Shown here one piece after another: positions 1 to 54,271 of a DNA stretch of 54,271 nt. The notes beneath the pieces are model-generated. The model was given only the letters and a program-made list of their open reading frames with translations. It did no database searches and was not told where the DNA came from. Source of the stretch: Patescibacteria group bacterium (GTDB lineage Bacteria > Patescibacteriota > Doudnabacteria > UBA920); contig WARV01000012.1 in assembly GCA_013387205.1 (NCBI GenBank), positions 1 through 54,271 on the forward strand, in the 5' to 3' direction. How positions within the stretch are numbered: the stretch's first letter is position 1; every line of letters begins with the position of its first letter. A program made the position numbers and the translations under genes.

Positions 1-632
1 AACGAACTGCCGAACAGCTGCTCGTTGATTTTGTTTATTTCCAGCTGCTTGCGTTTTATGCGCGTGGTAAAAACATAAGTCACCAGAAAAAACAGTGGAA
101 CGAACCCGAACAGGGCCAAACCCATGCGCCACGATTTCACGAACACGATAATGAATACCGCGGTTATGGAAAAAGCATTCTGGAATATCTTGTCGAAAAT
201 CACGGAAAATAAATTTGTCACGTCATCGCGCGCTTTGGAAATCTTCCTGAACACTTCCCCGCTCTTAAACCTGCTATGGAAACTCATGGGCAGAGATATA
301 AGATGGGAATAAGAATGCTCCATTACCCTTATGCCTATCCTGTCCGCAACTGTCTGGACATAATACTGCTGAAAATTCTTAAAAGTCCTTGCCGCAAAAG
401 CCACCGCTATCCACCCTAAGACAACGGCCGTCAGTTCTTTAAAGAAAACCTGCTCGGTAGGAAATCTTTGCAAATTGTGTGATTGCCTTAAAAAATCATC
501 TAAGATTTTAGCAAAGAAAAAAGGCTCAGCCAATGAAAACGACTGGCTTAAAACTACAAAAACAAAAATAAGGGAAATTTTGCCTTTCTCCCCTTTCCAA
601 AACTGGGATAAAAATTTGAGATATTTAAACAT
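1..632 (-). CDS. ABC exporter, N-terminal transmembrane part (cut by window edge)
   Basis: The minus strand reads open from an ATG at 632 to the left edge, giving about 210 residues without a stop. The protein starts MFKYLKFLSQFWKGEKGKIS and holds hydrophobic helices followed by a PMSFHSRFKSGEVFRKIS segment, which is the typical cytoplasmic loop of type-1 ABC exporters (MsbA/LmrA family) where a helix contacts the nucleotide-binding domain. The ATPase half lies outside the window. Such proteins flip lipids or export drugs or peptides across the inner membrane; the substrate cannot be told from this part. There is no clear Shine-Dalgarno before the start. It lies downstream of the MgtE-type gene on the same strand but is separated by a long hairpin array and a terminator, so it is probably its own unit. 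Confidence 0.8.
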   Translation of the reverse strand, partial: MFKYLKFLSQFWKGEKGKISLIFVFVVLSQSFSLAEPFFFAKILDDFLRQSHNLQRFPTEQVFFKELTAVVLGWIAVAFAARTFKNFQQYYVQTVADRIGIRVMEHSYSHLISLPMSFHSRFKSGEVFRKISKARDDVTNLFSVIFDKIFQNAFSITAVFIIVFVKSWRMGLALFGFVPLFFLVTYVFTTRIKRKQLEINKINEQLFGSS

Positions 633-760
633 GATACTAAATATATGATACTAATATGCTAATTTGAATACTAATGATACTAATAATACCAATGATATAT
701 AAAGGATAATCTTCTTTAGAGAATTAGTATTATTAGCATCATTAGCATGCTTTCGTATAT
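633..760. repeat. AT-rich TACTAAT tandem and inverted repeat array
   Basis: The gap between two minus-strand genes is filled by repeated ATACTAATG-like units on the left and their inverse (ATTAGTATTATTAGCATCAT) on the right. The two arms match at about 24 of 28 positions around a loop of roughly 30 bases. Related arrays lie at 34.5 kb and 40.0 kb. Function unknown; it could act as a long transcript-end hairpin. Confidence 0.6.
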
Positions 761-774
761 TGGCATCTCTTATT

Positions 775-800
775 AAAAAACACCCGGAATACCAGGTGTT
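775..800 (-). terminator. Rho-independent terminator after MgtE-type gene
   Basis: On the minus strand AACACC and GGTGTT pair around a short loop and are followed by six T residues. It sits about 33 bases after the stop codon of the MgtE-type gene. Confidence 0.7.
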
Positions 801-832
801 AGTATTATACTAGACGATAGAGATAAAGAAAA

Positions 833-2098
833 CTATTCCAAAACCTTGTGCTTTAACATAATAATATCGCGGAACGACACGACCCCGAGCAATTTTTCAT
901 TTTTGTCAGTGACAGGCAAAGCACGGTGCCCATACCTCATAAACATGCCAATCGCTTCTTTTAACGTGCTATCCGGCATCAAACTGACAATAGATGTCGA
1001 CATGACATCCGAAAGCTTGGCGCTGTCATCTGCCATCAATAGCTCCTTCAGCCCTATTATGCCAATAAGCTTGCTGTTTTTGTCGGTAATATAAACATAT
1101 GCGATAACATCTTTGCCTTTGGCTAGTTTCGGGTAATTATCCTGCACCTCCCCGACTGTTTTTTCCGGATCCATATTAAGAATATCCATGGTAGCATAGT
1201 TGATAATCTTCTGCTCCTGCTGTTCCATGATTGATTCGACTTTCTTCCTGTTTTCAGGATCCAGCAGCTTAAGCAAGGCTTCCGATTCCGAACTCGGCAA
1301 AACCGACAAAACGTCCGCTGCCTGCCCAGGTGTCATCTCGTTTATAAGCTGCCCCGCGCGTTCAATTTTCAGCGAAGCCACCAAAGACCTTTGCACGTTC
1401 GGATCAATTTCTTCCAAAATATCCGACGCCTGTTCCGTATCAAGCTCGCTAAACAGCGCCATGCGCTGGTCGTGGTCCAACTCTTCCAAAATGTCCGCCA
1501 AATCCATTGGAGGAATATCTTCCAGTCTTTCTTTTAATACTTTCAATTTAACATCGCCTTTAAAACTGCCGATATCAGTCGGTAAATGCTGGATATAGGA
1601 CCAGGGGATAATATCCTTGTTATTCCTGTATCCGGGATAAATCATTTCGGCCAACCATTTCAACCCCATTCTCCGAAACAGCCCAAACTTGCTGATATCC
1701 ACGTCACTGACAAACAGCTTACTGTCTTTATGCACCATCATAACGTCATAAACCACTTCTACGTCATTGTCTTCTATATCCAAAACCTTCTTGTCCAAAA
1801 CATGGTCCTTAAGGAAAATTTCCCTGCTTGCCAGTTCGCGCTCGTAATTTTTAAATTCCCCGATATCGACTATTATTTTCCCGGCATTCATGTATTCGAC
1901 TTTTTCAAAAGGAATTAGCAGGGATGGATAACCAAACGGCCTGCTGACAAAGAGGCTTTGCACTTCGGGAAATTTATCATGGTCAATAATAACAATATCG
2001 GTCAGCCTGCCGATTTTTTTGCCGCGGCAAAAAACTTTTACCCCGAGAATTTGGGTAAGAAAATAAACATCCCGGAACTGCGGCTTGTTTTTGTCCAT
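833..2098 (-). CDS. Soluble MgtE N-domain protein with PRC barrel and two CBS domains
   Basis: This 421-aa protein has three parts: an N-terminal PRC-barrel-like region (about residues 10-85), an MgtE intracellular N domain made of short helical repeats (about 180-290, with DLADILEELDHDQRMALFSE and DPNVQRSLVASL), and a pair of CBS domains at the C-terminus (about 300-421). The membrane channel domain of true MgtE is absent and no hydrophobic helix is seen, so it should be cytosolic. In MgtE the N and CBS domains bind Mg2+ and gate the pore; here the same sensor is free-standing. It is the last gene of a unit with a small membrane protein and an Nramp-like carrier, so a role in sensing Mg2+ and gating or regulating that carrier is likely, though this is an inference. 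The ATG start lies 4 bases after the stop of the preceding gene. Confidence 0.85.
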   Translation of the reverse strand: MDKNKPQFRDVYFLTQILGVKVFCRGKKIGRLTDIVIIDHDKFPEVQSLFVSRPFGYPSLLIPFEKVEYMNAGKIIVDIGEFKNYERELASREIFLKDHVLDKKVLDIEDNDVEVVYDVMMVHKDSKLFVSDVDISKFGLFRRMGLKWLAEMIYPGYRNNKDIIPWSYIQHLPTDIGSFKGDVKLKVLKERLEDIPPMDLADILEELDHDQRMALFSELDTEQASDILEEIDPNVQRSLVASLKIERAGQLINEMTPGQAADVLSVLPSSESEALLKLLDPENRKKVESIMEQQEQKIINYATMDILNMDPEKTVGEVQDNYPKLAKGKDVIAYVYITDKNSKLIGIIGLKELLMADDSAKLSDVMSTSIVSLMPDSTLKEAIGMFMRYGHRALPVTDKNEKLLGVVSFRDIIMLKHKVLE

Positions 2099-2102
2099 AA
2101 AT

Positions 2103-2315
2103 TTACTGGTGAATTAATGTGATGAATTTATAAACCAAGATTATTACCAGAAGCAATAGATAAATCCTGAGCAACAAAAGCGCCAGCCTGACAAATGGGG
2201 TTGTTTTTAGCCTGGGGACCGAATATTTCCTGTTTAATTCGGCGATTACTTCAAATCTTTCCTTTAAAATTTTACCTACCCGGCTGTTCGCGATTTTTTT
2301 AAAAAGATATGACAT
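2103..2315 (-). CDS. Small single-pass membrane protein
   Basis: This 70-aa protein has a basic N-terminal half and one strongly hydrophobic helix near the C-terminus (FVRLALLLLRIYLLLLVIIL). I do not recognise its family. It sits between the Nramp-like carrier (29 bases upstream) and the MgtE-type sensor (4 bases downstream) on the same strand, which suggests it is cotranscribed and may be an accessory subunit of the carrier or an anchor for the sensor. Confidence 0.6.
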   Translation of the reverse strand: MSYLFKKIANSRVGKILKERFEVIAELNRKYSVPRLKTTPFVRLALLLLRIYLLLLVIILVYKFITLIHQ

Positions 2316-2344
2316 GGCTTATAAATTATTTTGTATGGAAACGG

Positions 2345-3610
2345 CTATTTGAACAAATTCGGAAACAAAGCGCTTATCCCAAAAAGGGTTGATAAAATAA
2401 TTATCACGACCACGATTGCAATATTAATAACGTTCTGGGCAATGGTATTCTTGTAATCCCCCATCGTATCCTTGTCGTTAAGCAATAAAATTAAAAATAC
2501 CAAAGCAGCCGGCAATAAAGTTACGGCAATTACTTGCACAAACAGGGTGATAAGCACCAAAGGGGCGCCGGGGATTAATACCACTATCCCTGCAGTAATT
2601 AAAGTGAAAAAGTAGCTGGCATAAAACCACGGGGCTTCTTTTACTTTTTTATTCAGGGAGTGCGCCCAGCCGAACACCTCGCCGAAAGCCCATGAACTGG
2701 CCAGGGAGATGCAAATCGCGCCCAGGAAACCGGCATCGAAAAGCCCGATAGCTAAAAGTGTCCCCACATATTTGTTTATTCCCATTATGGTACGCGCTGC
2801 CTGGTCCGCGCTTTGAATATCCACTCCAGGCAGAAGCGTTCCGGTTACCACAATAACGAATAGCGCAACCAAGACGGTCAGTATGGAACCGACAGCGGTA
2901 TCAACCTTGCCCCAAGGAATATCTTTTTCCTGCATGCCTTTATCCACGACAGAGCTTTGCTGGAAAAAAACCATCCACGGGGCTATGGTGGTACCAATAT
3001 TAGCCATCAAAAAAAAGAACATCTGCCCGTTAAAGCCGCCGGGAAAAGACGGCTTTAGCCCTTTGACAATATCACCAACCTGGGGATGCACCAAAAACGC
3101 GGCAGGAATATATACCACGTTTAAAGCCGCAAATAGAAAAGCGATTTTCTCCCAAGTCCAATACCTGCCCTGCAAAACCATTGCCCCCATGATAACGCAA
3201 ACGACAATCACCGTAACTACCGGCGGCACATGGAAAATGCTCAAAGCGGCGGTCATTCCGATAAATTCGGTAATCAAGGTCAGCCAGTCGGAAAGTATGA
3301 GATCCAACAGAGAAAACCAGCCCCAAAAAGAGCCAAACGCGTCAAAAATCGCTTCGGCATGGCCGCGCTTGGTCACGGCCCCAAGCCGCACTGTCATTTC
3401 CTGCACAAAATAAGCCACGGGCCCGAGTATAACCAAAAACCAAATTAAGTTGTAACCGTATTTTGCTCCAGTTGCGGCATAAGTGGTAATACCACCCGCG
3501 TCGTTGTCAGCTACCATAACCAAAAGCCCCGGACCTGAAATTATAAAAAATAATTGTATGGCTTTAATTGTCCTGCGGTATTTATAAAAAAGTTTCGCCC
3601 AAAAACTCAT
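2345..3610 (-). CDS. Nramp-related carrier, probably Mg2+ selective
   Basis: A 421-aa protein with 11 or so membrane helices and the Nramp (SLC11) fold. The helix-1 region reads SGPGLLVMVADNDAGGITT; compared with the canonical metal-site motif DPGN it has DAGG (residues 37-40), keeping the Asp but losing the Asn. In helix 6 the canonical MPH is replaced by APW (residues 210-212), so the Met sulfur ligand that favours Mn2+/Fe2+ is gone. Loss of these two ligands is what marks Nramp-related magnesium transporters (NRMT, first shown in Clostridium acetobutylicum). The neighbours agree: an MgtE-type sensor downstream and an MgtA-type ATPase upstream. A good sigma70 promoter and a foldable leader precede it. 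The ATG start follows the leader with no strong Shine-Dalgarno. Confidence 0.85.
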   Translation of the reverse strand: MSFWAKLFYKYRRTIKAIQLFFIISGPGLLVMVADNDAGGITTYAATGAKYGYNLIWFLVILGPVAYFVQEMTVRLGAVTKRGHAEAIFDAFGSFWGWFSLLDLILSDWLTLITEFIGMTAALSIFHVPPVVTVIVVCVIMGAMVLQGRYWTWEKIAFLFAALNVVYIPAAFLVHPQVGDIVKGLKPSFPGGFNGQMFFFLMANIGTTIAPWMVFFQQSSVVDKGMQEKDIPWGKVDTAVGSILTVLVALFVIVVTGTLLPGVDIQSADQAARTIMGINKYVGTLLAIGLFDAGFLGAICISLASSWAFGEVFGWAHSLNKKVKEAPWFYASYFFTLITAGIVVLIPGAPLVLITLFVQVIAVTLLPAALVFLILLLNDKDTMGDYKNTIAQNVINIAIVVVIIILSTLFGISALFPNLFK

Positions 3611-3650
3611 AAAACTACTTCTAGGTTAAAATCGATTTTGCACAATTTAA

Positions 3651-3739
3651 ATCCAGCACATTCTTTGTTTGCTGTGATTTAATATCACTTAAAAAATATT
3701 TTTGCGCTGCCGGGTCGGCTATTTATATTTGCGCTGGAT
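3651..3739 (-). ncRNA. Candidate structured leader (riboswitch-like) of Nramp-like gene
   Basis: The predicted transcript starts near 3739. Its first bases ATCCAGCGCA can pair with TGTGCTGGAT just before the gene (10 bp with one G-U), closing a domain of about 90 nt. Inside are two more hairpins, GCCG-ACC-CGGC and GTGAT-ATTAA-ATCAC, giving a three-way junction. I do not see the conserved cores of the M-box or yybP-ykoY metal riboswitches. Metal sensing is an inference from the gene it precedes. Confidence 0.4.
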
Positions 3740-3745
3740 ATTAAT

Positions 3746-3774
3746 ATTATATCATTTATCAGCAAAAATATCAA
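3746..3774 (-). promoter_or_regulatory. Sigma70 promoter of Nramp-like operon
   Basis: On the minus strand TTGATA (3774-3769) and TATAAT (3751-3746) are separated by 17 bases. The expected start of transcription coincides with the first strand of the closing stem of the leader. Confidence 0.7.
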
Positions 3775-3799
3775 TTATCTGCAATGGATATATTTAAAA

Positions 3800-6373
3800 T
3801 TATTCGTAACCATATTTCTTAATAAACCATTCCTTAGCAAACTGGACCATGAGCAGATAGCAAACCATCATAGCTGCCAAAATCGCGTAATAAAACGGCG
3901 GAGGGGCTACAAGGCCAAAAACCTTGGCCAGCGGAGTGTAAGGAACCACAAATGCGGCGGTCAGCACCAAAAATGTATTAATTACCAAATATTTCCCCGG
4001 CCGGCTTTCCAAAAACGGGATTTTCCTGGTCCTTATGACATAAATAACCAAAGTCTGGCTGAGCAAACTTTCCAAAAACCATCCGGTATGGAACAGGGCT
4101 TGGTTATTAAAACCCAAAAACACCCACCACATCACCCCGAAAGTCAAAAAATCAAACAAGGAACTAATAGGCCCTATAAGTACCATGAATTTTTTTACAA
4201 GGCCAATGTTCCAGGGCTTGGGCGATTGCAAATACCCTTCGTCTACATTATCGGTAGGCAAAGCCAATTGCGATAAATCGTAAAGGAAATTATTCAGCAA
4301 TATCTGTATTGGCAGCATCGGCAAGAACGGCAAAAACAGGCTGGCGCCGGTCATGGAAAACATGTTGCCAAAATTGGAACTGCTGCCCATACGGACATAT
4401 TTCAGGATATTGCCAAAAACTTTCCGGCCCTCAAGCACCCCGTCATAAAGCACAACCAGGCTTTTTTTGAGCAAAATTATATTTGCGGATTCCCTGGCGA
4501 TATCAACGGCATTATTCACCGATATGCTGACATCGGCCGCTTTCAAAGCCGGCGAATCGTTTATCCCGTCGCCCAAAAAACCGACCACATGCCCGTTGCC
4601 GTGCAGCATCCTAATAACCCTCTCTTTCTGCAAAGGCAGCATACGGGAGAACACTGTTACCTTTTCTACGAGTTTTTTTAACTCTTCGTCGGACATCTGT
4701 TCGACTTTTTCCCCGGTCAGCATCCCTTCTACGTTCAAGCCGATATCTTTGCAAATTTTTTCCGTGACCAGTTCATTGTCCCCTGTCAAAACTTTTATTT
4801 TAATCCCCACCTTTTCCAAAGATTCCAGTGCCTGTTTTGCCGTAGGCTTAGGCGGATCCAAAAAGGCTAAAAACCCTTTTAGTACCAGATCATTTTCATC
4901 AGCCGGCTCAAAAACCTTTTTTTCCGCGGCAAATTTTTTATAAGCCACTGCCAAAACCCTGAAACCCTGCTGGCTTAAAGCATGGTAAGCCTGGCTGGCC
5001 GATTTGTAAGCACAATCGTCAAAAACTTCCTCAGTACCATCTTTTTGGAACCTAGAGCATCTTTTGAAAATCTCTTCCGGCGCACCCTTAACGGCCATCA
5101 TTAAATTTTTCCCAGGGCTCTCCACCACCACTGACATAATCCTCCTGGTAAAATCAAAAGGAATCTCGTCAACTTTTTTATAATTAAGCAGGTGGTTATG
5201 TTCGTGCTTTAATACCGCCTGGTCAAGCAGGCTTTTTAAACCTGTCTGGTAAAAGCTGTTTAAAAACCCAAGTTCCAGCACCTCGCTGCTGTCTTTTTGG
5301 GAAACATCGCAATACTTTTCCAGCACTACCTGGTCCATGGTTAATGTGCCGGTTTTGTCCGTACACAAAATATCCATGGCCCCGAAATTCTGGATGGCAT
5401 CCAGCCTTTTGACCACGACTTTTTTCTTGGACATCAAAAGCGCACCCTTGGATAAATTGATAGTTACCAGCATGGGCAAGGTTTCGGGCGCAAGCCCTAC
5501 AGCCACGGCCAGCGCGAATAAAACGCTCTCAAAAAAGCTATGTTTGGTAATGACATTAATCGCTAAAATTATTATTACCATCGCCAAAATAGCCTTGATC
5601 ATCATCCAGGTAAAATCCTTTATCCCCTTGTCAAAAGACGTTTCGACATTAACCCCTAAAAGCTCTTTGGAAATTTTTCCGAATTCCGTATACACGCCGG
5701 TATGGATAACCACCCCTTCCCCGGTGCCGCTGACCACTGACGAACCCATAAAAGCCATATTGCAGAGCTCAATAAAATTTCCCGTTTTATTAATATCGCA
5801 CTGCGAAAATTTTTCCACGGGCATGGATTCACCGGTCAATGCCGACTGGCTGACAAACAAATCTTTACAGGAAATAAGGCGGATATCCGCGGGAACGACA
5901 TCTCCGGCCGACAGATTAATAACATCGCCGGGCACCAAATCCTTCATATTCTTTTCCTTGAGCCTACCGTCCCTAAGCACCGCGACAGTTGTCCTGACTA
6001 AGGCGTTTAAATCTTCCACGGCCTTTTCCGCCTTGTGTTCCTGGTAAAAAGACAGCAAGGCGCTCATAAAAGCCATCGCGTAAACGATTATCGCGCTGAA
6101 TTTTTCCCCGAAAAAGAGCGAGAAGGTCCCTATAAAAAGCAATAATATGATTAACGGATTGGTAAAACGGGATGCGATTTCGTGGATTAAAATTCTTTTC
6201 TTTTTTTTCGCCAGCTCATTCTTGCCGAATTCCATCACCCGCTTAACGCCTTCCGCTTCCGGCAATCCCTTCTGGGACGTTTTCAATTCCGCAAAGATCG
6301 CCTCAAGAGGAGACAAGGCATAATTAAAATTCCAGTTTTGGGGCTTATGGTTTGTGATGTTTTTCAAATGCAT
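3800..6373 (-). CDS. mgtA: Mg2+-importing P-type ATPase (P3B, MgtA family)
   Basis: An 857-aa P-type ATPase, close to the 898 aa of E. coli MgtA. It shows the actuator motif LTGES (about 179-183), the phosphorylation motif DKTGTLT with Asp339, the hinge motif GDGINDSPAL, and the MgtA-specific membrane motifs NNFLYDLSQ with PTDNVD and the SQTLVIYVIRTRKIPF stretch. It imports Mg2+ at the cost of ATP. It ends 190 bases before the Nramp-like gene on the same strand, but a separate promoter lies between them, so the two are probably separate units under one physiological theme. A perfect 15-bp palindrome lies just upstream of the ATG. Confidence 0.93.
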   Translation of the reverse strand: MHLKNITNHKPQNWNFNYALSPLEAIFAELKTSQKGLPEAEGVKRVMEFGKNELAKKKKRILIHEIASRFTNPLIILLLFIGTFSLFFGEKFSAIIVYAMAFMSALLSFYQEHKAEKAVEDLNALVRTTVAVLRDGRLKEKNMKDLVPGDVINLSAGDVVPADIRLISCKDLFVSQSALTGESMPVEKFSQCDINKTGNFIELCNMAFMGSSVVSGTGEGVVIHTGVYTEFGKISKELLGVNVETSFDKGIKDFTWMMIKAILAMVIIILAINVITKHSFFESVLFALAVAVGLAPETLPMLVTINLSKGALLMSKKKVVVKRLDAIQNFGAMDILCTDKTGTLTMDQVVLEKYCDVSQKDSSEVLELGFLNSFYQTGLKSLLDQAVLKHEHNHLLNYKKVDEIPFDFTRRIMSVVVESPGKNLMMAVKGAPEEIFKRCSRFQKDGTEEVFDDCAYKSASQAYHALSQQGFRVLAVAYKKFAAEKKVFEPADENDLVLKGFLAFLDPPKPTAKQALESLEKVGIKIKVLTGDNELVTEKICKDIGLNVEGMLTGEKVEQMSDEELKKLVEKVTVFSRMLPLQKERVIRMLHGNGHVVGFLGDGINDSPALKAADVSISVNNAVDIARESANIILLKKSLVVLYDGVLEGRKVFGNILKYVRMGSSSNFGNMFSMTGASLFLPFLPMLPIQILLNNFLYDLSQLALPTDNVDEGYLQSPKPWNIGLVKKFMVLIGPISSLFDFLTFGVMWWVFLGFNNQALFHTGWFLESLLSQTLVIYVIRTRKIPFLESRPGKYLVINTFLVLTAAFVVPYTPLAKVFGLVAPPPFYYAILAAMMVCYLLMVQFAKEWFIKKYGYE

Positions 6374-6407
6374 TTTTGTTTTTTTTGAAATTTAGGTATT
6401 TGGAGTG

Positions 6408-6443
6408 TTTGAATAACTTGAGTCCAGACTCAAGTTATTCAAA
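6408..6443. terminator. Perfect palindrome between holin-like gene and mgtA
   Basis: TTGAATAACTTGAGT pairs perfectly with ACTCAAGTTATTCAA around a 4-base loop. It follows the stop of the holin-like gene on the minus strand and lies 36 bases before the mgtA start. There is no proper T tract, so it may be a terminator, an operator for mgtA, or a leader hairpin. Confidence 0.5.
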
Positions 6444-6447
6444 AGAC

Positions 6448-6792
6448 TTATCTTGCCAGCCCGTTAAGCACCAACTTGCTAATTAATGAAAACACTGTTA
6501 CTACCAGTGCTCCAAAAAAAGCCGCTGAAAAACTGCTTACTGAAAAACCTTTCACGAAAGTTGCCAGTTGGAACATAAGCGCATTAATCACCAGCAAAAA
6601 AATCCCAAAAGTCAAAATGGACAGCGGGAAAGTGATGATTTTCAAAAACAAGCCCAGAGTGACGTTTAAGAAAGCCAGCACCAAAGCCACAATAAGCGCT
6701 GTGCCAAAACTCGCTACCCTTATCCCCGGCACAATTCTTGCTGCGAGCAAGACCGCAAGGGCGTTGATAATAAGGTTTAAAATTATTCCCAT
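6448..6792 (-). CDS. Phage-holin-family (YvlD-like) membrane protein
   Basis: A 114-aa protein with four hydrophobic helices and glycine-rich turns (INALAVLLAARIVPG, LNVTLGLFLKIITFPLSIL). Length and pattern fit the PF04020/YvlD family of small four-helix proteins called holin-like. Despite the name these are common chromosomal proteins linked to envelope stress in Firmicutes; no phage genes are nearby. The ATG at 6792 is the natural start. It is divergent from the pilin gene at 6865. Confidence 0.8.
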   Translation of the reverse strand: MGIILNLIINALAVLLAARIVPGIRVASFGTALIVALVLAFLNVTLGLFLKIITFPLSILTFGIFLLVINALMFQLATFVKGFSVSSFSAAFFGALVVTVFSLISKLVLNGLAR

Positions 6793-6864
6793 AAATTTGA
6801 AGTTAATTATCTATATTTAATAATTTTAATCATTTGACTGTTTTTCCGTCTTTTAAATTATCAT

Positions 6865-7266
6865 ATGTTAAAAATAAGAGGGAAATATAAAGTTATATGC
6901 GTGGCGGTCTTAGTGGTATTTTTTATCCTTTTACCGCTGGCTTTTTCCTATGCCCTGACAGCCAACATCCCCTGCCCGCCAGGAATTGCATGCCCTGGCA
7001 CCAGCGGCACTGGCATTAACAGTGTAAACGATTTTATCGCCACCGTGATAAATTGGCTGATAGGAATTTCTTTCGGTATTGCCGTACTGTTCCTGATAAT
7101 CGGCGGATTCAGATATATAGTGTCCGGCGGTGATGTGGAAAGCGCGGAAGCAGCCAAGAACACCATCATTAATGCCATCATCGGTATTATAATTATAATC
7201 TTATCATACGTGATAATTAATGCCGTAGTAAACCTGCTAACCAGGCCTTCAGGCACCGGGCCTTAA
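6865..7266 (+). CDS. TrbC/VirB2-like pilin-family membrane protein
   Basis: A 133-aa protein with a signal-peptide-like N-terminal helix, a short Pro/Cys/Gly linker (CPPGIACPGTSGTG), and two hydrophobic helices split by a polar loop YIVSGGDVESAEAAKN. The loop and helix pattern is that of the TrbC/VirB2 pilin-like proteins that are abundant in Patescibacteria. They are thought to be membrane or surface filament subunits. No other conjugation genes are present here. The ATG is preceded at a short distance by TTGACT and an AT-rich -10, so the mRNA may be nearly leaderless. Confidence 0.75.
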   Translation: MLKIRGKYKVICVAVLVVFFILLPLAFSYALTANIPCPPGIACPGTSGTGINSVNDFIATVINWLIGISFGIAVLFLIIGGFRYIVSGGDVESAEAAKNTIINAIIGIIIIILSYVIINAVVNLLTRPSGTGP

Positions 7267-7423
7267 GTATCTAGCCGTTTGGTAAGATATTGACCAAGAC
7301 CAAACAGGCAAACCCTAATTTAATGAAACCATATTTTTTTAATTTTGGCAAAAGCTAATTCCAGATAGAAACAAAACATTTTTTCTAGCGTTATAATGTG
7401 TATAAAAATTAATTTGAAACAAT

Positions 7424-8932
7424 ATGCAAAAGAAAAATACTTTGGCTTTTGCTGCTTTGATGGCTATTGGGCTATTAGGCTTAACAATGTCACCATCCGC
7501 TTTAGCTGCAACAGTCACCACTCCCGCCACTTCTTCTGTCTCATCTGATAGTTACAGTGGCAGCTCAGTGTCCTTGCCGGCAATTGTTGTTACTGAAACA
7601 GCAGCCGGTGATATTCCTGCCGGCACATTAATTTTAGGTTTACCAGCAGGATTTATTTTTGATACCGCGTCTGCGGCAAATGTCAGCTATGCAGGGACAG
7701 GTTTGGCCGGATCGGCCAATGTCTTGTTTCCAGACAACACCCACGCAAGCGTAAATGTTACTGCCAGTTCAACTTCAACAGGAAGTTTGACAATTGGCTC
7801 GAGCGTTCCGCTTAAGGTTAAAGTTTCTGCTGGCGCGCCGGTTGCCGCGCCCGGCAATATTACTTTAAGCGCGGGAACAATTATTAGCCTCACCACTACT
7901 TCAAGCTTTGGCACTTTAACCCAAGTGCCGGGTGCGGCCACAAAACTTTCCTTTTCTGTCCAGCCTCCGGCAACAGTTGGCGTAAATACCGCTTTTGCAG
8001 CCTCAGTAAGCGCGCAAGACCAATTTGGCAATGTACTAACCTCTGATAGCGGCCGTGCAATAAGCATTACTGCTATCATGGCAACCGGTACAGCTACCCC
8101 GGCATCTTTGGGCGGCATGACTTCGGTCAATACCTCTTCAGGAATTTCGGCTTTCATCAGCCTCACCTATCCGCAAGCTGATACCATAAAACTGCAAGCT
8201 TCTTCAAATTCTTTACCATCAATTCAAAGCAATGCTATTGCCATAACCACAACCTCAACTTCCACTCCCCCGCTTTACCTGAAAAATGGGATGCTGGTAA
8301 AAGTAGAAGGCAAGGATACTGTTTACATGGTGGTCAACGGAAAACTCAGGCCGTTTTATTCCGCGGCGATTTTCCATGCACGCGGCAAAAAATTCCAAAA
8401 TATTTTAACACTAACCCAGGCGCAGTTCGCGCAAGTTACAGTCGGCAGCCCAATTGGCAAAGAAAAAGACCAGGACGAGAACGAGGGCGAACGAGACAGC
8501 AGCCGCATAATAATCGTCCTTCCGGCTGGTTCAACTACAACAACAAGCTCAAGCCTGGCAAGCCTAACCAATTTGCCGGAAGGGACTATTGTAAAAGTTT
8601 CCGGCAATCCGACAATCTACATTGTACAAGGCGGACAGCTCAAGCCGTTTACTTCCATGGCAATCTTTAACGCTTATAAAAAAGATTTAAATGCCCTTAA
8701 AGTGATTAGCGCTTCAGAGCTTAACACGTTAACTTTAGGCTCCCCTGCCGCTTTCCCGGACGGTACGCTTCTTAAAGGATCCGATTCCACAATTTACGTG
8801 GCGCGCGGCGGGCAGCTTTACGGAATCCCGAACATGCAGACTCTCAGTAAAAATGGATTGTCTTTAAAAAATCTGCTCAAAGTCAAAGACCAGGAAATTA
8901 AGGACATACACCACGCAGGAACGGAAGATTAA
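7424..8932 (+). CDS. Secreted surface protein with C-terminal 'G-T-x-V-K' repeats
   Basis: A 502-aa protein with a clear signal peptide (about residues 1-29, ending SALA). Residues 30-165 are Ser/Thr-rich beta sheet, residues 170-275 look like an Ig-type domain (AQDQFGNVLTSDSGR is typical of invasin or Big-like modules). The C-terminal half has three repeats of about 60 residues, each with a core like GTIVKVSGNPTIYIV followed by a GG.L..F turn; they begin near residues 284, 388 and 446. The same repeat occurs in the M23 peptidase at 47.2 kb, which suggests a shared cell-surface or wall-binding module. An acidic linker (KEKDQDENEGERD) separates repeats one and two. The stop codon touches the start of a dispersed repeat element. 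Exact function unknown. Confidence 0.8.
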   Translation: MQKKNTLAFAALMAIGLLGLTMSPSALAATVTTPATSSVSSDSYSGSSVSLPAIVVTETAAGDIPAGTLILGLPAGFIFDTASAANVSYAGTGLAGSANVLFPDNTHASVNVTASSTSTGSLTIGSSVPLKVKVSAGAPVAAPGNITLSAGTIISLTTTSSFGTLTQVPGAATKLSFSVQPPATVGVNTAFAASVSAQDQFGNVLTSDSGRAISITAIMATGTATPASLGGMTSVNTSSGISAFISLTYPQADTIKLQASSNSLPSIQSNAIAITTTSTSTPPLYLKNGMLVKVEGKDTVYMVVNGKLRPFYSAAIFHARGKKFQNILTLTQAQFAQVTVGSPIGKEKDQDENEGERDSSRIIIVLPAGSTTTTSSSLASLTNLPEGTIVKVSGNPTIYIVQGGQLKPFTSMAIFNAYKKDLNALKVISASELNTLTLGSPAAFPDGTLLKGSDSTIYVARGGQLYGIPNMQTLSKNGLSLKNLLKVKDQEIKDIHHAGTED

Positions 8933-9137
8933 GAAGTAGTTTCAAAAGCTGCTTTTCAGGCGAAATTACAGAATTTTGAGCAGATTGGCAGAAATAAATT
9001 TTGAGGTTTAGCTAAAGCTAAGCCGAACAAATTTTTTGTGACAAGATGAGCTTTAATGGCAATCTGGCTCTGCCAGTTGCCAGCTTAACCCCAAAATTCT
9101 GGGATTGCAGCCAAAATGAGATTTTGAGACTATTTCT
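8933..9137. repeat. Folding repeat element, copy 1
   Basis: A 205-bp element with imperfect terminal inverted repeats (left AGAAGTAGTTTCAAAA, right inverse AGAAATAGTCTCAAAA), an inner 10-bp stem CAGAATTTTG/CAAAATTCTG, a hairpin GGTTTAGCT-AA-AGCTAAGCC and a second hairpin with TGGCAA/TTGCCA and CTGGC/GCCAG. A second copy lies at 41048-41335. Most stems keep pairing in both copies although the bases differ. It lies directly against the stop codon of the surface protein. It could be a MITE-like element or a structured RNA; there is no ORF in it. Confidence 0.75.
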
Positions 9138-9308
9138 AATATTTGGTTAGGCAACCCCTTCTTCCTTGAGGGAAGGAAAAGGGTTATAAATTAGGGTGAA
9201 AACCCCAATAAATGTAGGCCTATGAACACCTCAACCGACGGTTGAGGTGTTTATTTTGGTTTAAAATGCCAAACCTCTTTTTCGCCTAAATGATGTTTTA
9301 AAAACTTT
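9138..9308. other. Gap between repeat element and toxin remnant
   Basis: No gene seen. It holds a nested hairpin with arms AACCC and GGGTT (about 9150-9186) and the strong hairpin at 9225-9251. Confidence 0.5.
9225..9251. terminator. Hairpin with CTCAACCGACGGTTGAG core
   Basis: AACACCTCAACC pairs perfectly with GGTTGAGGTGTT around the loop GAC and is followed by a weak T run. The core is shared with the hairpin at 38010-38036, in which the outer base pairs differ but still pair. Confidence 0.6.
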
Positions 9309-9419
9309 ATGCTTAAAGGAACAGTTTATTTACTATCAGGATTCATCAAAAAATCGCAAAAAATTCCGCAAAGCGAACTGGCCAAAGCCAGTAATAAATA
9401 TCACGTTTTAACGTCTTGA
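9309..9419 (+). pseudogene. C-terminal remnant of a HigB/RelE-type toxin
   Basis: The frame from 9309 to the TGA at 9417 encodes 36 residues, including LLSGFIKKSQKIPQSELAKA. This matches the C-terminal signature of HigB-type mRNA interferases (hydrophobic-GF-KK-K-P--E-x-A). A full toxin is about 100-115 residues, and the frame is closed by a TGA at 9291, so the first two thirds are lost. It lies just upstream of an intact XRE antitoxin-like gene, the usual higBA order. It was probably a toxin-antitoxin pair that lost its toxin. Confidence 0.55.
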
Positions 9420-9447
9420 AATAATATAACCTATAGGTTATATTATT
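9420..9447. promoter_or_regulatory. 28-bp perfect palindrome, likely operator of XRE gene
   Basis: AATAATATAACCTA is followed at once by its exact inverse complement. It lies between the toxin remnant and the XRE gene, 26 bases before the ATG. Antitoxins of this type bind palindromes in their own promoter, so it is probably the autoregulation site. Confidence 0.6.
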
Positions 9448-9473
9448 CATGTAAGTCATTTTATGATACTACC

Positions 9474-9746
9474 ATGAACAACTACAAAAACTTCAAAAAG
9501 CAGTTACTGAAAGACAAAGAAATTAAGAAAGCCTACAAGGACCTAGGCCCAGAGTTTGCCGTGGTAGAAATGATTATCGAAAAAAGGCTAAAAGAAGGCT
9601 TAACCCAGAAGGAGTTGGCAAAAAAAGCCAAAACCAAACAGCCGGTAATTTCACGCCTGGAACGTGGCGATTTTAGCCCTTCCCTGCAATTCCTCTACCG
9701 CCTCACTGATGCTTTAGGCGCCAAACTCCACGTTTCTATTTCTTAA
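9474..9746 (+). CDS. XRE-family HTH protein, HigA-type antitoxin
   Basis: A 90-aa protein with a helix-turn-helix at residues 38-90 (LTQKELAKKAKTKQPVISRLE, then SPSLQFLYRLTDALGAKL). Length and layout fit HigA-like antitoxins and stand-alone XRE repressors. The N-terminal 35 residues are a charged helix that would contact a toxin. The toxin upstream is reduced to a remnant, so the protein probably survives as a solo repressor acting on the palindrome in front of it. Confidence 0.75.
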   Translation: MNNYKNFKKQLLKDKEIKKAYKDLGPEFAVVEMIIEKRLKEGLTQKELAKKAKTKQPVISRLERGDFSPSLQFLYRLTDALGAKLHVSIS

Positions 9747-9819
9747 AATGAAACTAATATTTGACTATATCGTCATTTGTATTACAATAATAATGCTTGA
9801 ATAAATAAAGTATAAATAT

Positions 9820-10080
9820 ATGCCCGAGCTTTCTTTAGAAAATATCGAAAAATTATTAGATAATAAATTAGAACCTGTTAACACTAAATTAGCGGCAATT
9901 GAAGAAATAGTGTCTGGCCACACAGAGATACTCGACAAACACACCGATATTCTTGACTCCATAGCCAAAGATGTTAAAAACTGGAATACGGAAATGACAA
10001 TGGTCCGTGCCAGACTCGACCGCCATGATATATGGTTCAAACAAGTGTCGGAAAAACTTGACTTAAAATTAGAGTCATAA
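9820..10080 (+). CDS. Small coiled-coil protein
   Basis: An 86-aa acidic, helical protein with heptad-like spacing (LLDNKLEPVNTKLAAIEEIV, then HTEILDKHTDILDSIAKDV). Such short coiled-coil proteins are frequent next to XRE genes in Patescibacteria; I cannot assign a function. It is followed by a good terminator, so it forms its own unit or ends the one with the XRE gene. Confidence 0.6.
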   Translation: MPELSLENIEKLLDNKLEPVNTKLAAIEEIVSGHTEILDKHTDILDSIAKDVKNWNTEMTMVRARLDRHDIWFKQVSEKLDLKLES

Positions 10081-10092
10081 ATTTCTTCCTAA

Positions 10093-10116
10093 AATCGCCT
10101 AATCGGCGGTTTTTTG
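10093..10116 (+). terminator. Rho-independent terminator
   Basis: AATCGCC pairs with GGCGGTT (one G-T) around a 5-base loop and is followed by six T. Confidence 0.7.
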
Positions 10117-10132
10117 GTATGATTAATTAGCT

Positions 10133-10738
10133 ATGATTAAAGCAATTATTTTTGATATCGGCGGCGTGGTGACGTGCACAGATTTCCCAGCCATATACAC
10201 AAACTTTGCCAACCGGGTAGGAATCTCACCCGAATTTGTTTCTCGGTATAGTATTAATAACTGGAATGATATGATTTTGGGTAATATCAGCCCCAAACAG
10301 TTTTTTGAGGATATGAAAAACGCCGGAGCAAAGCCGAGTTTAGATTTGCAGGCTATATGGATAGAAGAGGCGTTAAAGGTTAGAAAAGTAAATACCAAAC
10401 TGCTCGATATAATCGCAAAATTAAAAAAGCAATACATTGTTGGTGTTCTGTCCAATTTAAGCTCGACTAGATTGATATTAGATGAGGCCTTGCATCTCTA
10501 TGACCACTTTAATTTTGTCATTTTGTCCTGCAAGGAGCATATAAAGAAACCAGACCCGCAATTTTATGAGCTGGCTTTAAAGAAAGCAGGTATTAATCCA
10601 GACGAAGCGATATTTATTGATGATAACGAGCGCAATACAATCGCCGCCAAAAATCTAGGCCTAATTGATATTTTATACACCAACAACCAACAGTTGTTGA
10701 TTGATTTAGAAAAATTGGGTGTTGAAATAAAGAATTAA
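10133..10738 (+). CDS. HAD-superfamily hydrolase (YihX-like)
   Basis: A 201-aa haloacid dehalogenase-type protein. Motif I is FDIGGVV with nucleophile Asp8 and a Gly in place of the second Asp, as in the YihX/epoxide-hydrolase-N subgroup. Motif II is VGVLSNLSS, the motif III Lys lies in KKPDPQFYELAL, and motif IV is AIFIDDNERNTIAA. It probably dephosphorylates a small phosphorylated metabolite. It opens a tight plus-strand cluster (17 bases to the Nudix gene). Confidence 0.85.
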   Translation: MIKAIIFDIGGVVTCTDFPAIYTNFANRVGISPEFVSRYSINNWNDMILGNISPKQFFEDMKNAGAKPSLDLQAIWIEEALKVRKVNTKLLDIIAKLKKQYIVGVLSNLSSTRLILDEALHLYDHFNFVILSCKEHIKKPDPQFYELALKKAGINPDEAIFIDDNERNTIAAKNLGLIDILYTNNQQLLIDLEKLGVEIKN

Positions 10739-10754
10739 TATTAAATCTTCATTC

Positions 10755-11273
10755 ATGAATTTGATACAAATTCTAAATCCTGAAAATGTAGCGGATGACG
10801 AAGTTGCCGAATACGAAACAAGGACGGCAGTAAGGGCGGTTGTTTTTGACGAAGAGAATAATATAGCGGTTTTAAGCGTATCAAAGAAAAATTACCATAA
10901 ATTACCTGGCGGCGGAGTGGAAGAAGATGAAGATAATATTTCTGCTTTAAAACGGGAATGCCGGGAAGAACTTGGTTGCGATATTAAAATTCTCGGCGAG
11001 GTCGGCCAAATTATCGAGTACAGGAAAATGTTCCAGCTTAAGCAAACTTCTTTTTGTTTTCTTGCCAGGGTTGTCGGCGAAAAAGGCGCGCCGATATTTA
11101 CGCAAGAAGAGATTGACGACGGATTCCAAATAAAATGGCTTTCGCTTGCCCAGGCAATTAAACTTTTAACTCCAGATGAATCCGCCAGCATCGAAGGCAA
11201 ACTATATATTGTTCCAAGAGATAAAACTTTTCTTGAAGCTGCTATAAAAAATAATGAGCAAAAACATGCGTAA
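10755..11273 (+). CDS. Nudix hydrolase
   Basis: A 172-aa protein with a complete Nudix box running from GGGVEEDEDN to RECREELGCD, with the Glu and Arg residues at the canonical spacing (G-x5-E-x7-R-E-C-x-E-E-x-G). It should hydrolyse a nucleoside diphosphate linked to another group; the substrate cannot be read from sequence. Its end overlaps the next gene (peptidase E), which indicates translational coupling. Confidence 0.85.
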   Translation: MNLIQILNPENVADDEVAEYETRTAVRAVVFDEENNIAVLSVSKKNYHKLPGGGVEEDEDNISALKRECREELGCDIKILGEVGQIIEYRKMFQLKQTSFCFLARVVGEKGAPIFTQEEIDDGFQIKWLSLAQAIKLLTPDESASIEGKLYIVPRDKTFLEAAIKNNEQKHA

Positions 11274-12030
11274 ACTAATCGCCATAGGCGGGGGTGAAAT
11301 TGGCAGGCCAGGATTTCCTATAGAAACAACAGCTATTGATAAAGAAATCATCAAGCAATCAGGCAAAAAACATCCGAAGCTGCTTTTTATTCCTACAGCC
11401 AGCAGGGACGCAGCTAACTATATAGAAACGGTTAACAAATATTTCGGCGGGAAACTTGGATGCAAAACAGACACTCTTCTGACAGTAAGGGAAAAACCGG
11501 GATTCAAAACATTGCGGGATAAAATTTTGGGCGCAGACATTATATATGTAGGCGGCGGCAACACTCTATATATGATGACAATCTGGCGCAAGCTCAAAAT
11601 CGACAAGCTCTTGCGCCAAGCTTATGAAAAAGGCACTGTGATGTCCGGCTTAAGCGCAGGGTCCATTTGCTGGTTTAAATACGGCAACAGCGATTCCCGA
11701 AAATTTTCTAACCCCGCCAGCAAAAACTTTATCAGGGTAAAAGGAATGAGCTGGTTCAAGCTTACCATGAGCCCGCACCATATACGCGAAAAGGAACGTA
11801 AAACAGAACTCTTACGCTTAATCAAAAAACACGGCGGAATTGGATTAGCTCTGGATGACTACGCAGCATTGGAAATTTTAGATGATAAATTCCGGATTAT
11901 CAGTTCAAAGCCCATCGCCCAAGCATACAAAGTTTATTTTAATAACAAAAAGTTCTCTTACATAAAAATCCCAAAAAACAAATTCCTGCCAATAAGTGTG
12001 CTTACTGAAAAACTATATCATAATTTTTAA
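11266..12030 (+). CDS. pepE: Peptidase E-like serine peptidase (S51)
   Basis: A protein of about 254 aa in the S51 family (class I glutamine amidotransferase-like fold). It starts MRKLIAIGGGEIG, has YVGGGNTLYM and the nucleophile elbow GLSAGSICW with the catalytic Ser, and a candidate His in MSPHHIREKER. Family members cleave Asp-X dipeptides or act on cyanophycin. I prefer the second ATG (11266), which gives the usual N-terminus and overlaps the Nudix stop by 8 bases; an ATG at 11254 adds four residues. Confidence 0.82.
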   Translation: MRKLIAIGGGEIGRPGFPIETTAIDKEIIKQSGKKHPKLLFIPTASRDAANYIETVNKYFGGKLGCKTDTLLTVREKPGFKTLRDKILGADIIYVGGGNTLYMMTIWRKLKIDKLLRQAYEKGTVMSGLSAGSICWFKYGNSDSRKFSNPASKNFIRVKGMSWFKLTMSPHHIREKERKTELLRLIKKHGGIGLALDDYAALEILDDKFRIISSKPIAQAYKVYFNNKKFSYIKIPKNKFLPISVLTEKLYHNF

Positions 12031-12043
12031 ACTACCTAAGTTT

Positions 12044-12673
12044 ATGGCTCTTGAAGCAACACATATCCGTTTTGCCTTGGATTTGAAAGACAAATACCAG
12101 GCCAAAGATTTGGAAAAATACATCTCCGGCACGATTTATCCTGACAGCAGGTATATATCGGAGATTGGTCGCGAACTTACCCACCCCAAAGATTATGTGG
12201 ATTGGGATATTTTGAATGTGGATGATTTTAAAAAAGGCTGGTTCGTTCATCTGCTTTGCGATAAAATTCAAATTGCGGTTTTAAAAGAATTATTTCCAAA
12301 TGTTTTGAATATTATAGATGGCGGACAAGGAAGCGAATTTTGGATTCGTATAACTTCGATAAAAATATTACAAGATATAGACGACGCGCAAAAATTTGAT
12401 ATCAAGCAGCGTCTCCCCTATCTAAATTATATTGCCAACCCTAACGGCGAAGATATTGGAAAAGTTAGGCAGTATAACCAAGTCTTCCAAAAGATGTACC
12501 AAAACCCGGAAATAGTTTCCATAGAAAATTATTACGAAATGTGGAAGGAACTGGGAATTGGCGAAGAGCTTGCAATGCTAGTTAAAACTAAAACCGAAAC
12601 ATTTAAAAATGACGCCAAAACTATGGAACTTATACCGCGGATTTATAAGGAGATGATTAATAGAATGCAATAA
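12044..12673 (+). CDS. Conserved protein with phospholipase C/P1-nuclease-like His/Asp motifs
   Basis: A 209-aa soluble protein. The ATG at 12044 is preferred to one at 11996 that would overlap the previous gene and add a hydrophobic run. It has ATHIRFALDL, YISGTIYPDSRY, TH and GWFVHLLCDK motifs. The order of His and Asp residues resembles the zinc-dependent phospholipase C / S1-P1 nuclease fold often seen in Patescibacteria hypothetical proteins. Function is not established. It lies between pepE and a HAD gene, 3 bases before the latter. Confidence 0.65.
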   Translation: MALEATHIRFALDLKDKYQAKDLEKYISGTIYPDSRYISEIGRELTHPKDYVDWDILNVDDFKKGWFVHLLCDKIQIAVLKELFPNVLNIIDGGQGSEFWIRITSIKILQDIDDAQKFDIKQRLPYLNYIANPNGEDIGKVRQYNQVFQKMYQNPEIVSIENYYEMWKELGIGEELAMLVKTKTETFKNDAKTMELIPRIYKEMINRMQ

Positions 12674-12676
12674 ATT

Positions 12677-13300
12677 ATGATAAAAGCAGTTATATTTGAC
12701 ATCGACGGTGTTTTAATAGACTCTTTTGAATCTAACTTGAAGTTTTTTCAGGATATTTTTAAGACTGCCGGATATAAAGTTCCCACCAAAAGTGATTATA
12801 AAAAATGTTTTCATTTGTCTATGGTTCATACTATAAAAGCGATGGCAAAGACAGATGATGCAAAAGAACTAAAAAGGATTGAAAAAATCGCCCATAAAAC
12901 AGCGCGCCATCCTGAGTTATTCAAACTACCGGAACATTCTGATAAGGTTATTGAAAAATTGTCTAAAAAATATAAATTGGCATTGGTCACGAGCAGAATA
13001 AAAATTGGCGTAGATAGCTACTTGAATTTTTCTAAGACCAAAAAATATTTCAAAACCGTTGTCCACTTTGGCCATTATAAAAATCCCAAACCTCATCCTG
13101 AACCATTGCTGGTTGCCGCAAAAAAACTAAAAGTATTGCCTTCGGAAGCTGTATATATTGGCGATTCATTGACTGACATTCAGGCGGCAAAAGCCGCTGG
13201 CATGAAAATAATTTTATATTCAAAGAAAAAACTGCCCGGAGCAGACTTTAGAACTTCTCGTTTTAAAGATTTGACTGGCTTAATTACAAAGTATAAATAA
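12677..13300 (+). CDS. HAD-superfamily phosphatase (phosphoglycolate phosphatase-like)
   Basis: A 207-aa HAD hydrolase with motif I FDIDGVLID (nucleophile Asp8 and Asp10), motif II ALVTSRIK, a Lys in KNPKPHPEPLLVAAKKL and motif IV YIGDSLTDIQAAKAAG. The pattern fits the Gph/PpaX branch that dephosphorylates small sugar or glycolate phosphates. It is 3 bases from the preceding gene, so they are likely cotranscribed. Confidence 0.85.
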   Translation: MIKAVIFDIDGVLIDSFESNLKFFQDIFKTAGYKVPTKSDYKKCFHLSMVHTIKAMAKTDDAKELKRIEKIAHKTARHPELFKLPEHSDKVIEKLSKKYKLALVTSRIKIGVDSYLNFSKTKKYFKTVVHFGHYKNPKPHPEPLLVAAKKLKVLPSEAVYIGDSLTDIQAAKAAGMKIILYSKKKLPGADFRTSRFKDLTGLITKYK

Positions 13301-13309
13301 ATATTACCT

Positions 13310-14080
13310 ATGAAAAATATAATAAATTGGAAATTGTTTTTTATCCTGATTGGCGCTTGCATTATAGCGTCTTTACTTGTACTGCCTTATGAAATAGCGC
13401 TTGTTCCGGCGCTGGCAAAATTATTCAGTTCAAAATTAATAATTGCTGCATTTGTCCAGGCTGCCGTATTTTTTTCAATAGCTACCTTTTTCGGTCTGCT
13501 TTTAGCCAAGCGCACGGGTTTTAGCCTGCCGATTTTGGAAGGCGCCTTGAAAGGAGAAAAACAAGGCAATAATCTGAAATCTATCTTAGGCTTATCTGCC
13601 TCAATGGGCATTTTAGCAGGATTGTTGATAATTTTGTTAAGCTTATTATTTCCGCATTTATCTGTTACGTTTTTGAAAGCAGAAATGTCAGTTGCCACCT
13701 GGAAAAGATTTTTGGCGTCATTCTATGGCGGGATTGCGGAAGAAATTTTGTGCAGATTATTCTTGATGACTTTGCTCGCCTGGATATTTTCAAAAATCAA
13801 AAAGACTCCTGAAGGGCGCCCTATTAAAACCGGCATCTGGCTGTCTATAATCTTGGCAGCAATTTTATTCGGTCTCGGCCATTTGCCAATTACGGGCGAT
13901 TTAACAGTTATTACTCCGGTTGTTGTTCTCAGGGCGATTCTGTTAAATGGCGTCCCGGGCATCATTTTCGGCTGGCTATATTGGAAAAAAGGACTAGAGT
14001 CTGCCATAATCGCCCACTTTTCAGCTGATATTGTGATTCATGTAATTACCCCGCTTGTGGCCACATTATTTATACGATAG
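13310..14080 (+). CDS. CPBP-family intramembrane metalloprotease
   Basis: A 256-aa protein with about seven membrane helices and the three CPBP/CAAX motifs: GGIAEEILCRLFLM (EExxxR), FGLGHLPI (FxxxH) and AHFSADIVIH. These provide the metal site inside the membrane. Family members cleave prenylated proteins, bacteriocin leaders or membrane proteins. It ends the plus-strand cluster and converges on the znu operon at a shared terminator. Confidence 0.88.
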   Translation: MKNIINWKLFFILIGACIIASLLVLPYEIALVPALAKLFSSKLIIAAFVQAAVFFSIATFFGLLLAKRTGFSLPILEGALKGEKQGNNLKSILGLSASMGILAGLLIILLSLLFPHLSVTFLKAEMSVATWKRFLASFYGGIAEEILCRLFLMTLLAWIFSKIKKTPEGRPIKTGIWLSIILAAILFGLGHLPITGDLTVITPVVVLRAILLNGVPGIIFGWLYWKKGLESAIIAHFSADIVIHVITPLVATLFIR

Positions 14081-14118
14081 GTTTATCCGCACTGAAAAAA
14101 ACTTCTGTTTGTATTAAG

Positions 14119-14139
14119 ACCGCCTTTGGCGGTTTTTAT
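14119..14139. terminator. Convergent terminator
   Basis: ACCGCC and GGCGGT pair around TTT, with a T tract on the plus side. It lies between the CPBP gene and the end of znuB. Confidence 0.7.
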
Positions 14140-14936
14140 TTGTTTCGGTTGATTATCAAACTGACGCAAAAAATTATCAAGGCGATTACCACAATAGTTC
14201 CACCGCTGGCCAAATTCAGGTAATAGGAAGCAAACAAACCGGAAATAACGCTGATTAGGGAAATAACGACAGCGGTAATTAGCGTTCTAAAAAAACTTAA
14301 TTTAAACTGGATGGCGCTGATTACCGGAATTATCATTAAAGCCCCTATCAGCAGCACACCCACTATGCGCATTGAGAGGGATACAGTGATGGCGGCCAGT
14401 ACTATAAGCAGGATGTTTAACGCCCTGACGTTCAGGCCGTTGGCTACTGCAAGCTCTTCATTAAACGAGATAAGAAACAACCGCTTATACAAAGCCATTA
14501 CAGCGGCCAGGATAAAAATACTGACCGTGCCGATAATGTAAATATCCAGGGCAGAAACCGTTGTAATAGATCCGAACAGGTAGCTGACCAAGTTAACGCT
14601 AAAGCCGTGCGATAGGCTGATTAACACCACGGCCAAAGCCAGGCCGCCGGATAAAAATAAAGCCAAAATACTTTCCCCGAACACTTTTTTGCTTTCCCGC
14701 AACCTTTCTACTATCACCGAAGCTACGACAGCAGTTACCAAAGAGGTAAAAACAGGGTTAAGGTTGGTTATCAAGCCAATAGCCACGCCAACCAAAGATA
14801 CGTGGGCCAAAGTATCAGCCATTAAGGAATACCGCCTGACCACTAAAAATATCCCGATTAACGGGGCAATGATGGCGGTTAGGCTGCCGGCGATAAATGC
14901 CCTCACGATAAAATCATATTGAAAAATACCAAGCAT
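14136..14936 (-). CDS. znuB: Metal ABC transporter permease (ZnuB/MntB family)
   Basis: A 266-aa protein with eight or nine hydrophobic helices typical of the ABC-3 permease family (YSLMADTLAHVSLVGVAIGL; ALMIIPVISAIQF). It forms the channel for Zn2+ or Mn2+ import with the ATPase encoded 4 bases upstream. Zinc is favoured because a Zur-like regulator heads the operon, but Mn2+ cannot be excluded. Confidence 0.9.
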   Translation of the reverse strand: MLGIFQYDFIVRAFIAGSLTAIIAPLIGIFLVVRRYSLMADTLAHVSLVGVAIGLITNLNPVFTSLVTAVVASVIVERLRESKKVFGESILALFLSGGLALAVVLISLSHGFSVNLVSYLFGSITTVSALDIYIIGTVSIFILAAVMALYKRLFLISFNEELAVANGLNVRALNILLIVLAAITVSLSMRIVGVLLIGALMIIPVISAIQFKLSFFRTLITAVVISLISVISGLFASYYLNLASGGTIVVIALIIFCVSLIINRNK

Positions 14937-14940
14937 AAAT

Positions 14941-15711
14941 TTAGTGTTTGTGGAAAGTAAAGTTAATTTTGTTTCCGTAAAGTTGTTCCAAATAATCTTT
15001 ATTGATTAAGTCCTTGGCTGGTCCAAAGCTAATGACTTTCTTGTTCAGCAGAAGCAAGCTATGGACTTCATTAGCAATAATATCTATATCGTGCGAAACA
15101 AACATAATAGTCAGGCCGTGTTTATGATTGAGATCGGCAAGGAATTGATAAAATTGTTCCTGTGAGGAAATATCGACCCCGGTAGTTGGCTCATCCAAAA
15201 TTAAAACTTTGGGGCTTCCGGCCAGCGCTCTGGCTATCATCACCCTCTGCCTTTCACCGCCAGACAGGCTATTGATAAGTTTGTCTCTGAATTGGGAAAT
15301 TTTCGCAATTTCCATTGCTTTCTCTATTTCTTCTTTGTCGTGTTTAGTAAACTGGTGGAATAAATTACCTAACGCTGTTCTGCCGCTACTAACTATTTCA
15401 TAAACAGTAGCCGGAAAATTTACGTCCAACTGGCTCAACCGTTGCGGCACATAGCCAATTTGCGCCCGTTCCTTTTTTAATTGCCCAACCGGCTTGCCAA
15501 ATACTACCACCTGCCCTGAAGTTGGTTTTAATAATCCTAAAATGATATTGAGTAAGGTTGTCTTGCCGCCGCCATTTGGGCCAATAATGCCGATATAATC
15601 CCCCACTTTCACCGAAAAACTAACGTCTTCCAAGACAGAATTAAAGCCATAGCTGAAATTGACGTTTTTCAATTCAATAAGGTTTTCGGTTTTTGATTTA
15701 AAAATGTTCAT
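14941..15711 (-). CDS. znuC: Metal ABC transporter ATPase (ZnuC/MntA family)
   Basis: A 256-aa ABC ATPase with Walker A GPNGGGKTT, signature LSGGERQRV, Walker B VLILDEPTTGVD and the H-loop VSHD. It drives the permease encoded next to it. It starts 11 bases after the stop of znuA. Confidence 0.92.
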   Translation of the reverse strand: MNIFKSKTENLIELKNVNFSYGFNSVLEDVSFSVKVGDYIGIIGPNGGGKTTLLNIILGLLKPTSGQVVVFGKPVGQLKKERAQIGYVPQRLSQLDVNFPATVYEIVSSGRTALGNLFHQFTKHDKEEIEKAMEIAKISQFRDKLINSLSGGERQRVMIARALAGSPKVLILDEPTTGVDISSQEQFYQFLADLNHKHGLTIMFVSHDIDIIANEVHSLLLLNKKVISFGPAKDLINKDYLEQLYGNKINFTFHKH

Positions 15712-15721
15712 TGGCGTAAAT

Positions 15722-16693
15722 TTACTTACATTGTAAGGCTGTTCTTAAAGCTGATAAATTATCCTGCATTACGGAAATATATGTCTTACCAGATTGGATT
15801 TCGTTGTCCGTTAACCCCTCAAGAGGGTTAAAGGCAATAATTTGCGCTCCGGTCGCATTAGCAATTGTCTGGGACAGTTTGGGACTGACCAAGGTTTCAA
15901 AAAAAACATACTTGATGTGATTTTGCTTCACCAATTGGACGATTTGGGCGAGCTGCTGGGATGAAGGTTCCGCATCTGGTGATAAACCTGCAATTGGGAT
16001 TTGGGTTAAGCCGTAACGCTTGGCCATATAGCCGAAAGCGGCGTGGGAAGTCACAATGTCGTGCAATTGACAGGAAGCCAAACCAGTCTTGTATTGATTA
16101 TCCAGATTTTTCAACTGGGTTATATAGTCACTGGCATTCTTATTGTAAGCATTAGCGTGGGCAGGATCAGCCTTAATTAAAGCATCCCGAATCAAACCGA
16201 CTTCCTGCTCTGCCAATACGGGGTCAAGCCAGATGTGCGGGTCGGCGGAAAACTCGGTTCCAGCCGGTGCTTCCATTAATTGAATATCCTTACTCATATT
16301 AACGACAATTACACCCTTGCTTTCCAAGTCGGTTTGGATTTTTTCCGCCCATGTATCTACCCCGCCGCCGTTCATAATAAACACTTTTGCGTTATACGCT
16401 TTGACAATATCCTGAGGGGTCGGCTCGTAGTCGTGCGGCTCTGCTCCGGCAGGAGTGATATTAACAACGTCCACATAATCCCCTCCGGCCTGTCGGGCAA
16501 AGTGGGCTAAAGGATAGAAAGTTCCCACCACCTGAATTTTGTTGGCAGGATTTGTCGTTGCCACTTGGGAAGCCCTGTTCTTGAATATGCCGGTGCGAAA
16601 TATATAAGCCAACGCGCCCATTAACAGAAATCCTAAAACGAAGGCTGTCAGCAGTTTTCCCCTGTTTGGCCTGCTGTCATTTTGTCCATTCAT
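15722..16693 (-). CDS. znuA: Metal-binding protein of ABC importer (ZnuA family)
   Basis: A protein of about 323 aa with an N-terminal membrane anchor (LLTAFVLGFLLMGALAYIF) in place of a lipobox, then the ZnuA/A-1 cluster fold. Likely metal ligands are His in FYPLAHFA, DPHIWLDP and SHAAFGYM and an acidic residue near the C-terminus. The ATG at 16693 lies one base after the zur stop; a TTG 27 bases upstream would overlap zur and is less likely. The His-rich loop of many ZnuA proteins is absent. Confidence 0.88.
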   Translation of the reverse strand: MNGQNDSRPNRGKLLTAFVLGFLLMGALAYIFRTGIFKNRASQVATTNPANKIQVVGTFYPLAHFARQAGGDYVDVVNITPAGAEPHDYEPTPQDIVKAYNAKVFIMNGGGVDTWAEKIQTDLESKGVIVVNMSKDIQLMEAPAGTEFSADPHIWLDPVLAEQEVGLIRDALIKADPAHANAYNKNASDYITQLKNLDNQYKTGLASCQLHDIVTSHAAFGYMAKRYGLTQIPIAGLSPDAEPSSQQLAQIVQLVKQNHIKYVFFETLVSPKLSQTIANATGAQIIAFNPLEGLTDNEIQSGKTYISVMQDNLSALRTALQCK

Positions 16694-16694
16694 A

Positions 16695-17117
16695 TTATTT
16701 ACAATTCCTGCATAGCCCAAAGAATTCCAAAGAGTGGTTTATGATCTTGAAATTTTTGCGTTGGTTAATTTTTTGTTCAATGTGGGAAACATCATCTTCC
16801 ACGTGGACCTCTTCCACCTTTTTACAGTTGGTGCAAATTAAATGGTGATGGTGGTCATCCCCATTCAGTTCGTAACGCTTCTTGCCGTCGCCAAAATCTA
16901 CGTCCTTGATGATGTTTTTGGATTTTAAATGCTCCAGTTCCCGGTAGACTGTAGTTTTATTTACTTTAATTCCCTGTTTGGCAAGCCTTTCCCTGATTTC
17001 CAACTCAGCCAAAGGCAGGTTATTGTTTTGGAAAACGGCAACGATAAAATTGCGGGTTTTGGTCATCCTGGAGCCCTGTTCTCTAAGTTGTTTTAAAATG
17101 TCATTTGCCGATTTCAT
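16695..17117 (-). CDS. zur: Fur-family metal regulator, probably Zur
   Basis: A 140-aa Fur-type repressor: winged helix with NKTTVYRELEHL, a His cluster (residues 89-92), and two CxxC pairs (Cys95/98 and Cys136/139) that hold structural zinc as in Zur. It heads an operon with the znu genes, the usual arrangement for zinc uptake control. A 19-bp palindrome lies inside its promoter. Confidence 0.88.
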   Translation of the reverse strand: MKSANDILKQLREQGSRMTKTRNFIVAVFQNNNLPLAELEIRERLAKQGIKVNKTTVYRELEHLKSKNIIKDVDFGDGKKRYELNGDDHHHHLICTNCKKVEEVHVEDDVSHIEQKINQRKNFKIINHSLEFFGLCRNCK

Positions 17118-17141
17118 ACAAACTTTGGTTCTGGTTATCTG

Positions 17142-17176
17142 ATTATATAATAACGCAACCTAGTTGCATTTGTCAA
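17142..17176 (-). promoter_or_regulatory. zur-znu promoter with operator in the spacer
   Basis: On the minus strand TTGACA (17176-17171) and TATTAT (17152-17147) are 18 bases apart. The spacer and first base of the -10 hold the near-perfect palindrome AATGCAACTAGGTTGCGTT (17170-17152). A repressor bound here would block RNA polymerase, so it is the likely Zur box, although it differs from the well-known Gram-negative and Gram-positive Zur sequences. Confidence 0.7.
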
Positions 17177-17501
17177 ACGGCCATTCAAAGCGGGAATAAG
17201 AGTTATTTTCTCCTCAACCAATCGCCTATCCCGAAAAAATATCCGGCTCTGAAAGACAACCAAATTACTGGAATGCGACAAGTACACACAATTACTTCGA
17301 ACTGTCTATAAGGGCAGTTTTTATATTACCAATAGACGACAAAGACCAAAAGTGACATAATTAAAAGGAGAAATGACCTAATAAAAGAAATTATTATATT
17401 TCATTTGGTAGGGAGACTTTATAAAACCCTTCGTCCAAGTGACCCTGTCGCAAGCAGGAGATATTTTAGCCTTTAACGATACCCACAACTATAGATAACC
17501 T
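17177..17501. other. Gap between zur promoter and envelope genes
   Basis: No convincing gene is seen. It holds a terminator-like hairpin (17300-17323) and a strong Shine-Dalgarno followed by a two-codon ORF at about 17375. A promoter for the gene at 17502 is not obvious. Confidence 0.5.
17300..17323 (+). terminator. Terminator-like hairpin
   Basis: AACTGTC pairs with GGCAGTT (one wobble) and is followed by TTTAT. The same loop-distal sequence (CAGTTTTTATATTAC) follows the hairpin at 20616, so the two flank the 17.5-20.6 kb gene block. Confidence 0.55.
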
Positions 17502-18608
17502 ATGAAAAAACCAATCATCAGTTTAGTTGTCATATTTTTAATACTCCTAACGGGGAGTATTATTCCTAAAATTACTATAAAGAATCCCGATTTAAGCTCC
17601 AGCCCATGTGCGGAAAATGCCGTCAAAACCCAATCCAGGTTCCCCGCATCATTAGTCAAGACCATGAAGGTCAACCGCTTTACCATCAGCGAAGTCTGGA
17701 TGAGCTATTACACCCTGTTTGGGGTTAAAATCAACAAGGAAACTTACGTTTCCTGCCTATTACCAGCAAATAACGACAGCCAAAATTGGGCAACATACAA
17801 AAATTCCCAGTATGGATTTAGTTTTGATTATCCGGCAAGCCTTTTGGTTCAGAAAGAGACGGATGGACCCGATGCCGTATTTTTAATTAGCAAGGATTCT
17901 GGCAAAGCAGACAGTGTTTTGGTGAATATAAACCAGACCAATGCCGCTGATATTAATAAAGCGTATGCCGAAACTAATCCAGGCTGGGTTGTCGCCAATA
18001 ATCTCAGTTCAACTACTGTTGCCGGTCTCCCTGCCTTTAGAGAGGACCGGGAAGACGGTAGTTGCGCAGGCTGTCATATTTTCTTTTTTGTCCACCAGGG
18101 TTTTATTTACACGCTGAACATCCATCTACCTAAAGAAGAAGATGTACAAATGATTCAACAGAGCTTTCAGTTCACTAACGCCACGCCGCCAAATGCCCCA
18201 ACTGATTGTCGAAATTATCAAAATTTTAACCTCAAAATTTCTTGCCCGGAAGGGATATACGTTCGGCAATTCAGTGATAACACCATTACTCAATTAACCT
18301 TCTTTGATAAAAATAAAACCTACTATATAGAAGGCAGTGAAGCCTACATCCTTTATATCGGCATCAGGAAGGATATTTATAATGGTTTAATTGACGAATA
18401 CCTAAAAACTGCTCCCTCCCTGCAATTGTCCAATAAAGAAACTATCGACGGGCAGACTTCCTATAACCTAACGTGCAAGCCTCACTATATGTGCGGGGAG
18501 AAGCAGATAGTATTTTACAAAGGAAACGTCTACGAATTCAGCAACGGGCAAAACTTGCAAGCATTACCTACATACAACAAGTTAATTTCCTTAATAAAAT
18601 TTAACTAA
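17502..18608 (+). CDS. Envelope protein with PsbP-like domain
   Basis: A 368-aa protein with an N-terminal hydrophobic segment (PIISLVVIFLILLTGSIIP) but no lipobox, so it is probably membrane-anchored outside the cell. The middle carries YKNSQYGFSFDYPASLLV, the motif that starts PsbP-like domains of many Patescibacteria surface proteins. A second, weaker module follows residue 230. Several Cys pairs suggest disulfides. Function unknown. It is followed after 6 bases by the beta-propeller-like gene. Confidence 0.7.
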   Translation: MKKPIISLVVIFLILLTGSIIPKITIKNPDLSSSPCAENAVKTQSRFPASLVKTMKVNRFTISEVWMSYYTLFGVKINKETYVSCLLPANNDSQNWATYKNSQYGFSFDYPASLLVQKETDGPDAVFLISKDSGKADSVLVNINQTNAADINKAYAETNPGWVVANNLSSTTVAGLPAFREDREDGSCAGCHIFFFVHQGFIYTLNIHLPKEEDVQMIQQSFQFTNATPPNAPTDCRNYQNFNLKISCPEGIYVRQFSDNTITQLTFFDKNKTYYIEGSEAYILYIGIRKDIYNGLIDEYLKTAPSLQLSNKETIDGQTSYNLTCKPHYMCGEKQIVFYKGNVYEFSNGQNLQALPTYNKLISLIKFN

Positions 18609-18614
18609 AAAAAT

Positions 18615-19937
18615 ATGAGAAAAAAGTATATCCTCCTTGCAGTCCTGCTGGTAGTGACTGTGGTGGTTGCTGGCGTGGCAGTGAAATACAACAAAAGCAA
18701 ACCCTCTGCCAATATCGCACCAAGCGAGCAAACTAATTTCTCAAAAGATAATCCAGCCGCAGTGAAAAACTGGCCACTTAACCCTCCCGCTGGAACCGGG
18801 CTGTTTTATATGAAGACCATAGGCGGCAAAGCCCACGAGTTTTACAACGGCGTAGATCTTGACCCGTCAGGCAGTTTTGGTCAGATATCCCAACAAATCG
18901 CCCAGGATGGACACTTGGCGCAGGTTTTTTTAACGCACATTGGCCCTCCCCGGTATCAAATAGTGTACGATGGCCAAATCGTTCGTCCTGATTTTGATGC
19001 TGCCGGTTATCCCGAAATTGCCGTAAGCGGCAACCACTTCGCCTACACGGACGGAGGCTCTACAAATGCTACTATCTTTTACGACGGAAAGAAAATCGGC
19101 TACGGCAATAACCTCCGCCTATCCGGTTACCATTACGCATACACGGAAAACATCAGTCCCGTACCTTATGGAGAAACTCACGTCTTTTACGATGGCAAAG
19201 ACTTGGGTCCGTGCTGCAATGGCAGGCTCGGCAGCGCATCGGTTAGCGGCGACCATTTGGTTTACACCGGACTGCTTTCCAAGGGAGAAGTAGATATAAC
19301 CTACTCAAGCAATCCTCTCACATATATCAGCCACGTAATTGTCGATGGTAAAGACATCGGCAGTATCAAAGCGACTTCCTGGCCTCAATTTTCCGGCAAC
19401 CACATGGCTTACATCAAAGCCAACGGCGATTTGATATACGATGACAAGAAAATCGCCGAGAAAGTCAGGGACGTCAAGTTGTCCAGCGACAATATATTGT
19501 ACGTCACCGACGACTCGGACGTGTACTACAACGGCAAAAAGCTTGGCCAGGGAAACTACATACAACTGGACGGCAACGATTACGTCTATTTGAAAATGAT
19601 TAAAAACTTTAGCCAGAGTGAAGAGCCACTCTGCAACATCATCTTCAACGGTACTGACTTGGGCCAAAGCACGGAATGCCGTGTTTCGCTGTTTAAAGGC
19701 AATGCTGTGTTCCAGCGCGTAGTCAACGGTTCTACGCATATGATTCTAAACGGCCAGGATATCGGCGAAGGCGAGGGTGGACAACTGATAGAACCCCTGA
19801 AGATGCAAATATCCGTTCCCACTGCGGCAAAAAGCAATGATAAAATCTTTGCCAATATGCCGAATCAGCTCTTGCAGAAGGATTCAAGCGTGAGCCTGAC
19901 CCCTGACCAAGGCTATATTATTACTACTTCCATTTAA
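18615..19937 (+). CDS. Membrane-anchored beta-propeller-like protein (first part of split gene)
   Basis: A 440-aa protein with an N-terminal membrane helix (YILLAVLLVVTVVVAGVAV) and about nine repeats of a beta-strand unit with the core F-Y-D-G-K-x-L-G (for example IFYDGKKIGYG, VFYDGKDLGPC, YYNGKKLGQG, IIFNGTDLGQS). The spacing of 35-55 residues resembles PD40/TolB-like propeller blades. A TAA at 19935 ends the frame, but the same frame continues open for 220 codons and begins with SRTGDKIAYAE, a classic TolB-type strand, so the original gene was probably about 660 codons long. Confidence 0.7.
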   Translation: MRKKYILLAVLLVVTVVVAGVAVKYNKSKPSANIAPSEQTNFSKDNPAAVKNWPLNPPAGTGLFYMKTIGGKAHEFYNGVDLDPSGSFGQISQQIAQDGHLAQVFLTHIGPPRYQIVYDGQIVRPDFDAAGYPEIAVSGNHFAYTDGGSTNATIFYDGKKIGYGNNLRLSGYHYAYTENISPVPYGETHVFYDGKDLGPCCNGRLGSASVSGDHLVYTGLLSKGEVDITYSSNPLTYISHVIVDGKDIGSIKATSWPQFSGNHMAYIKANGDLIYDDKKIAEKVRDVKLSSDNILYVTDDSDVYYNGKKLGQGNYIQLDGNDYVYLKMIKNFSQSEEPLCNIIFNGTDLGQSTECRVSLFKGNAVFQRVVNGSTHMILNGQDIGEGEGGQLIEPLKMQISVPTAAKSNDKIFANMPNQLLQKDSSVSLTPDQGYIITTSI

Positions 19938-20600
19938 TCCCGTACCGGCGACAAAATCGCTTACGCCGAAATCAGCGACTGCATACAAGCGGCTAACAAC
20001 TATGATATGACTGTAAGCGAAAGTTGCAAGGATTGGAAATATGATATTTTTGTAAAAGACTTCGCCACGGGAGCAATCAAAAAATTATACTCCTACCCCA
20101 AACCAATCACGTGGTATCAAAATCTCTTGATTAAAAAAGCACAGGCAGGAGGCTGTCCCCTTATACCCTTCCCCCTTGCTTGGTCCAAGAATGACCAAAA
20201 GGTAATTTTAAAATTAGGCAATCCCACCAGTTGTGGTTCTGGCGACTACACTCATTATTGGTATTTTTCCATAAACCCCAGTGGCGGCAAGTTGGAAGAC
20301 CTGGCATACGGCGATGGTATATTTTTGGACTCTTACAGCAAAGTTGTCTACACTGACTTTGACCCGGACAAAGGGCTATGCGGCACTATGGGCGGGAGCG
20401 TGGGTAAAGGTATTGTCTTAAAAGACATTGAAAGCGGCAAAATCACAAACCTTGTCGGCAAAACCGGATTAAGCTATAGCCTTGTAAAAGTTGATGACCA
20501 GCAAAATACCTTAACCTTTACGGCCGCTAAAATAACGCAAGCTCAGGACGGATGCTTTGAATCGATCCCTCCCGTTTCAACAGAAACCTTACCCTTATAA
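19938..20600 (+). pseudogene. Second part of the split propeller gene
   Basis: The 220 codons follow the TAA at 19935 in the same frame with no other stop. The start SRTGDKIAYAEISD and later DIFVKDFATGAIKKL and KGIVLKDIESGKIT are TolB/PD40-like strands. The nonsense codon could have come from CAA by one base change. An internal ATG at 20007 could restart translation but has no Shine-Dalgarno. A sequencing error is also possible. Confidence 0.55.
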
Positions 20601-20615
20601 TTACCAGACTATAAA

Positions 20616-20637
20616 AACTGCTATTAGAGCAGTTTTT
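20616..20637 (+). terminator. Rho-independent terminator
   Basis: AACTGCT and AGCAGTT pair around ATTAG, followed by TTT. It ends the 17.5-20.6 kb unit. Confidence 0.7.
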
Positions 20638-20651
20638 ATATTACTATGCCG

Positions 20652-20763
20652 TTGACTCCCTTACCAAAATCGATTATAATACTAATGCAATTGAATAAAT
20701 TGACTGTCTGACACAGCAGGCAGGAAGCGCAAAGCTCTTACCAAATCTGTGTAAGGGTTTTTT
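20652..20763 (+). promoter_or_regulatory. tRNA-His promoter with possible attenuator
   Basis: TTGACT (20652-20657) and TATAAT (20675-20680) are 17 bases apart, so transcription should start near 20687. Before the tRNA a terminator-like hairpin CTCTTAC/GTAAGGG followed by TTTTTT (20735-20763) is seen. ACACAG (20711-20716) can pair with CTGTGT (20747-20752), which would break this terminator. No other promoter is visible for the tRNA. Confidence 0.45.
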
Positions 20764-20777
20764 GTAAAAGAGAATAT

Positions 20778-20853
20778 GGCGGCTATGGTATAATGGTTAT
20801 TACATCGCTCTGTGGCAGCGAGAATTCGGGTTCAATTCCCGATAGCCGCCCCA
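20778..20853 (+). tRNA. trnH: tRNA-His (GUG)
   Basis: A cloverleaf with a 7-bp acceptor stem GCGGCTA/TAGCCGC, an encoded extra G at position -1 facing C73, as expected for tRNA-His, anticodon loop CTGTGGC (anticodon GTG), T-loop TTCAATT and an encoded CCA end. Confidence 0.95.
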
Positions 20854-20859
20854 AGTTTC

Positions 20860-20888
20860 AAAAAACAGGGTCTAAAGCCCTGTTTTTT
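20860..20888. terminator. Bidirectional terminator
   Basis: AAAAAACAGGG and CCCTGTTTTTT form a stem with runs of T on both strands. It follows the tRNA on the plus strand and overlaps the last codons of the convergent gene on the minus strand. Confidence 0.85.
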
Positions 20889-21873
20889 GTTGCATTATTT
20901 CGTGCATTGCAGCAATTTCATGCGGACTATATCCTTCAAGTTCTTTATGCGGATAAATATTCCAGATCATGGAAATGAAATTCAAAAAGGCATTCCGCTG
21001 CTCCACCGAGTGTTCATCCAGGTTGATGGAATTATCGATAAGCTTTATTAATTCAGGAATGGGCAAATCGCCTTCATAAACCTTGGCAACAGTTTCTCGA
21101 AAATTAAATTGCGGATAACGCTCTTTTATGTCCGGCAGCATTTCTTTTTCCAGTTCTTCCCGCATCCGCTTGAGCTTGGATTGTACTAACGAAAATGCGG
21201 TTTGTTCCAGTATGCCGTTTTCTTTAAAACGGCTAATTAATTGCCCCCTATCTTCCATGATCCTGCTTTTGCGCAAAGAATCATGCAAACGGTCATAATA
21301 TTCCCTGCCGCAATCTTCCTCCATCTCGCTTAACAACATCTGGACTGACTTGTAAGGCCCGTTTGGCAAAGATGAAATATATTTATATTTTTTGTAGGAC
21401 GGTTTCCACAAATCCGCGGCGAGATCATTTAGATTGGCAAAAAGGCTAAACAAGATCATGTCGGACTGCTCCGGCGAAAGCTCGCGCAGATAACTGGATT
21501 TTTCATTGGGAAAGCGGAGATGTACGGTTAGTGGCCCCAGTTCGTGCCCTATCATGCGAACTGCGGCATGGCGGACATTGCCGTTTGGATGCTGCAGCAA
21601 ATGAAATAACCAAGGAAACAAAAAGTCCGGCTTATTTTCCTTGTCATGCAAAAAATACATAACCGAAACTGCCACTGCAAAATTTTCCTGCCGCCAGTCT
21701 TCTGTTATTTTTTTATACTCATTGGCGGCATTTTTGATAATAGAGGCAATGGACTTATACCCGCCACTTTCACCTGAGCCATAAACCAACTTCCTTATCT
21801 GCCGCGCCGCCTGGCGACTGGACTCCCTATCCCCTGCCAAGATTATTTTGAAACATTTATCAATTGTCGTCAT
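20872..21873 (-). CDS. HEAT-like helical protein next to Fic gene
   Basis: A 333-aa, mostly helical protein. The region LLQHPNGNVRHAAVRMIGHELGPL looks like a HEAT repeat. The rest has no motif I recognise. Its ATG overlaps the Fic stop (ATGA), so the two are translationally coupled. It could be a target, a scaffold or an immunity partner of the Fic protein; none of these is shown by sequence. A terminator covers its last codons. Confidence 0.65.
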   Translation of the reverse strand: MTTIDKCFKIILAGDRESSRQAARQIRKLVYGSGESGGYKSIASIIKNAANEYKKITEDWRQENFAVAVSVMYFLHDKENKPDFLFPWLFHLLQHPNGNVRHAAVRMIGHELGPLTVHLRFPNEKSSYLRELSPEQSDMILFSLFANLNDLAADLWKPSYKKYKYISSLPNGPYKSVQMLLSEMEEDCGREYYDRLHDSLRKSRIMEDRGQLISRFKENGILEQTAFSLVQSKLKRMREELEKEMLPDIKERYPQFNFRETVAKVYEGDLPIPELIKLIDNSINLDEHSVEQRNAFLNFISMIWNIYPHKELEGYSPHEIAAMHEIMQQKTGL

Positions 21874-22922
21874 ATTTTTTTATATCTAGTAGCCCGGCCC
21901 AAACCAATGCGCTCAATCTTTTTTAGGCGAAGCAACTTATCTATCACCTGATTAACTGTCGGTCGCGGTGTGCCTGTTTTCTTGCTCATTTCCAAAGGAG
22001 TAGCTTCGCCTGCTTTTTGGATAAATTCCCAAACTTTAAGTTGGGCCGGTGAAAAAAGTTTTTCAACATTTTCCGCTGACAGTAACTCAACTGCCGATTG
22101 CACTTGCTTTTTAAGCACGTCCAAGAAAAAATCCATCCACGGATTTATATCTTCCTTAGCTGTCTTAAAAGTCTTTTGGCTTTTACGCAATGCCAAGTAG
22201 TAATCAGTTTTATTATCCTCCACCAATTTTTCGTGCGATACATAAGGAACGTAAGCATAACCAGATTTAAGCAACAACAAATTAGTTAAAATACGTGACA
22301 GTCTGCCATTGCCGTCTTGGAACGGGTGAATATTTAAAAACTCCACAGCAAAATTACCTATCACCAAAAGCGGATGATACTTTTCTTCTTTTAAAGCTGT
22401 CGCCGTCCAATCTACCAATTCTTGCATTTCTTTGGGTGTAAGGTAAGCTGGTGTCGGATTAAACATCACTGCAATAACGTTGCCGTTGACGTCTTTCATT
22501 TCTACTCTATTATCGCCAAACTTATATTCGCCCCTGTGTTTTTCGTCTTTTTTAACATACTTAAGCAACTCTTTGTGGAAATGCTTAATCGTGCTTTCGG
22601 TAAAACGGATATACCGCCAGTTGTCAAAAACATTTTGCAGCAACTCATAATAACCCTGCACTTCCTGCTTATCTCGGTCACGGAATTTATTAATACCAAT
22701 ACCCCGCATTAACTTTTCTACATCCTCATCACTAAGCCTTGCACCCTCAATGCGTGTAGAAGCTCCAGCCGAAGTTACCAGTACGGACTTCTTTAGCCTG
22801 CTTAACACCTGCGGGTTTAACTGCGCACCTGCCACCCACTGTCCTTTAAAAGCCTCAGCTTGCCCGATTTTTGCAACCACGGACGAACTTATCCTCTTTA
22901 ATCGTTTATCAAAATTAGCCAT
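21870..22922 (-). CDS. Fic-domain protein (AMP transferase type) with wHTH
   Basis: A 350-aa protein with an N-terminal Fic_N helix region, inhibitory motif STRIEG (Ser55...Glu59-Gly60, the class II arrangement), the catalytic motif HPFQDGNGRLSR (His199 to Arg210) and a C-terminal winged helix (TPRPTVNQVIDKLLRLKKIE). Such proteins usually transfer AMP from ATP to a hydroxyl group on a target protein, and the inhibitory Glu keeps them off. The DNA-binding tail and the inverted repeat upstream suggest self-regulation. Confidence 0.88.
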   Translation of the reverse strand: MANFDKRLKRISSSVVAKIGQAEAFKGQWVAGAQLNPQVLSRLKKSVLVTSAGASTRIEGARLSDEDVEKLMRGIGINKFRDRDKQEVQGYYELLQNVFDNWRYIRFTESTIKHFHKELLKYVKKDEKHRGEYKFGDNRVEMKDVNGNVIAVMFNPTPAYLTPKEMQELVDWTATALKEEKYHPLLVIGNFAVEFLNIHPFQDGNGRLSRILTNLLLLKSGYAYVPYVSHEKLVEDNKTDYYLALRKSQKTFKTAKEDINPWMDFFLDVLKKQVQSAVELLSAENVEKLFSPAQLKVWEFIQKAGEATPLEMSKKTGTPRPTVNQVIDKLLRLKKIERIGLGRATRYKKI

Positions 22923-22935
22923 ATATTTAAAGTAA

Positions 22936-22972
22936 ATAATCGTATATTATAGCTATATAAGATTATATACGA
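22936..22972. promoter_or_regulatory. Inverted repeat upstream of Fic gene
   Basis: AATCGTATAT and ATATACGATT are perfect inverse complements 17 bases apart and enclose a TATAAT on the minus strand. It is a likely operator, possibly for the winged helix of the Fic protein. Confidence 0.55.
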
Positions 22973-23115
22973 TTTATGATAATAAATCAAAGTGCCCATT
23001 CTTCAAAAAAACCAACCATACAACTTTTAATAAGGACGGTTTAATCACTTAAATTTTGTAAGAATTTTGCTGTTGGCTAGTCAATAAGTTCATTGAATAA
23101 CTTATCTTACTTTTT

Positions 23116-23526
23116 ATGAACGGAAAGATTAAGCAAAAATCCAGCATTTCTGAAGAGGAATGGAAAAAACGGCTGACTCCGGAACAATATCGGATTTTAA
23201 GGGAAAAAGGCACAGAAACCCCTTTTACCGGACAATACATCCATACCAAGGATAAAGGCATGTATATGTGCGCGGCTTGCGGCAGCCCCTTATTCTCTTC
23301 CAATGCCAAATTCGATTCCAAAACTGGCTGGCCGAGCTTTGACCAGGCTTTGCCCGGCAGCGTGGTTTTCCGCGAAGATAATTCCCACGGAATGAGGAGA
23401 ATTGAAGTAACCTGTGCCAATTGCGGCAGTCATTTAGGCCATGTTTTTGACGATGGGCCAATAGACAGCACAGGCAAGCGATTTTGCATAAATTCCGCAT
23501 GCCTGTTGCTTAATAGGGAAAAATAA
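23116..23526 (+). CDS. msrB: Peptide-methionine (R)-S-oxide reductase
   Basis: A 136-aa MsrB with the two zinc CxxC pairs (Cys52/55 and Cys100/103), the conserved GWPSFDQAL and [10 protein letters not shown] stretches and the catalytic Cys124 in RFCINSACL. It repairs oxidised methionine in proteins. It stands alone between a 7-bp inverted repeat (23084-23105) upstream and a bidirectional terminator downstream. Confidence 0.95.
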
Positions 23527-23567
23527 TTATCCGATCCTAATCAACGAATTGTATCCGAATCAGAACA

Positions 23568-23602
23568 TTTAAAAAACCATGGTTTTACCATGGTTTTTTA
23601 AA
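23568..23602. terminator. Bidirectional terminator between msrB and copZ-like gene
   Basis: AAAAAACCATGG and CCATGGTTTTTT pair around a 5-base loop with T runs on both sides. It overlaps the stop of the HMA gene. Confidence 0.85.
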
Positions 23603-23813
23603 TCACTTGCGCTTCGTAACCTGCAGATTTGATAACGTCACGAATTTTTTCCTGGGAAATCTTTTCCGGGTCGAATTTAACTTCCACTTCCTGTTTGGCA
23701 AAACTGGTATTAGCTTCAATTACCCCTTGGCTGTCTTCCAACTCGCCGTCGATATTCATGGCGCAGGAAGAGCAATGCATGTTGGATATTTTAAAAACGT
23801 TTGTCTGTATCAT
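23598..23813 (-). CDS. copZ: Copper chaperone-like HMA domain protein
   Basis: A 71-aa protein of one HMA domain with the metal motif MHCSSC near the N-terminus and the typical DVIKSAGYEAQV end. It would carry Cu+ to the CopA ATPase. I use the ATG at 23813; a TTG start 36 bases upstream gives an unlikely extension. It lies downstream of the copper operon on the same strand, separated by two small hairpins. Confidence 0.85.
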   Translation of the reverse strand: MIQTNVFKISNMHCSSCAMNIDGELEDSQGVIEANTSFAKQEVEVKFDPEKISQEKIRDVIKSAGYEAQVI

Positions 23814-23886
23814 AGTTTTCTTGTAAGAAGCTTGTAAAATAAAATACAATAATAAAAATTATTCTAATTTTTTTAACTCATCCTGC

Positions 23887-23988
23887 CCTTCTCTTTAGAA
23901 AAGAGAAGGAACTAGCTAAGCAAGACCTGATTGATAACTATCAGCTAACCTTTCTTAGCAGGTTCTCCCTCTTTAGTAAAGAGGGAGA
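23887..23988. repeat. Two stable hairpins (CCTTCTCTTT and TCTCCCTCTTT)
   Basis: CCTTCTCTTT pairs with AAAGAGAAGG (23887-23909) and TCTCCCTCTTT pairs with AAAGAGGGAGA (23964-23988). Both sit between two copper genes. They may end or stabilise the operon transcript. Confidence 0.55.
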
Positions 23989-24070
23989 CAGAGGGAGTTA
24001 GTATTAGGAATTAGAAATTTGAGAACATACTAAATGGTTAAATATATTTTTTAGATTTTGTAATGTAAAT

Positions 24071-25117
24071 CTAATTAACATTAATCACTCCTCTATACAT
24101 CCCCATACTGCACATGAAAGATATCTCCCCTTTTTTGCTTGGTGCGGTAAAGACCACGTCTTCCTTGTCGCCTGGCCTGACAATTTTTTGGATCCCGAGT
24201 TTGGGTATAGTAAAAGCCTGAGCGCAGCTGTAACCGTTATTATTGACCAAATGCAAAGTAACCGTCGATCCCGCCTTAACGCTTAATTCTCTTGGCGTAT
24301 ATCCGTTGTTGTCTATGGTAATTGTAGCTTCGGAAACCGTAGCATTACCTCCTTTTTCCGCGGCAGCTGTCGTGCCGTTTGCCTGGCAATAAGCTACGGT
24401 ACAAAAAGTATTTTTTGCAAGCTTGTTTATAGTAAAACTGCTGCCGGTTAAAGCCACAGCATTGTTTAAATTAAATAAGGCCAGTAAAATAATTGCAAAC
24501 GCCGCAATTTTCATGAATCTGCTCTGCCAAAAATCTCCAAGTTTTGAAGCAAAGTATCCCAGTGCAAAAAACAAAGGGGTGGTTCCTAAAATAAACGCAA
24601 ACATTATGGCAGCACCGGCTACGGGACTGCCGGTGCCGACAGCCAAAGCCATCATGGCCTGCGTGGTGCCGCAAGGGATGAACACGGTAAAAGCCCCTAA
24701 AATTGCCGGAGCGAAAACATCTTTGCTTTTTGACTGGCTCCTAATTTTCCTGGTTAAAAATTTTGGCGGCTGGATAATGAAATAACGGAAGAAAGGATGA
24801 ATGTCCAACAAAGCCAGAGCGGTTCCCGCCATGAAAATTGCCACCAAAACCTGCAAAACCACCTGGGCTGTTAAAGACAGCTGAAACAATGAACCAAACC
24901 AGCCCAAAGCCAATCCCAATAAAGTGTAAGCAAAAAGTTTTGCGCCCAAAAAAATAAATATAGGAAAAGCGTGGCCAGCTTTGGCTTTATCTTTTAAATG
25001 TTCCTCTTCCCGCTGCGCCAAAGTCGCGGCCAGAAGCCCGCCCTGTACAGCCAGGCAAGTCAATCCGCCGGTAATTAACCCTGTTAAAAAAATTGCAACT
25101 AAATTTGCGCTATTCAT
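24071..25117 (-). CDS. TauE/SafE (UreH-type) membrane protein fused to a cupredoxin domain
   Basis: A 348-aa protein. Residues 1-235 are six or seven membrane helices with two repeat halves marked by GGLTCLAVQGGLL and PCGTTQAMMALA, as in the UreH/DsbD-like branch of sulfite-exporter-type proteins. Residues 260-348 form a cupredoxin-like domain with copper ligands suggested by YSCAQAFTIP and FMCSMGMY. The pair of Cys and Met residues would bind Cu outside the membrane. The fusion is common next to CopA in low-GC groups. Probably handles copper on the outer face; the transported substrate is unknown. Confidence 0.82.
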   Translation of the reverse strand: MNSANLVAIFLTGLITGGLTCLAVQGGLLAATLAQREEEHLKDKAKAGHAFPIFIFLGAKLFAYTLLGLALGWFGSLFQLSLTAQVVLQVLVAIFMAGTALALLDIHPFFRYFIIQPPKFLTRKIRSQSKSKDVFAPAILGAFTVFIPCGTTQAMMALAVGTGSPVAGAAIMFAFILGTTPLFFALGYFASKLGDFWQSRFMKIAAFAIILLALFNLNNAVALTGSSFTINKLAKNTFCTVAYCQANGTTAAAEKGGNATVSEATITIDNNGYTPRELSVKAGSTVTLHLVNNNGYSCAQAFTIPKLGIQKIVRPGDKEDVVFTAPSKKGEISFMCSMGMYRGVINVN

Positions 25118-25174
25118 ATATTTTTAATTATACCAAATTATTTTTTGATTTTTTGCAAAACAACAAATTTCCGC

Positions 25175-27415
25175 TTAATCTGCAATATTAATTTTTGCCT
25201 TGCGCAGCCTTAAGGAGTTTAAAACTACTGAGATGGAACTTAAGGCCATGGCTAAGGATGCAAAAATCGGATTCAACAAAACATGGAAGAACGGATACAA
25301 AACACCCATGGCAACCGGAATTAAAATTATATTATAACCAAACGCCCAAAATAAATTTTGCTTTATGGCGCGCATGGTTTTTTTAGATAAACGGATAGAG
25401 GCGGCAACACTGGACAAATCTTTGTTGACCAAAGTAATATCCGCGGATTCCATGGCTATATCAGTCCCGCTGCCCATGGCAATTCCAACGTCGGATGCGG
25501 CCAAAGCCGGCGCGTCATTAATACCATCCCCCACCATAGCTGCAATTTTCCCTTCTGCCTGAATCTTCCTGACTTCCGCTTCTTTTTGGCCAGGCAATAC
25601 TTCTGCCAAAACTTTTTCAATCCCTAAACTTTGTGCAACCGCCTTGGCAGTGCGGATATTGTCGCCTGTAATCATGGCAGTTTGAAGCCTCATCGCCTTA
25701 AGTGTTGAAATGGCGTCCCTGGCACTGTCCTTAATAACATCCGCTACGGCGATAATGCCTGCCACCTTGCCGTTTAAGGCTAAAATCATTACTGTCTTTC
25801 CTTGATTTTCCAACAATTCGATTTGCGGTTCAATTGCGGCAATATCGATTTTATCCTGAAGCATCAGCCTGCGGTTGCCCAAAGTCACGCGCTTGCGGTT
25901 TAAAACTCCTTCTACCCCGTGTCCGGGAATTGAACGGAAATTTTCCATACTTTGCAGTTTGATATTTTCCGTATGCGCCATATTCACCACGCTCTCGGCC
26001 AAAGAATGCTCGGAACCGACTTCTAAAGAAGCGGAGATTATTAATATATCCCTGGTGGTCATGTTGCCGAAAGGCAGAATGTCCGTAACTTCGGGCTTGC
26101 CTTTGGTCAGCGTGCCGGTCTTGTCAAAAATAATCGAATCAATTTTATGCGCGGTTTCCAGGCTTTCCGCGTCTTTAATTAAAATGCCGTGTTCCGCGCC
26201 TTTGCCGGTTCCCACCATAATTGCTGTTGGAGTCGCCAGTCCCATGGCGCAAGGACAAGCGACAATCAAGACCGTCACGGCACTGAGCAAAGCAAACGGC
26301 AAATTCGGCTGCGGCCCGAAATCGTACCACAACACAAAAGTCGCCACAGACAGCATAATTACAATTGGCACGAAATATGATGAAATTTTATCCGCAATCC
26401 TCTGGATTGGCGCTTTGCTGCCTTGAGCCTGCTGCACTAATTTAACTATTTGCGCCAGCATGGTATCCTGCCCGACTTTGGTAGCCTGCATTAAAAAACT
26501 CCCGGTCTTATTTATGGTCGCGCCCACTATGATATCTTTTACCTGCTTATTTACCGGCATGCTTTCGCCTGTAACCATAGATTCGTCAACCAAGGAAGAA
26601 CCTTCGGTAACCACACCGTCCACGGGGATTTTTTCTCCTGGCCGCACACGCAAAATATCACCCAACTTAACTTCCATTATCGGTACATCAATTTCCTTTC
26701 CGCCAATCACCTTGCGCGCTGTTTTGGCCTGGAGCCCGACTAATTTCTTTATTGCTTCTCCGGTACCTGCTTTGGCTTTAGCTTCAAAATACCGGCCTAA
26801 TAAAATTAGACCGATAATGATGGTGGAAACGTCAAAATACGGCATTGGCTCAATGCCTAGACTTTTTACGACGCTTGGCCAAACTGTAATAAATACCGAA
26901 TAGGCAAAAGCCGTGGTCGTACCTAAGGCGACCAAGGTATCCATGTTAGCTGTACGGTGTTTTATAGATTTAACAGCTGCCGCGTAAAATTGCCAGCCGG
27001 CCCAAAACTGGACAGCGCCCGCCAAAACCAATTGCGTCCAATAGCTTTTAAGCAATTCCGGTGCGGTTTCCGAAACGGCCGGAAAACTTCCCCACAAAAT
27101 GAGGCCGCCCAAAACTAAACTTACGATTACTAAACCCTTGAGTTTCTTAAGTTCTTTTCTTTTTTCTTGCTGGATGGCTTCCTCGGATTTTTCCGCAGCA
27201 ATAAATTCAGCGCTATAACCAACCCGGCTAACTGCCTCTGACAATTGGCTTTCGTTTACCTGGCCTGGATCGTACGAAACCGTGGCCTGCTCCGTGGCTA
27301 AATTAACTCCCGCCAAAAAAACCCCGGGCACTTTTTTTAAAGACCTTTCAAGCACAGACACGCACGATGCGCAGTGCATTCCTTTTATTGAAAATGTTTT
27401 TTTAGCTTCGGCCAT
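25175..27415 (-). CDS. copA: Cu+-exporting P1B ATPase
   Basis: A 746-aa P1B ATPase with one N-terminal HMA domain (Cys15 and Cys18 in MHCASC), membrane CPC motif (Cys387, Cys389), phosphorylation motif DKTGTLT (Asp431), the conserved HSLAESV motif and the Cu-specific YN in helix 7 and MALSSISV in helix 8. It pumps Cu+ out of the cytoplasm. It starts 7 bases after the small cupredoxin stop; the CsoR repressor is encoded upstream. Confidence 0.95.
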
Positions 27416-27421
27416 GTTTTG

Positions 27422-27793
27422 TTATTTAACGATAATTTTCCCATGGTACATATTCATGCCGCAGGATAAATCAAACTTCCCTTTTCTGGCTGGGTTTATG
27501 GCAATCTCGACTTTCTCATTCAGAGGCAAAAATTTCCTGACCTTGAACTCCGGAATGACTACTTCTTCCAGGCAGCTATTGGGATCTTTGCGGATGAAAT
27601 TCAACACTGTTGTTTTTCCATGCTGAACAGAAATTACCCCAGGAGAATAACCGCCTTCCACTACCACATCGGCCACCTCTTTTGCCTCAATCGCTTTCTC
27701 TTTTTTCATCAGGAAAAACCAATAGGTGAGCCCTATTCCCAAAGTACCGAAAATCGTCACTAAAATTTTATCCGCAGTCATATAAATTGTCAT
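27422..27793 (-). CDS. Membrane-anchored cupredoxin-like protein
   Basis: A 123-aa protein with an N-terminal membrane helix (ILVTIFGTLGIGLTYWFFL) and an external cupredoxin-like domain with NSCLEEVVIPEF and LSCGMNMYHG, which hold the same Cys/Met pattern as the fused domain of the TauE/SafE-type gene. Likely binds copper outside the cell and hands it over. The stop of the upstream gene and this ATG share one base. Confidence 0.8.
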   Translation of the reverse strand: MTIYMTADKILVTIFGTLGIGLTYWFFLMKKEKAIEAKEVADVVVEGGYSPGVISVQHGKTTVLNFIRKDPNSCLEEVVIPEFKVRKFLPLNEKVEIAINPARKGKFDLSCGMNMYHGKIIVK

Positions 27794-28233
27794 CAGTTAA
27801 AATTACGGCTGTTGTTTCTTATAATAAACCCTGTTATATAAAAAGTTAAAAGCGGTAAAATTGTCATTTGTAATGCCGGCGTCAAACCGATTTTCAACCA
27901 AGGCAGCACCGGCATTTTTTCTGCGTAGTACCAAGCATTAAGGCCCAGGCCGACCTTTTCGTTAATCACTATGGCTATAAACCCTAAAACTATCGACATG
28001 ATTCCTTTTTGCAATGAAAACGCTTTTAACCACATCGTATTCTTGAATATCGCCGCCATGATTGCATATATAACCATGATTATACAAACATCCACCAAAG
28101 TCCCCAGCGCCGTAACAATCGGTCTGGGATATAACGTGGTAGTCCCGCCATATAAAATAAACTGCGAATTCTCCCAAACAAAATTTAAAAAAAAGCCTAT
28201 TGCTAAAATATAAATAAAATATCTTGTCTTCAT
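27793..28233 (-). CDS. Unassigned four-helix membrane protein of copper operon
   Basis: A 146-aa protein with about four membrane helices and conserved-looking FLNFVWENSQFILYGG and NEKVGLGLNAWYYAEKMP loops. I do not recognise the family. Overlaps of 4 bases with csoR and one base with the cupredoxin gene put it firmly inside the copper operon, so a role in copper handling or its redox state is likely. Confidence 0.65.
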   Translation of the reverse strand: MKTRYFIYILAIGFFLNFVWENSQFILYGGTTTLYPRPIVTALGTLVDVCIIMVIYAIMAAIFKNTMWLKAFSLQKGIMSIVLGFIAIVINEKVGLGLNAWYYAEKMPVLPWLKIGLTPALQMTILPLLTFYITGFIIRNNSRNFN

Positions 28234-28502
28234 TTGTTTTTTTTGACTATCATCATAACTTCAGCTATGGCTTTTTTATCCTTCCCATCGCGGATAGCTT
28301 CAGCCACGCAGGACTTTAAGTGATTTTCCAAAATTAAGTTATCCGCTTCTTTTAAGGCCTTTTGTACGGCTTGCGACTGGTGGATAATATCAATGCAATA
28401 ATGATGGCTTTCCGCCATGTTTATGGTTTTTTGCAACTGGCCCAAAGATATTTTTAAGCGGTGCAAAATCCTCTCGTGGGTTGTTTTCGGTTTATAAGCC
28501 AT
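28230..28502 (-). CDS. csoR: CsoR-type copper-sensing repressor
   Basis: A 90-aa four-helix-bundle regulator with the Cu+ ligands Cys36, His61 and Cys65 in the same numbering as mycobacterial CsoR (HYCIDIIHQSQAVQKAL and ENHLKSCV). It should leave DNA when it binds Cu+. It is the first gene of the copper operon and has a matching operator upstream. Confidence 0.95.
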   Translation of the reverse strand: MAYKPKTTHERILHRLKISLGQLQKTINMAESHHYCIDIIHQSQAVQKALKEADNLILENHLKSCVAEAIRDGKDKKAIAEVMMIVKKNK

Positions 28503-28541
28503 GTTTTATGTTTAGAAATTAGATATTAGTAATTAGGAATT

Positions 28542-28560
28542 CCGCCCGCAGAGCGGGCGG
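28542..28560 (-). promoter_or_regulatory. GC-rich leader hairpin of copper operon
   Basis: CCGCCCGC and GCGGGCGG form a perfect 8-bp stem with a 3-base loop in the AT-rich leader between the promoter and csoR. There is no T tract, so it is more likely a stabiliser or translational element than a terminator. Confidence 0.55.
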
Positions 28561-28562
28561 TT

Positions 28563-28610
28563 ATATCTCCCCCCTGGGGATATAGTATCACACTAAAAAA
28601 CCCGAGTCAA
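28563..28610 (-). promoter_or_regulatory. csoR promoter and CsoR-type operator
   Basis: On the minus strand TTGACT (28610-28605) and TACTAT (28587-28582) are 17 bases apart. Right after the -10 lies ATATCTCCCCCCTGGGGATA read on the plus strand, a GC tract inside AT-rich palindromic flanks as in known CsoR boxes. It covers the expected start of transcription. Confidence 0.75.
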
Positions 28611-28615
28611 TTACT

Positions 28616-28640
28616 AAAAAACCCGCCAAAATAGCAGGTT
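28616..28640 (-). terminator. Rho-independent terminator
   Basis: On the minus strand AACCTGC pairs with GCGGGTT (one wobble) and is followed by a T run. It ends the zwf-gnd unit before the copper promoter. Confidence 0.7.
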
Positions 28641-29292
28641 ATTTCTTTTTTATCCACTCTACAATTTTTCCGGTTTTGATTTCTATACCATCGGCCTTAC
28701 GAAGGTTTTTTATTTGCTCATCGGTAATAATTTTAAAATGTTTAGTATTTTCCAAAGCATAAGGGATATCCCATAAATCCTCTTCCGAAGTGCGCCAATC
28801 AAGTTTATTGAATTTTAACAAGTTAACGGGATTTGAATATTCCCTTAAATTTTTCCTGCCTTTGCCATCGAAATACTCATGAAAAAATGACACGGCTAAT
28901 TCGCGGATATCCCTATATATCGGTTCGCGATAACGCAAAACACCGTGATTGGTTTTACTTATCGATCCCCAACCCCCGTATTGCTTAAATACGGCAATGA
29001 CGTGGTCAAAATCGTGTTTTGCCGCACGCAAATCAACAAGCAACGGTTCAAACCCTAAAAATTCCAAAGCCGCTGCAGCAAACATGGCGCCTTCCATGCA
29101 ATGAGATGATTTTTTTCTCAATACCATCCTGGGCGAATAGCAAGTTTGCCCGTTTTCTTCAAAATTAAATCTTAAGGAATTTAGATAATCCTGGATTTTT
29201 GAAGGGGTATTAAGCTTTTTGAAAATTATAATTTCTTGCTTGGAAAAATTTCCATCCATGGCTTCGTACTGATTATTTTTTCTGGATACCAT
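28639..29292 (-). CDS. Transglutaminase-like cysteine protein
   Basis: A 217-aa protein. HCMEGAMFAAAALEFLGFEP holds a candidate nucleophile Cys at a helix start and DFDHVIAVFK holds the candidate His, the order seen in the transglutaminase-like superfamily. A conserved acid follows. It is probably a protease or ligase-like enzyme, but the assignment is by motif only. The first ATG overlaps gnd by 20 bases; an ATG at 29259 that avoids the overlap is also possible. Confidence 0.6.
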   Translation of the reverse strand: MVSRKNNQYEAMDGNFSKQEIIIFKKLNTPSKIQDYLNSLRFNFEENGQTCYSPRMVLRKKSSHCMEGAMFAAAALEFLGFEPLLVDLRAAKHDFDHVIAVFKQYGGWGSISKTNHGVLRYREPIYRDIRELAVSFFHEYFDGKGRKNLREYSNPVNLLKFNKLDWRTSEEDLWDIPYALENTKHFKIITDEQIKNLRKADGIEIKTGKIVEWIKKK

Positions 29293-30184
29293 GCCCGCCG
29301 AACTGTTTGCGCATTAATGCCACAATTTTATTGGAAAACTTGTCCTTGTTTTTTTCCTCTTTGGATTCCTGGCGGACTTTGAACGAGCCTTCAATTACGC
29401 GCGCGTCCACGCCGAATTCTTTGGCCGCATTAATGGTCCACTCCCCTTCTCCGGTGGCATCAATAAAGCCCGAAGTCGCATCAACATTTTCCTGTTCAAA
29501 AATATTTCTGGTTAAATCTATCAACCAAGACCTAATTACTGAGCCTTGTTGGTAAATTTTTGTCACTTGTGCTAAATCCAAATTAAACGGAGAAGCCTTT
29601 AGCACCCCGTAGCCTTCAGCTATGGCTTCCATCATGCCATATTCAATGCCGTTATGGACCATTTTTACGAAATGCCCGGCGCCGTGCCCGCCAACCAGCC
29701 CGTAATTTTCTCCGCTAGATAGCACTTTAAATACAGGTTCCACTTGCGGCCAAATTTCTTTTGGACCGCCGGCCATTAAGGCAAAGCCGTTTTCTTCGCC
29801 CCACACTCCGCCGGATGTACCGCTGTCAAAAAAATGAACGCCGATTTTATTGAGTTCTTCGGCCCTGCGGATTGAGTCTTTGTAAAATGAATTACCGCCG
29901 TCAATGACAATGTCGCCTTTTTTCAAAAACCCTCCAAGAAGCTCTTTATGGAATAAAAAATCATCTACGATTTTATGCGGCAGCATAACCCAAAACAGCC
30001 TTGGCTGGTCGCCCATTTGCGAAACCAGTTCGTCAATGCTGGCAAAAGCTTTTATTCCGCATTTAGCCGCTTCCTGCCTTGGTCCTTCCGACCTGTTCCA
30101 AGCCAAAACGTCAAACCCATTTTTTTGCAGCCTCTTGGCAATCTGCATACCCATTCTTCCTAACCCAAAAATCGCTATCTTCAT
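29273..30184 (-). CDS. gnd: 6-phosphogluconate dehydrogenase (short class)
   Basis: A 303-aa enzyme with the dinucleotide-binding GLGRMG, VIDGGNSFYKDS, the substrate loop SGTSGGVWG, the catalytic region GHGAGHFVKMVHNGIEYGMM and the C-terminal ATGEGEW. The short length is that of the GndA/YqeC group. It oxidises 6-phosphogluconate to ribulose 5-phosphate and CO2. It follows zwf after 37 bases, so these two are an oxidative pentose phosphate pair. Confidence 0.95.
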   Translation of the reverse strand: MKIAIFGLGRMGMQIAKRLQKNGFDVLAWNRSEGPRQEAAKCGIKAFASIDELVSQMGDQPRLFWVMLPHKIVDDFLFHKELLGGFLKKGDIVIDGGNSFYKDSIRRAEELNKIGVHFFDSGTSGGVWGEENGFALMAGGPKEIWPQVEPVFKVLSSGENYGLVGGHGAGHFVKMVHNGIEYGMMEAIAEGYGVLKASPFNLDLAQVTKIYQQGSVIRSWLIDLTRNIFEQENVDATSGFIDATGEGEWTINAAKEFGVDARVIEGSFKVRQESKEEKNKDKFSNKIVALMRKQFGGHGIQKK

Positions 30185-30221
30185 TTTATTATTCTTAATT
30201 CTTAACTCTTAATTCTAAATT

Positions 30222-31685
30222 CTATTTTGTCCACCATTCCTTCAAATCTTTTTTTATGAATTCTTCGGCTATTTCAGGGCCGTTAGTGCCGGTCTGGTAT
30301 TTATGGAGCGGCGAGTTTTTTCCATTCCAGGTTTCTGAAATACTATCCACGAATTTCCAGGCAGCTTCTATTTCATCTGACCTGATGAATAAACGCTGAT
30401 CGCCTTCCAAAAAATCCAATAACAGCCTTTCGTAAGCCGGCGGAATTTCGCCTTTAAACGCTTTATGATAGGAGAAATCCAAATCCGCCTGGTAAAGCTG
30501 CGCTGTCAGTCCCGGCGTTTTGTTGTTTATCTGCAAATGCACAGATTCGTCAGGCTGTATCCTGAATGTTAAAATATTGCCCGCGCAGCCCTTAAATAAA
30601 CATCTGTCGAGTTCCTTGAAATGAATGGAAATTTCCGTAATCTTTTTCGACAACGCTTTGCCGGTCCTTAAATAAAACGGTACGCCCTGCCATCTTGGTA
30701 AATTGATAAAAGCCTTAAGCGCCAAAAAAGTTTCCGTACCGCTCGGTTTGCCCAAATCTTTTTCGTAATCTTGATACTGTCCGCGCACTAAATTTTCTGA
30801 AATCGCCTTTGGATCAAAAGGAACCAGTGATTTTAGAATTTTAACTTTATTGTCGCGGATCAGTTCGGTAGTCAAATTTTGCGGCTCATCCATTGCAACT
30901 AAGGCCAGCATCTGGAGGATGTGGTTTTGCAAAAAATCTTTCAACGCGCCGGTCTGGTCGTAAAACTCACCGCGGCTTTCCACGCCTTCGCCTTCCAGGA
31001 CGCTTATTTCCACATGGTCAATAAAATCTTTATTCCACAAAGGCTCAAAAATCCGGTTGGCAAAACGCACCACCATCAAATTTTGCACTGTCTCCTTGCC
31101 AAGGTAATGGTCAATACGGTAAATCTGATCTTCTGAAAAATATTTCAGGAAAAGCTTGTTTAGCGCTTTGGCCGAAGCCAAATTAAAACCGAACGGTTTT
31201 TCCGCCAGCACCCGGATTTTCCTTTCGTGATCGGCACAGCTGGTCAGCAGCCCGTAATTTTTTAAAATATGCGCAATGGAAGCAAAATATTGAGGGCTGG
31301 TGGCGAAATAATACAGGCGGTTATAGCAAATATGCCTGTCCCCTTCCTTGTCAGATAAAATATTTGCCATCGGGGCAAAAGAAGAAGGATTGTCAAAATC
31401 GCCTTTAAAGTATATGAGGTGTTTTAAAAAATGTTTTTTATCTTTCTGGCTGATTTTTTTTATGGCTTTGGATTTCTTGATGATGAAATCCAAATAGCTT
31501 TCATTGGTAAAATCCCTCCTGCCGACACAGACTAGTTTGAATTCCTTAGGCAAAAGTTTTTCCTGGTCCATATGGATTATGGACGGCAACAGATAATCCG
31601 AAGACAGCGCGCCGGTTGCGCCGAAAATCGTTAAAATCGTGGGAGGAAAATTGGATGTTTTATTGTGGACAGAAAGCTCAAACAT
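30222..31685 (-). CDS. zwf: Glucose-6-phosphate 1-dehydrogenase
   Basis: A 487-aa enzyme with the cofactor motif FGATGALSSDYLLP and the active-site signature RIDHYLGKETVQNL. It makes 6-phosphogluconolactone and NADPH. A lactonase gene is not seen in the window; the next gene is gnd. The ATG at 31685 is the natural start. Confidence 0.96.
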   Translation of the reverse strand: MFELSVHNKTSNFPPTILTIFGATGALSSDYLLPSIIHMDQEKLLPKEFKLVCVGRRDFTNESYLDFIIKKSKAIKKISQKDKKHFLKHLIYFKGDFDNPSSFAPMANILSDKEGDRHICYNRLYYFATSPQYFASIAHILKNYGLLTSCADHERKIRVLAEKPFGFNLASAKALNKLFLKYFSEDQIYRIDHYLGKETVQNLMVVRFANRIFEPLWNKDFIDHVEISVLEGEGVESRGEFYDQTGALKDFLQNHILQMLALVAMDEPQNLTTELIRDNKVKILKSLVPFDPKAISENLVRGQYQDYEKDLGKPSGTETFLALKAFINLPRWQGVPFYLRTGKALSKKITEISIHFKELDRCLFKGCAGNILTFRIQPDESVHLQINNKTPGLTAQLYQADLDFSYHKAFKGEIPPAYERLLLDFLEGDQRLFIRSDEIEAAWKFVDSISETWNGKNSPLHKYQTGTNGPEIAEEFIKKDLKEWWTK

Positions 31686-31760
31686 AACTCGTTCTTTTAT
31701 GCTTATATATTAATAGTATCCAAGATGGCATTAAAAAACAAGGGATATGTATGTCCCTTG

Positions 31761-34478
31761 TTAAATAGCGCTTCTAACTGGATTTAAGCTATGGTGCGGT
31801 AAAGCTTGTTTTTTCCTGCGGCGCTCCAAATGGCGATAAACGGCTTTCCTTGCCTCGTCGGCAAATATCACAACCAAGCCCAAAACCATTACCACGACCC
31901 AATCCATGAAAGACAGTGGTTTGATATGCAGCAAATTGTTAAACCATGGGCTATATACCGCCAAGGCTTGAAACAGCATATTGGCCAATATGGACAACCA
32001 GACGAACTTGTTGGAAAAAATTCTCTTGTTAAAAATACTCTTGGATATAAACCGGCAGTTAAGCCCATTATACCACTGGAAAACCGAAAGCAGGGTTAAA
32101 GCCATTGTTTGCGCTTTGACCGGATCAGCCTGGTAATAAACGTTGCAAATGGCCAGAGCGCCGATAGTCATAATTACACTGACCAGTACGATATGCGCGA
32201 GCATTTGCCAGTCTATAAAATACTTGGTGTATTTGCCTGCTTGCCTGTCTAAAATTTCGGATTCTTTTTTCTCCACAGCCAATGCTGCCCCAAGCAAAGG
32301 GTCAGTCACTAAATTCATCCATAAAATCTGCACAGCGGTCAAAGGCAAAGGCAGCTTAAGCGCCAGCGCCGCCACAATACTAAATAGTTCGCCCAAAGAA
32401 GTTGAAAATAAAAATTGCAGCGCTTTTTTTATGTTCTGGTACATGACGCGGCCTTCCTGGATAGCTGCCACAATACTGTTTAAGTTGTCATCGAGCAGGA
32501 CAATGTCGGATGCTTCCTTGGCCACTTCCGTGCCGATTTTGCCCATGGAAACCCCTAAATCAGCCGCTACCAAGGACGGCGCGTCATTTACCCCGTCTCC
32601 GGTCATAGCAACAATTAATCCCGCATGTTTGTATGCTTTAATGATTTTCATCTTGTCTTCCGGCGTAACCCTGGCAAACACGGAAACCCTCGGCAGTTTT
32701 TCCGCCAGTTGCTGTTCGGTCATTTCGGCAAGTTCGGGTCCGGTTATCACCAAATCCCCTTCATGGTATATGCCAGCCTCCCTGGCAATGGCTTTGGCAG
32801 TGCTTTTATGGTCGCCGGTAATCATGACGACTTTTACCCCGGCGCTTCCTGCGGCCAGCACGGATTTTTTCGCTTCCGGCCGTATCGCATCCTCAATGCC
32901 AAAAAATCCGCCGAACACCAGTTCGTTAATATTATCCAGCGGACGGTTTTTTGGAGCGTGCCTGAACCCGAAAGCCACTACCCTAAAACCTTTGGCGGAA
33001 AATTCTTCCAAAGCGCCATCTAAAAGTTTTTTGTACTGGGCTGTATTTTCATGGCTGGAGCCGCCTGCTAAAAAGTGGGAACAGTGCGGCAACAAGACTT
33101 CAGGCGCGCCTGCCACGCACGCCAAAACTTTGTTTTCGTGTTCATAGAAGACAGCCCGAAACTTATTTTTATAATCAAAAGGTATTTCTTCAATTTCACG
33201 GTAATGTTCCAGTTCAACTTCCTTGGGAAAACCGAATTTTTCCCCGAATACGATCATTGCCGCTTCGGTCGGATCACCGGAAACTTTATACTGGCCGGTG
33301 CTTTCGTCCAGCATTACAGTCGCGCGGCTGGCCAAGCTGGCGACCAATGCTGCAGTGGCTAAATCGGAATTATTTTTTTGCAGCTCTGCACCTAAGAATG
33401 CCTGGCCTTTTGGTTCGTATCCGTTGCCGGTAATATTATAAATTTTATCGCCTATATATACCTGTTTGATAACCATCTGGTTCTCGGTAACGGTGCCGGT
33501 TTTATCGACAGCCAAAACCCGGGCTTGCCCCAAAGCTTCCACGGCTTGGAGTTTTTTTACAAGGGCGTTTTTTTTGCTCATACGCCAGACTCCGGTTGCC
33601 AAAATGACGGTCAAAACCAAAGGCAACCCTTCCGGAATGACTGATACCGCCAAAGACACAACCAACGAAAAAATTTCCCGCAAAGGATGCCCTGCCCACA
33701 AGCCAAGGGCGAACAAAGCCGCAGAAATAATTCCAATGGCATAAATTATCACCTTAGACAGCGCTTTAATGTTGCGCTCTAAAGGGATATCATCATGCGG
33801 CTCCATTAAAGCCTTGCTGATTTTCCCTATTTCCGTCTCAATGCCTGTCCCCACCACCACTGCCCTGCCGTTTCCCGAAAGCACGGACGTGCCTTTAAAA
33901 ACCATATTATGCTGATTTGCTACGGCCAAATTTTGTTCGCTCAAGGTCTGGTCTTTTTTTAAGACAGCTCCGGATTCTCCGGTTAGCGACGACTCGTCCA
34001 GCCCCAAATTATAGCCAAATACAATCCTGGCGTCGGCCGCAACGCGCTGGCCTTCCTGCAAAATGACAATATCCCCTTTAACAACTTCTTTTTCAGGGAT
34101 TATAATTTCCGTCCCATCGCGGACCACGGTTGCTTCGGCTTGTGATAATTTTTTTAAGGATTGAAGGATTTTTCCCGATTTTCCTTCCTGCAACGTCCCG
34201 ATTACTGCATTAACCAACAGGACCACCAAAATTATAATGGCATCGGTCGTTTCCCCCAAAAAATACACAATCACTGAGCAGGCAATTAATATGTAAATTA
34301 ATGGGCTCTGGAACTGCCGCAGGAATACTAAAAACCAGCCGTCCGGCTGCTTTTCCGGCAAGGCATTAGGACCGCTCCTTATAAGGCGCTGCTTTGCTTC
34401 GCCAGACCCAAGTCCGGTTTCCAAACTGGTCTGCAATTCCGTTTCAATTTGTGTTTTTGTGAACTGATACCATCTCAT
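31761..34478 (-). CDS. Cation-transporting P2-type ATPase (Ca2+-type)
   Basis: A 905-aa P-type ATPase with LTGES, DKTGTVT (phospho-Asp325), TGDGVNDAPSL, PEGLPLVLTV in helix 4 and NLVTDPLLGAALA in helix 6, as in bacterial PacL/PMR1-like Ca2+ pumps. It would export Ca2+ (or a similar cation). It lies downstream of an AI-2E family gene but is separated by a long repeat array. Confidence 0.88.
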   Translation of the reverse strand: MRWYQFTKTQIETELQTSLETGLGSGEAKQRLIRSGPNALPEKQPDGWFLVFLRQFQSPLIYILIACSVIVYFLGETTDAIIILVVLLVNAVIGTLQEGKSGKILQSLKKLSQAEATVVRDGTEIIIPEKEVVKGDIVILQEGQRVAADARIVFGYNLGLDESSLTGESGAVLKKDQTLSEQNLAVANQHNMVFKGTSVLSGNGRAVVVGTGIETEIGKISKALMEPHDDIPLERNIKALSKVIIYAIGIISAALFALGLWAGHPLREIFSLVVSLAVSVIPEGLPLVLTVILATGVWRMSKKNALVKKLQAVEALGQARVLAVDKTGTVTENQMVIKQVYIGDKIYNITGNGYEPKGQAFLGAELQKNNSDLATAALVASLASRATVMLDESTGQYKVSGDPTEAAMIVFGEKFGFPKEVELEHYREIEEIPFDYKNKFRAVFYEHENKVLACVAGAPEVLLPHCSHFLAGGSSHENTAQYKKLLDGALEEFSAKGFRVVAFGFRHAPKNRPLDNINELVFGGFFGIEDAIRPEAKKSVLAAGSAGVKVVMITGDHKSTAKAIAREAGIYHEGDLVITGPELAEMTEQQLAEKLPRVSVFARVTPEDKMKIIKAYKHAGLIVAMTGDGVNDAPSLVAADLGVSMGKIGTEVAKEASDIVLLDDNLNSIVAAIQEGRVMYQNIKKALQFLFSTSLGELFSIVAALALKLPLPLTAVQILWMNLVTDPLLGAALAVEKKESEILDRQAGKYTKYFIDWQMLAHIVLVSVIMTIGALAICNVYYQADPVKAQTMALTLLSVFQWYNGLNCRFISKSIFNKRIFSNKFVWLSILANMLFQALAVYSPWFNNLLHIKPLSFMDWVVVMVLGLVVIFADEARKAVYRHLERRRKKQALPHHSLNPVRSAI

Positions 34479-34486
34479 AAGCAGAA

Positions 34487-34636
34487 TCTACTAATTTTTT
34501 TCTACTAAATACTAATATACTTCTACTAAATACTAAAATATACGAAAGGTACTAAATCTAATACCAGTATTGATATCAATTAAGCTTACTTGATGATATT
34601 TAGTACATTTAGTACTAATTAGTATTTAGTAGAACA
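34487..34636. repeat. AT-rich TACTAA tandem and inverted repeat array
   Basis: The left side has two near-identical 22-bp direct copies beginning TTCTACTAAATACTAA; the right side carries the inverse (TTAGTACTAATTAGTATTTA). Together they could form a long hairpin between the ATPase and the AI-2E gene. It is related to the arrays at 0.65 and 40.0 kb. Confidence 0.6.
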
Positions 34637-34646
34637 GTATGAAAAT

Positions 34647-35675
34647 TTACTTTTCTAAATACACCTTTAAATCCGTGCGGTAAATATCCAGCAAAGTTAA
34701 AAATACCGCCATGATTATCGGTCCAAGCAGAAATCCGATTAATCCAAATAATTTTAATCCTCCGACTATACTGAACAAAACCAACAATGGGTGCATCTTG
34801 GCTTCAGTGCCGATAATGTGGGGACTGATTACGTTATCAATAGTACCGACAGCTGCCGCGCCCCAAATGACCAAGCCGATAGCCGGACCGGTAGATCCGG
34901 AAAGGAATAAAACAATTACCGCCGGGACCATAGACACAGTCGTACCGATATTCGGCACCAGCGCGGCTATAACAGTGAAAGCTCCCCACAAAAACGGCTG
35001 AGGCATTCCGAAAATTAAAAAACCCACCGTTGCCACAGTCCCCTGGACCAATGCAACCAAAAATAACCCTTTCAGTACTCCGCTTATGGAATGATTAAGC
35101 TTGCTTATGAGCCGGTTTTCATGGTCCTGGGACAAAGGAAAAACGGAATTGAAATAATTTATGATTTTTTCACTATCCCGCGTCAGGAAAAAGACGCTGA
35201 AAAATATCAAAACTAATGCCAAAACCAAAGAAGCTAAGTTGGAAATTATCGACTTTATCCCGGAAAAAATATTGGCCGCGTATGAAAGAATTTTTTGGCC
35301 CAAATCAGCAAACAAAGCGCCGGAAACCCCTTGCAGCTGGCTTGGCAAACGCTGAGCCAACGCAGACCAGCTTAACGTTGAACTGTTGGATTTAACATTG
35401 TTAATTAAGCTAAAAATTTCATTGTAAAAAGCCTGGCCGATAAAATACACAGGAATGGCTATTATAAGCAAAACCAATAAAGTAGTCAGCAATGCTGAAA
35501 ATGTCGGCGACTTGATCTTCTTTAAAAAATACTTATTGACGGGAGCGAACAAGATGGCCAAAATCGCTCCCATGGCCAGCATTTTTAAGTAAGGCAGCCA
35601 CATTAGGGCAACAACCAGTAAGACTAACAATAAAAGCGTAAAGAAACCGATAACCTGCATTCGTTGGTTGGTCAT
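34647..35675 (-). CDS. AI-2E/YdiK-family membrane transporter
   Basis: A 342-aa protein with seven or eight membrane helices and the family order: N-terminal helices (LLVALMWLPYLKMLAMGAIL), a soluble middle (about 90-150) and the C-terminal pore with PQPFLWGAFTVIAALVPNIG and the HPLLVLFSIVGGLKLFG end. Family members export small molecules or act in Na+/H+ exchange; the substrate is unknown here. Confidence 0.85.
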   Translation of the reverse strand: MTNQRMQVIGFFTLLLLVLLVVALMWLPYLKMLAMGAILAILFAPVNKYFLKKIKSPTFSALLTTLLVLLIIAIPVYFIGQAFYNEIFSLINNVKSNSSTLSWSALAQRLPSQLQGVSGALFADLGQKILSYAANIFSGIKSIISNLASLVLALVLIFFSVFFLTRDSEKIINYFNSVFPLSQDHENRLISKLNHSISGVLKGLFLVALVQGTVATVGFLIFGMPQPFLWGAFTVIAALVPNIGTTVSMVPAVIVLFLSGSTGPAIGLVIWGAAAVGTIDNVISPHIIGTEAKMHPLLVLFSIVGGLKLFGLIGFLLGPIIMAVFLTLLDIYRTDLKVYLEK

Positions 35676-35802
35676 AAATCAATTGAACAAAAATGACAAA
35701 AATGACAAAAATGAGCAAAAATTTTCCACCCAAACATCATCTTGGTCAATTATTAATTTTTATTTCAAAGGTAAAATACTCTACCATTATTATAGCAAAT
35801 GA

Positions 35803-36004
35803 TTGACTAAAATTGAAATTTATAGTATGATTAGTGCGCTGCCCGAAAGCCCGCCTCGGCGGAAGGGCATTTTATTTATACCGCGGAATAAAACAGACGC
35901 GGATAGCAACGCAGATAACACGCGGAAAACGGTTATCAGCGAGAGATCCGCCACAAAGTGGCCCCTTTGGGGCGTACTTACCCGCGAGAAATCAGCGACA
36001 AAAA
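35803..36004 (+). promoter_or_regulatory. typA promoter and structured leader
   Basis: TTGACT (35803-35808) and TATGAT (35826-35831) are 17 bases apart. The leader of about 165 nt holds nested pairs: GCGGAT with ATCCGC, CGCAGATAAC with GTTATCAGCG, then small hairpins CCAC-AAA-GTGG and CCCC-TTT-GGGG. The frame is open upstream of the gene, but the TypA N-terminus begins at 36005. Confidence 0.6.
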
Positions 36005-37849
36005 ATGAAACGAGACAATATTAGAAACATTGCGATAATCGCCCATGTTGACCATGGCAAAACCACTTTAGTGGACGCCATGCTCAAGCAAACCCATGCT
36101 GTTAAGGAAAACCCCGAACAGCAGGATTTAATAATGGACAGTATGGACCTGGAGCGCGAACGCGGCATTACCATCAAAGCCAAAAACGCTTCCTTAATTT
36201 ATAACGACACGAAAATCAACATTGTTGACACCCCAGGGCACGCGGATTTCGGCGGCGAAGTTGAGCGTACCTTGAAAATGGCTGACGGAGTTTTGTTATT
36301 GGTTGATGCCAAAGAAGGCCCCATGCCGCAAACCAAATTCGTATTAAAAAAAGCCCTGGAACTCGGGCTTAAGGCCATTGTCGTTATAAATAAGATAGAC
36401 AAGCCCGACGCGCAGGTAGAAGAAACCACCAACAAAACTTTTGATTTGTTCGTAAAATTGAATGCCACGGATGAGCAGCTTGATTTCCCGATAATCTACG
36501 CCTCCGGCGTACGCGGCTTGGCTGATACTGATTTGGAAAATCTAAAATCTTCAATCTCAAATCAAAAATCCCCGGACGTTTCTTCCCTCTTTGAAGCAAT
36601 TATAAAATACATCCCTGCCCCGGAAGTCAGGCCCGAAGACCCATCTGCGCTTTTGGTATTAGCTCTGGCTTACGATAACTACAAAGGCCGCCTAGGGATT
36701 GGAAAAATCGAATCCGGCAGCATCAAGAAAAACCAGAACTTAATGCTGATTAAGCCAAACGGCGAAAAAACCACTGCCAAAGTCAGCAGCCTGCAAATGT
36801 ATGAAGGCTTAAAGCAAGTTGATGCTGAAGAAGCCTTGGCTGGAGATATTGTGGCCGTGGGCGGGTTTGATGATATCCATATTGGCGATACACTGACTGA
36901 CCCGAGCAACCCCCAACAATTGCCGCCAGTAGAAATTGAACCGCCGACCATAAAAATGACCTTTGGAGTAAATACCTCCCCTTTTGCCGGGCGCGAAGGC
37001 AAGCTGGTTACATCACGAAATTTGCGCGATCGCCTTATTAAAGAATTGGAAACCAATGTGGCTTTGAAAATTGAAGGCTTGGAACAAGGCAGCGATACGT
37101 TTTTGGTGGCAGGGCGCGGAGAACTGCATTTGGCGGTGTTAATTGAAACCATGCGCAGGGAAGGTTTTGAAATGCAGGTTTCCCAGCCGGAAGTTATTTA
37201 CCACGAAGAGAACGGGAAAAAATTTGAACCTTATGAAGTCGTTACAATTGACATCCCAAGCGAATACCAAGGAGTTATCATTGAAGAGCTCGGCCGCCGC
37301 GGCGGAGAGCTGCAGCACATGGACACTTCGGCTTCCGGAGAGCTTCACGCAGAATACTTAATTCCAACCAGGGGGCTCATTGGCCTAAAAAATTTGCTGA
37401 TGACCAGGACGCGCGGCACCGTGGTAATAAACAATTTATTTGACTCCTACAAGCCCATCCACGAAATTGATACCCACGCCAATGACCATGGCAGCCTTAT
37501 TGCTTCGGAAGCAGGAGTATCTAACGCTTATGGCTTAAACAACGCGCAGGAGCGCGGTATGCTGTTCATCGGCCCGGCAGTAGATGTTTACGAAGGCATG
37601 GTAGTCGGCAAAAATTCCGTTGATTCGGATTTGGAACTAAATGTCTGCAAAACTAAAAAACTGACCAACATGAGATCGAGCGGTTCTGATGACGCAATTA
37701 TCCTTACTCCCCCGCGTCCGGTTGAGCTCGATTTCGCTCTGGAATACATAGGCTCCGACGAACTGGTGGAAGTTACGCCGCAGTCCATTAGGATACGCAA
37801 AAAGACCCTGAGCGCCATTGAACGCAAGCGCCAAAAAAGAAGCCAGTAA
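36005..37849 (+). CDS. typA: Ribosome-associated GTPase TypA/BipA
   Basis: A 614-aa translational GTPase starting MKRDNIRNIAIIAHVDHGKTT, with the P-loop, the RGITIKAKNAS switch I, DTPGHADFG, the NKID motif and the EF-G-like domains followed by the TypA-specific C-terminus (GRRGGELQHMD, TRGLIGLKN). It helps 50S assembly and growth under stress. The open frame extends 57 codons further upstream through the repetitive leader, but these codons do not belong to the family. Confidence 0.96.
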   Translation: MKRDNIRNIAIIAHVDHGKTTLVDAMLKQTHAVKENPEQQDLIMDSMDLERERGITIKAKNASLIYNDTKINIVDTPGHADFGGEVERTLKMADGVLLLVDAKEGPMPQTKFVLKKALELGLKAIVVINKIDKPDAQVEETTNKTFDLFVKLNATDEQLDFPIIYASGVRGLADTDLENLKSSISNQKSPDVSSLFEAIIKYIPAPEVRPEDPSALLVLALAYDNYKGRLGIGKIESGSIKKNQNLMLIKPNGEKTTAKVSSLQMYEGLKQVDAEEALAGDIVAVGGFDDIHIGDTLTDPSNPQQLPPVEIEPPTIKMTFGVNTSPFAGREGKLVTSRNLRDRLIKELETNVALKIEGLEQGSDTFLVAGRGELHLAVLIETMRREGFEMQVSQPEVIYHEENGKKFEPYEVVTIDIPSEYQGVIIEELGRRGGELQHMDTSASGELHAEYLIPTRGLIGLKNLLMTRTRGTVVINNLFDSYKPIHEIDTHANDHGSLIASEAGVSNAYGLNNAQERGMLFIGPAVDVYEGMVVGKNSVDSDLELNVCKTKKLTNMRSSGSDDAIILTPPRPVELDFALEYIGSDELVEVTPQSIRIRKKTLSAIERKRQKRSQ

Positions 37850-37865
37850 TAATATTCGTATTTCC

Positions 37866-37914
37866 AACCATGCCACTTTTTCCGAGGCCTAGAAAAAAGT
37901 GGCATGGTTTTTTA
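37866..37914 (+). terminator. Strong terminator of typA
   Basis: AACCATGCCACTTTTT pairs with AAAAAGTGGCATGGTT around a short loop, followed by TTTT. Confidence 0.88.
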
Positions 37915-37962
37915 TTAGCCAAAATTGATGAGAACTTGGATAATCCCCCATCAGCACAAAAC

Positions 37963-37998
37963 AAGGGGCAGCTTTTATCTGATAAAAGCTGCCCCTTT
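37963..37998 (+). terminator. Second strong palindrome with T tail
   Basis: AAGGGGCAGCTTTTATC and its perfect inverse complement are separated by a single base, with TT after the stem. It stands between typA and the small 51-aa gene. Confidence 0.75.
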
Positions 37999-38009
37999 TA
38001 ACATTCACG

Positions 38010-38036
38010 AATGGCTCAACCGTCGGTTGAGCCATT
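38010..38036. terminator. Hairpin with CTCAACCGTCGGTTGAG core
   Basis: AATGGCTCAACCG pairs with CGGTTGAGCCATT around one base. It shares its core with the hairpin at 9225-9251. Confidence 0.6.
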
Positions 38037-38068
38037 CATTTGCCTGATTTTATTTGCTTTTCCGCTAT

Positions 38069-38097
38069 TTGCCAAAACTTGAATGTTAGGGTAAAAT
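38069..38097 (+). promoter_or_regulatory. Promoter of 51-aa membrane protein gene
   Basis: TTGCCA (38069-38074) and TAAAAT (38092-38097) are 17 bases apart and end 24 bases before the start codon. Confidence 0.6.
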
Positions 38098-38121
38098 CTG
38101 GAGGCAAAGGAGGAACTGCTT

Positions 38122-38277
38122 GTGAAAGGTTATATCTTGGCAGCCATTTTAGGCGCGATACTGCTGTACAGTTTTTATGGGATTTACAGGGACAGAGCGG
38201 AGCGCAAGAAAAACGAAGACGGAAAGGTGGAGATAATTATCTATGGCCCTAACAAGCCTGTCAAAAAAATCCGCTAG
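38122..38277 (+). CDS. 51-aa single-pass membrane protein
   Basis: A short gene with an optimal Shine-Dalgarno (AAAGGAGG) 8 bases before a GTG start. The product begins with a hydrophobic helix (YILAAILGAILLYSFYGIY), then a basic segment (RDRAERKKNEDGK) and a tail VEIIIYGPNKPVKKIR. It has its own promoter and a perfect 14-bp terminator. I do not recognise the family. The full transcription unit makes it a credible small gene. Confidence 0.7.
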   Translation: MKGYILAAILGAILLYSFYGIYRDRAERKKNEDGKVEIIIYGPNKPVKKIR

Positions 38278-38283
38278 CAAAAT

Positions 38284-38320
38284 ATGTCCGATTCAAACAT
38301 TTGAATCGGACATATTTTTT
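38284..38320 (+). terminator. Strong terminator
   Basis: ATGTCCGATTCAAA and TTTGAATCGGACAT form a 14-bp stem with a 2-base loop, followed by TTTTTT. Confidence 0.88.
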
Positions 38321-38444
38321 AATCTTCATTCATTTCATAATCTAACTTGTTGTCCACGATCACCGATTTGTATCAGCTTACCCTACCCTGCTAATTTCTG
38401 CTTTCCTTTACTATCTCTAAAATTTTTTCCAGGTGATCTTATTT

Positions 38445-38678
38445 CTATTTTATCTGTTCAGGGTTAATAGGTTCCTTATCCCCCAAGGAACCATTCTGAG
38501 CCTTGAGCTTGCCGAAGGGCGAAGAATCTTTTCTCCTGTCCTCTATAAACTCCCAAATCGCCACCCCGACAAGCACCACCGCGGCAAAAATAATTGCCAT
38601 ATCCTGGCTAAACCTTTCGCTCAATACTACCAAAACTGCCGCAGCCATCAAAATTATCCCTTGTATTTTGTTTGTCAT
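38445..38678 (-). CDS. Small two-helix membrane protein
   Basis: A 77-aa protein with two hydrophobic helices (GIILMAAAVLVVLSE and MAIIFAAVVLVGVAIWEFI) and a polar tail. The last 20 codons (SSPFGKLKAQNGSLGD) come from a palindromic-looking sequence of the 'CCCTTCGGCAAGCTCAAGG' type that is repeated in many bacterial genomes, so the tail may be a secondary extension by an inserted repeat. It overlaps the upstream gene by 4 bases. Confidence 0.6.
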   Translation of the reverse strand: MTNKIQGIILMAAAVLVVLSERFSQDMAIIFAAVVLVGVAIWEFIEDRRKDSSPFGKLKAQNGSLGDKEPINPEQIK

Positions 38679-39145
38679 ATTTTTTTTGTTTCTAATTGTT
38701 TTATTATCGGGATACTGGAAAAATATAGTAAAACATCACTTCCAGGAATATTTAATTCTAACATTTCAAAATTCGGCCGAACGATCAAAGAAAAATTTTC
38801 CTGGCCAAGATATTTTTCTTTGAAGGATTGGTAATCAGCAAGAGTATAATCTATATCGCCGCGTTGTGGTCTGGTGGCGTCTGGTTTGCGGATTTTTAAA
38901 ATTGATAAATCCCCTGCCTGAGTTTGAATTGCATCATCTAATTTAAAAATTGATCCAGTTGGAGTTTCTATCGCGACCTTGCCGAATTTTTCTATTTGCT
39001 TTAATAAATTTCGATACTCTATATCGCTATGGGCAAAAATAGCCACATAGTTTACTGGCGCTCCGCCCTGATCAGTATGCGCAGCTAAAATCTTATTGCA
39101 TTCGCCTACAATATAATTAACAATCTCAAATATTTTCAATTCCAT
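38675..39145 (-). CDS. Hypothetical protein
   Basis: A 156-aa soluble alpha/beta protein, without a motif I recognise. FSLIVRPNFEMLELNIPGSD near the end may be a hydrophobic core. It ends overlapping the start of the small membrane protein (ATGA-type), so the two are coupled. Confidence 0.55.
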   Translation of the reverse strand: MELKIFEIVNYIVGECNKILAAHTDQGGAPVNYVAIFAHSDIEYRNLLKQIEKFGKVAIETPTGSIFKLDDAIQTQAGDLSILKIRKPDATRPQRGDIDYTLADYQSFKEKYLGQENFSLIVRPNFEMLELNIPGSDVLLYFSSIPIIKQLETKKI

Positions 39146-39259
39146 ATTTTGTTTTCATATGAATAATACCAACGGTCTAATTTAAGCATATACCTAAATC
39201 CATATATTTGTAAAATTGCCTAAGTTTAAACGCGGTAAGGAATTACCGCGTTTTGGGTT

Positions 39260-39769
39260 TTAAGTTTCTTGCACCTGCTTTCTCTTAAGCAGACTATAGG
39301 CAATGGCTGTAATTGACGCTGCTTCTACCAGGAATTCCGGCCATTTTGGCAACAGCCTGCCTGGACCCCTGCGGTACTCCCATACGCCCAGCAGCTTCCC
39401 CAGCTGCCACGGCAGCGGCCATAAATAAGTGGCTGTAAATTCCGAAGTTATGGTGTGCGTCAGCACATCTGCCACCGAATGGCTAACCATTCCCAAAGCC
39501 AAGGAACGGATACTTGGCTTACCCCAACCCGCAACAAGCAATATAAGGCAAATGGGTAATGAGTGGAAAGCGTCAGAGACAACAACGGTCGGTTTCCACC
39601 ACTTTATATCCCAAGGGTTCATTCCGCTTACCACCGTATAAACTATCTGTACTCCCATTGGAACATCCGGCAAAATTCCACCCACAGTTCCCATAACCAA
39701 GCAATGCCTGGAGTTTTTTACTGCAACACCCAAAGCTCCGCCCAAAAGCGCATGCGTGAAAACGTACAT
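39260..39769 (-). CDS. YdjM/DUF457-type membrane-bound hydrolase-like protein
   Basis: A 169-aa protein with membrane helices and the family's His/Asp pattern: FTHALLGGALG, GGILPDVPM, AFHSLPI, MVSHSVADVLTH and LWPLPW. The conserved His and Asp are thought to bind a metal at the membrane surface; the substrate is unknown. The DNA before it carries a terminator and the repeat array at 40.0 kb. Confidence 0.75.
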   Translation of the reverse strand: MYVFTHALLGGALGVAVKNSRHCLVMGTVGGILPDVPMGVQIVYTVVSGMNPWDIKWWKPTVVVSDAFHSLPICLILLVAGWGKPSIRSLALGMVSHSVADVLTHTITSEFTATYLWPLPWQLGKLLGVWEYRRGPGRLLPKWPEFLVEAASITAIAYSLLKRKQVQET

Positions 39770-39845
39770 TTTTCCCCCTATTTCCGATGGCCTGAATTCT
39801 TGTATGACGTTAGCAGGCGGCGAAATTTAGCCCCAAAACATACAA

Positions 39846-39885
39846 AACCCCGCCCTGAGCAAAGCCGAACGGGCGGGGTTAAATT
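39846..39885. terminator. Terminator-like hairpin
   Basis: AACCCCGCCC pairs with GGGCGGGGTT around a 15-base loop; on the minus strand it is followed by TTTTG. Confidence 0.65.
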
Positions 39886-39989
39886 TTCTGATTACTTAAA
39901 GTTTATTGTCCTGCTGGAATGGTGGTAGATGTTGCAGGTTTGGCAGGAGCTTTGCATGGAGCCCAGGCTGCTGTAACGACCTTGTTCCT

Positions 39990-40047
39990 ATCTTAGCATG
40001 CATTAGTTGTCATTAGTAATATTAGTTACATTAGTTGATTGGTTAAT
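39990..40047. repeat. CATTAGT-rich AT array
   Basis: Four CATTAGT or ATTAGT units follow one another (CATTAGTTGTCATTAGTAAT and similar). It belongs to the TACTAAT-type repeats found at 0.65 and 34.5 kb. Confidence 0.5.
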
Positions 40048-40050
40048 ATA

Positions 40051-41031
40051 TTAAAACAACTGTGCGACAATCATATCCAATAAAACCTTAGGCGGCGTGC
40101 TGGATGTTTTTAATTCTTCATCCAAATGTTCAAGTTTGCCCAAAAAATCCATGACTTTTTTTTGAGCGAACCTTCCCGCGACTTTTTTTATGATAAACAG
40201 CCGGCCGGGCTTCCAGGATGTTTTTTCCAAAATTTCCGCATCCGGCGTCCTGTCCTGCAAAAAGTCCTGGACCATTGCCACATTGCGGAATTGTTCCGCT
40301 AGCAGCGCATTAAGCATAATAATAGAGCCTTTCTCGTCAGTTCCGGATTCCGTGTCCAGAAAGCCGTGTAACAAGTTTAAAGATTCAAGCTTGTTTCCGT
40401 CAGCAATCGCGTTGACAATGGACAAGGCGTCAACTTCGAAATTTTCAAATGATAATTTTTCTACCGCATCTTCCCTTATTTCCTCCCCTCGGGAAAAATC
40501 TGCCAGTTTTTTTATTTCACTGTCTGCTTGCCATAAATTAAAGGCTTCTTTGACTTCGGCAACTTTGCCGCCGAACCTGGTTTCTTTAAATTCGTCACGG
40601 CCAAGTTTTTTTGCCAAAGCGTCAATGGCTTTAAGAGAAATTTTTGCCCCAAAAAATTTTGCCCGTTCCCCTATCCACTTGTCCAACTCCTTGCCATGGG
40701 GCAAAACGAATTCTTTTGCAGCAATATTCTTGTCAGCCAATAAATTTTTTAAATTCGCTTTTCTTTTATCAAGCTTTTCTTCAATAAAAATAATTTCGTT
40801 TTTACTCTTTGCTAATTTTACGGTAATATCCGGGCTGGCAAATTTTTCCACCAAGCCTTCCAGCACAAAAACTTTAGGCTTGGAAAAAAGGTTTTGCTGG
40901 GTCAACTCTTCCAAAGACGGCAAAGCCGCAGGATTTCGGAAAAATTCCAAATCAGCCTGCTGTTTCTTGGCCAGCTGGAAAACGTATTCTTTTTTAGTAA
41001 AATCATCCGGCCCAATTAACAAAGTAAGCAT
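40051..41031 (-). CDS. holA: DNA polymerase III delta subunit
   Basis: A 326-aa protein with the HolA layout: N-terminal ATPase-like domain (LTLLIGPDDFTKKEYV), middle (NEIIFIEEKLDKRKANLKNLL) and the C-terminal collar domain with ALLAEQFRNVAMVQDFL. It opens the sliding clamp with the gamma complex. It is on the minus strand and a folding repeat (copy 2) lies just upstream of its start. Confidence 0.85.
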   Translation of the reverse strand: MLTLLIGPDDFTKKEYVFQLAKKQQADLEFFRNPAALPSLEELTQQNLFSKPKVFVLEGLVEKFASPDITVKLAKSKNEIIFIEEKLDKRKANLKNLLADKNIAAKEFVLPHGKELDKWIGERAKFFGAKISLKAIDALAKKLGRDEFKETRFGGKVAEVKEAFNLWQADSEIKKLADFSRGEEIREDAVEKLSFENFEVDALSIVNAIADGNKLESLNLLHGFLDTESGTDEKGSIIMLNALLAEQFRNVAMVQDFLQDRTPDAEILEKTSWKPGRLFIIKKVAGRFAQKKVMDFLGKLEHLDEELKTSSTPPKVLLDMIVAQLF

Positions 41032-41047
41032 AATTCTTGATATGTTT

Positions 41048-41335
41048 CTAAGAACCTATTTGAAAAATAATTTTTAGGCAAAATGCGGGAATTTCGACTT
41101 GAGCTGTGCCCGGGCAGAGCCCGTGCCCATCAAGAACAGGCAGTCGGACAAAATAAATTTCGATGTTTAGCTGAAAGCTAAGCGGAGAATTTTTTTCTGG
41201 CAAGATGAGCTTTAATGGCAATCTGGCTTATAAGCGATGGCCTGCGAAGCAGGACAAGCTCGTTCTGCCAGTTGCCAGCTTAACCCAGAAATTCCAGAAT
41301 TGCAGCCAAGAAGGATTTTTCGAATAGGTTCTAAG
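41048..41335. repeat. Folding repeat element, copy 2
   Basis: A 288-bp relative of the element at 8933-9137. Terminal inverted repeats are AGAACCTATTTGAAAAA and its inverse AGAACCTATTCGAAAAA. Shared inner parts are GTTTAGCT, AAGATGAGCTTTAATGGCAA and CTGCCAGTTGCCAGCTTAAC. The inner stem reads GGAATTTC/GAAATTCC, replacing the copy 1 stem with other pairing bases. Two extra hairpins are inserted (GGGC-AGA-GCCC and CCTGC-GAA-GCAGG). Confidence 0.75.
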
Positions 41336-41617
41336 TATAAAGCTACAAAGTTCTTTCAGCCACCATTATACTACAAAACCATCTTCTGCCTCAACTCTTA
41401 ATTAACCCTTGCGAGCGATAGCTTAAAGCGAGGCAACCCCAACTAGATTAATTTCCAACAAAATTCAAATTCTGAAAAATGCATAACTTAAAAAGGTTAA
41501 CTAAGTTGATAATCAATAGCTTTGCGTCAAATTTTCGGTGAATTTTTTTATTTTCTTCAAAAAAATTTTTAAAAATCATTTATTTATGATAGAATTTTAT
41601 AGTAGGCCTATTATCTT
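41336..41617. other. AT-rich upstream region of response regulator
   Basis: No gene. A possible -10 (TAGAAT) lies about 25 bases before the response-regulator start. No 11-bp array of the type seen further right is found here. Confidence 0.4.
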
Positions 41618-42280
41618 ATGAAAATTTTATTAGTTGAAGACGACGAATCAATAGCCAGCGTTATAAAAGCCGGTTTGCAGACCGAGCTTTTTGCTGTAGA
41701 TGTGGCTGACAACGGCGAAGAGGGTTCTTTGCTGGCACGGACTAACGATTACGATCTGGTTATTTTAGATGTCACTCTGCCGAGGAAGAGCGGGTCAGAT
41801 GTCTTGGCTGATATTCGAAATAAAGGAAAGACTGCACCCATTTTGGTACTGTCCGTAGAATCCGAAACAGATTTGAAAGTCAAGATGCTTGATGGTGGGG
41901 CAGATGACTATTTGAACAAACCTTTTTCGTTTAAGGAGCTCATGGCCAGAATTAGGGCCTTACTCCGCCGTCCCAAGAGGATCGAAGCCGAAGTACTTGC
42001 TGTTGATGACTTAAAACTTAATACGAAAACCCATGTAGTAACTAGGGATGGCAAAGATATCCGTTTGACCAGGAAAGAATTTATGCTGCTGGAATTGCTT
42101 ATGCACAATCACGGCGATGTAGTATCCCGGGGCATGATTGATGAGCATGTCTGGGATAACGAGGCTGACCCATTTTCCAAAACTATAGAATCCCATATTT
42201 TAAGCCTTCGCCGGAAGATAAACGAGAATGGGAAAAAGAAGCTGATAGAGACTTTATCGGGAAGGGGCTATAAAATATAG
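41618..42280 (+). CDS. OmpR/PhoB-family response regulator
   Basis: A 220-aa protein with a receiver domain (phospho-acceptor Asp51 in VILDVTLP, Lys101 in LNKPFS, acidic pair LVEDDE) and a C-terminal winged helix (ARIRALLRRP linker; NHGDVVSRGMIDEHVWD; SKTIESHILSLRRKINENG). It has no kinase neighbour. A PhoB-like regulator binds tandem 11-bp repeats, so it could in principle act on the arrays at 45-53 kb; this is only a suggestion. Confidence 0.93.
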   Translation: MKILLVEDDESIASVIKAGLQTELFAVDVADNGEEGSLLARTNDYDLVILDVTLPRKSGSDVLADIRNKGKTAPILVLSVESETDLKVKMLDGGADDYLNKPFSFKELMARIRALLRRPKRIEAEVLAVDDLKLNTKTHVVTRDGKDIRLTRKEFMLLELLMHNHGDVVSRGMIDEHVWDNEADPFSKTIESHILSLRRKINENGKKKLIETLSGRGYKI

Positions 42281-42293
42281 CCAGTCCGAACCA

Positions 42294-42330
42294 AATAGTA
42301 AGAGCCCTGACAAGCAGGGCTCTTACTATT
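42294..42330. terminator. Convergent terminator
   Basis: AATAGTAAGAGCCCTG and CAGGGCTCTTACTATT form a 16-bp stem around ACAAG. It separates the response regulator from the convergent lipoprotein gene. Confidence 0.85.
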
Positions 42331-42345
42331 TATATATAATAATTG

Positions 42346-43329
42346 TTATTTTAACCTAAACGAATCCAAGGCTTTTTGTAATTCCTCTTCGGGCACGCTA
42401 GCGCCAAGATCATAATAATAGCTAACTACGTACACCCTTCCAATATTCTCTAACACAAACGTCTTACCATGAGAGCCTATATTATTTAAGGAAAATTCTT
42501 TTGCTGGCTGGCCGTTAAGATGGCTGTCTTTAATAGGTATATCCTTTGAAATCCCCTGTAAATAGGAGTCTATACTTTTTTGTAAAACCGATATTTGAAT
42601 ATACTCAGTAGGTTGCCCCATAGGCGCCTTTATAGGATCAATCTGGTAATAACTCAAGGCGTAAGGAGCTCCTTTTGTCCCATCGGCACCGTTCCATGTA
42701 GATGGATAAGAAATTTGGTATCCGTAAATATTGGTATAAGTTGCCATGTCAGAACTTTTATTTACGGAAAGGTTCGAATCAACAAAGGTGAAGCTGTTAA
42801 GCATTTGCTGGGCATTAGTATTGTTTTTAATAACCGTTATATCAAGAACTTTCCCTCCGGGTTTTTGTATATAATAAAAATCAGAAACAACTCCTTGGTC
42901 AGACCCGTGATAAGAAAGCTTGTAACCGGTGATACCCCCGATTGTTACGGCGTCTATCGAGTAATCGCCTTGCCTAAATGTAGGGAATGGTGACCCAACT
43001 CCTTTCTCAACAGCATTTTTATCAAGTTGTATTATGCTATTGTCTTCACGAACGCCAAAGATGGATCCGTTGTCGCCTCCTGTTTTTATTACCATTACTT
43101 GTGTAGAAATTGGGGTTACGGGAACCATTACGCCAAATCCTTCAAACCCCCTTACATCATATCCGTCAGGATACTGAAAAGCATATTTTAACTTTGTGTT
43201 AGTATAGGTATGAACAAGTGTGTTTTGTGTGGTAGTTGGTACAGTAGGAGGCTGCTGGTTCTTGGCCGTGTTTTTGCTGCAGCCTACAGCCAGGAGCGTT
43301 ACCGATATGATGATGAAAAATTTTTTCAT
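42346..43329 (-). CDS. Lipoprotein with two PsbP-like modules
   Basis: A 327-aa protein with a lipoprotein signal (FFIIISVTLLAVGC, Cys17). Two related modules begin YTNTKLKYAFQYPDGY and YTNIYGYQISYPSTWNG, the PsbP-like motif common in Patescibacteria. The function of these surface proteins is not known. One of four such genes in the window. Confidence 0.78.
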   Translation of the reverse strand: MKKFFIIISVTLLAVGCSKNTAKNQQPPTVPTTTQNTLVHTYTNTKLKYAFQYPDGYDVRGFEGFGVMVPVTPISTQVMVIKTGGDNGSIFGVREDNSIIQLDKNAVEKGVGSPFPTFRQGDYSIDAVTIGGITGYKLSYHGSDQGVVSDFYYIQKPGGKVLDITVIKNNTNAQQMLNSFTFVDSNLSVNKSSDMATYTNIYGYQISYPSTWNGADGTKGAPYALSYYQIDPIKAPMGQPTEYIQISVLQKSIDSYLQGISKDIPIKDSHLNGQPAKEFSLNNIGSHGKTFVLENIGRVYVVSYYYDLGASVPEEELQKALDSFRLK

Positions 43330-43378
43330 AAACTCGAAATCATATTTAAATTAATGTTTTACCTAAGCTGATTATACC

Positions 43379-43410
43379 CCTTTAGTCGGAAAACATCGAA
43401 AGACTAAAGG
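43379..43410. promoter_or_regulatory. Inverted repeat and -10 upstream of lipoprotein gene
   Basis: CCTTTAGTC and GACTAAAGG are perfect inverse complements 14 bases apart. On the minus strand GGGGTATAATC follows at once, so the repeat may be an operator or the terminator of the upstream gene. Confidence 0.45.
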
Positions 43411-43514
43411 AGGCACGACTTTATTGCGTAATTGTTGATCCGTAACTGTTATGGTCCGAAACCTAGGCCATGCTACAAGCCAATTAAAAACATCAAATAC
43501 TCGTGTACAAATAT

Positions 43515-44240
43515 TTATAATTCTATTTGGATATTGCCAACGTCAGGTAAGTTGTAAACCTTACCATTGATTTTAATTTCGTTTACCTTTTCATAGTGAA
43601 TAAGAAAAGTTTTATATTTTTCAACGATCATTTGTATGTCGCTTTGCTGAATGCATGCCAAGGGATAGAATAGAAAACCTGTATTGGTAAAATCAGTCTT
43701 GGAACATACAGAATCCGCTTGGACGTCAAACGCCTTGATATTGACCGGCCCATCATGCTTGGTATTAAAACGAAGCACAATATTTTCTATCTTTCTAGAT
43801 ACTATACTTTTGCTCGGGATATCATATATTGCAATAGTATCATTATTATCACTGCGTAATCTTAATTGGGTATTGGAAATCCAATCCCTAAAGACGTAAT
43901 CAGGTTCGCCGAGCATAGTAATATGGCGAGCCTTTTTGCTTTGTGTTTCTATGATCCAAGTTCCAACGTTTTGCACATCAACTTGCTGATCTCGTCCTAT
44001 CAGCATAGTTACCCCGTAATAGCAATTATCAGGAGAATAACCATTAATATGCAAGTCGTATTTATTTGCTCCGTTTGGTAGGATGGAGATTATTTCAGAT
44101 GTGGCAAGTTGCGTACATTTTCTATTTTCTATACCTGTGTAGGATGGCGTTTCAGGATTATTAGACACTTGGGATTTTCCACAACCTGCAGCTAATAATA
44201 AAATAGACGGCACTAGGAAAAGTAATTTAATGTTTTTCAT
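43515..44240 (-). CDS. Lipoprotein of unknown function
   Basis: A 241-aa protein with a lipobox (FLVPSILLLAAGC, Cys20). The rest looks beta-rich (NCYYGVTMLIGRDQQVDV; RKIENIVLRFNTKHDG). No domain recognised. A sigma70 promoter lies 26-54 bases upstream. Confidence 0.68.
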   Translation of the reverse strand: MKNIKLLFLVPSILLLAAGCGKSQVSNNPETPSYTGIENRKCTQLATSEIISILPNGANKYDLHINGYSPDNCYYGVTMLIGRDQQVDVQNVGTWIIETQSKKARHITMLGEPDYVFRDWISNTQLRLRSDNNDTIAIYDIPSKSIVSRKIENIVLRFNTKHDGPVNIKAFDVQADSVCSKTDFTNTGFLFYPLACIQQSDIQMIVEKYKTFLIHYEKVNEIKINGKVYNLPDVGNIQIEL

Positions 44241-44265
44241 AGTAATAAGATTAAGTTTAAGTTAT

Positions 44266-44294
44266 AGTATAAGACGTTAAGGAAAGTAATTCAA
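44266..44294 (-). promoter_or_regulatory. Promoter of lipoprotein gene at 44240
   Basis: On the minus strand TTGAAT (44294-44289) and TATACT (44271-44266) are 17 bases apart. Confidence 0.6.
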
Positions 44295-44306
44295 ACTAAG
44301 GGGAGG

Positions 44307-44328
44307 GTTGGTGAAAGTTTTCACCAGC
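44307..44328 (-). terminator. Hairpin after CHAP gene
   Basis: TGGTGAAA and TTTCACCA pair around two bases; it lies a few bases after the CHAP stop on the minus strand. Confidence 0.55.
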
Positions 44329-44336
44329 CCGGTTAC

Positions 44337-45074
44337 TCACAAGACAGTGAAGGTGTAGGTGTTTGAAACTGCGCCGTTACCTATTACTTCTTGGATACTC
44401 CACGTTCCGGCCGTCCCAAAAGTAATGGTCAGATTGTACTGTGTTGGGGCTTGCCCCCAAATTTGACTACCAGTGAGAATGGCATAGCCGCCACCAGGGA
44501 AATTTACGCGCACTGCCGTCACCGTTCCTTGGGTGGGCCCATACACTGTAAGAGTGATAGGGCTCGAAGAGTGACTGGGAGTGGCAGGGTAAATATTGTT
44601 GATGTAAGGTGATCCAGGGTACAGGTTGGGGTATATGTAGCCTCGGTCAAAGAAGGTCGCCGAATGGTATACGCCAGTCTGTGTGTAGTTGGAGCCGCAA
44701 TTCTGTTCAGTGACGAGGACTGAGCCGTCGTTGTTCACCTGTGTTACATACGCTACGTGACCGTATGTGCCGTAACTACTCACCCCAATAGTGCCTACCG
44801 AGGGAATATTCGTTACAACTTGGAGTCCGCTAGCACGGGCACTGTTTGCCCAGTTGTTCGCGTTACCCCAGTTGGTGGCAGGATAGCCCCAAAGGTCGTG
44901 CATCATCTGCCACGCCTTCCAGGTACAATTGCCGCCAGGGTATGGCGGGTTGCAACAGGCGTAAATGTTGCCGGGTGATGATTCACCGCCGCAAGTATCG
45001 GCAGCCTTCACTTGATCTGCATAAAAGCAGAGCATAAATACGAACATCACCAAAGTCGTCAGTGACTTCTTCAC
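44337..45074 (-). CDS. Secreted CHAP-domain amidase
   Basis: A 245-aa protein. The GTG at 45074 is chosen as start because a strong Shine-Dalgarno (GGAGG, 5 bases away) precedes it; upstream codons in the frame would read through the leader. A signal peptide (about 1-24, LVMFVFMLCFYADQVKA) is followed by a CHAP domain with candidate catalytic Cys50 (NCTWKAW), His106 (GHVAYV) and Glu123 (VTEQNCG). A beta-sandwich module (TVYGPTQGTVTAVRV to the end) may bind wall or sugar. It probably cleaves peptidoglycan peptide bonds outside the cell. Controlled by promoter cassette A. Confidence 0.85.
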   Translation of the reverse strand: MKKSLTTLVMFVFMLCFYADQVKAADTCGGESSPGNIYACCNPPYPGGNCTWKAWQMMHDLWGYPATNWGNANNWANSARASGLQVVTNIPSVGTIGVSSYGTYGHVAYVTQVNNDGSVLVTEQNCGSNYTQTGVYHSATFFDRGYIYPNLYPGSPYINNIYPATPSHSSSPITLTVYGPTQGTVTAVRVNFPGGGYAILTGSQIWGQAPTQYNLTITFGTAGTWSIQEVIGNGAVSNTYTFTVL

Positions 45075-45149
45075 GTTTTCCTCCAATTGGAATTTTTGGC
45101 GAATCATTTTCAGGATCCGTCGTTTATGCGCAAGCGAGCGCACAAGGGA
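45075..45149 (-). ncRNA. Conserved 5' leader, copy A
   Basis: On the minus strand this leader has hairpin 1 UGUGCGC-UCGCUU-GCGCAUA, then AAACGACGGAUCC and an AAUGAUUCGCC segment, then the Shine-Dalgarno GGAGGA. The same order is found in copies B and C. Confidence 0.65.
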
Positions 45150-45210
45150 AGTATAACTTCGCGGTGGTAAAATAAAATCAAATAAAAAGTAAAATTTTGG
45201 TAAAATTGTG
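45150..45210 (-). promoter_or_regulatory. Promoter cassette A: -10 plus four 11-bp repeats
   Basis: The -10 TATACT lies at 45155-45150 (minus strand). After an 11-base gap come four 11-bp units (45167-45210); read on the plus strand they start GTAAAAT, TCAAATA, GTAAAAT and GTAAAAT. No canonical -35 is present. Confidence 0.75.
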
Positions 45211-45235
45211 GATAAATAATATAATAAAAATGCAG

Positions 45236-45268
45236 AGAGACCTCTTTGTTGTAAGAGGTCTCTTTTTT
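45236..45268. terminator. Terminator upstream of cassette A
   Basis: AGAGACCTC and GAGGTCTCT pair and are followed by TTTTTT on the plus strand, with an AT-rich run on the minus strand. It separates the cassette from the gene at 45304. Confidence 0.7.
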
Positions 45269-45303
45269 GTTTGTGGAAATTATTTTTTTATCAAAAAAAT
45301 TTT

Positions 45304-45966
45304 TTAATTGGTACCGGACACGGCTTTAAAGCCGTTCAAAAATTTATTATAGTAATCCCGCGCCTCTTTCGTGCTGGTATCGTTTAAGTCAATACGCAGT
45401 AGATAACCCTGAGTCACAAAATAAATGTCTTCTGCGGCATACACTCCGGGAGTTGGTCGGCTTGTAATTTTAACGCATTGAATGTTATTGATTTCACAAT
45501 TTGGTTTACTCGGGAGAGGGTCAGTATTTTCAGACGGCGTATAGTGCTTTTTTACTTCGGTCAATAAATCGTAGTTGGCTGACAGCTTGTCGTTGGCAGT
45601 AAGATTGATACGGCCATCTAATTCTATTCTCGGCCACCCGATCCAGTCGTTAGTGGTTGTGGAGTTTCGGCCGGTATCAGACGATAATACTATCATTCTG
45701 GACGTTTCAAAGTCTTGCCTCATATAATTCATGTCCTCAAACGGCTTAAATTCGTAACCGCTTTGGTCGTCTCTGTACGTCACATTAGCTTTTAATGTGT
45801 CTTGAGCCGCCAACTGTTCAGGGGTAACTACGTTACCGGTTTGAGCAGAAGGCGGAGTTGAAGTTTTATTATGGTTACCGGCTTGTTTGTTGTATAGATA
45901 CACCTCTCCCAAGATGATAAGCGCTATAATTATACCTAAAAGAATTTTTTTTGATGATTTGTTCAT
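45304..45966 (-). CDS. Membrane-anchored PsbP-like protein
   Basis: A 220-aa protein with an N-terminal helix (ILLGIIIALIILGEVYLY) and no lipobox. After an acidic Ser/Thr-rich linker it contains TYRDDQSGYEFKPFEDMNY and RIELDGRINLTANDKLS, weakly similar to the other PsbP-like genes. Two Cys (CEINNIQC) may pair. Function unknown. Confidence 0.65.
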   Translation of the reverse strand: MNKSSKKILLGIIIALIILGEVYLYNKQAGNHNKTSTPPSAQTGNVVTPEQLAAQDTLKANVTYRDDQSGYEFKPFEDMNYMRQDFETSRMIVLSSDTGRNSTTTNDWIGWPRIELDGRINLTANDKLSANYDLLTEVKKHYTPSENTDPLPSKPNCEINNIQCVKITSRPTPGVYAAEDIYFVTQGYLLRIDLNDTSTKEARDYYNKFLNGFKAVSGTN

Positions 45967-46364
45967 AAGAAGATTAAATTAGCTTTGTTAAATAAGATTC
46001 CGGAACTGGCAATAGTATATCATGCCAGTCCCGGGCCGGTCTATGAGCTCATCGCTCAGTTAACCGTGAAGTAAAACAGGCTGGAAAACACGCCATTCTT
46101 AAATTATGCCGCATCCCTGAACGAATAGGGTTTACCCAAAAAAAGCCGGCTTGGTTTATTCTACTTCGGAATTATCCGATCGAGAGATTTTGATGCAGAT
46201 TATGTTTTCCTGCGTGCGGTAGATAATCTTCTTCCTTGCTGGAAAAGTAGAACGAGAATACCATGCTAATCAGACCGAAGAATTGTTCTCTGGAGCTTCC
46301 CTACACCTAAGCTTGGTCCTTTTATTCTTTTGTAGAATTTCTTCCGCCATAAAAATAAATAGGT

Positions 46365-46432
46365 AAGCAAAAGTACAGGGCTACAACTTCAGCTGAGTTG
46401 AGGAGCGAAATTGTAGCCCTGTACTTTTGCTT
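46365..46432. repeat. 22-bp perfect palindrome arms
   Basis: The arm starting AAGCAAAAGTACAGGGCTAC is perfectly inverse to TGTAGCCCTGTACTTTTGCT, around a 24-base loop. It is much longer than a usual terminator and has no T tail. Confidence 0.65.
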
Positions 46433-46447
46433 CTCAAAAAAACGCCG

Positions 46448-46506
46448 CCTTGCTGTTAACTTTCGATTTACATATATTATTACATTGTGAATTTGTTACA
46501 GCAAGG
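46448..46506. repeat. Second inverted repeat
   Basis: CCTTGCTGTTAAC and GTTACAGCAAGG can pair with one bulge around a loop of about 34 bases. Confidence 0.45.
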
Positions 46507-46563
46507 GTTTTGTGTCCTTTTTCCTATATTGTATTGATTTAATGATAGACAATAATTTTTTTA

Positions 46564-47136
46564 CTATTTAAATTTTACTGAAGAAAGTATTGTGTTAAAA
46601 ACATTATCAATTTGTTGTTGCTCTACTGTTGTATTGCCTATATTTTTACTATTATTGGAAAAGTTAAATACTAAGTTATTGGCAAAGGTGATCCGAGAAT
46701 TCTGATAGACCGGTGGGGTAACCCCTTCAATCACGTACGTGACCTTTCCATCTATACGGACGGTTTCCTTTTTTATGAGATTGCGTACACTTTCGTTTGT
46801 TATATAGTTATTAACATTGCCACTATAGGTATCGTGACGGTATGTAAAAATAATTGGAGCAATTATTGATCCTTCAGCCATGTACTGTTTTTGTTTATTA
46901 CTAAAGGACAAGGTGGTTGTAGTGTCTTTTTGGCTGGCTTCAACTTTCCAGTCTTTAGGATACCTGAATTCCAGTGCTCCATTGCTAAATTTTTCCCAGT
47001 TCGTGGTGTCGAGCTTGGCCTGGAATGTCGTTTCGTTTGATGTTTGCGAGCTGTCTGGTTGGGCTGGCTGTTGGTTAAAGGTACATCCTGCAGCTATTAG
47101 GGATATAACACTAAGGCTGAATAGTATTTTTTTCAT
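46564..47136 (-). CDS. PsbP-like lipoprotein
   Basis: A 190-aa protein with a lipobox (FSLSVISLIAAGC, Cys18) and a PsbP-like core beginning EKFSNGALEFRYPKDWKVE. It resembles the other lipoproteins of the window but lacks the second module. Function unknown. Confidence 0.75.
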   Translation of the reverse strand: MKKILFSLSVISLIAAGCTFNQQPAQPDSSQTSNETTFQAKLDTTNWEKFSNGALEFRYPKDWKVEASQKDTTTTLSFSNKQKQYMAEGSIIAPIIFTYRHDTYSGNVNNYITNESVRNLIKKETVRIDGKVTYVIEGVTPPVYQNSRITFANNLVFNFSNNSKNIGNTTVEQQQIDNVFNTILSSVKFK

Positions 47137-47197
47137 AGAATTAATTTGAACGTTTATTAGTATTTAGTATATAGTTTACCATGATGAGTTAAGTGTG

Positions 47198-47229
47198 GGA
47201 ACCCCTGCGTTTTTAGACGTAAGGGTTCC
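47198..47229 (-). terminator. Hairpin after M23 gene
   Basis: GGAACCC and GGGTTCC with an inner CTGCG/CGTAA stem; it follows the M23 stop after about 12 bases. Confidence 0.5.
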
Positions 47230-47240
47230 TAGTTGAACTG

Positions 47241-48305
47241 CTATTCCGTGACCGTGGACCCTACTGGATAGGAGTAGTAATCCGAGACACCGGCGATATT
47301 GCAAAACTGGTATGCCAGGTTGAGAAAGGCTTGGCCGGTGAAAGGCCGCCGCGTTCCATTGTCAGTGACAATAGACACCTCCGCCCCTCCCCATTGCTGG
47401 ATCAGCCTGCCGTCTGGTTGACTCCTGCCATTGCCAGTAAGGGCATCAATGACGTCGGCTCCGCGTGGGTATCTGTCCATCTCGGCTTGGGATATAATCA
47501 CGACATCTCTGAAGTCAAACCCTCGACCTGGTCCGTACAACTCCCAGAGCCTCTGCGGGCTGGAGATCATCCTCTTTTGGCCGTTCTGGAGGACGTAAAT
47601 AGCAGGGTTGCCATAGACCTGAACAATGGAACCATTGGGATGCAGGGGTAGGTTACCGTAGGGACGATACCTTTCCGCTGTCCCATTAGTACATTTTGGT
47701 GTGTTAGAAGTAATCCAACCCGTGGGATCTGTAAGACCGTTGGTACTCGGCCAAGAGTCATTTGGCATCGCCCCTAAGTTGTTGGAAGGAGGAGTGGTGT
47801 TTGGAACGATTCCGAAGTGGAGGTGATTTCCATTGCTCCAGTAACCGACTCTACCTATCTCAACTCCGCCCGTTACTCGGTCCCCAGCAACCAAGTTGGT
47901 GGTTATGTGCCCATAAAGTGCCAAGAACTCACTGCCGTTGCTTAGCGTATGCTTGATGAGAAGTCCCACATTACCTGTACCCCAATTGTTTGGACTTACG
48001 CTGTAGACCGTGCCGGGAGCTATCGCGTAAACGGGATTATTGAGACCATACATCATATCGTAGCCGATATGATAGTATTCGGGGAGATAGCATCCACCGT
48101 TAGCTGGATCCCGTCCGAGCCAAGTTCCGCAGGTGTAAGGGAAACTGCTCATCCCAGTGGGGTAAAAGAACCCTGTGCCGGTTTGGATAAAGGTCACTTC
48201 TTCTGCTCGAAGCAGATCAACACCGCTTCCAAACAGAAGAAAGAAAGCTGCCATAAACATGACGACGAAACCAACCTGGTGGTTAGTCCTAGAATAGAGT
48301 AACAC
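47241..48305 (-). CDS. Secreted M23-family peptidase with C-terminal repeats
   Basis: A 354-aa protein with a signal peptide (about 1-34, VVMFMAAFFLLFGSGVDLLRA) and an M23 (LytM) metallopeptidase domain: HxxxD with His79 and Asp83, LYGHI (His133) and HLHFG (His161, His163). From about residue 222 two repeats follow (GSIVQVYGNPAIYVL and a later GRLIQQWGGAEVSIV) that match the repeats of the 502-aa surface protein at 7.4 kb. It should cut peptide cross-links of a cell wall. The GTG start has a strong Shine-Dalgarno (AGGAGG). Controlled by promoter cassette B. Confidence 0.88.
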   Translation of the reverse strand: MLLYSRTNHQVGFVVMFMAAFFLLFGSGVDLLRAEEVTFIQTGTGFFYPTGMSSFPYTCGTWLGRDPANGGCYLPEYYHIGYDMMYGLNNPVYAIAPGTVYSVSPNNWGTGNVGLLIKHTLSNGSEFLALYGHITTNLVAGDRVTGGVEIGRVGYWSNGNHLHFGIVPNTTPPSNNLGAMPNDSWPSTNGLTDPTGWITSNTPKCTNGTAERYRPYGNLPLHPNGSIVQVYGNPAIYVLQNGQKRMISSPQRLWELYGPGRGFDFRDVVIISQAEMDRYPRGADVIDALTGNGRSQPDGRLIQQWGGAEVSIVTDNGTRRPFTGQAFLNLAYQFCNIAGVSDYYSYPVGSTVTE

Positions 48306-48379
48306 TTTTTATCCTCCTGTGGATTTTAGCGAATCATTGTTAGGACTCGCTGTTTGTGCGCAAGTGAGCGCACAAAAAA
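48306..48379 (-). ncRNA. Conserved 5' leader, copy B
   Basis: Hairpin 1 is UGUGCGC-UCACUU-GCGCACA. Hairpin 2 closes with AGCGA/UCGCU. It is followed by AGGAGGA and the GTG start. Where copy C has GUCGG/CCGAC this copy has a different but still pairing stem. Confidence 0.65.
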
Positions 48380-48440
48380 AGTATAACCTTGCAGTAGTAA
48401 GATAAAATCAAAGAAAAGATAAAATTTTGGTAAAATTGTG
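48380..48440 (-). promoter_or_regulatory. Promoter cassette B: -10 plus four 11-bp repeats
   Basis: The -10 TATACT lies at 48385-48380, then an 11-base gap, then units at 48397-48440 beginning GTAAGAT, TCAAAGA, ATAAAAT and GTAAAAT on the plus strand. Confidence 0.75.
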
Positions 48441-48546
48441 GATAAGGTACATAATAAAATGCACGGGGGTTCTTAGTTGGAAGAGGTATCTTGGTTGTCT
48501 AGCCATGTTAAAATTATGTCGCATCCCCATTGTTTACCACAAAAGA

Positions 48547-48599
48547 AGCCGGTTCTTCAAGACGCAAATCCTAAAAAGGACGCGCTTTCCGAACCGGCT
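48547..48599 (-). terminator. Long hairpin after receiver gene
   Basis: AGCCGGTTC and GAACCGGCT pair, with a small inner hairpin TCCT-AAAA-AGGA. It follows the stop of the receiver gene on the minus strand. Confidence 0.6.
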
Positions 48600-48604
48600 A
48601 TGGA

Positions 48605-49036
48605 TTATTCTTGGCCCAACAATCTGCGGATTTTATCAAGAAGACGGCTGGAGGTGAACGGCTTACACAGAAAGTCGTGAACCCCGGCTTTAAGAGGGTC
48701 TTCGTTGGTAAAACCCGAAATACAAAGCACTTTTAGGCCAGGCTGGCGCTGCAAAAGCAGTTTTGCCAACTCTATTCCGCTCATGCCTGACATTTGGACA
48801 TCTGTCAGCAGAAGGGAAATCAGTTCTCCGCTGCTGTCGTATTTCATCAATGCCTCTTGGCCGCTTGAAGCTTCAATAACCTGATAACCCTTGGAAAGAA
48901 GCATTGAGCTAACCACTTTCCGGATACTGGCTTCGTCGTCTACCAGCAAGATAATTACGTTTTTTTGCTTTGGCTCAGTATTATTTGAGTCTAAAACCCG
49001 ACAACCTGCTTTTGGCGCATCGAATTGTGCGGCCAT
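48605..49036 (-). CDS. Receiver-only response regulator
   Basis: A 143-aa protein: a 25-residue N-terminal extension, then a full receiver domain (acidic LVDDE, phospho-Asp79 in LLLTDVQMSGMSG, Lys125 in FLCKPFTSS). There is no output domain. The receiver type (CheY/NtrC-like) fits the sensor kinase encoded at 51.3-52.8 kb, so the pair may work together and pass the signal by protein contact. Strong Shine-Dalgarno AGGAGG. Controlled by promoter cassette C. Confidence 0.9.
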   Translation of the reverse strand: MAAQFDAPKAGCRVLDSNNTEPKQKNVIILLVDDEASIRKVVSSMLLSKGYQVIEASSGQEALMKYDSSGELISLLLTDVQMSGMSGIELAKLLLQRQPGLKVLCISGFTNEDPLKAGVHDFLCKPFTSSRLLDKIRRLLGQE

Positions 49037-49111
49037 TTATTTCTCCTCCTTTGAATTTTGTCGGGCCGTTGTCAGGTTCCGACGTTTACGCGCTCGCTTG
49101 CGCACAAGGAA
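49037..49111 (-). ncRNA. Conserved 5' leader, copy C
   Basis: Hairpin 1 is UGUGCGC-AAGCGA-GCGCGUA (two G-U pairs). Hairpin 2 closes with GUCGG/CCGAC. It ends with AGGAGGAGAAAUAAAUG. Confidence 0.65.
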
Positions 49112-49172
49112 AGTATAACCTTACAATGGTAAAATAAAATCAAAGAAAAAGTAAAATTTTGGTAAAATATAT
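49112..49172 (-). promoter_or_regulatory. Promoter cassette C: -10 plus four 11-bp repeats
   Basis: The -10 TATACT lies at 49117-49112, then an 11-base gap, then units at 49129-49172 beginning GTAAAAT, TCAAAGA, GTAAAAT and GTAAAAT on the plus strand. Confidence 0.75.
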
Positions 49173-49180
49173 TAAAATAG

Positions 49181-49211
49181 CCCGGCCACGAAAATCTGTG
49201 GCCGGGGTTTT
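49181..49211. terminator. Terminator between kinase operon and cassette C
   Basis: CCCGGCCAC and GTGGCCGGG form a strong stem, with TTTT on the plus side and an AT-rich run on the minus side. It ends the kinase-terpene-synthase unit. Confidence 0.75.
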
Positions 49212-49250
49212 GCGTAAGGCAAGTTCTCATCTTACGGCTTTGTTGCACTC

Positions 49251-49367
49251 TTAGTCTGTATCGAAAAAAGCCCAATGGCGCTGGCGTCCATGCTGCAACG
49301 GAAGACGCCGGTGCAGCTTAAACAAACCTCTCAACCTTCGGCAGATTGAAAGCAATAACGCTCTCAT
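49251..49367 (-). CDS. 38-aa basic small protein
   Basis: A short frame with an optimal Shine-Dalgarno (AAAGGAGG, 8 bases before the ATG at 49367), 32 bases after the stop of the terpene-synthase-like gene and before the shared terminator. The product is Arg/His-rich with an amphipathic N-terminus (MRALLLSICRRLRGLFKLHR). I do not recognise it. It could be a membrane-active or regulatory peptide, or simply a decoy ORF; the Shine-Dalgarno is the main support. Confidence 0.5.
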   Translation of the reverse strand: MRALLLSICRRLRGLFKLHRRLPLQHGRQRHWAFFDTD

Positions 49368-49398
49368 TCTTGGTCCTCCTTTCGTATTATGTTGTCAA

Positions 49399-51348
49399 TC
49401 AGTAGTTCTTTAAAAAATCCTGCATTTTGCGGCTTTCATCCAATGCTTGCCTGGCAGCAGCTTCTGGTTTGACCAGTAAGCCTAACAAGACATCCGGTTT
49501 TTCTATAATTGATATTCGGGACAAAGATTGCCGTGCGGATTTAACGTGCTGGAGAATTTTTTTGGCTATATTTGGGATGATTTTATTCCAAAACAATTTT
49601 TGCAGTTTTTGTTCATCGCGTTTGAGGTCTACGGCCTTTTTGTAAAAAATACCCAGAACTTCCGCGCCAACGTAATTGATTCTGCCTGCACGCAAATCCT
49701 CCAGCCAATCATGTGCGTCATCGTTCAATTGGCGGGCAATGAGATAATGCGTGAAAAAACTTTTAAGATTTTTTGCTTCTATTGAGCCGGCAGGATATCC
49801 AATCAACATCAAAATAGTAAGCGGACCCAAGGCGTGCCCCAAACTTTTGTCTGCCAGCTGCTGTAAATTTTTAAAATCAGGGAGATTTTTGGGAACCGAC
49901 AGCTTGCCGTCCATAATTTGAACGCTGCAGTTTTTGCTCTCCCAAGCATTGGCCGCGTCAATATTATTCAAAATACCATTAACTAAGCTGTAATTATTAT
50001 TACGGCCGAACAGCCCTGTATAACAAGCGGTGACTTCCCGCAGACCAATATTAGCCACAGGCAAAAAATCAATATTACCCTCGCCATCAAAAAAGTCATC
50101 ATAAATAGTGTAAGCAATCCAGCCAAAAAGATTTGCCGTCCCCAAATCAATCACCCGCCTGTCCGTGATTCGTTTTCCTCTATCCCCCAAGCTTTCCCTG
50201 AACCAAAAAGGCAAAAGCCCGATTTGCCGGTCAATATCCTTTTCCGTTGTTTTATCCAAAGCCATAAGCGCATAATCTTTTACTTCCGGCGGTAAAGAGG
50301 AAAGTCTTGTATTTGCCTGATTGACAATGCTTTGGTATATTTTTTCATCCTGGGCACGGGAATTGTTACCAGGCTGCTTTGCAGGTTTATCGAGCAGCGG
50401 CAGATATTTCACCAGAGCTTCAAGACAGAAAGCCGTGGTTACACTGCCGGTTCCGGCAAAGCGTTTTTTCCCATTTTCTTCCGGAGCCAAATAAAAGGCA
50501 TTAGCAGGCCAACCTTTGCCATCGAAATTTTGCAAAAGATAATCTATGCTTTTCTCCAGTTCTTGCGGATTTTGGCAATCCAGATTGATTAAGGCGGAGA
50601 CGCTGAGCGCCGTGTCCAATGGATTGCCCCAGGAAAAATCTGGCTGTCTTTTTGAAACCAGGTATTCTGCTAGCTTTTCTTTGTAGCTTCCCTGATAAGA
50701 CCGCGAGATGAAATATGCTATGGGAATAGCTGAATAATATAAGGAGGCAAATTTTTTTGCTTTTATCGCTTGGTCAAAAAATGTGAGTATTTTGGGCAAC
50801 CGCACTTTTTGCATTGAAAGGAAATACGCCACATTGGCATTTACGGCCAAGTCGACATCCTGCCAAACTTTTGGCGCTCTCCTATCTACCAACCAGGTAT
50901 TATAAGGTCCGCCCGGTTCTATTTCCGTGTTTGCCAGCAGTTTAACAATGTGGGCCAAAACTTCTCCGTTGATGGTGTTGGAATTATAGCCGGCCAAAGC
51001 CGTTAATGCACAAAAGGTATCATCCAAATCATCCGGGTATGGAGTTAATCCGGCCTCCTGGGATTTTCTCTGCCAATAGTTAAAAGACCATTGTTGGCTT
51101 TTTTGCGATAACAAAAATCGGACAGCTTTCTGTCTTACCTTATCCGCCTTGGCTGAACGGGGCAAAGAATTTAAGCAATGTAAAATATTGGAAGTAAAAA
51201 AGGGCGTACGGTGAATTCTTGCTTTTTTAAAGTCATCTTGGCGGCCAGAATCCAAACCCAAAAAACTGCCGTCCGATTGCTGTTCCCTAGCCAAAAAATG
51301 GACGCCTTGACTTAAAATTTTGCGGATTTTTCCAGGAATTGTATTCAT
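49399..51348 (-). CDS. Two-domain terpene-synthase-like enzyme (class II plus class I motifs)
   Basis: A 649-aa protein. The ATG at 51348 overlaps the kinase stop (ATGA), so they are coupled; a longer frame to 51402 lies inside the kinase gene. The N-terminal half has alpha-barrel repeats of the terpenoid-cyclase/prenyltransferase type (QQSDGSF at 23-29; QPDFSWGNPLDTALSVSALI; GTGSVTTAFCLEAL) and the class II acid motif DLDD (107-110). The C-terminal half has two class I Asp-rich motifs 126 residues apart: YDDFFD (416-421) and QLNDDAHDWLEDLRAGR (540-556), the second like the squalene/phytoene synthase motif. It could cyclise a prenyl diphosphate, but the substrate is unknown and no isoprenoid pathway gene lies nearby. 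Confidence 0.7.
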   Translation of the reverse strand: MNTIPGKIRKILSQGVHFLAREQQSDGSFLGLDSGRQDDFKKARIHRTPFFTSNILHCLNSLPRSAKADKVRQKAVRFLLSQKSQQWSFNYWQRKSQEAGLTPYPDDLDDTFCALTALAGYNSNTINGEVLAHIVKLLANTEIEPGGPYNTWLVDRRAPKVWQDVDLAVNANVAYFLSMQKVRLPKILTFFDQAIKAKKFASLYYSAIPIAYFISRSYQGSYKEKLAEYLVSKRQPDFSWGNPLDTALSVSALINLDCQNPQELEKSIDYLLQNFDGKGWPANAFYLAPEENGKKRFAGTGSVTTAFCLEALVKYLPLLDKPAKQPGNNSRAQDEKIYQSIVNQANTRLSSLPPEVKDYALMALDKTTEKDIDRQIGLLPFWFRESLGDRGKRITDRRVIDLGTANLFGWIAYTIYDDFFDGEGNIDFLPVANIGLREVTACYTGLFGRNNNYSLVNGILNNIDAANAWESKNCSVQIMDGKLSVPKNLPDFKNLQQLADKSLGHALGPLTILMLIGYPAGSIEAKNLKSFFTHYLIARQLNDDAHDWLEDLRAGRINYVGAEVLGIFYKKAVDLKRDEQKLQKLFWNKIIPNIAKKILQHVKSARQSLSRISIIEKPDVLLGLLVKPEAAARQALDESRKMQDFLKNY

Positions 51349-52787
51349 GCGGTGAACTCTACGGTAAACGTTGAACCTTGAACCGGCAGACTTTTTACGC
51401 AAATGTTCCCTCCGAAATCTTTTTCAACGATATTTTTTGTGGTGGAAAGCCCTATCCCAGTGCCTTTTTCTAAATTTTTGGTGGTGAAAAACGGGTCGAA
51501 TATTTTCTCCAAAATATCAGGCGCAATCCCGCAGCCCCAATCCTGTACTTCCAGCCTGACTATATGGTGATTCTCGGCAAGCCGTATTTCCACTGCCCTT
51601 TTCCCGTTATCTTGCGCGGGCATATCGTCATAAGCATCTATGGCATTGGCTACTAAATTAGACAGCATCTGATGGAATTTTACGGGACTGCCGAAAGCCT
51701 GCACTTCGTGCTGCCTGACAAAATTTAATTCCACGTTAGCCTTGCGAGCCTTAAAATCTAACAGTTGCATTACTTGGTGGATTTCCTCATTCAAAGAAAA
51801 AGAGATTTTGGTTTCCTGATGGGACAGCTGTTTGCGTATGGCTCGGATGAAATTTTCCATCCGCCTTGCCGCGGCAATGCTGCCGTCCAAATAACTTTGG
51901 GCTTCTTCCAAATTCTGTCCTTTAATTTCTGCCAGTTTTCTTACGCTGATGGACACGGCAGTCAAAGGATTAATCAGGTCATGGAAAAGCCCGGAGGACA
52001 ACCGCCCGAACTCCGCGAACCGGTATAGCTGCGACATTTTTTCTACCTGCATTCTCTTTAATTCCCGCGTTCGCTCTTCAACTTTTACTTCCAGCAAATC
52101 CCGTTCCCGCTTTAACTCCGCCTCTGACCTCCGCGCCCGGTGCAGAGATTTTTCTATTTCGCGATTAGAGAGCCATGCAATAGTAACAACCAAAATATAA
52201 GTTATGCAAAATACGATGCCGTCGTTCATCCTGAATTGATAGCTGCTCCAGTAAACCTTGTGGGAGCTTAAATCGTTTAATTGTAAATAGGAAAGTGAAA
52301 TTACGGTAATAATGGTTATTGCGGTTATTAAAAAACTGAACCTTGTATTAATTAAGATACTGCTCATTATAATGATAACTGCATAACTTAAAATCATTTC
52401 AGGAAGAAAGACGCCCCAATAATAAGACCCGCTCGTAACAGCAGCGAAGTAAATGGCTAATAGTATAAAAGATGCCCAAATGAATTTACCTTTTTTAGAC
52501 AAAAAATAAAGGAATACAAAAACGCCCAAAATCAGAATGGGCGAAGTGGCTCCAAAACCTCCGAAGTCAGGGTGGTGAAAAATCCTATAAAAATTATTTA
52601 AGTTGACAATAATCAATAGAATTATTACGGCAAAAAGAATTATATTTAAAATAAGTTCTCTGCGTTTTTTATCCTCCTGGACAGATTTAGCTTTAATGAA
52701 TTTTTCAAATAAAAAATGAGCACTTCGATAAATGAAAGTGCTGCTGAAATGCCGGCATTTTTTTAGTAATTCTGCGCGCGTGCCCAT
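51345..52787 (-). CDS. Membrane sensor histidine kinase
   Basis: A protein of about 480 aa from the ATG at 52787. It has about six membrane helices (about 45-205), a coiled-coil linker, a dimerisation domain with His269 in LFHDLINPLTAV, and a full ATPase domain with the N box (NLVANAIDAY), G1 (DWGCGIAPD), F box (FDPFFTTK) and G2 (GTGIGLSTTKNI). The His box resembles NtrB-like kinases. No periplasmic sensor domain is visible, so it probably senses the membrane itself. A 39-aa ORF ends just before it. Translational coupling to the terpene-synthase-like gene links kinase and enzyme. A GTG at 52799 is an alternative start. Confidence 0.9.
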   Translation of the reverse strand: MGTRAELLKKCRHFSSTFIYRSAHFLFEKFIKAKSVQEDKKRRELILNIILFAVIILLIIVNLNNFYRIFHHPDFGGFGATSPILILGVFVFLYFLSKKGKFIWASFILLAIYFAAVTSGSYYWGVFLPEMILSYAVIIIMSSILINTRFSFLITAITIITVISLSYLQLNDLSSHKVYWSSYQFRMNDGIVFCITYILVVTIAWLSNREIEKSLHRARRSEAELKRERDLLEVKVEERTRELKRMQVEKMSQLYRFAEFGRLSSGLFHDLINPLTAVSISVRKLAEIKGQNLEEAQSYLDGSIAAARRMENFIRAIRKQLSHQETKISFSLNEEIHQVMQLLDFKARKANVELNFVRQHEVQAFGSPVKFHQMLSNLVANAIDAYDDMPAQDNGKRAVEIRLAENHHIVRLEVQDWGCGIAPDILEKIFDPFFTTKNLEKGTGIGLSTTKNIVEKDFGGNICVKSLPVQGSTFTVEFTA

Positions 52788-52798
52788 TTTTTTATCCA

Positions 52799-52918
52799 CT
52801 ATGGTAGTGGCTCTGGCGACCAAGGAAGAAGGATATCTTGCGAAAGCGCAAGATTTTGCAACTTTTCCTGTTTTCGCGCAGCCTTATCAGTGAGCAGAGT
52901 CTGCAAAATATTTTCCAT
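52799..52918 (-). CDS. 39-aa leader ORF before kinase
   Basis: A frame from the ATG at 52918 to TAG at 52799 with product MENILQTLLTDKAARKQEKL and onwards, a charged helix with a Pro-rich end. The stop touches the kinase region (TAGTG), so the kinase could be translated by coupling. Shine-Dalgarno is weak. It could be a real small protein or a translational control ORF. Confidence 0.4.
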   Translation of the reverse strand: MENILQTLLTDKAARKQEKLQNLALSQDILLPWSPEPLP

Positions 52919-52994
52919 ATTTTTACTTTCTGGTTTTTAATTTCGTTTTTGTTTCAGGCCCTCGACCTTAGACCCTTAGATCTTACCTACATTA

Positions 52995-53023
52995 ATTGTA
53001 ATGGAAAATTTAAATAATATCAA
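52995..53023 (-). promoter_or_regulatory. Proximal sigma70 promoter of kinase operon
   Basis: On the minus strand TTGATA (53023-53018) and TACAAT (53000-52995) are 17 bases apart. It would work without the array, so the operon may have a basal and a regulated promoter. Confidence 0.6.
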
Positions 53024-53171
53024 TTACCACGCAAGTTAAGGCTTTCGCGTTCCATGCCGTTCCGGCCGGAAGAGCCGGGAATCCGCGCGTTATCAGCAGG
53101 ATAACCCCGGTTCCCGCCCTCGCGAAAATGACAGAAAATCAAGTTTTTCGTAAAACGCGAAAGTCCTCTAA
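53024..53171 (-). other. Structured region between promoter D and kinase ORFs
   Basis: Contains GTTATC-CTGCT-GATAAC, the palindrome TTCCGGCCGGAA, and repeated TTTCGCG/CGCGAAA segments. Similar GTTATC/GATAAC and CGCGGA elements occur in the typA leader. Confidence 0.45.
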
Positions 53172-53232
53172 AGTATAGTTTTGCAATGGTAAAATAAAAT
53201 CAAAGAAAAAGTAAAATTTTGGTAAAGTATAT
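53172..53232 (-). promoter_or_regulatory. Promoter cassette D: -10 plus four 11-bp repeats
   Basis: The -10 TATACT lies at 53177-53172, then an 11-base gap, then units at 53189-53232 beginning GTAAAAT, TCAAAGA, GTAAAAT and GTAAAGT on the plus strand. It reads toward the kinase operon; the conserved hairpin leader of copies A-C is absent. Confidence 0.75.
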
Positions 53233-53262
53233 TAAAAGTGTATAATTTATTCACGGAGGTAA

Positions 53263-53280
53263 CCCTTCCATTTGGAAGGG
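53263..53280. terminator. Short hairpin upstream of cassette D
   Basis: CCCTTCC and GGAAGGG pair around ATTT. T residues follow on the plus side after a short gap. Confidence 0.45.
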
Positions 53281-53652
53281 GCCTATTCTTTTTCCCGCTT
53301 TTTCTGTCGACCGGCAAATTGACAAACAAGTTATTTTTTGAAATCAAAGCAACTTGCGACCCTAGCTCATCCAAGGCCATGTCTTTACCAAAGACATCCC
53401 TAAAGGACATCACTTCGTTGCCTTTACCAACTTTGCCGCCTGGATTCGCTGCAAACTTTCCTTGAGCCTATCCGTAAACAGTAAAGGTGTTATAATATAA
53501 ATACTGGTGAGATAAAACAAAATTTTAACAAAGTGACCAGAACACAAGCGTTAAAAAATCAAAAAAAGGGAAATACCTATAAAAAAAACGGGTTGCCGGA
53601 TTTTTCTGTTTTGGGGCACTGGCAAGGAATGCCTATCCCGCCGGAGCCTCGT
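53281..53652. other. Region between cassette D and metalloprotease-like gene
   Basis: An 81-aa minus frame (53413-53168) runs into cassette D and looks unreliable. At 53487-53531 a degenerate fifth array may be present (see findings). No other gene is seen. Confidence 0.4.
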
Positions 53653-54126
53653 ATGAAAATAATCCGCAGGCTTGCCAGGAAGTTTGTTAAAATTTCTGTT
53701 TATATCGGAGTTCCTCTGTATATATTTTTCCATTATTTTTACTATATTGATATTCCTAATTCCTGCTATATTTCTATCCGTCCTTCTTTCATAAGCTTTA
53801 GCAACCTGGAAATGAAACGCGGATTAAATTTGCTCAAACAAGATTTGCCGGAGAATTATTTAAAAGTGTGCGCTAACGTAAATAGCATAGATCCAAATTT
53901 CGGATGCGGAGGGTTTGGCGGAGGCTGTTTTTTCCCCAACGAACAAAATTCCACCGAAAAGGGAATGATTGCCATTGGCACCATTCCCGGAAACGCCGCT
54001 AAAACAGCAGCCGCAATTATCCACGAAACTTGCCACGCAATACAGTATCACGAATACCGCGCTTTTAATGAAAAGGAGTGCTATACAATCCAAGACGAAG
54101 CTTATAACAAGCTTACTAGAAAATAA
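53653..54126 (+). CDS. Membrane-anchored putative zinc metalloprotease
   Basis: A 157-aa protein from the ATG at 53653, which has a GGAG 8 bases upstream; a GTG 120 bases further upstream lacks a Shine-Dalgarno. One membrane helix (about 12-32, VKISVYIGVPLYIFFHYFYY) precedes an external part with a Cys/Gly-rich loop (GCGGFGGGCFFP) and a zinc motif HETCH (His124-His128) in AAIIHETCHAIQYHEYRAF, with a candidate third ligand in the following acidic helix. Family unknown. Confidence 0.65.
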   Translation: MKIIRRLARKFVKISVYIGVPLYIFFHYFYYIDIPNSCYISIRPSFISFSNLEMKRGLNLLKQDLPENYLKVCANVNSIDPNFGCGGFGGGCFFPNEQNSTEKGMIAIGTIPGNAAKTAAAIIHETCHAIQYHEYRAFNEKECYTIQDEAYNKLTRK

Positions 54127-54143
54127 TTCAATCGATGTTATAA

Positions 54144-54178
54144 AAAAGCGCAGCACCCAAAGGTGCTGCGCTTTTCTC
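54144..54178 (+). terminator. Rho-independent terminator
   Basis: AAAAGCGCAGCACC pairs with GGTGCTGCGCTTTT around a 4-base loop, followed by CTCTT. After it, to the window end, nothing is recognised. Confidence 0.85.
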
Positions 54179-54271
54179 TTGGCCCCGTACCACTCGCTAC
54201 GACATAAATATCGGCTCGGGTACAGGGCATGCACCATTCATTTTATTATGTCTATGGCACATGGCACGCCA

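Follow-up and report, generated by a model that had tools for sequence, protein, structure and literature searches.

Three genes share one promoter and leader

The window analysed here, a contig of 54,271 nt from a Patescibacteria group bacterium (WARV01000012.1), carries three minus-strand genes that, by alignment, are preceded by one homologous block. Genome size, gene content, and relatives likewise suggest membership in the Patescibacteria. These are a CHAP-domain gene (44337..45074; Pfam PF05257, E 1.3e-17) with a GTG start after its Shine-Dalgarno (SD) sequence, an M23 peptidase gene (47241..48305; PF01551, E 2.2e-12), and a gene encoding a single-domain response-regulator receiver, hereafter REC (48605..49036; PF00072, E 6.6e-22). 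An earlier note on this DNA had described a leader common to these genes, and all three do carry it on the minus strand. Because the coding regions belong to unrelated families, the block has been copied or kept as one unit. In each copy, 11-bp TTTTAC repeats are followed by TATACT, a two-hairpin leader, and a GGAGG SD. The repeats and TATACT form promoter blocks at 45150..45205 for CHAP (alignment and pattern scan), 48380..48435 for M23, and 49112..49167 for REC (both by alignment), all on the minus strand, and across promoter and leader the copies show 77-83% identity to the M23 copy. The SD reads GGAGG in all three leaders (CHAP, 45080..45084, -), extended to AGGAGG in M23 (48313..48318, -) and REC (49045..49050, -), and its positions are unpaired 47-66% on average in predicted folds. 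The distance of about 75 nt previously given from TATACT to AGGAGG is instead that from TATACT to the start codon, with the SD reached after 61-65 nt. No U-run terminator follows either hairpin in the leader sequence.

Both hairpins keep their pairing

Hairpin 1 was located on the minus strand by folding and alignment at 45125..45144 in CHAP (UGUGCGC UCGCUU GCGCAUA) and at 48355..48374 in M23, where it is perfect; in REC it occupies 49087..49106. In all three copies its first nucleotide and the +1 predicted from TATACT are at most about 3 nt apart. All seven pairs are standard in every copy, so that the 21 stem cells of the three paralogues are all paired, and the two variable pairs are both preserved through G-U, as the earlier note had stated. 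The AAACG motif described downstream of hairpin 1 is invariant only as AAAC; the full motif occurs in CHAP and REC, with AAACA in M23. The inner 14 nt of the REC hairpin are the exact reverse complement of those in CHAP (inverted BLAST match, 49090-49107), changing the loop from UCGCUU to AAGCGA and leaving the stem intact. The inversion of the loop without breakage of the stem suggests that the stem, more than the loop, may matter at this position. The inner inversion within 49087-49106 (-) is also the pattern expected of template switching at an inverted repeat.

Hairpin 2 lies at 45098..45121 in CHAP and 48328..48351 in M23 (folding and alignment) and at 49060..49083 in REC (alignment and pair counts), again on the minus strand. 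Although only 6 of its 16 stem positions are invariant, 21 of 24 cells are paired. M23 has eight pairs, REC six of eight, and CHAP seven of eight, the non-pairs being one A.C mismatch in CHAP and two in REC; the CHAP copy thus pairs less weakly than formerly described. Changes on both sides of the stem affect three of the eight pairs (36-59, G-C/A-U; 37-58, G-C/U-A; 40-55, A-U/G-C/G-U), and the compensatory change from AGCGA/UCGCU to GUCGG/CCGAC is present as described, between M23 and REC. Six of eight pairs remain even where as many as 10 of the 16 arm positions have changed (P ~0.04-0.05 each for CHAP and REC). Contrary to hairpin 1, conservation in hairpin 2 is higher in the loop (C-CURAMAAY-G), with about five of eight positions retained, than in the arms. 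When 40 nt of coding sequence are added to the REC leader, hairpin 2 is lost from the predicted best fold.

Consensus folding of the alignment was considerably more stable than that of column-shuffled alignments (z of -5.3 and -7.9 for hairpins 1 and 2, and of -6.1 to -6.9 for the whole leader), and none of 1000-2000 shuffled alignments folded as well as the real one. When substitutions matching the observed ones in number and kind were placed at random, as many pairs were rarely kept in five of six directed comparisons (P 0.0001-0.02; sixth, 0.22), and sliding the partner strand by 1-3 columns lowered the pairing from 93% to 18-49%. Folded singly, the three leaders gave z scores of -2.9, -5.0, and -1.6 and ranked in the best 0.4-4.7% relative to 50-nt stretches of the contig. 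In 101-104 of 500 trials, per-pair shuffling of the 3' letters gave at least as much covariation as the real alignment, which is not significant for three paralogues; because such shuffles often match the observed value, covariation alone is weak at n = 3. The pairing is genuine as a pattern, and the covariation claim hangs on few changes. Selection on RNA structure, as proposed in the earlier note, is the best reading of these data, foremost for hairpin 2, whose arms change while the pairing stays and the loop is nearly constant, but hairpin 1 by itself also fits a DNA operator.

Promoter repeats point to a probable two-component regulon

Four tandem 11-bp units (TTTTACCAAAA, TTTTACTTTTT, CTTTGATTTTA, and TTTTACCACTG) reach to the -10 without a canonical -35. 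Genome search and alignment revealed a fourth copy of the promoter block, lacking this leader, at 53172..53227 (-) upstream of a histidine-kinase operon, and none beyond these four in the 1.3 Mb genome. Across GTDB r220, the promoter pattern matched a relative (G001) and four unrelated-looking sites only, and it was absent from viral contigs. In G001, ~36 bp of the promoter is present at 92% identity ahead of an unrelated gene. A second relative, G010, carries repeats of the same type (TTTTACCTTTTCTTTGACAAAATTTTACC) upstream of its orthologous kinase operon and has the ortholog of the regulator next to that operon.

The histidine kinase (51345..52823, -; Pfam), 55% identical to its G010 ortholog, is the likely sensor of the regulon, and an OmpR-type response regulator (41618..42280, +; Pfam), 83% identical to its G010 ortholog, is the likely binder of the repeats. 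In G010, the kinase is followed by a terpene-cyclase-like gene and a convergent OmpR-type regulator, and fragments from G009 and G020 likewise place the cyclase near the regulator. The window contains the same kinase, cyclase, and regulator, with the REC, M23, and CHAP genes sitting between the latter two. PhoB/OmpR-type proteins act at promoters with tandem 11-bp direct repeats, which suggests that the OmpR-type regulator binds these units.

Divergent TTGGTA-16/17-TATAAT-like sites were observed at 45197-45265 (+), 48427, 49181, and 53219 (+) and in L038, overlapping the repeats in three of the four promoter copies and in G001. At most copies, a terminator-like hairpin follows a few nucleotides beyond the divergent site. 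These elements could be either bidirectional terminators of neighbouring genes or sources of very short divergent transcripts.

Behind the fourth promoter lies a different structured RNA (53030..53165, -; fold z -3.96 for 53010-53172), closed by CUUUCGCG/CGCGAAAG; it matches nothing in Rfam, and no clear counterpart turned up in the order. Between this RNA and the kinase is a further promoter-like site (TTGATA-17-TACAAT, 53023-52995). The kinase operon of G010 has a hairpin apparently near its +1, unrelated in sequence to the leader. A 39-residue open frame at 52799-52918 (-), between the fourth promoter and the kinase, is 56% identical to one in the equivalent position in G010 (L090:6545-6664), keeping LLTDKAARK, LALSQ, and PW..EP; it is probably a real small gene, whose product may perhaps be a signal or precursor peptide. 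The terpene-synthase-like protein (49399-51402, -), in one operon with the kinase and found in few relatives, has a DLDDT motif, an N-terminal half matching drimenol synthase (phmmer, 9mhs, E 2.8e-8), and a C-terminal half with YDDFFDGEG and NDDAHDWLEDL, with no Pfam family scoring above its cut-off.

The leader is known so far from one genome

A covariance model (R1) built from the three leaders recovered the three copies in their own genome; searches of 49 genomes from the order and 379 from the phylum gave no other convincing hit. Weak matches in G019, G044, and G089 (20-26 bits) were taken as chance; in the G089 and G019 alignments, one of the hairpins is absent, mismatched, or shortened, and both lie within predicted reading frames. 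Rfam returned no leader match at gathering or relaxed thresholds, yielding only a tRNA in the window and weak chance matches elsewhere. Pattern scans found no leader in viral contigs and no further one in GTDB r220, and the plasmid scan gave weak matches only, mostly 77% over ~53 nt of the promoter stretch. CHAP homologues elsewhere reach at most 46% identity over parts of the protein, with no R1 match around the best of them (in G007), and the M23 protein has only a weak, partial match in the family. Thus far, the leader element has been found in this genome alone. A literature search on riboswitches in the Candidate Phyla Radiation gave three papers, none of which, judged by title and abstract, describes such leaders.

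DISCUSSION

Our preferred explanation, held tentatively and at slightly short of an even chance, is that the leader is the structured 5' untranslated region (UTR) of a small two-component regulon and acts as a transcript stabiliser in the manner of the ompA and aprE leaders. The OmpR-type regulator would bind the tandem TTTTAC repeats, and transcription would start ~7 nt after TATACT; because the start is placed there, the mRNA would open with hairpin 1. Placed at the extreme 5' end, that stem could protect the transcript against 5'-end-dependent decay, and the strong SD may be held open to ribosomes by hairpin 2 and the A-rich stretch flanking it. The outcome would be long-lived, well-translated mRNAs for two cell-wall hydrolases and a receiver. 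The genome encodes RNase J (TIGR00649, 585.7 bits; cut-off, 400), a 5'-end-dependent nuclease. Stem-loops at the 5' terminus serve as stabilisers in the ompA 5' UTR of Escherichia coli and the aprE leader of Bacillus subtilis. Among the functions that the earlier note had listed (mRNA stability, translational control, and binding of a small ligand or protein), mRNA stability appears to fit the anatomy best, with a stem at the expected +1 and a strong SD. A role dependent on position and structure also fits the apparent kinase-leader hairpin of G010, whose sequence is unrelated. Against a pure stabiliser, this explanation gives no reason for the conservation of the hairpin 2 loop above that of its arms. 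The non-significant per-pair shuffle of just three paralogous copies and the loss of hairpin 2 from the predicted REC fold once coding sequence is included also count against it.

That loop is the basis of a second, unlikely explanation, in which hairpin 2 is a recognition element: an RNA-binding protein, small ligand, or RNA would attach to its CCURAMAAY loop and switch translation of the regulon on or off. It accounts for a loop retaining about five of eight positions above arms with 6 of 16 invariant and pairing preserved, and in each of the three copies the loop's invariant CCU could pair with AGG in the SD; however, CCU:AGG amounts to three pairs only, a common chance complement. The lack of an Rfam match and the small, simple form of the leader beside most known aptamers also speak against recognition, as does the neighbouring structured RNA at 53030-53165, whose complementarity to the three leaders was not above that of shuffles.

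Hairpin 1 might alternatively act as double-stranded DNA, with a repressor binding the palindrome TTGTGCGC-N6-GCGCACAA at +1 as its operator. We consider this improbable. Its position over the expected start site, the nearly invariant stem sequence, the perfect inverted repeat in M23, and a spacer that tolerates inversion would all suit an operator, but the CHAP and REC variants are confined to one arm and all keep G-U pairing, and the window contains no other such site. Because the arms of hairpin 2 differ among the copies, an operator cannot account for that hairpin, which it leaves unexplained.

It is more doubtful still that the block is a passive relic, a promoter and leader recently copied upstream of three genes with hairpins that have not yet decayed and have no function of their own. 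The occurrence in a single genome, with no copies elsewhere in R1 and pattern searches, the 77-83% identity to M23 over promoter and leader, and the non-significant per-pair shuffles are all compatible with recent copying. The retention of six of eight pairs in hairpin 2 despite changes at up to 10 of 16 arm positions (P ~0.04-0.05 each, CHAP and REC) argues against it, and the whole-leader substitution tests do so more strongly. Finally, a short basic peptide (VRSLAHKRRILKMIR...) read from a GUG at the 5' end of the leader and acting by translational coupling or attenuation is very improbable. The frame stays open through 15 codons in every copy, continuing in frame into CHAP and ending in TAA immediately before the REC ATG, and 12 of 15 residues are common to CHAP and M23 (P ~0.06). 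However, REC shares only 8 of 15 with either, synonymous changes show no enrichment (P 0.1-0.7), the GUG at +1 lacks an SD, and in five of six comparisons the P for pairing is lower than that for the peptide.

It seems rather unlikely, in our estimate, that the leader is a new cis-acting RNA element of an uncultured, reduced-genome bacterium with a second hairpin loop recognised by a protein or ligand. If so, a two-component regulon of cell-wall hydrolases would be controlled twice, at the promoter and again at the mRNA leaders. Post-transcriptional control has been little described in small uncultured bacteria of this sort. A shared cassette of promoter and leader that ties cell-wall hydrolases to a histidine kinase would make a defined, testable regulon.

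The promoter resembles those of PhoB/OmpR-type regulators in its four tandem 11-bp TTTTAC-type repeats adjoining the -10, the missing canonical -35, and an OmpR-type regulator nearby, but its box sequence is not known to match that of any regulator. The leader shares conserved hairpins ahead of an SD with the cis-regulatory leaders and riboswitches of Rfam, but it matches no family at gathering score, has no visible expression platform, and is simpler than most known aptamers. With the ompA 5' UTR and the aprE leader, to which it has no known sequence relation, it has in common a stem-loop that forms or adjoins the expected 5' end, a short leader, and a strong SD; it differs in having two hairpins, common to three unrelated genes of one regulon, in an uncultured host. 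The leader motif itself is new, and its kind is already known.
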